Origin: an uncultured Nitrosomonadales bacterium
GTDB taxonomy: Bacteria > Pseudomonadota > Gammaproteobacteria > Burkholderiales > Gallionellaceae
Direction: 5' to 3'
DNA length: 38,554 nucleotides
NCBI GenBank assembly: GCA_903861075.1
Contig: CAIOSY010000091.1
Location: 1 to 38,554, forward strand
This document shows, piece by piece, positions 1-38,554 of the stretch (positions within the stretch are counted from its first letter, which is position 1; each line of letters opens with the position of its first letter). A program made the position numbers and the translations under genes. Under the pieces are notes generated by a model. That model worked only from the letters and a program-made list of their open reading frames with translations. It searched no databases and was not told the DNA's origin.

Positions 1-438
1 AAATGGGAACTGGAGTGGTGGCAATTAGGTGAAGACTTTCATCGCGGCATGCAAAATTTAACACATGACTTAAATGAACTTTACCGCACACTCCCCGCAT
101 TGCATGAACTGGATTTTCAGTCTGACGGTTTCTCCTGGATAGACTGCAACGATGCTGAAAAATCGGTGTTATCCTACCAGCGTCGGGCTAGAGATGGATC
201 GGCAGTCATTATTGCATTGAATCTGACCCCGCTACCGCGAAATAATTACAGGATAGGCTTGCCCGCCCTGGCACAATATCGCGAACGACTGAACAGCGAT
301 TCAAGCTACTATGCCGGCAGCAATTTAGGTAATGCGGGTTTGATCCAGGCTGAAGCTATTCCCTGGATGGGTTTGGCCTACTCTGCCGAAATTTCACTCC
401 CTCCATTGGCGGGCGTGATCTTGCAACAACTGGCTTAA
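1..438 (+). CDS. glgB: 1,4-alpha-glucan branching enzyme, C-terminal fragment (5' end outside window)
   Basis: Open frame from position 1 (KWELEWWQLGEDFHRGMQNLTHDLNELYRTLPALHELDF...GFSWIDCNDAEKSVLSYQRRA) matches the GlgB C-terminus. Confidence 0.92.
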   Translation, partial: KWELEWWQLGEDFHRGMQNLTHDLNELYRTLPALHELDFQSDGFSWIDCNDAEKSVLSYQRRARDGSAVIIALNLTPLPRNNYRIGLPALAQYRERLNSDSSYYAGSNLGNAGLIQAEAIPWMGLAYSAEISLPPLAGVILQQLA

Positions 439-527
439 AAAATAATTTCACCCTGTCGGGTGAAAATAAACTCGCAGGGCAAAGTGACATAATCGCTTTG
501 CCCGTTAGTTGAAATTGATTCGAGATA

Positions 528-2177
528 ATGACCATGTCAAAACTTACACTATCTTCTGCTTGGCAAGCACTCAGTGCACATTACACAACGATCCAACCCG
601 TGCATATGCGCCAGTTATTTCAAGACGACCCCGCACGTTTTGAAAAATTTTCAATTAAATTTGGCACGCTATTAGTTGATTACTCAAAAAATCGTATCAC
701 CGATAAAACCAAACAACTCCTACTCGATTTAGCCTTACAGGCGGATTTACCTGCCTATATTGAACGTCAGTTTAGCGGGGAAAAACTCAACGCTACCGAG
801 CAACGCGCCGTATTACATACCGCACTGCGCAACCGTTCAGATCGCCCTGTGTTTGTTGATGGCACAGACATCATGCCTGACGTTCGTCGTGTTCTGGATT
901 TGATGCGCAAATTCACCGACTCGGTACGAAATGGCACACATTTAGGGCATACGGGACTAACCATCACCGACATCGTCAACATCGGCATTGGCGGCTCAGA
1001 CTTAGGGCCTCTCATGGTTTGTGAAGCACTCAAACCTTATTCTAGCCCGACGCTACGCACCCACTTCGTATCTAATGTCGATGCCACGCAACTAACAGAA
1101 ACGCTCAAAAAACTTGACGCACGTACAACCTTGTTTATCGTCAGTTCAAAAACCTTCACCACACAAGAAACCCTGACTAATGCAAGCTCGGCCAGAGACT
1201 GGCTGGTTAGAAATTTAGGGGACACAGCGGCTGTTGCTCAACATTTCGCAGCCGTTTCAACCAATCTCAAAGCAACGGCCGCCTTTGGCATCAATCCGGT
1301 CAATGTATTTGAATTTTGGGACTGGGTAGGAGGACGTTACTCGCTTTGGTCGGCCATAGGCTTGCCCATTGCACTCAGCATAGGAATGGATAAATTCGAG
1401 GAACTTTTATCCGGAGCTCATGCGATGGATGAACATTTCCGCACCGCACCGCTGGATCAAAATATTCCCGTATTGCTGGCAATGCTAGGCATTTGGTATG
1501 GTAATTTTTTTGGCAGCAGCTCGAATGCAGTACTTCCCTATGACCAGTATCTGCATCGCTTTGCCGCTTATATGCAACAACTGGACATGGAAAGTAACGG
1601 CAAGGGTATCGATCGCGAAGGGAATACCGTCGACTACGACACGGGTATGGCCGTGTGGGGGGAAGCAGGAACCAATGGTCAACACGCTTTCTACCAACTA
1701 ATACATCAGGGCACACGCATGATACCGGCCGATTTTATTGCGCCGCTTAACAGCCAGAACCCTGTTGGATCCCATCACGCCATTTTACTGGCCAACTGTT
1801 TTGCACAAACAGAGGCCTTGATGATAGGCAAAACCATAGACGAAGCACGCGCAGAATTGATCGCGCAGGGACTCGCGGATGAGGAGCGCGAGGCATTGCT
1901 CCCTCACAAGGTTTTCCCTGGCAATAAACCTACCAACACCCTGTTATTTGAGCGTCTTGATCCTTACACTTTAGGTATGCTGATTGCGCTATATGAACAA
2001 AAAGTCTTTGTACAAGGCATCGTATGGAACATCAATTCATTCGATCAATGGGGCGTAGAACTGGGCAAACAACTCGCCAGTAAAATATTGCCGGAATTAC
2101 TTGATGCCCCGTGCGCGTGTGAGCATGACCAGTCCACGACGCAACTCATAGCCTACTATCGTCAAAACCATGCTTAA
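528..2177 (+). CDS. pgi: glucose-6-phosphate isomerase
   Basis: 549 aa; [50 protein letters not shown] motifs. Confidence 0.97.
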
Positions 2178-2261
2178 ATCCTATTAAGGCTGTGCCCTGC
2201 AGAGACTTAACTGCTTAAAATTTACATATTTGTTAATCCACACGTTTACGGAGATTTTTAA

Positions 2262-4958
2262 ATGCCGCATAATTTGTTCAACAGTCGCACTTCATTCTCT
2301 CTCACCAATGGCACAGAAGGTTCGCTGTATTCCTTGCCCGCACTGGAGTCTGCGGGATTAGGAAAAATTTCTCGTTTACCTGTTTCTATTCGCATCGTAC
2401 TCGAAGCCGTATTACGCAATTACGACAATAAAAAAATTACCGAAGCCCATGTACGCGAATTAGCCAATTGGCAACCGAATGCACCCCGTACAGAAGAAAT
2501 CCCCTTTATTGTTGCCCGCATTGTATTGCAGGACTTTACCGGTGTACCGCTTCTGGCTGACCTGGCGGCAATGCGTGATGCAGCATCGGCTCAAGGTTGT
2601 GATCCTAAAATTATCGAACCCTTAGTCCCAGTTAATTTAGTTGTGGATCACTCAGTACAAATAGACAGCTACAACAACCCCGATGCGCTCCGCATCAATA
2701 TGGAGATGGAGTTTGAACGCAACACCGAACGATATCGCTTCATGAAATGGGGCATGCAGGCATTTGATACCTTCAAAGTCGTTCCACCGGGCATAGGCAT
2801 CGTACATCAAGTTAATTTAGAATATCTGGCGCGTGGTGTACAAAATAAAGACGGTGTGTATTATCCTGACACACTGGTCGGCACGGACAGCCACACCACG
2901 ATGATTAACGGCATTGGCGTCGTAGGATGGGGGGTCGGCGGTATCGAAGCGGAAGCGGGTATGCTGGGACAGCCTGTATATTTCCTCACACCCGACGTGG
3001 TGGGCGTCCATCTTACTGGTAGTTTAAACGAAGGCGTAACGGCAACCGATCTGGTATTAACGGTGACTGAACTACTGCGCAGTCAAAAAGTGGTTGGCAA
3101 ATTCGTTGAGTTTTTTGGTGCAGGCGCAGCGTCACTCACACTCCCTGATCGTGCGACACTCGCTAATATGGCGCCGGAATATGGTGCCACCATGGGCTTC
3201 TTCCCTGTCGATGAAGTGACAGTTAACTTCATGCGCAACACAGGGCGTACCGAAGCAGAACTGGATGCCTTTGAATCTTACTTCAAAGCTCAAGGTTTGT
3301 ATGGCATACCCGAGGCCGGACAAATTGACTACAGCAATGTGATCGAAATTAACCTGGCAAATATTGAACCCTCTCTTGCGGGACCAAAACGGCCCCAAGA
3401 TCGCATTGCATTGTCTAAGATGCACGAATCTTTCGACACACTCTATTCAAAACCAACAAGTGAAAGCGGCTTTAACCAACCCGCTGACAAGCTTGCTGTG
3501 CGCTTCCCAACCGGAAAAGATGATATTGAGATTGGCAATGGCGATGTATTAATTGCCGCAATTACCTCATGTACCAACACTTCTAATCCAGGCGTACTGT
3601 TAGCGGCGGGTTTGCTGGCTAAGAAAGCCGTTGAAAAAGGTTTATTTGTTAAAAAACATATCAAGACTACGCTTGCGCCCGGCTCTCGCGTCGTGACCGC
3701 TTACCTGACCAACGCAGGTTTACTTCCCTATCTTGAACAACTGGGATTTAGTGTAGCCGCTTATGGTTGCACAACCTGCATAGGGAATTCCGGTCCGCTG
3801 GAATCACACATTGAAGATACCATAATCAAAAACGACTTAATTGCAGCAGCAGTTTTGTCTGGCAACCGAAATTTCGAGGCGCGTATCCACGCCAATATCA
3901 AGTCCAACTTTTTAGCATCCCCGCCTCTCGTTGTCGCTTATGCTATTGCGGGTCGCATGAACATCAATCTAGACTCGGAAGCCTTGGGTCACGACCAATC
4001 AGGTCAGCCTGTTTACTTGCGAGACATCTGGCCATCAAATGCTGAAATTCAAGCGGTTAGTCAATTTGCAACGGACCCTGCAATCTATCGTGAACTTTAT
4101 GCCGACCTGACCCGGGATCTACCTTTATGGAATGCTATTACAGCGCCAACCGGTGAATTATACCAGTGGGATGATTCAACCTACATTGCCCGCCCACCGT
4201 TCTTTGATGCTGAAATCCCTGTCGTTGCTAATATCAAGGCCGCTCGCGCACTGGCTATCTTTGGCGATTCTGTCACCACGGACCACATTAGTCCTGCAGG
4301 CAGCTTCAGACCTTCTACACCAGCGGGTAAATATTTGCAGGCGCAGGGGGTGACTATCAGAGATTTCAATAGTTACGGCTCACGTCGCGGCAATCATGAA
4401 GTCATGATGCGCGGTACTTTTGCCAATGTACGCGTCAAAAATCTCATGTTACCGGCTAATGCGGATGGAAGTCGCATCGAAGGTGGCTATACTTTGTATC
4501 AGGGTGAACAAACTACCATCTACGATGCTGCAATGGCACATATTGCAAATGGCACGGCAACGGTAATCTTTGCAGGAGAAGAATACGGCACAGGCTCATC
4601 AAGAGACTGGGCGGCCAAGGGCACACAATTGCTGGGCGTCAAAGCGGTTATCGCCAAGTCATACGAACGCATCCATCGCAGCAATCTCGTCGGTATGGGC
4701 GTGTTACCTTTGCAATTCAAAGGGGAGGATACAATTGCCAGCTTAGCACTCAAGGGGGATGAAAGTTACCATATCACGGGAATTGACGGTGATTTAAAGC
4801 CACAACAAGACGTGATGCTTACCGTCATCCGCGCGGATGGCAGCACACTGCAAGTACCGTTATTATTGCGTATCGACACCCCGATAGAAGTGGATTACTA
4901 CCGTGCCGGCGGTATTCTGCCCTATGTATTAAAAGAACTGGTTACACGCAACTCATAA
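2262..4958 (+). CDS. acnA: aconitate hydratase (AcnA/IRP type)
   Basis: 898 aa; [83 protein letters not shown]. Confidence 0.97.
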
Positions 4959-4963
4959 AAAAT

Positions 4964-4996
4964 AGCGGGTAGCTTAATGAGAGCTACCCGCTTTTT
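4964..4996. terminator. Bidirectional intrinsic terminator between convergent acnA and K+ channel gene
   Basis: Perfect 11-bp stem AGCGGGTAGCT / AGCTACCCGCT with 7-nt loop, T-run after it and A-run before it. Confidence 0.93.
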
Positions 4997-5010
4997 CTAT
5001 GGCATTGAAA

Positions 5011-6045
5011 CTAAGCACCTGCCAGTATACCTTCGACACGCATCCTGCCTTGCTGGGTTAGCATAACCATCAGCACGTCTTTGTCCTGCAATAAGCAACT
5101 CATTTGAGGACTAACCTGCCACGAACCCTGACGCTGTAAAGCCAGCACCATACAATCATTGTTAGCATTGTAAAGTACACTGATAGGCTGGCCTGTCATC
5201 GTATGTGAAATCCGAATCTCCTCAAGACGCAAATCACCTTCCGACATCAACATTTCATCCAAAAAGCTCAACACATTAGGTCTCAACATGGCTGAAACAA
5301 TACGCTGACCACCGCTAAAATCAGGAGAAACAACCTCATCAGCTCCAACACGACGGGTCTTTTCCACATTTTTCATATCATGACAACGAGCCACCACGCG
5401 CAAATCAGCATTGAGCTGCTTAGCACTCAAACTAATCACAAGATTCGTACTATCTTCGCGTGCCACAGCGAAGACTCCTCGCGCCCGCAATACACCAGCC
5501 GCCAACAAGACATCATTATCAGTCGCATCGGCATGCATATACAGTTGCTCTGGATGGTGTTCCAAAAATAATTCAATATTTTTTAGATCACTCTCAATAA
5601 CGACAAAGGGTCGTCCTGATTTTTCCAAATCATGAGCTACGTTTTTACCGACCAAGCCCAATCCACAGACAAGGTAGTGATCGCTCATCTTGTTAATCTT
5701 TTTCTGCATCATATTCCTGCGCCAGACAATATTAAGATCGCTTTCCAGCATAAAAGCGGTGAAGGTTGAGAGTACATAACCTAACACACCGATACCCGAC
5801 ATACCGACAAACACCGTAAACATTCGTCCATATTCATACTGCGTCACATCCACAACTTCGGCATAACCAATGGTGGCAATCGTAACAAACGTCATGTAAA
5901 AACAATCTTGCCAGGTGTAAACCGGCCCTCCTAAAATATGGTAACCCAATGTCCCAACGAGAAAGATAGCCGCAAGTGCCCAAAGTGAATATAGTAAATT
6001 TCGAACCACGTACGAATTTCGACGTTGATTCATACTAGTCGTCAT
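5011..6045 (-). CDS. Two-TM ion channel with RCK/TrkA-N NAD-binding domain (potassium channel family)
   Basis: 344 aa; pore loop FVTIATIGYAEVVD, then HYLVCGLGLVGKNVAHDL Rossmann motif and TrkA-C-like end. Confidence 0.85.
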   Translation of the reverse strand: MTTSMNQRRNSYVVRNLLYSLWALAAIFLVGTLGYHILGGPVYTWQDCFYMTFVTIATIGYAEVVDVTQYEYGRMFTVFVGMSGIGVLGYVLSTFTAFMLESDLNIVWRRNMMQKKINKMSDHYLVCGLGLVGKNVAHDLEKSGRPFVVIESDLKNIELFLEHHPEQLYMHADATDNDVLLAAGVLRARGVFAVAREDSTNLVISLSAKQLNADLRVVARCHDMKNVEKTRRVGADEVVSPDFSGGQRIVSAMLRPNVLSFLDEMLMSEGDLRLEEIRISHTMTGQPISVLYNANNDCMVLALQRQGSWQVSPQMSCLLQDKDVLMVMLTQQGRMRVEGILAGA

Positions 6046-6568
6046 TTATATTTGAATCCGGGAATAGTTCTTTGCCAAACCCAAACTGCCGCAGATCTGT
6101 GATACGTAGCGGATACAAAATACCATCCAAATGATCGCATTCGTGCTGCACAACTCGCGCATGAAAACCACTGACTATCCTGTCGATGGCAATACCTTGC
6201 TCATCAAACCCCTGATAGCGGATATGAGTATGACGCGCAACCCTGCCCCGCAATCCAGGTAAACTTAAGCAGCCTTCCCAATCCTCATTACGCAGGTCAT
6301 CCAGCAGGGTTATTACGGGGTTAATCAGCACCGTTTCAGAAATAACTTCCGCATCTGGATAACGCGTATTTGCCTGCACACTGAATATAACCACGCGCAA
6401 AGGCACACCAATTTGCGGCGCAGCTAATCCAACACCATTCAACGCCTGCATGGTGTCGCGCATATCAGCTAATAAGCACCGCAATTCTTCCGTTCCAAAA
6501 TGCACCACAGGTTCTGCGATATTGAGCAATTGGGCATCACCCATGCGTAAAACAGACTTAATTGTCAT
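6035..6568 (-). CDS. def: peptide deformylase
   Basis: GVGLAAPQIG, EGCLSLPG and QHECDHLDG, the three canonical PDF motifs. Confidence 0.95.
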   Translation of the reverse strand: MTIKSVLRMGDAQLLNIAEPVVHFGTEELRCLLADMRDTMQALNGVGLAAPQIGVPLRVVIFSVQANTRYPDAEVISETVLINPVITLLDDLRNEDWEGCLSLPGLRGRVARHTHIRYQGFDEQGIAIDRIVSGFHARVVQHECDHLDGILYPLRITDLRQFGFGKELFPDSNINDD

Positions 6569-7313
6569 CTATACATCCTTCATCACAAATATGTTCCAAG
6601 ATAGTGCGCACCCTCTCCATGGCTTCTGTGGCCGTGCCATTAACATGTTCAATATTGATCTTAGTATGGCTCTCACCGCGCCCTGCCGCATAATTGACAA
6701 CAACAGCCAACGCGGCATAATTCATATCGAGCTCCATTGCCAGTGAGATTTCCGGCATCCCTGTCATACCAACCATGTCAGCGCCATCGCGTTCATAGCG
6801 ATTAATTTCAGCCATACTGTCAAGACGAGGACCTTGTGTCGCTGCATATACACCACCATCAATACACTGTTGATGCGCCTTTTTTGCACCGCTTAAGATA
6901 TGACGACGCATACGCTCCGAGTAAGGCTGCGTAAAATCAATATTTTTATAGCTTACATTCCGATCAGAATAAAAAGTGTAATCCCGGCCATGCGTATAAT
7001 CGATAACCTGATCAGGCACAACAAGGATCCCGGGCTTAAGGTCGGCACGTATTCCACCGACGGTCGCAATTGAAATAATATTGGTTACGCCCTGTTCACG
7101 TAGCGCCCACATATTGGCCCGATAATTCACCAGATGAGGAGGAATTGTATAACCGAAACCATGCCTGGCTAAAAATATGACGTCAGATTGATTAAACTTC
7201 CCAAAAAGAAAAGCACCCGATGGTTCACCATACGGCGTGCGCATGACCTGTCGATGAGTGATCTCCAGGTTGGTTAATTGGGTCAAGCCGCGCCCGCCAA
7301 TAATTGCTAACAT
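6558..7313 (-). CDS. mtnP: S-methyl-5'-thioinosine/methylthioadenosine phosphorylase family
   Basis: 251 aa; IGGRGL, RHGFGYTIPPHLVNYRANMWALREQGV, ATQGPRLDS, MVGMTGMPE. Confidence 0.88.
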   Translation of the reverse strand: MLAIIGGRGLTQLTNLEITHRQVMRTPYGEPSGAFLFGKFNQSDVIFLARHGFGYTIPPHLVNYRANMWALREQGVTNIISIATVGGIRADLKPGILVVPDQVIDYTHGRDYTFYSDRNVSYKNIDFTQPYSERMRRHILSGAKKAHQQCIDGGVYAATQGPRLDSMAEINRYERDGADMVGMTGMPEISLAMELDMNYAALAVVVNYAAGRGESHTKINIEHVNGTATEAMERVRTILEHICDEGCIDDN

Positions 7314-7332
7314 TTAAACCCCCTTGAGAAAT

Positions 7333-7891
7333 TCAGGATTCAGGAATGGATTGTTTTAAAGCATAAATTGCCGGAAGATTGCGCCACGCTCCTTCTATAT
7401 CCATTCCGTAACCAAAAACAAACCTGTCGGGCAGATTTAAACCAACAAAGTCTGCCTGTATAGGTTTAATTCTGCCATGCAGCTTGTCGACAAGCACCGC
7501 ACTATAGCAATGCGTTGCTCCAAGCGCCAAAACACGCTGTTTTAACGCTGCGAGCGTGTGGCCTTCATCTAAAATATCATCAGCAATCAATACTACCCGA
7601 CCTTGTACCATTTCATTCGGCGGAACGATCCAGCGCAATCCCCCCCCTTGTTGCTCGCCCCCATAACGCGTCACATGCACATAATCAAGATCCAGGGGGA
7701 AATTAAGTTTCGTCAGTAATTGCCCCGTAAATACCAGACCGCCCCGCATCACGCACAAGACCAAAGGATTAACCGTCGCCAATGTCTTGTTTATTTTCTC
7801 CGCCACGCGTTCCAGGGCTGCTTGTATCTGATCCGCAGTACATAACAGATCGGCTTGATGCAAAATCTCATGCCGATATTGGCATAGCGCT

Positions 7892-7899
<8 letters not shown>
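7333..7899 (-). CDS. hpt: hypoxanthine-guanine phosphoribosyltransferase
   Basis: 188 aa PRTase; [27 protein letters not shown] loop, FVFGYGMD. Confidence 0.88.
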
Positions 7900-11966
<4,067 letters not shown>

Positions 11967-12069
11967 ATTTTAAAAACCTTGCGATTGCGCAGACTATCTG
12001 CATATTTTAATGATGGAACTTAGCTTATTCCGATGTCTATTGACGCGTATTATCGCAAAAACAAATGCA

Positions 12070-13125
12070 CTAAACCAACAGTAATTCAGGCGAGCTGATA
12101 CCGATACTCGCCACATCCTGTAATGCTTTGAGAAATTGGGGCCCCGCGTGCAGTTTAGACATCGGCACAGGATGGGCTGCACCGCGCATATGTGAAATAC
12201 GGGCTCGACTCATCGGCGTCATTTCCCAATGCAACCCCGTTAACAAGGCATCTGCCGATTCAGGTTTATTACATACGACAACCATATCACAGCCTGCTTG
12301 TAGCGCAGCACTCGCGCGCTGCACGACATTACCCGCAACACTGGCCCCTTCCATACTGAGATCATCGCTAAAAATACACCCCTCGAAACCTAAGGTATCG
12401 CGTAGAATTTTTTTCAGCCATACGGGAGAAAACCCAGCAGGGCGATGATCAACCTTAGGATAAATAACATGAGCTGGCATAATAGCCGTCAGGCCAAAAT
12501 AGATCATTTGCTTGAAGGGTTGCAGATCACAGAGTTCAATATCAACAAACTCACGCTCATCTACGGGGATCTCCAAATGAGAATCGGCCTGAACAAAACC
12601 ATGTCCTGGAAAATGCTTGCCCACAGTGTGCATTCCACCTTGTTTTAAACCCAGCAGCAATTGGTGCGCCAACTCAGAAATTGCCTGAGGATCACGATGA
12701 AAAGCCCTATCACCAATCACGCTACTTTGGCCATAATCCACATCCAATACCGGCGTAAAACTAAAATCCACCCCGCAACCGCGTAATTCGGCAGCGATCA
12801 CATAGCCTGTTTGAAAGGCTAACTGTCGGGCACGATGCGAGTTACTATCCCATATTCGACCGAGTTCGCGCATTGCGGGAATGGGTGTAAATCCATCACG
12901 AAATCGCTGAACACGCCCGCCTTCGTGATCAACGCCGATCAACAAAGGAACAGGTCTTAACGCACGTATCTGAGCAGTCAGTTCTGCTAATTGACTCACC
13001 GACTCATAATTACGTCTAAATAAAATAACCCCACCGACCAATGGGTGCTTCAAGCGGGCGATATCTTCTGCTGTCAAGACTGTCCCCGCCACATCCAACA
13101 TTACCGGCCCTAACCCCATAACCAC
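12070..13125 (-). CDS. nagZ: beta-N-acetylhexosaminidase (GH3)
   Basis: [53 protein letters not shown]. Confidence 0.95.
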
Positions 13126-13242
13126 TCCATAAATACATCAAAATCGTGAGCATAAATATGCATAAATCCTGTTTCATCTACACAGCCATAAACTTTAAAT
13201 ATAACGCAGTCTGAAAACAGATGCTTAACCGTAAATAAACCC

Positions 13243-13905
13243 TCAGGGAATAACCCATAGTCGCTCTATAAATCGGGCTGCGAGTATAATCAATGTCACG
13301 AGAGCCAGGTAAACGATTGCTGCAAATAAATAGGCTTTAAAAAACTGGAAATTGCTCGCGGCAAGTTCCTGAACACGAGCAAAAAATTCTGTGTACTGGA
13401 TCAAAAAAGCCACTGAACTATCTTTCAAATTACAAATTACCTGGTTGGTTAGCGCAGGAATCGACAAACGCAGCACCTGCGGCAGACTAACAAAGCGAAA
13501 TATTTGAAACCGACTAAAGCCTTGCGCACGCGCCGCCTCAAGTTCGCTACCATCTTGTCCGTTGTAGGCAGTCGTCATATAGGCCGCATTATAAGCGGCC
13601 ACATTAAAGGTAAAACCGATCAAAGCGACACTAAAGGGCGCAAGGATCACCCCCCATTGAGGCAAGCCGTAATACATCAAAAACAAAAGAACAATCAATG
13701 GCATACCCACAAAAAACGAGATATATCCCTGTGTAAATCGCCTAACCCACACCCGCGGACTCAAGCTAAAATAAAACACGACTATCCCCAATAGCAATCC
13801 GGTCACACTGACGCTGACAGTCAGTTCAACGGATTGCAAAAGTCCCGCAAGAATCAATGGCATCTGTTCTTGCACATCACCTAGGAACGCCCCCCATCCG
13901 CTCAT
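13243..13905 (-). CDS. amino-acid ABC transporter permease (HisMQ type)
   Basis: 220 aa, multiple TM, EAARAQGFSRFQIFRFVSLPQVLRLSIPALTNQ EAA-loop. Confidence 0.88.
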   Translation of the reverse strand: MSGWGAFLGDVQEQMPLILAGLLQSVELTVSVSVTGLLLGIVVFYFSLSPRVWVRRFTQGYISFFVGMPLIVLLFLMYYGLPQWGVILAPFSVALIGFTFNVAAYNAAYMTTAYNGQDGSELEAARAQGFSRFQIFRFVSLPQVLRLSIPALTNQVICNLKDSSVAFLIQYTEFFARVQELAASNFQFFKAYLFAAIVYLALVTLIILAARFIERLWVIP

Positions 13906-14678
13906 GCGGCACTACCAAAAAAAGCACGAACCTGTTCATCTGCATGATGATTTGACAAATGCGCTATTGTCTCTTCAGCGCGAATCACGCCTTTATCAAG
14001 AAAAGTAACCCTATCAGCAATCGCGCCGGCCAACACCAGATCATGTGTCACGCACATCATCGTCACGTTTTCGCCACGCAGTTTATTGATCAGCTGTCCC
14101 ACTTCACGCGACATCACAGGATCCAGGGCAGACGTCGGCTCATCAAGCAAGATGACAGCTGGATCCATTGCCAAGGCACGCGCCAGTGCCACTCGCTGTT
14201 TTTGCCCGCCTGAAAGCTGCGCAGGATACTGCTCGCAATGTTCAACCATATCAAGTCGCGCTAATTCATGCAGCGCTTTGGCTTGCGCATCCAGCTTGGA
14301 CATCCCCCGCAATTTACGCAGCCCCAACGTAATATTATCCAGAACACATAAGTGACGATACAGGGCAAACTGCTGAAAAACAAAGCCTATACTCTGTCGC
14401 AACGCACGCACATCTGTTGAAGAATCCGTGATATTTTGGCCCCTGAATGTAATCGTCCCGGAACTCGGTTCTATCAATCTGTTAATACAGCGTAACAAGG
14501 TTGACTTGCCGCAACCGGATGAACCCATCACGACCTTAACTTCACCTTCAACAACATCCATGCAGACGCCATCCAGCACCCGCTTATCATCGAATTTCTT
14601 TACTAAATCACGAATCTCGATTAACGCCATACCATCCCTTTGAAATTCATATTTAGCGGGCACCGAATCCGGGCACAC
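13902..14678 (-). CDS. polar amino-acid ABC transporter ATP-binding protein
   Basis: GSSGCGKSTLLR Walker A, LSGGQKQRVALARAL signature, ILLDEPTSALDP Walker B. Confidence 0.94.
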   Translation of the reverse strand: MCPDSVPAKYEFQRDGMALIEIRDLVKKFDDKRVLDGVCMDVVEGEVKVVMGSSGCGKSTLLRCINRLIEPSSGTITFRGQNITDSSTDVRALRQSIGFVFQQFALYRHLCVLDNITLGLRKLRGMSKLDAQAKALHELARLDMVEHCEQYPAQLSGGQKQRVALARALAMDPAVILLDEPTSALDPVMSREVGQLINKLRGENVTMMCVTHDLVLAGAIADRVTFLDKGVIRAEETIAHLSNHHADEQVRAFFGSAA

Positions 14679-15306
14679 GATACTTAAAAGACAGCCACTG
14701 CACCCCTAACAGTAAAGTACGATAAATGGCAAAGTACAAAATCCCGACAGCAAGATAAACCTCAATGCCCCGCAAGGTTGTCGATGCAAGAGTCATTGCT
14801 TGTTTGGTGATTTCGGGGATTCCAACAGTATAAGCAAACGGGGAGTACTTTAGCACAGTGGTAAATTCATTCACCATACCAGGCACGGCAAACCGCAACA
14901 TCTGCGGCAGTTCAATATAAATAAGAACCTGCAATCGACTCATGCCCATCGCCTCAGCGGCAAGCACTTCGGCGCCATCAACAGAATCTAACGCACCCCG
15001 AAAAACCTCTGCAAGATATGCACCGGAAATAAGTCCTAGACTCAGCATCATTGCCAGCAGGGGAGGAACTTTAAACCCCATACCCGGCAAGCCGAAATAA
15101 ACAAGGAATAGCAACACCAATACCGGGATACCGCGAAAAACAAAGCTATAAAAATTCAGCAGAAATTTAGCACCAAAAAAATCAATACGACGCAATCCAG
15201 CCGCCGTCATTCCTATGAACATTCCCGTCGCACTGCAGGCAAGCGTGACCAGCAGGGTTTGCCCTACTCCTACTGCCAACAAGCCAATAATATCGAAAAA
15301 ATTCAT
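14653..15306 (-). CDS. amino-acid ABC transporter permease
   Basis: 217 aa TM protein, EVLAAEAMGMSRLQVLIYIELPQMLRFAVPGMVNE. Confidence 0.88.
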   Translation of the reverse strand: MNFFDIIGLLAVGVGQTLLVTLACSATGMFIGMTAAGLRRIDFFGAKFLLNFYSFVFRGIPVLVLLFLVYFGLPGMGFKVPPLLAMMLSLGLISGAYLAEVFRGALDSVDGAEVLAAEAMGMSRLQVLIYIELPQMLRFAVPGMVNEFTTVLKYSPFAYTVGIPEITKQAMTLASTTLRGIEVYLAVGILYFAIYRTLLLGVQWLSFKYRVPGFGAR

Positions 15307-15316
15307 AAGGAATTAA

Positions 15317-16153
<837 letters not shown>

Positions 16154-16166
16154 TCAAAATACAAGA

Positions 16167-16913
16167 TTACTTTTCCTGTATGGTCTTTTTCAGCGTGTTC
16201 GATGCAGTAAGCAATGTCACTATAACGCGCCGATTTCTTGCCCTGCCTTCCGCTGTGTCATTACTTTCTGCCGGTTGATATTCACCATAGCCTGCGGCAA
16301 CCAGGCGTTCAGGTGCAACACCCTGCTCCACAAACAACCTAACCACCCTACTGGAACGTGCTGCAGATAATTCCCAGTTTGTCTGAAACAAAGCGGTATT
16401 GATAGGCATATTATCGGTATGCCCCTCAACCTGAACATCGTGATCATCCTCTTTAAGAATTTGCGCAACGGCGACCAGCACTTTAATCGACTCTGGCGTC
16501 AACTTGGCATCCCCGGGTGAAAATAGTAAGCTTGCATTGATTTCCACTGCGATCCCCCTCGCAGTTTGAGTCACGCGAACTTCACCATTTTTCATCAAAG
16601 CTGACATCGCCACGTTAATTTTATGAGCAATGTTACTCATTTTTTCGCTAAAGACAGAATCACGTTGGATTTTATCAACGATCTCATGTTTGATTTTTTC
16701 ATTGACAATGACGCCACCACTATTAGGAACAGCGTTATTAAATGCAACATTTAGCGAAGAACCAAAACTATGCAACTTACCCGAATCACGTTCAGAAGTG
16801 CTATAAAGAACCACAAAAAATGCGAATAACAGGGTGATTAAATCGGCATATGAAAGCAACCAACGGCTACGATCCGCAATGACAATTTCTTCATTATATT
16901 TAGAGCGAGCCAT
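16167..16913 (-). CDS. motB: flagellar motor stator protein MotB/MotD-like
   Basis: RSRWLLSYADLITLLFAFFVVLYS TM with stator Asp; C-terminal OmpA-like VEGHTDNMPINTALFQTNWELSAARSSRVV. Confidence 0.9.
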   Translation of the reverse strand: MARSKYNEEIVIADRSRWLLSYADLITLLFAFFVVLYSTSERDSGKLHSFGSSLNVAFNNAVPNSGGVIVNEKIKHEIVDKIQRDSVFSEKMSNIAHKINVAMSALMKNGEVRVTQTARGIAVEINASLLFSPGDAKLTPESIKVLVAVAQILKEDDHDVQVEGHTDNMPINTALFQTNWELSAARSSRVVRLFVEQGVAPERLVAAGYGEYQPAESNDTAEGRARNRRVIVTLLTASNTLKKTIQEK

Positions 16914-16919
16914 ATAGCG

Positions 16920-17690
16920 TTAGGGTATGTAACCGTTTAGTTTATCTTCTATACTTCTTGGACTCTCGCGATTGGCGATAGACATCAATCCATCCACCAA
17001 CATTTCCCGCCAGACAATATGGTGATGGATAATGGTTTGCAATTTGTTATATACAGGTAAAAAGAACAAATTCGCAAGTCCCACACCATAAAGTGTAGAA
17101 ACAAATGCAACTGCAATCCCACTGCCCAATTTACTCGGGTCGGACAAATTTTCCATAACATGAATCAAACCAACCACAGCACCGACGATACCCAACGTAG
17201 GCGCATAACCAGCTGCAGCATCCCATATACGAATCGCTTGACGATTATATTGTTCAAACGCATTGATATCTACCTCAAGAACTTCTTTAATTTTTTCAGC
17301 ATTAGCGCCGTCAATTAACAACTCAAGCCCTTTACGCATAAAGGGAATATCAATATCATACGACTGTGAATCGAGCTTCAATATACCTTCTCTATACGCC
17401 GTTAATCCCCAACTTGAAATTTTTTCAACCAAATCATCACTGGCATATTGAGGCGGAAAAAATACCCAGGAGAGCATCTTAATGCCAGAATAAAATGTTT
17501 TAATTGGCGTTTGCAACATTACAGCACCGATCGTGCCACCAAATACCATAATAAAAGCAGTCAACTGAAGCAGGGATTGCGCCGTCCCTCCTTCCAGGAC
17601 TATTCCCGCGAACACGCAGGATAACGCAATCGACAAACCCAGCACACTATTAACATCAAGTCTAGACATAACACATCCCATGCACAACAA
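16920..17690 (-). CDS. motA: flagellar motor stator protein MotA/PomA-like
   Basis: FGGTIGAVM; AAGYAPTLGIVGAVVGLIHVMENLSDPSKLGSGIAVAFVSTLYGVGLANLFFLPV. Confidence 0.92.
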   Translation of the reverse strand: MLCMGCVMSRLDVNSVLGLSIALSCVFAGIVLEGGTAQSLLQLTAFIMVFGGTIGAVMLQTPIKTFYSGIKMLSWVFFPPQYASDDLVEKISSWGLTAYREGILKLDSQSYDIDIPFMRKGLELLIDGANAEKIKEVLEVDINAFEQYNRQAIRIWDAAAGYAPTLGIVGAVVGLIHVMENLSDPSKLGSGIAVAFVSTLYGVGLANLFFLPVYNKLQTIIHHHIVWREMLVDGLMSIANRESPRSIEDKLNGYIP

Positions 17691-18081
17691 AATACTGTTG
17701 CTTATTATTTAAAGTAGACACTATCATTCGCTGCTGTAAAATCGCGATTAATAACGTTTTGTTTAATTGTGACATTAAACAGAATACACAAGGAACTTCA
17801 AACAAGAAGTAAGCAATATTCCTTAAAGTTCAGTTATCTAAGGAAATATTTTCTCACGCAAATGAGCTTTTAACCCCTCTCTTTAAAATTTAATCCCACA
17901 AAAAATACTGCTTGAAACACAACTACGCCTTAAGAGCAGAAAAAATGCGATTCATACTACAACACACTCCCGCATGCCACATCCATCAAATACGCCACTT
18001 TTACCCGCTTACTCTTGAGATAGGCTAAAATAATTTACCCCTATACTCAAATTCCACAATCTCAAATTCAGGGGCATCAAA

Positions 18082-18459
18082 ATGTTTTCAGGAAAAAAGC
18101 TAAATGCTTATATCAATGTACAGAATAATGTAGGTGGCGCTGATTTTGAAAAACAATGGTTTGAATCGGCAATTATGGTTCTAAATCAAATACAAGCAGG
18201 TATGCACAATCCGGTCGCAACCCATGCAAAACTAATTGAAGTTCGCGACGGACTGCAATGGATACAAGAAAATCTCAATGAACGCCTCAACTCACAACAT
18301 CGCACGATGTTGAAATCCATTTATAGTGTCAATATTCAAGTTATCAATGGCGTCATCGAAACAAAAAATACAGACTATTTATCCATTGTGATTAGCACGC
18401 TTAAAACCATTATGGAACCCTATTACAAAAAGCAGGGTCAAGAACCCTCCCCTAGCTGA
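18082..18459 (+). CDS. small protein with possible remote FliS-like (flagellar chaperone) fold
   Basis: 125 aa, mostly helical; C-terminal LNSQHRTMLKSIYSVNIQVINGVIETKNTDYLSIVISTLKTIMEPYYKK resembles the FliS pattern; flagellar context. Confidence 0.55.
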   Translation: MFSGKKLNAYINVQNNVGGADFEKQWFESAIMVLNQIQAGMHNPVATHAKLIEVRDGLQWIQENLNERLNSQHRTMLKSIYSVNIQVINGVIETKNTDYLSIVISTLKTIMEPYYKKQGQEPSPS

Positions 18460-18471
18460 TAGTCTTTATGT

Positions 18472-18495
18472 AGGGGCAACTTAAGTTACCCCTTT
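18472..18495. terminator. Probable bidirectional terminator between convergent FliS-like ORF and fliA
   Basis: AGGGGCAAC-TTAA-GTTACCCCT hairpin directly after the + ORF, abutting the fliA stop; only a short T-run. Confidence 0.6.
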
Positions 18496-19235
18496 CATTC
18501 AGGTTCTGTCCAAAACTTATTTCTCAGTGATGCTCGCAACCTCGCAACGGCTTGTGTATGAATTTGCGAGATGCGGGACTCTGACAAATCCATAACCAGG
18601 CCAATTTCTTTAAGATTGAGGTTTTGCTCATAGTACAAACCCATCAAGGTCATCTCACGTTCTGGCAAAGCAGTAATGGAATCAATCAAAGCCTTTTTAA
18701 AACCTTTAGACAGCAAAGCTTGCAACGCATCGCCCTTATTACTTTGTACGTGCCGATCAAGAAAATGCTCACTATCTTCCTCAGCATGAAAATCTTCGAA
18801 ATACACTAGATTGTGCCCACTGCAATCACCCAGTACTTTTTGGTATTCAGCAATACTCATATTAAGTTTTTTTGCAACAGCCGCTTCATTTGGGGGATAG
18901 CCTAATTTTTGCTCCAACACTTGGATTGCCTTTTCAATATCACGCATGGTTTTCCTCATACCACGCGGCAACCAATCTGAATTCCTAAGCTCATCTAAGA
19001 TAGCTCCTTGTATGCGCTGCGAGGCATAGGTATGAAATTGTGCTCCATGGGTGGTCTCAAATTTACCAATCGCATCAAGCAAACCTATCATACCTGCTTG
19101 AATCAAATCATCCACTTCAACACTCGCGGGCAACTTAGATTTAAACTGATAGGCAATTTTTTTAACTAGTTCTGAATTTTCACGCAGCAGATTATCTGTA
19201 TTACAAATCCTGCCCGATGGGTTATACATACTCAT
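18495..19235 (-). CDS. fliA: RNA polymerase sigma factor for flagellar operons (sigma28)
   Basis: VEVDDLIQAGMIGLLDAIGKFE, FHTYASQRIQGAILDELRNSDWLPR, LPEREMTLMGLYYEQNLNLKEIGLVMDLSESRISQIHTQA. Confidence 0.95.
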   Translation of the reverse strand: MSMYNPSGRICNTDNLLRENSELVKKIAYQFKSKLPASVEVDDLIQAGMIGLLDAIGKFETTHGAQFHTYASQRIQGAILDELRNSDWLPRGMRKTMRDIEKAIQVLEQKLGYPPNEAAVAKKLNMSIAEYQKVLGDCSGHNLVYFEDFHAEEDSEHFLDRHVQSNKGDALQALLSKGFKKALIDSITALPEREMTLMGLYYEQNLNLKEIGLVMDLSESRISQIHTQAVARLRASLRNKFWTEPE

Positions 19236-20080
19236 GCTTCTAACAACCGGGAATGATTCATACCACTCAGACTCGAAACAAAGTTGGAATTTCTCGTCTC
19301 ATTATTGACTAAATTAGCTTCTCGCTTCACTGTATCAGACACGATAGGAAAATTATCCATCGCTCCATCCCCAAACTGAGAGACCAGACCTAATTGAGTC
19401 TCAACCCCCAAATAACCAACCAGCTCAAGCTCCACATGTAAATTGTTCCTTGCAACATGTGATAAATTCCTGAATACCGTTTTAGCAGTCGATTGATTCA
19501 TATCAAACATCAATATACCAAAATTTCGCGTACCCAATTGATTACACATGATTTTAATCATTGAATAAGCGACTTTAATTGATTCAGGATTTTTATCCAG
19601 GTAGATTACAATTTCTCCTGAACCGAAAGGTTCTATCGGCAACTTGCCAACATCAGACAATATAACATCCACTAACGCAACCTGATAACAAGAACATAAT
19701 CTTGAAAAATGCGTACTTAACTCCAAAACAGCAATATCATTAAAATGCTCTATCGATTTATCACCGGGTAAAAGCTTAGCGACTGAACAGTGCGCATCTG
19801 TTTTTACCACCGCCTCATCAATGGAACGATTAGCTGAAACTTGCCCCATAATTGATAACTTATTGTGCAAATCAAACTTTCGATAGACATCACTTTGATG
19901 AGAACCTGCATGTACAAGCAATAACTCCACCCCTTTACGCGTAAAGGCTGAGGCAAGATTGCTAACTATTTTTGTATGAATATCCAGACTAGAAGCACAA
20001 AGCATGGAGATAATCCGCCCCTCAGGCTTGGTCATCAGCCTGCGTAAACCGGATGCTTGATCATTATTGTAATTAGACAT
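19232..20080 (-). CDS. flhG: FlhG/FleN-like MinD-family protein lacking a recognisable Walker A motif
   Basis: N-terminal DQASGLRRL activation helix and position next to flhF/fliA; KGGxGKT position reads CASSLDIHTK. Confidence 0.75.
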   Translation of the reverse strand: MSNYNNDQASGLRRLMTKPEGRIISMLCASSLDIHTKIVSNLASAFTRKGVELLLVHAGSHQSDVYRKFDLHNKLSIMGQVSANRSIDEAVVKTDAHCSVAKLLPGDKSIEHFNDIAVLELSTHFSRLCSCYQVALVDVILSDVGKLPIEPFGSGEIVIYLDKNPESIKVAYSMIKIMCNQLGTRNFGILMFDMNQSTAKTVFRNLSHVARNNLHVELELVGYLGVETQLGLVSQFGDGAMDNFPIVSDTVKREANLVNNETRNSNFVSSLSGMNHSRLLEA

Positions 20081-21356
20081 GACTGATCGCAGCCGCCATT
20101 TTAGTTAAGCCATTGGTATTGAGGACAAAAGGCGTGTCCTCATGCGTATGCTCCGGTCTATTTGCAACTTGCGTGTTATCAACAAAAGCACTGTTAACAA
20201 GCACATCTGTATCAACTAACTGAATATCCTCTGGTACTCTTTGCCCATTAGTGACATATAAAACACGAAGTTTCTTCTGAATAACCACATCCAAAACGCC
20301 ACCCAGAGTGACTGCCTCATCAATTTTGGTGATGATGCACCCATCCAAACCATAACGCAGATAAGAATTAGCAACATCATTTAAGGTTTCAATGGTGTTC
20401 GTTGCATTAAAACATAATATTTTCTTAATTTTACTATTTGGATAGTTAAGCATAGCAAGTTGAGCTTCAACCATCTTGTCGCGCTGCCCCACCCCCATCG
20501 TATCGATAAGTATGGTGTGTTTATTTTTAAATTGCGCTAATGCGAGTTTAAGATCTGCCGCATCTTTAACAGAGACAACGGTGACTCCGAGTATTTTTCC
20601 GTAAATTCGCAACTGCTCATACCCGCCTATACGATAGGCATCGGTGGTTATCAGCGCAAGGGGAAGCGCACCATTTTTCATTACGATACGCGCTGCCAAT
20701 TTAGCAAGTGTCGTCGTTTTACCCACCCCTGTTGGCCCTACTAGCGCAAAAATACCCCCTTCATATATCAGGGCAGACTCATTAGTCATAGAAATCAGGT
20801 TATGAGAAACAACACTTCTCACCCATTTCATTGCGTCCTCATAGGATAAATTATTTGCTAATTTTTCGAGTATCTGACGTGAAAAATCCACACTAAAGTT
20901 TACTGCTCGCATCGCTTTAAACAGCGCCTTCTTCTGCGATTCAGGCTGTGGCTTGGTTGCTGTTGTAATCACATCAAGTTGCGCCTCGAACTTATCGCGC
21001 ATCTGGCGGATTTCACTAATCACGGCTTTGATATCAGGTAGTTCAGCGGCGGCTCTAAACGTAGGCGCTGCCACGCCCACTCCTTCATCCTTTAGTTTTT
21101 GAACAACTGGGGGCACTTTATTAAGCACAACTTTATTCGGCATAGCTACGCCCGGAGGCGTTTGACCGACGGTTTCAAAGGGTACATCTTTTTCAGCAAT
21201 GAGACTCTCCATGTCATCACTACCCATAGCCAGAATCTCATTCCAACCATCAACACTACGATTAGAAATAATGGTTGCATCCGGCCCCAACTCGCTACGC
21301 ACCATAGATAATGCCTCGCGTGATGTTGTCGCAAAAAATCTTTTAACAGCCATCAT
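20073..21356 (-). CDS. flhF: flagellar biosynthesis SRP-type GTPase
   Basis: MAVKRFFATTSREALSMVRSELGPDATIISNR; GPTGVGKTTTLAKLAAR; TTDAYRIGGYEQLRIY; ITKIDEAVTLGG. Confidence 0.95.
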   Translation of the reverse strand: MMAVKRFFATTSREALSMVRSELGPDATIISNRSVDGWNEILAMGSDDMESLIAEKDVPFETVGQTPPGVAMPNKVVLNKVPPVVQKLKDEGVGVAAPTFRAAAELPDIKAVISEIRQMRDKFEAQLDVITTATKPQPESQKKALFKAMRAVNFSVDFSRQILEKLANNLSYEDAMKWVRSVVSHNLISMTNESALIYEGGIFALVGPTGVGKTTTLAKLAARIVMKNGALPLALITTDAYRIGGYEQLRIYGKILGVTVVSVKDAADLKLALAQFKNKHTILIDTMGVGQRDKMVEAQLAMLNYPNSKIKKILCFNATNTIETLNDVANSYLRYGLDGCIITKIDEAVTLGGVLDVVIQKKLRVLYVTNGQRVPEDIQLVDTDVLVNSAFVDNTQVANRPEHTHEDTPFVLNTNGLTKMAAAISHV

Positions 21357-23425
21357 TGACCTCCAATTATATTGACGATACGCACAGTCTTAGAACTGGG
21401 TAATTCATCATGCGATAAAACGTGCAAGCTCGGCATCGTTCTTCTTAGAAATTTTGATAAAATGGCGCGCAATCTTCCGGGTACTAATAGTATTGCCGTC
21501 ATTCCATTTGCTTCCTGTTGTTTAACTGCTCTTTCAGTTAAACGAACCAAGGTTTCAGCAAGACCTGGTTCTATCGCACTTCCATCACCACCCGACTGGA
21601 CAACGGTCATAAGCAGGGTTTCTAGTTGATTTTCCAGCGCAACGACGGGAATTTGATTTCCTTCAGGATAAAGCTGCTGAGCAATAACCCGTCCTAACTT
21701 GATACGCACTTGAACGGTAAGCTCATTGGCGTCTTGGGTATAGACGGCAAATTCGGACAAGGCTTCCATAATTGTTCTCATATCGCGAATATGTACGGCC
21801 TCCGCTAACAGGTTTTGCAATACTTTTTGCACTGCTGCCAGGGAAAGCACCTTGGGAACAACTTCTTCAACAAGCTTAGGTGAGTCTACACTCAAACGAT
21901 CTAATAATTGTTGCACCTCTTGTCGCCCGAGGAACTCAGCGGCATGAATAGAAATAATATGATTGAGATGCGTTGCAATAACCGTACTTGCATCCACAAC
22001 GGTATAACCCATACCCTGAGCTTGATCACGCGTATCTGAATTGATCCATACAGCCGGCAAGCCAAAAGCCGGATCTACGGTCGGAACCCCATTGAGAATA
22101 CCCGTCACCGTACCGGAATCTATCGCTAAAAATTGCGCACTATGCGCCTCACCGGAAGCCACCTCAGCCCCTTTAATTTTAATACTATATCGATTTGCAT
22201 TAAGATCCAGGTTATCTCGAATATGCACAGGTACGGGAAGAAAACCAACATCCTGAGCAAATTTCTTGCGCAGACTTTTAATCCGTTTAATAAGATCGCC
22301 TCCTTGCACGAGATCCACCAGAGAGACCAGTCCAATACCCACCTCCAGACCTATCATTTCAACCGGAACCACATCATCCCAGCTTGCCTCCGGATTCTCG
22401 GCTTTCTCGGCGGGGACCTCGTCGGCTTTGGCTTCTTGCACCCGGGTCACTTTAAGCAAATAAGCAATTCCACCCAGAACCGCCGCGATGCCCAAAAAAG
22501 CAAAATGCGGCATGCCCGGAATAATACCAATACCACCACTAATCATAGCGGTAATATTTAAGGCCTTAGCATTGGTAAATAATTGATTCGTTAATTGCGT
22601 ACCCACATCCTGCTCATTCGCCACACGCGACACGACGACACCGGCTGCAATCGAAATGATGATGGAAGGGATTTGGGCGACGAGACCATCACCGATGGCC
22701 AGCAAAGTGTAATTTTTTACCGCATCAGCAAAAGCCAGATCATGCTGAACAATACCCACAATCAATCCGCCTACAATATTGATAACAATAACTAAAATAC
22801 CGGCTACCGCATCCCCCCGCACATATTTACTGGCACCATCCATCGCGCCATAAAATTCAGCTTCCTGACCGACTTCCGCCCGCCTGCGCTTAGCGACATC
22901 ATCACCGATCAAGCCCGCATTCAAATCCGCATCGATTGCCATTTGTTTACCCGGCATGGCATCAAGTGCAAACCGTGCACCTACTTCAGCAATACGACCC
23001 GCACCTTTGGTCACGACCGTAAAATTAATGATAGTCAGAATAATGAAAACGACGATGCCGACCGTATAGTTCCCCCCTATCAAAAAGTGTCCGAATGCTT
23101 CTATCACCTTACCTGCCGCATCAGGACCTGTGTGACCTTCGGTTAAAACGATACGGGTCGATGCGACATTGAGAGACAGTCGCAACATCGTGGTCACCAG
23201 CAAGACAGTCGGAAATGCCAGGAAATCAAGTGGCTTAGCGGTTTGCAGACCGATGAGCAAAACCAGAATAGACAAGGCGATATTAAAGGTAAAAAAGACA
23301 TCCAAAGCCATCGCAGGCAGTGGCAGTATCATCATCGACAGCAAAGCTATAATGATGATAGGCCCCGCTAAGGACTTGCCATTCATGCCCGTAAGCCATG
23401 CGGGTAGGGTTATCGTTGGCATCAT
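21353..23425 (-). CDS. flhA: flagellar export apparatus protein
   Basis: 690 aa; TVVTKGAGRIAEVGARFALDAMPGKQMAIDADLNAGLI. Confidence 0.97.
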   Translation of the reverse strand: MMPTITLPAWLTGMNGKSLAGPIIIIALLSMMILPLPAMALDVFFTFNIALSILVLLIGLQTAKPLDFLAFPTVLLVTTMLRLSLNVASTRIVLTEGHTGPDAAGKVIEAFGHFLIGGNYTVGIVVFIILTIINFTVVTKGAGRIAEVGARFALDAMPGKQMAIDADLNAGLIGDDVAKRRRAEVGQEAEFYGAMDGASKYVRGDAVAGILVIVINIVGGLIVGIVQHDLAFADAVKNYTLLAIGDGLVAQIPSIIISIAAGVVVSRVANEQDVGTQLTNQLFTNAKALNITAMISGGIGIIPGMPHFAFLGIAAVLGGIAYLLKVTRVQEAKADEVPAEKAENPEASWDDVVPVEMIGLEVGIGLVSLVDLVQGGDLIKRIKSLRKKFAQDVGFLPVPVHIRDNLDLNANRYSIKIKGAEVASGEAHSAQFLAIDSGTVTGILNGVPTVDPAFGLPAVWINSDTRDQAQGMGYTVVDASTVIATHLNHIISIHAAEFLGRQEVQQLLDRLSVDSPKLVEEVVPKVLSLAAVQKVLQNLLAEAVHIRDMRTIMEALSEFAVYTQDANELTVQVRIKLGRVIAQQLYPEGNQIPVVALENQLETLLMTVVQSGGDGSAIEPGLAETLVRLTERAVKQQEANGMTAILLVPGRLRAILSKFLRRTMPSLHVLSHDELPSSKTVRIVNIIGGQ

Positions 23426-24585
23426 TTACCCCCTAGCGCATAACTCGGATGCAAGGGGTCAAGATAATCAGGCACCCCGATAGGGCCTAGCTCATCAGGA
23501 TATACGCCGCCATGCGTATTATAACTACGCAACTGATAGACAAATGCCAATACCTCAGCAACGGCAACATAAAGTGCAGCAGGAATTTCTTCACCGATTT
23601 CGCTATTTGCAAATAAGGCACGTGCGAGTTTAGGCGATTCTACGACCAGAACTTTATTCTCCTTACCTATCTCACGAATTTTCAGGGCAATTTCATCCGC
23701 ACCCTTTGCTAAAATTTTCGGGGCAGTCATACCCGTCTCGGCATATTGAATTGCAACAGCGTAATGGGTAGGGTTGGTGATAATGACATCCGCTTTTGGA
23801 ATATCTGACATCATTCGACGGCGAGCCATTTCACGCTGCTGACGACGAATTTGTGCTTTAATTTCAGGATTACCATTTGACTCTTTCGACTCCTGACGCA
23901 GGTCGTATTTAGACATTTTCATCTTATCTGAATAGTGTTTCAGTTGATAAATCACATCTATCACCGCAATTAGAATCAAACTTGATACAGTAATAAGAAA
24001 AGCTTTTATCAATAAATCCAGAACTTTAACAATGCCTATGTCCAACGGGGTCATCAACAGGGTCAAGAATGTTGAGAAATCATGCGTGATAACAAAGTAA
24101 GCCACCGTCCCAACCAGCACAGACTTCAAAATCGCTTTGACCAGTTCAACCAGAGAATTTATCGAAATGATATTACTCATCCCGCTAATCGGATTTAACC
24201 GGCTAAATTTTGGCATCAGTGCATTTTGATTTAAGGACCATCCCCCCACCAAAATAGGCGATGCAATGGCAACGACAAAGAAAATAACAGCCAAAGGCGC
24301 GAAGACCCACAGGACTTCCGTAGCCTGACTAATCATTTTAACCAGCATTAAGGAAGGATCGAAGGCAATATTACGTTCAAACATAAATGAACTGGTAAAT
24401 ACTTTTTTTAGGGCAATACTAAAACCGCCACCCAATATCCAAATACCCATTCCTGCTGCCAACAACACCGTGCACGTCGCCAATTCTTTCGAACGCGGAA
24501 TATCCCCTTCCTCTCTCGCCTTTTCAAGACGTGAGAGGGAGGCCTCTTCCGTTTTCTCCATATCGCTTTCTTCAGCCATAACCAC
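23422..24585 (-). CDS. flhB: flagellar export apparatus protein / substrate specificity switch
   Basis: EKTEEASLSRLEKAREEGDIPRSKEL; ADVIITNPTHYAVAI autocleavage NPTH. Confidence 0.97.
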   Translation of the reverse strand: MVMAEESDMEKTEEASLSRLEKAREEGDIPRSKELATCTVLLAAGMGIWILGGGFSIALKKVFTSSFMFERNIAFDPSLMLVKMISQATEVLWVFAPLAVIFFVVAIASPILVGGWSLNQNALMPKFSRLNPISGMSNIISINSLVELVKAILKSVLVGTVAYFVITHDFSTFLTLLMTPLDIGIVKVLDLLIKAFLITVSSLILIAVIDVIYQLKHYSDKMKMSKYDLRQESKESNGNPEIKAQIRRQQREMARRRMMSDIPKADVIITNPTHYAVAIQYAETGMTAPKILAKGADEIALKIREIGKENKVLVVESPKLARALFANSEIGEEIPAALYVAVAEVLAFVYQLRSYNTHGGVYPDELGPIGVPDYLDPLHPSYALGGK

Positions 24586-24801
24586 ACGTCTAACAGAAAC
24601 AATTGGTCGCGATTATCCGCCTGGGCACCTGATACTAATCGACGGAACAAGAGGATAAAACCCCTCTTATTGACCTGAATATATAGACAGGGAGCGTGCC
24701 GCACTTGTTTTACGTGTGCGAGGTGTCCGGTATGCGGCTATTTGAAAAGTCAGAAAGTGAATTTAGCGCCAGCCTGAATGCAAGTTAAGCGCCAGGTGTC
24801 G

Positions 24802-25236
24802 TCATTCCAACTGAGTATCGAGTATAAGCTGTAAGGAATCTAACTCCAGGGGTCTGCGCAAATGGTATAACTGCACACCCAACGTCGCGTCTGAATAAAC
24901 AAGATCAAAAAGTTGTGCAGCAAACTTAGGAATAAACGGCAGGGTGGATAAATCGTTCTCTTCGACTTGCCGTAACCGTTCGACCCGGTCAAATTCGAAC
25001 ATCACAGGCTCACTGTCGTCGCTAAAACTATAAACCACCCCGGCATAAACAGCAGGAAATATATCCTTTTTTAACCCCAGCAATCTACGCGAATTCATCG
25101 GCACCAATAACTTCCCTCGCCAATCCCGATACCCGGACACTTCCCCTTGCCCCGATAATTCGAGTATTTCATGTATTCCTTGAGCATCAAGCAGCAACTG
25201 ATAAGGGCCGACATGAACTTGCAAATACTGCCTCAT
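24802..25236 (-). CDS. CheW-like chemotaxis coupling protein
   Basis: 144 aa CheW-like fold pattern; overlaps the CheA-like gene by 4 nt. Confidence 0.7.
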   Translation of the reverse strand: MRQYLQVHVGPYQLLLDAQGIHEILELSGQGEVSGYRDWRGKLLVPMNSRRLLGLKKDIFPAVYAGVVYSFSDDSEPVMFEFDRVERLRQVEENDLSTLPFIPKFAAQLFDLVYSDATLGVQLYHLRRPLELDSLQLILDTQLE

Positions 25237-28200
25237 ACCAACTCCAAATCCGCTTTTACGACGAGATTATGATGACGTGGCGCCACATGTTCGGCAAGAT
25301 GTAACAACGCCTCTCCATCCAGAATTAACACGACTTTCCCATCCCCTAGAATAGAAGCCCCACCCACACCTGGCAAAGCGGCAAGTCGATGATGAATATC
25401 CTTAACAAACAATTCGCGACGCCCAATCATTTTATCAACCTCTACACCGATCATCTGTTGTCCGTTGGAAATGACAACCGCGGTGCGATAACGCGATACA
25501 GAGGTATCCATACGAGGAAATCCGAGTAAATCTCCCATATACACCAAAGGAAGAAAAGTCCCCCGCAACAAAACCGCCTGCCGTCCCTTAACAGACTGAA
25601 TCGAATCCTGCTCGATTTCTACAACCTCATTGACATATCGACCAGGCAATGCCAGCGTCTGGCCTGCAACACTAATCAGCATCACTTCCTGTACGGCAGC
25701 AGAGAGCGGCATTTCCATGGTAAACGTAGAACCTCGACCCAACTCAGACTTGATATGTATCGATCCGCCCAGTCGCATCACGTTGTTGCGCACGACATCC
25801 ATACCAACACCGCGGCCGGAGGTTTCGGTCACCTTTTCAGCGGTTGAAAAACCGGGCAGGAATAGAAAGTTATAAATATCATCCGAACTTAGATGGCGAC
25901 TTTCTTCCTCTTTGATCAGACCGCGTTCCACCGCTTTTTTTCTCACCTTTTCGGTATCTATGCCGCGACCGTCATCACTAACCTGAACCAGAATTCGACT
26001 TCCCTGTTGCAGTGCATTAATGACAATTTGCGCTTCAACCGGCTTACCCGCAGCCTTGCGTGCTTCAGGGGATTCGATACCATGATCTGCGCTGTTGCGT
26101 ACCATGTGCATTAGCGGATCTGATAACACCTCGACCATCGCCTTATCGATCTTGACTTCCTGCCCCAACTGTTCCAAACGGATGTTCTTTCCTTGCGACT
26201 GAGCCAAATCACGCACCAGACGAGGAAAGCGTTTAAATACCGTTTCCATGGGGACAACGCGTAACGCCATTGCACTATCCTGCAATCTCAATAAGGCACT
26301 TTGTATCAGCGCATCCACTTCCGCGAGTTTACGCGCCTGCGCCTCAAACATTTCACACACGTCAGCTATCAAATGATCTGACTCACGCCGTCCTGTCATT
26401 GCATTCTGGACACTCACAATTCCCTTGAGTGATATTAAAGCCTGTTTTGCCTTGTCATTATTAATCGCATAATTTAATTGGGCACGAACCAGCACCATTT
26501 CACCGATTTGATTCATAAAACTATCCAGCGTCTCGCCTGCCACGCGAATAACCCCGGAACTTGCCGATGCGGCAACGGCCGCACCCAATGTTGCACTACC
26601 CGAAGCAGACGTAGCAGAGGAAGTGATACTGGGCAAGAGTGCAACCTGACCCGAAGACACAGCCGATGCTATTTGCGCAATATCTGCATCGTCACTATAA
26701 GGCGCCAGTTTAATCAGATCACCCGATGGATTGATTGCGAGCAAGGCTGACTCAACCTGTTGACGATTGAGTGCCGACACCAGCAACATTTCATACCAGC
26801 TATTTCCGTCAATAAATTCTGATCGATTCGTAATGACCTTGCCGCACTTATCGACCCAACCCAAAAAATCTGTCGCCACTTCTTCAGAAGACTCAAGATG
26901 CGCAGACACTTCATAAACATGCCAGCCCTCCTTGACTGCGGCTAGCAAATCTCTCACATTTTCAGGCGATAAAATTTCAGCCAAATCGGCATTAATTTTC
27001 AGTTTTGCAACTAAATCCCGCATTTCTTCAACGGGGTGCTTTTCCGACCCACCCGACTCATGCGTCCAAACATAGCTGCGAATACGCTCACCTAATGCAG
27101 CATGATTTTTCTCATCTTCCTCACGATTCAAAGCGATACCGCTAACGGACGCGTCGTAACAGGACTCCACCAACGACAACACCTCGCGAGTCATCGCAAC
27201 AATTTCACGGCAAATACTCAATTCACCACGCGCAGCCCGGCCATAAACATCTTCCAGCAACAGCAATAAATCGCTATTTGCATCTGGAAGCAACAAGGTC
27301 AGATACAGCTTGGCTTCTGATAAATCACGACTAAGCGCCTCCGCCAGCGCTTCATCTACCACTTTGACTTTTCCCTCACGACGATCTGATACCGCACTAA
27401 TCGCCTCAATATCTCCATTGAGTTTTTTAAACAATGTTACAAACTTTACACGCATCGGCACGATTAAATAATCTGCTAAAACACTCTCTGCCGCACGTTT
27501 TCCAGATTCTTTTTCAATAAAACGCATCAGTTCCAGATATTCCAGCAGATGAGCCACTATGCGTCTGTTTTGCAAAGGCGCATCACCCTCACGGGACATT
27601 TCATCCACAATGACGTCCATCACGTCTTTTATTCGTATAAAACCCATAGCATCTGAAGCATGCGCGATGGTTTCAACCGCACTCAACATATTTCCATGTA
27701 GTTCAGCGCTATTGAGGTCTACATCGGAGTCAGACCAGATCAAAACCGTTAACGCCGCCATGTTTTCACGAACTAAATCCATGAAAAACTCGAACATATC
27801 GGGATCTTCATGCAACGAGATACCCGTGTCGCAGATTTCTTCAACGGCAGGAATATCTACCGCCAAAGGCGGAACGCTGGCAACATCGCCATAGGGTTTT
27901 CCGCCAGAGGCAAGAAAAGCATCAGCCAGTCTTGCCAATAATTCCGGAGAGGCGATCCCGTCAGCGCGTTCTACCACTGCTTTCACATGCAACATTTTTA
28001 ACCCGTCTACCGCTTCAAGCAATAGCGATGCTGCATGTATATCGAGGATGGCGGATCCATCTCGTATGAGGCCGAGCAAATCTTCAGCCCGATGCGCCAA
28101 CTTCTCCATCGACAGTAAATCCAGTGCTTTACATAAGCCTTTTACCGAATGGAACGATCGAAACAGGCGAGCGACTTCATCTGCGCCGACAGGTGCACGC

Positions 28201-28295
28201 TCGGCAGCAACGAGTATTTGTTCCATTACTTCCAAATGTTCTTCAGACTCGACCGCAAACTGCGACCAAATACCTTCCATGAAATCATTGCTCAT
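25233..28295 (-). CDS. cheA: CheA-type histidine kinase with N-terminal Hpt, degenerate second Hpt, HATPase and CheW domain
   Basis: [64 protein letters not shown]; C-terminal CheW. Confidence 0.9.
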   Translation of the reverse strand: [1020 protein letters not shown]

Positions 28296-28391
28296 GCCTT
28301 GCTCGCTTTCATTAAATACAGTTTACTCATTTCGAATCGAACTTTGAAAATCGAAATCGATACGCGAACCTTTATATTCCACAATTCGCCT

Positions 28392-30323
28392 TTATACTTT
28401 GAACTTCTCAACTTCACGCCGGGTACTGTCAGCAATCTTGGCCAACTCCAGCACGGTTGCCGTAATTTCTTCCGAAGCTGAAGCATTGCTCTGACCTATC
28501 TGATTCAAGTTGGTCACGCTGGCATTGATTTCATGTATCGCAGCACTTTGCTGTTCCAAAGCCGCTGAAATACGCTGCATCATGCTGTTGGTTTCAACCG
28601 AACCCGACTCAATGTGAGACATATCCAGCGCAACCTCCCTAACCGTTTCCACGGCACGATTCGCATCCATCACCGCCTGCTGCACCAAAACCGCAATTTC
28701 CTGAGTACTCGACGCCGAATTGGCTGCCAGTTTACCCACTTCTTCGGCCACCACGGCAAAACCCCGACCATGCTCACCGGCTCGCGCCGCCTCGATAGCC
28801 GCATTCAAACTGAGCAAATTGGTTTTATTGGCTATCGCTTCAATAACATCGGTTATCTTGTGAATTTTCACAGAATTCGCAGCGATACTATTCACAACCT
28901 CAATCATGCGTTCCATCTTATGCTGACCGTCACGAATAATACTCACCGATTCAAGTGATTTACGACTCGCCACTTCGGTATTGCCGCTCACATCGGCAAC
29001 GGATGCCGCCGTTTGACGTATGGCACTGGCAACTTGATTGATGGCATGCATCTGGTTTTGTGCGCCATCACTGATTTGACCAATAGCCGAACTGCTCTGA
29101 TTAGCCGCAGTCGCAACCTGACGGGTGTTGTCGTTAATGATTTTGAAGGAGCGACTGAGTCCATCAATAGAGGTATTTATGTTGTTTTTAAGGGTTAATA
29201 ATTCACCCTGACCTTCAGCCTTGACACGTCTGGTCAGATTACCGTGGGCGACATCGTTCATTACACTCTCGATATCACCCAGCATAATTTGCATGGCTTG
29301 CATGGCTTGATCCACAACAGATTTGAATTCGCCTTTTACCTGGTCATCTACACGCTTAGTGAAGTCTCCCGCACGCAGGGCTTCCATCACATCCGTTAAG
29401 GCTATCATGGTAACAGCGAGTTTTTCGATAGAGGCATTAACATTGTGTTTCAGATATGCTAAATCACCCGGCACATCCACATTGACGCGTTTGCTGAAGT
29501 CACCAGATGCAACGGCTTCCATAACAGCATTGGTATTAGCCAGCGTAGATTGCAAATAATCCATCATATTATTAAACGCCAAAGCGGTTTGACCCACTTC
29601 ATCGGTAGATTGGTAGTCCACCTTTTTACTGTAGTCACCCGTTCGTTCCACTTCGCTGATTATGGATTGTATTTGGACTAGGGGTCGGATAATAGAGCGA
29701 ATGGCGATGATGACCAGAGCAATCATGAGCATCATACTCAGCAAGCCAATCGCTGCGCTAACGGAAATCAGCCATATGCCAGTGCGCTGACTGGTTTCAT
29801 AGGTCTGTTTTACCCCGTTTAGCTGGACAGGTAGCAGTTCAGTTAAAGGCTTAATGAGTTTGGCATGAACGACAGGCCAGTCTTCTTCGAGCAAAGAACG
29901 GATCGTGCCCTTATCATCTTGTTCATAAGCTGCTTCCAGTTTATCCAGCAATGCCGGCAGCGTTGTCATGGACGAATCAATCTTTGTGATAATTTGACGA
30001 GTTGCCTCATCGTCTGTATTTGTTTCCGCCTTAAATGCAGTCCAGTGATCCGCAATATCCTTGCGAGCCGTTTTGAGATGATTCCGGGAGCCAACAGTAG
30101 GCAATTGATCCAGCAAGACGCCAGCCATACGAAAACGGATTTCTTTTAATTCTCGATCCATATTCTGGATGCGTAACATGGGCGTGACGCGCCCCTCATA
30201 AACGGATTCGAGTGATTTTGTAGATGTGTAGATACCGTAGGTACCCACGCAACCCAACACTGTTACAATCAGAAACCCTATTGCTCCAGAAAACAGCACT
30301 TTTGCTTTTAGCGTTCTTATCAC
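28392..30323 (-). CDS. methyl-accepting chemotaxis protein
   Basis: Two TM, 4HB-like periplasmic region, HAMP-like repeats, signalling tip [39 protein letters not shown]. The supplied ORF extends to 30386 (TTG); GTG at 30323-30321 with upstream GGAGAA fits better as the start. Confidence 0.92.
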
Positions 30324-30495
30324 TAAATTCTCCAGAGAATCAAGAAATTCAAGGCATATGCCTGCCCATTGAACCAGAGGCATCAATAGCAGCGAAAGTT
30401 GTCGTCTTTAACCCTTAGGTTATGCCAAAAACCAACTTGTAATCTCTAGCAGCAACTTTCGCAACCATTAAAAATATATAAATATTTGAGTTAAC

Positions 30496-30936
30496 TTATT
30501 CCGTAGGGAGTTTCGCTGATTCCCAGGCGGGCATGCCGTCGCGAAACCAGTAAATATGCTTGTAGCCCGCCTTGATTGCAGCCGCAGCACCTTTGTAACC
30601 CTTCCAGCAAGGATTACCATTGCAGTGGAAAACAATCGTCTTGGCCTTATCGGCAGGAAGCTTGGCGACATCGAACTTGTCATCGGGTGAAACTTTGGAC
30701 TCTTTGGGATATGTTTCTTTATAAAGAATATTCACAGCGCCCTTGATATGTTTTTCAGCATATTCTGCAGGAACACGGGCATCAACAACCAGTCCGCCTT
30801 GATCCTGAAGCGCTTTAGTTTTAATTGCATCTATCATCGTTCCGCCAGGAATATGTTGCGGAAGATCTTCCACCGCAACGGCAGGGAGTACAAAGCATAA
30901 GGCAGCAACAAAAGACAGCATTTGAGTCATTCTCAT
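30496..30936 (-). CDS. exported rhodanese-like protein
   Basis: Signal peptide MRMTQMLSFVAALCFVLPAVAVE; VVDARVPAEYAEKHIKGAVNI; VFHCNGNPCWKG loop. Confidence 0.88.
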   Translation of the reverse strand: MRMTQMLSFVAALCFVLPAVAVEDLPQHIPGGTMIDAIKTKALQDQGGLVVDARVPAEYAEKHIKGAVNILYKETYPKESKVSPDDKFDVAKLPADKAKTIVFHCNGNPCWKGYKGAAAAIKAGYKHIYWFRDGMPAWESAKLPTE

Positions 30937-31378
30937 GGTGATTATCCTTTTTAAAACGATTGAAATAATGTATGCAGGCCACTAGTCATGCATCCATAAA
31001 TTTTAGAGATGCACATGTATTTCAGGTAGCGCTTATCGACCACACAATAAAAGCACCCCCGAAAAACCAGACAAGTTACGCCTGACTAAAACCTGAAATC
31101 AATGGGGTTCATAACAACTGCTCAGCATAGTTGTCAATATTTATTGCGCCGGCAAGACCAATATTACAGTAATTTTAAATTAAAAACTAAAATTTAGACA
31201 TTTAGACATTTAGGAATTCCAGATTTTAAATCCAGGCATAAGCAAAAAAAGGGCTAAGTGCCTTGCTCGTATTCCCCCGCTTCACTATACAGAACGCTTA
31301 GCCAGCTGACAATTTGTAGCACTCTGCAGGGAATGTCAAGCAATCAGCATACTGTATCGACTAATTGCTGACGTGTTG

Positions 31379-31441
31379 CAAGCCGTTGACATTGCTTATG
31401 GAGCAGCTAACATTATTCACGGAGCAGCTAACATTGAGGGA
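31379..31441. repeat. Three tandem 21-bp units (two near-identical, one degenerate)
   Basis: GGAGCAGCTAACATT at 31400-31414 and 31421-31435, 21 bp apart; diverged unit CAAGCCGTTGACATTGCTTAT at 31379-31399. Confidence 0.75.
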
Positions 31442-31686
31442 GTATCCCGTTAAATGGCTTACAGCATCCGCCATATATATCATCCTCAGGATAGATAAAA
31501 ATCACACCTGCACAATAGATCCACCCCCCGTATTCGCAATTCAGAACGGTTTTTATATAACCAATGAAGAGGGGGTTAATCATGACAACATTTTTTTAAA
31601 AATAGTGATGGCTGTGTGACATTTAGCACAGACATCAAGGTAAGCTGCTTCTACAATGCATCATCTCATCGACAAAGGGGCTCAAA

Positions 31687-31878
31687 ATGAAATGTAACTC
31701 AGGTGGTATTGATCGCGTACTTCGTGTCATCGTAGGTCTGATTTTAATTGCACTCACCTCAACCGGCACGATAGGCGCATGGGGCTGGATAGGTGCTGTT
31801 CCCTTATTAACAGGAATTTTCGGTTTTTGTCCCGCTTATATTTTACTGGGCATTAACACTTGTAGCCTTAAAAAATAA
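31687..31878 (+). CDS. DUF2892 / YgaP-like small membrane protein
   Basis: MKCNSGGIDRVLRVIVGLILIAL...GWIGAVPLLTGIFGFCPAYILLGINTC. Confidence 0.88.
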   Translation: MKCNSGGIDRVLRVIVGLILIALTSTGTIGAWGWIGAVPLLTGIFGFCPAYILLGINTCSLKK

Positions 31879-31901
31879 CGATAAAGCTCCTCCCACCCTT
31901 C

Positions 31902-31929
31902 AGCCCGATAAGTTTTATCGGGCTTTTTT
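31902..31929 (+). terminator. Intrinsic terminator after the DUF2892 gene
   Basis: AGCCCGATAA-gtt-TTATCGGGCT followed by TTTTT. Confidence 0.9.
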
Positions 31930-31939
31930 AAGGAATACT

Positions 31940-32512
31940 ATGAACAAGAAACTTGCCTTATTTGCATCGCTCATCCTGATGACATCCACAAGCTACGCCG
32001 AAGACATTAGCAAATACCAGGATGAAAGCCGCGCTGTCGCCATGCCATTTTTGAAACAACTTGGTGCGGTTAACCAAAAAGCCGTTAGCGAAGGCGGTCC
32101 TGAATCAGCCATCAAAGTCTGTAAAGATATCGCACCACAAATGTCCAGCGATATTTCGCGTCAAACAGGTTGGAAACTGACTCGCGTCACCCTAAAAACA
32201 CGCAATCCTTTACTGGGCACGCCGGACGCATGGGAACAAAAGGCACTGCAAGAATTTGACATTCGCGCTGCCAAGGGAGAAAAACCGGAAACCCTGGAAA
32301 TAGCAGAAATTGTACAAGAACCGGCTGGTAAATCCTTCCGCTTTATCAAGGCCATTCCCTTACAAGCTGGTTGCGTTGCCTGCCATGGAACAGCCGAACA
32401 AATATCTGACAATGTAAAAGTTCGCTTGCATGAAGAATATCCGCATGACAAAGCAACCGGTTATAGTGTGGGACAAATACGCGGTGCAGTGAGTATCAAG
32501 CGCACACTATAA
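31940..32512 (+). CDS. exported c-type heme protein, Tll0287/DUF3365-like
   Basis: Signal peptide; CKDIAPQMSSDISRQTGWKLTRVTLKTRNPLLGTPDAWEQ; GCVACHGTAEQ heme-binding motif. Confidence 0.85.
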   Translation: MNKKLALFASLILMTSTSYAEDISKYQDESRAVAMPFLKQLGAVNQKAVSEGGPESAIKVCKDIAPQMSSDISRQTGWKLTRVTLKTRNPLLGTPDAWEQKALQEFDIRAAKGEKPETLEIAEIVQEPAGKSFRFIKAIPLQAGCVACHGTAEQISDNVKVRLHEEYPHDKATGYSVGQIRGAVSIKRTL

Positions 32513-32535
32513 AGTTGAACTAAAGGACGAACAAT

Positions 32536-33015
32536 ATGCAACCCGACGTGAGTGACACCGAGGTTAAACAAGCGCAATTCCCCCACAATCTATTAATCGC
32601 AGGATTATTTGCATTCAATTTATTGATGGCTCCTGCCGTTATTGCGCTGAATATCGGGATGTCGGGTTTACTGATCCCGCTACTAAGCTCTGGTGCGCTC
32701 ATTGCATATCTATACCTGCACAGCCGGAAAGTGACTAGCAAGTTTGTTGCCGCGCATTGGCGACTAGCGTTCACTCACGGCAGATGGTTGTTGCTAGGAT
32801 ATACCATCACGGCAGTACTAATTCTACTGGCATGGTTGGTTAGCCAAGCCGCGCACGAAGCCAGCATGAAACACATTGTGTGGACAGCATTGACGCGTAT
32901 CGCCGTATTGCCAACGCTGGTTGGTGTCATGGTTACGGCCATCCTGGAGGCGGGCGCAATCAGTTTAGCGACCAGGCGCAAGCTGACAGATAAACAAATT
33001 AAAGCCAAAATATAA
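32536..33015 (+). CDS. predicted integral membrane protein, about 4 TM
   Basis: 159 aa, four hydrophobic spans, near-contiguous with upstream heme protein. Confidence 0.65.
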   Translation: MQPDVSDTEVKQAQFPHNLLIAGLFAFNLLMAPAVIALNIGMSGLLIPLLSSGALIAYLYLHSRKVTSKFVAAHWRLAFTHGRWLLLGYTITAVLILLAWLVSQAAHEASMKHIVWTALTRIAVLPTLVGVMVTAILEAGAISLATRRKLTDKQIKAKI

Positions 33016-33068
33016 ACGCGGGATTATTTTTCTGGAATTTATATGTTAATTATTCACCGCATTTCGCC

Positions 33069-33302
33069 ATGAAAAAACTCCCCAAAAACATATTCCATTT
33101 TATTTTCTCCATTGTTATGGGAGCAATGATGGTTTTCCTGATGACGTGCGTAATTACCCTGGCAAATATCGGCATACCTGCCGATTTTTTGTCACGCTGG
33201 ATGCACTCGTTTTTAATCGCCTATCCAATTGCGGTACCGATAATCTACTTTTTGGCGCCTGTTGCCCGAAAAATAACTGCGCGCATAGTAGAACATCCTT
33301 AA
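33069..33302 (+). CDS. DUF2798-like small membrane protein
   Basis: MKKLPKNIFHFIFSIVMGAMMVFLMTCVITLANIG...HSFLIAYPIAVPIIYFLAPVARKI. Confidence 0.75.
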   Translation: MKKLPKNIFHFIFSIVMGAMMVFLMTCVITLANIGIPADFLSRWMHSFLIAYPIAVPIIYFLAPVARKITARIVEHP

Positions 33303-33462
33303 TAAAGTGACTATCAATTTCATTATTATTGATGGACTGTAATATGCAAAATTATATTTTAATTATATAATAATATTATAGCGGCGTTTGAGCATGTCAA
33401 TTACTTTCCGCGCCACTGTGTATTTTATAAAAATCATACTAACCCACTGATGCGAGGAAAAA

Positions 33463-34920
33463 ATGGCACGAATCGTAATTTTAGGCGCGGGCGTTGCGGG
33501 GCACACTGCAGCGCGTCACTTAACGAGACTACTCGATAAAAAACATGAGATTATCGTTATTTCGCCTAATGCAAAATGGAATTGGATTCCTTCCAATATT
33601 TGGGTTGGCGTAGGACAAATGACTGAAGACCAGGTTACTTTTGATCTGGCTGAGGTTTACAAAAAAACACAAGTCAAATTTCGTCAGGCTCGCGCACTAT
33701 CAATCAATCCCGAAGGTAACACCAAGAGCCCATCTTCCTTTGTGAGTATTGAGTACACTCACCCTGACAAGATCGGCACAAAAGAAGAGATCAGTTACGA
33801 TTACCTGATCAATGCCACAGGACCTAAACTAAACTTTGGCGCCACTGAAGGACTCGGGCCCGAACACGGCCATACCGTCTCTGTTTGCACCTCAAGCCAT
33901 GCACTTGAAGCCAATCACAAACTTCAACAGATCATTGTAGCCATGAAAAATGGCGAACGAAAAACCATAGTGATTGGCACCGGGCACGGTATGTGCACCT
34001 GTCAGGGTGCTGCATTTGAATACATATATAACGTTGATCACGTACTACGTGAAGCAGGCGTTCGCAACATGGCGCGTATCGTCTGGCTAAGCAATGAGTT
34101 CGAATTGGGCGATTTTGGCATGGGTGGGGTACATATCAAACGGGGCGGCTACATCACCAACGGAAAAACCTTTGCCGAGTCTCTAATGGTTGAACGCAGC
34201 ATCGAATGGATTACGCGCGCACATGTCAAAAAAGTCGAAGCCGGCAAAATTCATTACGAGATTCTGGATGGTAGTTTTCATGAACTGGAATTTGACTTCT
34301 CCATGCTGATTCCGCCTTTTGCAGGCGTTGGTCTCAAAGCCTATAACAAGGCAGATGAAGACATTACCAGTCAACTCTTTGCACCTAACGGTTTTATGAA
34401 GGTAGATGCCGATTACACACCGCGCCCCTATTCGGAATGGAGCGCGCAAGATTGGCCAAGAACCTATCAAACGCCAGCTTACCGCAACATCTTTGCCGTC
34501 GGCATTGCTTTTGCAACACCCCATCTCATCAGCAAACCCATGCAAAGTGCAAATGGCACACCGATCAATCCAACCGCTCCCAGAACGGGAATGCCTTCAG
34601 CGGCAATGGCCATGGCTGTCGCAAAAAGTATCAGCGATATGCTAAATGGTGCCGAAAAGCCGACTCACACGGCATCGATGGCTGAAATGGGTGCCGCTTG
34701 TGTCGCTTCAACGGGTGCCAGTTTTTTTAAAGGCACTGCCGCAACCATGACCGTCTACCCGGTTGTACCAGACTTCGATAAATATCCAGAATATGGTCGC
34801 GATATCGACCTTACTTTCGGTGAAATCGGGCTGGCAGGTCACTGGATGAAATATCTGCTGCATCAGGCATTCATCTATCAAGCAAAAATGAAACCCGGCT
34901 GGACTATCATTCCAGATTAA
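33463..34920 (+). CDS. FAD-dependent oxidoreductase, sulfide:quinone oxidoreductase-like
   Basis: RIVILGAGVAGHTAARHL dinucleotide fold; SVCTSS; GTGHGMCTCQGAAFEY; IFAVGIAFATP; 485 aa. Confidence 0.85.
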   Translation: MARIVILGAGVAGHTAARHLTRLLDKKHEIIVISPNAKWNWIPSNIWVGVGQMTEDQVTFDLAEVYKKTQVKFRQARALSINPEGNTKSPSSFVSIEYTHPDKIGTKEEISYDYLINATGPKLNFGATEGLGPEHGHTVSVCTSSHALEANHKLQQIIVAMKNGERKTIVIGTGHGMCTCQGAAFEYIYNVDHVLREAGVRNMARIVWLSNEFELGDFGMGGVHIKRGGYITNGKTFAESLMVERSIEWITRAHVKKVEAGKIHYEILDGSFHELEFDFSMLIPPFAGVGLKAYNKADEDITSQLFAPNGFMKVDADYTPRPYSEWSAQDWPRTYQTPAYRNIFAVGIAFATPHLISKPMQSANGTPINPTAPRTGMPSAAMAMAVAKSISDMLNGAEKPTHTASMAEMGAACVASTGASFFKGTAATMTVYPVVPDFDKYPEYGRDIDLTFGEIGLAGHWMKYLLHQAFIYQAKMKPGWTIIPD

Positions 34921-34937
34921 GAAAAAAGGAGATAAAT

Positions 34938-35090
34938 ATGATAAATAAAGAACCTTACCAGCAGTCTTATTATCCTCCGGCACCGACTGGATTTACCCGC
35001 TATATGAGAACATCACTCATCTGGCAGAGTCTGCGCTTTCTCATCATCAACTACAAAATACTTAAACTTATGATGAAGTCACATCACTAA
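34938..35090 (+). CDS. 50-aa small protein downstream of the SQR-like gene
   Basis: Manual translation MINKEPYQQSYYPPAPTGFTRYMRTSLIWQSLRFLIINYKILKLMMKSHH*; RBS aaaggag 18 nt after the SQR-like stop. Confidence 0.65.
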   Translation: MINKEPYQQSYYPPAPTGFTRYMRTSLIWQSLRFLIINYKILKLMMKSHH

Positions 35091-35138
35091 CTGATTTTAC
35101 GCAGCCCGAAGAGTTTAAGCGCTGTAAAGAACAAGCCG

Positions 35139-35402
35139 TTGCGCTTGAAGATTCTTTCCCGCCTACAGGAGGTTGCAGTTGACTGGTGGCAACCAGAGCA
35201 ATTTTGGGATAAGCATCAGGCTTTGCTCGATGAGCTACACCCAAACGACTTCGACTCTCAAACCAGTGGGTTCGATATGATGCAATTGGGCGGAAGTCTG
35301 GAACAGTTTGGCGGCGGGATGAAACCCAAATCACAGTGGGGAGGTGTACTCAGCGTACACACGTTGCACGTCGCCAAAGGGTTGTCCGTTCCCGGAATGT
35401 GA
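35139..35402 (+). pseudogene. Possible decayed coding remnant (unidentified)
   Basis: Protein-like composition (VDWWQPEQFWDKHQALLDELHPNDFDSQTSGFDMMQLGGSLEQFGGGMKPKSQWGG) and a second protein-like stretch TDFTQPEEFKRCKEQAVALEDSFPP just upstream in another frame, ended by a stop. Confidence 0.35.
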
Positions 35403-35651
35403 TGAACCGTTACGATATGTGAGGTCGCACCCTGCGTGCAATCAATTGCACTGTAACTGCGCACAGCGTTGAAAGTTGCGATGACAAGTATCAGCAGGTT
35501 TTTCTGCTGCAATATCAACGCTATGTCAGTCTAAATTGCATGAGTGTCGGATTGGCGTAGTCAGCATCCTGAGTATCAATAATGTTCAATTATCAACAGC
35601 CAGAAACAGGCTCGATCACGCCCGCTATAGAGGGAATCTCACGTGTGCGAA

Positions 35652-36350
35652 TCAATTGTGGCTGGACTTCCAGCTCATCAGTCCATTGGTCGCGGATGGA
35701 TAAAATTTGGGACGCTGGTCAATAGCCAGTGCCGGGAAGACGTTTTTCCAATAGTCCCGCCCCATGTACTCAATCCTGTTGCCGCCGTTATCACCGGAGC
35801 CTGTTGGAACCCATTTGAGCCAGACCCTACGTGGCTTTGGGGAGATCGTTATGCAGAAGATGTTTGCTCTGTCCCACATTTGAAACAGGTCGATGTCGAG
35901 GTTCATCATGCACCAACGGGCAAACTCATCCTTAGAAACTTCACCGTCCTCAACGCAGTAAGGCAGAATATCCACGCGGGTGTAGATGGTGTTCTCGCCG
36001 CCATAGCCGAATGTACCCCGATCCCAGTGATGAGGGGTGCTCGAATGCCTGCGGTCAATTTTTTCCTGCTCAGTGAATTGGCGTTCCATCGTGTCGCGAT
36101 TCTGGTAGCCAAAGGTAATAGCGAAATGTCCGAACTGGGCAAGTATTGGCTCAAGTACCTTGCTGCATAGCAGCTTGCCGGACGCGACAACTTGCTCAAC
36201 ATCATCTGTAGGAAAATTGCTATGCCCGCAAACTGCGGCCTCGGTCGAAAGCATAAAATCACGGAGGATGAAATGCTTGGAGAGACGGGTTAATGAAAGC
36301 TGTTCGTATCGCTTGTAGAGCTGATTATTAAATGTCATGTTGCCACCCAC
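35652..36350 (-). CDS. Uncharacterised protein, paralog of 37550-38236; possible peptidase M15A-like fold
   Basis: Shares LTRLSKHFILRDF, FGYQ, RVDILP.CVEDG and RANIFC.TISPKPRRVW with the other paralog; M15A-like spacing of HF.L..F, ITFGY, PH and VD. ATG at 36338 is an alternative start. Confidence 0.75.
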   Translation of the reverse strand: MGGNMTFNNQLYKRYEQLSLTRLSKHFILRDFMLSTEAAVCGHSNFPTDDVEQVVASGKLLCSKVLEPILAQFGHFAITFGYQNRDTMERQFTEQEKIDRRHSSTPHHWDRGTFGYGGENTIYTRVDILPYCVEDGEVSKDEFARWCMMNLDIDLFQMWDRANIFCITISPKPRRVWLKWVPTGSGDNGGNRIEYMGRDYWKNVFPALAIDQRPKFYPSATNGLMSWKSSHN

Positions 36351-36356
36351 ACGTGG

Positions 36357-36920
36357 TTAGTTATTAAGGCCAAGTGCTTCGATTGCGGCGGCAACCTCTG
36401 GGCGCAACTCCCAAACCCACTCCTTTTCATCAGCCACCTTGTCGCGCTCGTTGGTAAGCATGAATGTATAAATCAATGTGCCGTCAGTACGGCGAGGGAT
36501 TTCAAGGGGGTATTCTTCATATAGGGCTTTACCTAAATTGCCGTACTGAAGATTGGCGGCACTGTGATTCAGGTAGTCAGCGGATTTTGCAAGCTCGGTG
36601 GCGGTAATCCTGTGATGGGGCGCGTGATAATGCGCACGCAGCATCGCCAGTTGCCCGTCTGTCAGGTCTTTCAGGATGTTGCGGAAAGCCGCCACGTAGT
36701 CTTCCGTATTGGTTGGCTGCTGGCGACCTGATGCAATGGTTGCAAATTGATCGTCAACGAATTCCCGTAATTTATCCAGAACGTCATCAATGCTGCCACC
36801 CTCGATTTCAGCGAGCAGCTTCTTGTTTTTCCATATCCGACCTTTGTACGCGCCGCCATGAAAAGCGGAAAGCAACGTATGTCGCCGGTACTCTTCTGTA
36901 GTTCTGTCGCTCAATTGCAC
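36357..36920 (-). CDS. Uncharacterised protein with an ITATELA...AANLQYGNLG motif (possible restriction/HNH-associated domain)
   Basis: 187 aa; MLRAHYHAPHHRITATELAKSADYLNHSAANLQYGNLGKALYEE...WVWELRPEVAAAIEALGL. GGAGG followed 5 nt later by TTG suggests a start at 36914. Confidence 0.7.
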   Translation of the reverse strand: MQLSDRTTEEYRRHTLLSAFHGGAYKGRIWKNKKLLAEIEGGSIDDVLDKLREFVDDQFATIASGRQQPTNTEDYVAAFRNILKDLTDGQLAMLRAHYHAPHHRITATELAKSADYLNHSAANLQYGNLGKALYEEYPLEIPRRTDGTLIYTFMLTNERDKVADEKEWVWELRPEVAAAIEALGLNN

Positions 36921-36955
36921 CTCCGTGTGCCTTAGTATTGCGCAAGCGCACGAAT

Positions 36956-36970
36956 CTACGATATTCGTAG
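36956..36970. promoter_or_regulatory. Putative operator copy 1
   Basis: CTACGA-TAT-TCGTAG, perfect 6-bp inverted repeat with 3-nt spacer, in the divergent intergenic region. Confidence 0.65.
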
Positions 36971-36988
36971 AGCAAAGGCAAGGCCAAT

Positions 36989-37003
36989 CTACGACTATCG
37001 AAG
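36989..37003. promoter_or_regulatory. Putative operator copy 2
   Basis: CTACGA-CTA-TCGAAG, same motif with one mismatch, centre 33 bp from copy 1, ending just before the XRE start codon. Confidence 0.6.
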
Positions 37004-37004
37004 A

Positions 37005-37283
37005 ATGGTTAAGCCTCCATCACAGCCCCAGAATCTATTCGGTCAGCGTTTGCGCGAGGCTCGACTTCGTGCCGGAATTGCGCAGGATAAGTTGGGGGTG
37101 ATGATCGGACTTGACGAAGGATGTAGCAGTGCGCGGATGAGCCGATACGAAAACGGTGTGCATGAGCCTCCATTTGCCATTGCAGAGCAACTCGCAAAAG
37201 TGCTGGGGATTTCTGCGTGCTACTTGTACTGTAGAGACGATAAACTCGCCCAAATCATTCTTGAGTATTCAGGAAAAAGCTAA
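37005..37283 (+). CDS. XRE-family helix-turn-helix regulator
   Basis: FGQRLREARLRAGIAQDKLGVMIGLDEGCSSARMSRYENGVHEPPFAIAEQLAKVLGISACYLYC. Confidence 0.9.
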   Translation: MVKPPSQPQNLFGQRLREARLRAGIAQDKLGVMIGLDEGCSSARMSRYENGVHEPPFAIAEQLAKVLGISACYLYCRDDKLAQIILEYSGKS

Positions 37284-37492
37284 ACCTCATCGAAGTCGTA
37301 CAAGTTACGCCAACATGACGAACGCACATCCTCAATCGGGTTTGAAATCCCGTAAGGAAGTTCAGCGACCCGTAAATCCCCCTGTATCCACATCAAATCC
37401 GACTGCAATCATTGCACTTGGATTACCTCCAGATTTATTCCGATTGGCCGGTACGACATGTGCAGCCGGAAGTATGCAACTCGTTGATTTAT

Positions 37493-37520
37493 TTGACAAA
37501 TTCACCAAACCTGCTATAAT
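37493..37520 (+). promoter_or_regulatory. Consensus sigma70 promoter upstream of the M15-like paralog and integrase
   Basis: TTGACA - 16 bp - TATAAT, both hexamers perfect; about 29 nt upstream of the ATG at 37550. Confidence 0.8.
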
Positions 37521-37549
37521 TATCACATGAAAAACAAGCACTTACAGCG

Positions 37550-38236
37550 ATGAATCAGTTGGGTCTATTCCCCAAACCCATCAAAAATTACAGGGCGAAG
37601 TTTCGCCAGTACGACGACCTCGCACTCACCCGTTTATCGAAGCACTTCATCCTCCGCGACTTCCTGTTTTCGACCGAGTCAGCCGTACTCGGCCTGAACA
37701 ACCTCCCTGAAGATAACGAGATGGTCATCCGGGCAGGCAAAGCCCTGTGCGAAAAAATCCTTGAGCCGATCATCGCCCAGTTTGGCGATCTGAGTATCAC
37801 CTTCGGCTATCAGTGCCGGGAAGCGATTGAATACGGACTGAGCGCAGACAGGCTCGTCAATCCGCGCAGCAGCAGTCCTCACCAGTGGGATCGCTCCACC
37901 TTTGGCAATGAGGTTTATGCCCGCGTGGACATCCTGCCGTTCTGTGTTGAAGATGGCGCGGTCGGCAAGCATGAGTTTGGACACTGGCTGATGCACAACT
38001 TAGATTGTGACCTCTGCATGACTTGGCATCGCGCCAACATCTTCTGCCTCACGATTTCCCCCAAACCTCGGCGGGTCTGGATTGAGTGGGGCGAACCATC
38101 ACTGGGGCAACCGAAACGGCGTGACATCATGGGCACGCATTACTGGCGGGAGATTTACCCCAACCTGCCAGAGCATGAGATGCCGAAGTTTGCGCCCTCC
38201 CGCACCCGAGGCAGCTTACGCTGGAGTGGTGACTGA
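37550..38236 (+). CDS. Uncharacterised protein, paralog of 35652-36350; possible peptidase M15A-like fold
   Basis: 228 aa; LTRLSKHFILRDFLFSTESAVLGLNNLPEDNEMVIRAGKALCEKILEPIIAQFGDLSITFGYQ...SSSPHQW...RVDILPFCVEDG. Confidence 0.8.
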   Translation: MNQLGLFPKPIKNYRAKFRQYDDLALTRLSKHFILRDFLFSTESAVLGLNNLPEDNEMVIRAGKALCEKILEPIIAQFGDLSITFGYQCREAIEYGLSADRLVNPRSSSPHQWDRSTFGNEVYARVDILPFCVEDGAVGKHEFGHWLMHNLDCDLCMTWHRANIFCLTISPKPRRVWIEWGEPSLGQPKRRDIMGTHYWREIYPNLPEHEMPKFAPSRTRGSLRWSGD

Positions 38237-38238
38237 CG

Positions 38239-38554
38239 ATGCTCTTTCCGGTCATCCTTCCCAGCAATGAACTCCCGACACTACCCGAGTTTGAGCAAAC
38301 AGCAGTGGAAGGCTACCTCAGAGCATCCGTATCAGAAAACACATGGCGGGCATATCGGGATGACCTGAAGCACTTTAGCGAATGGGGTGGCACACTACCA
38401 GCCACGCCAGAACAGGTCGCCGCCTACCTCGCCCACTTCGCCCCCATCCACGCGGTTTCCACCCTCGCCAGACGGCTGGCAAGCCTCTCCAAGGCTCACC
38501 GGGTCGGCGGCTATATCAACCCCATCAGCACGGAGCTAGTTCGCTCCACGCTGC
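38239..38554 (+). CDS. Tyrosine recombinase / site-specific integrase, N-terminal part (truncated by window end)
   Basis: MLFPVILPSNELPTLPEFEQTAVEGYLRASVSENTWRAYRDDLKHFSEWGGTLPATPEQVAAYLAHFAPIHAVSTLARRLASLSKAHRVGGYINPISTELVRSTL, a phage-integrase N-terminal SAM-like domain. Confidence 0.88.
   Translation, partial: MLFPVILPSNELPTLPEFEQTAVEGYLRASVSENTWRAYRDDLKHFSEWGGTLPATPEQVAAYLAHFAPIHAVSTLARRLASLSKAHRVGGYINPISTELVRSTL

What the first reader, a model, noticed from the sequence alone, without database searches (positions are those of the whole stretch)
35652..38554. Accessory cassette with two inverted paralogs, a divergent regulator and an integrase: candidate undescribed system
Layout: [M15-like paralog A - AANLQYGNLG protein] <- operator region -> [XRE regulator] ... 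consensus promoter -> [M15-like paralog B - tyrosine recombinase]. The paralogs point in opposite directions, and one is packed directly against the recombinase. None of the ORFs other than XRE and Int resembles a standard mobile-element module, and the sequence is visibly more GC-rich than the flanking core. Inference: a small integrative element or cargo module whose paralogs act with, or are regulated alongside, recombination.
Basis: partly seen in the sequence, partly recalled or inferred. Interest (0 to 1): 0.78.

Follow-up and report, generated by a model that had tools for sequence, protein, structure and literature searches.

The report
Mobile cassette with dead-peptidase paralogs
At the edge of a foreign DNA insert in a bacterial genome sit two related proteins built like a cell-wall-cutting enzyme whose catalytic residue is missing, beside a restriction-type genetic switch and a DNA recombinase; relatives of these proteins are sometimes fused to, or lie beside, DNA-modifying and DNA-restricting proteins, so they may be parts of a little-described defence toolkit.

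Summary
The observed layout is real. Window 35091-38554 is the left edge of a horizontally acquired island; homology to same-genus genomes stops at 35090. It holds an X-A operon on the minus strand, a divergent controller, and a B-Int operon behind a perfect sigma-70 promoter. The contig ends inside Int.

A and B (54% identical) are diverged Peptidase_M15_3 relatives: profile-profile probability 99.3%, and viral M15 structures are the best fold matches. The M15 catalytic Glu is Trp in A and B, and missing from every cytosolic relative examined. Those relatives include domains fused to phosphorothioation-associated methyltransferases, DUF6946, or a SWIM-like stretch in a phage. The 'XRE regulator' is a C.Csp231I-type controller with operators at -49 and -16, conserved in position upstream of most of six plasmid homologs. 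X shares a domain with GmrSD and HNH proteins.

One integrated system is not supported: no other genome searched has X-A or B-Int, and B moves alone with its promoter. Best reading: mobile-element cargo of catalytically dead M15 adaptor proteins serving DNA-targeting defence. The closest tested precedent is ShdB of Shield, but no RmuC gene lies near the family members tested. Function is inferred. Interest is moderate.

The parts
35652..36350 (-). Paralog A: M15-derived cytosolic protein (232 aa from GTG; likely start ATG 36338); second gene of the X-A operon
   Evidence: ORF; 54% identity to B; hhalign of the A/B-led alignment with M15_3 prob 99.3%; catalytic Glu replaced by Trp, third ligand Cys
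36357..36920 (-). X (AANLQYGNLG protein, 187 aa): stand-alone form of a domain also found in GmrSD (DUF262/DUF1524) and HNH proteins
   Evidence: Homologs; no convincing Pfam or NCBIfam family
36953..36971 (.). Distal operator AATCTACGATATTCGTAGA (CTACG-N5-CGTAG at -49 from the controller ATG)
   Evidence: Direct repeat and palindrome; the same position is conserved upstream of plasmid homologs
36986..37004 (.). Proximal operator AATCTACGACTATCGAAGA (at -16, flush with the controller ATG)
   Evidence: perfect counterpart in the Massilia plasmid L168, near-perfect in L165 and L170 by eye
37005..37283 (+). C.Csp231I-type controller (XRE/HTH, 92 aa), divergent from X-A
   Evidence: phmmer to PDB 3lfp (Csp231I C protein) 1.2e-23; PADLOC Control_protein 1.1e-20
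37493..37520 (+). Perfect sigma-70 promoter TTGACA-16-TATAAT with extended -10, ahead of B-Int
   Evidence: 12 of 12 match; preserved in Gallionella MAG L004
37550..38236 (+). Paralog B: M15-derived cytosolic protein, 228 aa
   Evidence: orthologs in L003 (62%), L004 (96% over 103 aa) and phage contig L036 (47%)
38239..38554 (+). Int: tyrosine recombinase, N-terminal 105 aa only, truncated by the contig end
   Evidence: PF02899 1.6e-6; related to 1022 plasmid records
35091..35108 (+). Island junction: CTGATTTTACGCAGCCCG, at the exact base after which homology to genus relatives ends
   Evidence: one other copy in the genome, C97:14902-14919, and none in 40 genus relatives

Best explanation
This is the left end of an acquired mobile element whose cargo is made of two separable units. 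Unit 1 is X-A, divergent from a C.Csp231I-type controller. Shown by sequence: the controller, its two operators, and an 84-bp intergenic space in which the operators lie between both genes. Inferred: the controller switches itself and X-A on or off according to its own concentration, as C proteins do in restriction-modification systems, delaying X-A expression after entry into a new cell. Unit 2 is B-Int, read from a strong constitutive-type promoter. Shown: A and B descend from the Peptidase M15_3 fold, have no visible signal peptide, and lost the catalytic Glu; a His, a nearby Asp and a Cys are kept at or next to the old metal-ligand positions. Inferred: they no longer cut peptidoglycan. They act in the cytoplasm as a (possibly zinc-holding) binding or adaptor module that partners DNA-targeting proteins. 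A would partner X, a domain otherwise found in GmrSD/HNH-type nucleases, much as the M15-fold protein ShdB binds and restrains the nuclease ShdA in Shield. The most likely role is accessory to defence or inter-element conflict.
For: M15 descent: hhalign prob 99.3%, E 7e-21, with the comparison set itself matching PF08291 at E down to 3e-21; best structural matches are viral M15 proteins, E 1e-6. Loss of the catalytic Glu in A, B and all related cytosolic proteins aligned with enough coverage. Defence links of the wider family: C-terminal domain of phosphorothioation-associated methyltransferases (L007/L118, L151, L152, weakly L153), fusion to DUF6946 (L181), neighbours BrxC and GmrSD, NACHT, a type I R-M locus with an X-domain protein between hsdR-like and hsdM-like ORFs (L012). 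X domain fused to DUF262/DUF1524 and HNH. Controller and operators; the reported Csp231I site is CTAAGN5CTTAG with about 18 bp between operators (PMC3115060), and here the gap is 18 bp. Precedent: ShdB is a cytosolic M15-fold protein that interacts with and lowers ShdA (PMC10270631). Island edge.
Against: Only some wide-family members have a defence gene as neighbour (roughly 4 of 13 inspected loci; several have none: L008-L011, L013, L120, L121). No other genome has both X and an A-type protein in the class sample. The closest controller homologs do not lie beside R-M genes, so a C-type controller is not proof of a restriction function. X carries no nuclease motif here. No RmuC gene lies near the M15-like genes in the genomes and plasmids tested. 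The B model is of medium confidence (pLDDT 66) and the X model is unusable (pLDDT 42).
Confidence: 0.4

Rival explanations
1. Two unrelated hitch-hiking units: X-A plus controller, and B-Int, simply lie side by side in a site that collects foreign DNA; the M15-like proteins are plasmid or phage genes with individual housekeeping roles for the element (replication, transfer or regulation), not defence.
For: B and its promoter occur without A, X or the controller in L004, and B lies in integrase-bearing L003; controller homologs sit beside TrfA/recombinase or a tyrosine recombinase on plasmids; many wide-family members have no defence neighbour.
Against: Fusions of the same fold to PT-associated methyltransferases and DUF6946, and placement in R-M, BREX, GmrSD and NACHT neighbourhoods.
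Confidence: 0.35
2. A and B are phage endolysin-type M15 peptidases or remnants of them that act on the cell wall.
For: Same fold and recognisable homology to phage M15_3 proteins; weak PHROG endolysin hit for B, E 0.009.
Against: The catalytic Glu is replaced by Trp in all four A/B-type proteins and the third metal ligand is Cys; no signal peptide, holin or lysis neighbours; ShdB, which shares the fold, did not affect E. coli growth when exported (PMC10270631).
Confidence: 0.07
3. B is an anti-restriction or immunity factor made constitutively by the element, and A its regulated paralog within the element's own X-A restriction-like unit (toxin-antitoxin-like logic).
For: B has a perfect constitutive-type promoter while X-A is divergent from a controller with operators; ShdB restrains its partner nuclease; an A/B-type protein is carried by a tailed-phage contig.
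Against: B occurs without X or A in another element (L004); X has no recognisable toxin or nuclease part here.
Confidence: 0.12

Closest known systems
ShdB of the anti-phage system Shield II/III (Pseudomonas)
   Same: Cytosolic protein of M15 fold, unlikely to act on peptidoglycan, found in defence or mobile-element DNA
   Different: Shield is defined by ShdA (RmuC nuclease), which is absent near A, B and the relatives tested; sequence relation to ShdB could not be tested because its sequence was not recovered from the collections searched
Peptidase M15_3 (PF08291)
   Same: Homologous core, His and Asp near the metal site kept
   Different: No Pfam match, catalytic Glu lost, third ligand Cys, longer C-terminus
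C.Csp231I controller proteins
   Same: About 50% identity over 76 residues; 5-N5-5 palindromic operators at -49 and -16, 18 bp apart
   Different: Lacks the two extra C-terminal helices; no methyltransferase or endonuclease gene beside it
TIGR04096 DNA phosphorothioation-associated methyltransferase (C-terminal domain)
   Same: Carries an M15-like domain with the catalytic Glu lost
   Different: A/B are stand-alone and have Cys instead of the third His ligand
GmrSD (DUF262/DUF1524) and HNH proteins carrying the X domain
   Same: Share the AANLQYGxLG domain with X
   Different: X here is stand-alone without a nuclease domain

Membership tests
Peptidase M15_3 (active metallopeptidase) | Homologous fold core | tested here: met
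   hhalign prob 99.3%; BFVD M15 matches
Peptidase M15_3 (active metallopeptidase) | Score above the Pfam cut-off | tested here: not met
   No Pfam hit for A or B
Peptidase M15_3 (active metallopeptidase) | Three metal ligands His/Asp/His | tested here: not met
   His kept, Asp one column away, third ligand Cys in A/B
Peptidase M15_3 (active metallopeptidase) | Catalytic Glu | tested here: not met
   Trp in A, B, L003 and L036; Phe or Tyr in relatives
Shield | ShdA with RmuC nuclease domain in the locus | tested here: not met
   The only RmuC of G000 is on contig C111; none near family members in the 11 genomes or records searched
Shield | ShdB homology | not testable with these tools
   No ShdB sequence recovered; the one Pseudomonas plasmid RmuC looked at has ordinary neighbours
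C.Csp231I-type controller | Sequence similarity to C.Csp231I | tested here: met
   1.2e-23 to PDB 3lfp
C.Csp231I-type controller | Two 5-N5-5 palindromic operators about 18 bp apart upstream of the gene | tested here: met
   PMC3115060. The proximal site is imperfect
C.Csp231I-type controller | Two extra C-terminal helices | tested here: not met
   Protein ends soon after residue 79 of the 98-residue match
C-controlled restriction-modification system | Methyltransferase and endonuclease genes | tested here: not met
   None among the five ORFs; the contig is cut on the right
GmrSD/HNH restriction | Nuclease domain with X | tested here: not met
   X has no DUF262, DUF1524 or HNH
Integrative element | Integrase | tested here: met
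   PF02899, partial
Integrative element | att repeats and an occupied/empty site | tested here: inconclusive
   Left break at 35090; possible junction motif; right end lies beyond the contig

The most novel reading that the evidence does not exclude
Catalytically dead M15 domains form a broad, unnamed family of cytosolic adaptor modules in DNA-targeting defence: stand-alone, fused to phosphorothioation-associated methyltransferases and DUF6946, and by fold ShdB. Here, two paralogs with a distinct His/Asp/Cys site serve a C-controlled X-A unit and a B-recombinase unit of a mobile element.
Probability: 0.3. Interest if true: 0.7.

Novelty: new variant of a known kind. Interest (0 to 1): 0.5.

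Why it matters
If the M15 fold was repeatedly stripped of catalysis and reused inside the cell next to DNA-modifying and DNA-cutting proteins, many genes now labelled 'peptidase M15' or 'hypothetical' would need re-reading. ShdB's role would then be one case of a wider principle that can be tested in laboratory E. coli. The controller result also shows that C.Csp231I-type switches and their operators are spread on plasmids outside restriction-modification systems.

Tried and rejected
No close relatives of B, X or Int turned up in viral contigs with single-sequence queries; the A2 alignment gave the phage copy L036 and many M15_3 proteins. Plasmid DNA search of 35000-38554: no match. X structure from one sequence: pLDDT 42, not used. 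B fold against PDB: nothing below E 1.7; PDB sequence search for X and B: nothing usable. Shield rejected as family because no RmuC lies nearby. An R-M system rejected because there is no methyltransferase or endonuclease. The Burkholderia THE68 hypothetical-integrase pair beside an X homolog was checked as a possible B-Int pair and is not: that protein is not M15-like. The divergent 187-aa protein beside a Mycetohabitans controller is not X. Literature searches for M15 in defence found only the Shield paper as relevant; the PT-system survey PMC10853773 does not mention an M15 domain.

Full report
OBSERVATION. The five ORFs described are present. The window is the whole contig C91 of a 2.3-Mb, 177-contig genome, so Int is cut off by the contig end. 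A (35652-36350, minus) and B (37550-38236, plus) are 54% identical over 216 residues and are the only two such genes in the genome. X (36357-36920, minus) precedes A, and the X stop lies 18 nt from the likely ATG of A (36338), so X-A reads as an operon. The regulator 37005-37283 is divergent from X, with 84 bp between them. B and Int are 2 nt apart behind a 12-of-12 sigma-70 promoter at 37493-37520.

ISLAND EDGE. DNA of seven same-genus genomes matches the left part of the searched stretch (73-78% identity). In four of them the match runs to 35088-35090 and then stops, and the DNA that follows in the relatives inspected is unlike the window. Everything to the right is acquired or highly variable DNA. 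GC is 0.519 against 0.456 to the left; B is 0.559 and Int 0.595. An 18-nt motif starts at exactly 35091 and has one other copy in the genome (C97:14902) and none in 40 relatives. It could be an att core or an insertion-sequence end; this was not resolved. In the 550 bp between 35091 and A, the one ORF tested has no Pfam match.

A AND B ARE M15-DERIVED, WITHOUT CATALYSIS. Neither hits Pfam, NCBIfam or PADLOC. tblastn found distant relatives on plasmids, one annotated 'peptidase M15'. An A/B-led alignment compared by profile with ten phage proteins, two of which were scanned and match PF08291 with E 3e-21 and 7e-18, gives probability 99.3% and E 7e-21. A model of B (pLDDT 66) matches viral M15 structures at E 1e-6 but nothing in the PDB. 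In a joint alignment the M15 catalytic Glu is Trp in A, B, L003 and L036. It is Phe in the wide stand-alone family and Tyr in the methyltransferase-fused domains. The first ligand His is invariant. Asp sits one column away in A/B. The third ligand is Cys in A/B, Asn in the wide family and His in the methyltransferase domains. There is no hydrophobic leader by inspection. These are therefore unlikely to be peptidases; whether A/B still bind metal is open. The ligand and Glu identities are read from M15 knowledge plus the alignment, not from a solved structure of this family.

RELATIVES AND CONTEXT. The A/B type proper is rare. It was seen in a Burkholderiaceae MAG behind an integrase and an HTH gene (L003, 62%). 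It was seen in a Gallionella MAG in an element with an integrase end, primase-helicase and UmuDC-like genes (L004, 96% over 103 aa). It was seen in a tailed-phage contig, fused to an N-terminal Cys/His stretch that resembles a SWIM finger but is not scored by Pfam (L036, 47%). In L004 the promoter and part of the upstream DNA are shared; the gene then breaks off after codon ~103 into tandem repeats that look like an IS21-type end (my reading). None was found in 400 order-level and 399 phylum-level genomes, although the wide family is in 25 of 399 (both counts include this genome). The wide family is fused to phosphorothioation-associated methyltransferases (TIGR04096; L007/L118, L151, L152, weakly L153) and to DUF6946 (L181). 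It sits next to BrxC (L043) and GmrSD (L119), NACHT (L014) and a type I R-M locus (L012). Several members have no defence neighbour at all.

X. Its conserved domain (AANLQYGxLG) occurs stand-alone or in DUF262/DUF1524 and HNH proteins. On plasmid PAG5 it lies between hsdR-like and hsdM-like ORFs. It is rare: 3 of 292 class genomes, against 11 of 292 for the M15-like family, and only this genome has both. A DNA- or modification-sensing role is inference from these fusions.

THE REGULATOR. It is about 50% identical to C.Csp231I over 76 residues (PDB 3lfp, 1.2e-23) but ends before the two extra C-terminal helices. Upstream lie CTACG-ATATT-CGTAG at -49 and CTACG-ACTAT-CGAAG at -16, 18 bp apart. 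The reported C.Csp231I site is CTAAGN5CTTAG with about 18 bp between operators (PMC3115060). Of six plasmid homologs, a perfect 5-N5-5 palindrome lies at -49 or -50 in four (CTACGN5CGTAG twice, TTACGN5CGTAA, CTAAGN5CTTAG) and at -75 in one; the sixth has a near-palindrome there. The proximal operator is perfect in Massilia and imperfect in the others where visible. The operator system is therefore very probably real. The five annotated homologs have no annotated R-M gene beside them, though the plasmid gene tables are incomplete, so the switch alone does not prove restriction.

MECHANISM. Shown: anatomy, homology, loss of the catalytic residue, operators, promoter, island edge. Inferred: the controller autoregulates and times X-A; A (and B) act as cytosolic adaptors of DNA-targeting proteins. 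The nearest tested precedent is ShdB, an M15-fold cytosolic protein that interacts with the nuclease ShdA, lowers its level and dampens its activity (PMC10270631). RmuC genes in the genomes and records tested lie away from the M15-like genes, so this is not Shield; it may work like it. Coupling of B to recombination is not supported beyond the shared operon.

VERDICT. The notable result is a family of apparently catalytically dead M15 proteins with recurrent links to DNA modification and restriction.

Noticed in passing
L118 4902-7532, L151, L152, L153: DNA phosphorothioation-associated methyltransferases (TIGR04096) carry a C-terminal M15-like domain beyond the described model, in most of the long copies seen (L153 only weakly, L150 not); the catalytic Glu is missing.
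   Followed up: partly
L165-L170 upstream of HTH genes: C.Csp231I-type regulators are common on plasmids (392 records), mostly with 5-N5-5 palindromes at a fixed distance from the ATG, and with no annotated R-M genes beside the five annotated ones inspected.
   Followed up: partly
window 35091-35108 and G000:C97:14902-14919: An 18-nt motif CTGATNTTACGCAGCCCG marks the synteny break and occurs once more in the genome and in no genus relative; att core or insertion-sequence end not resolved.
   Followed up: partly
L122 2977-4128 (Pseudomonas phage UF_RH6): Protein annotated 'DNA polymerase III alpha subunit' matches the M15-like profile in its N-terminal part (a second stretch only weakly) and no Pfam family; the annotation looks wrong.
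   Followed up: partly
L004 8001-8400: The Gallionella MAG copy of B breaks off after about codon 103 into tandem repeats resembling an IS21-type end, at the contig edge.
   Followed up: partly
L012 9029-12700 (P. aeruginosa plasmid pPAG5): A type I R-M locus with an X-domain protein between hsdR-like and hsdM-like ORFs, preceded by an M15-like gene and an HTH/pRiA4b-ORF3-like gene.
   Followed up: partly
L181 1267-2565 (G670): DUF6946 fused to the M15-like domain in one 433-aa protein.
   Followed up: partly
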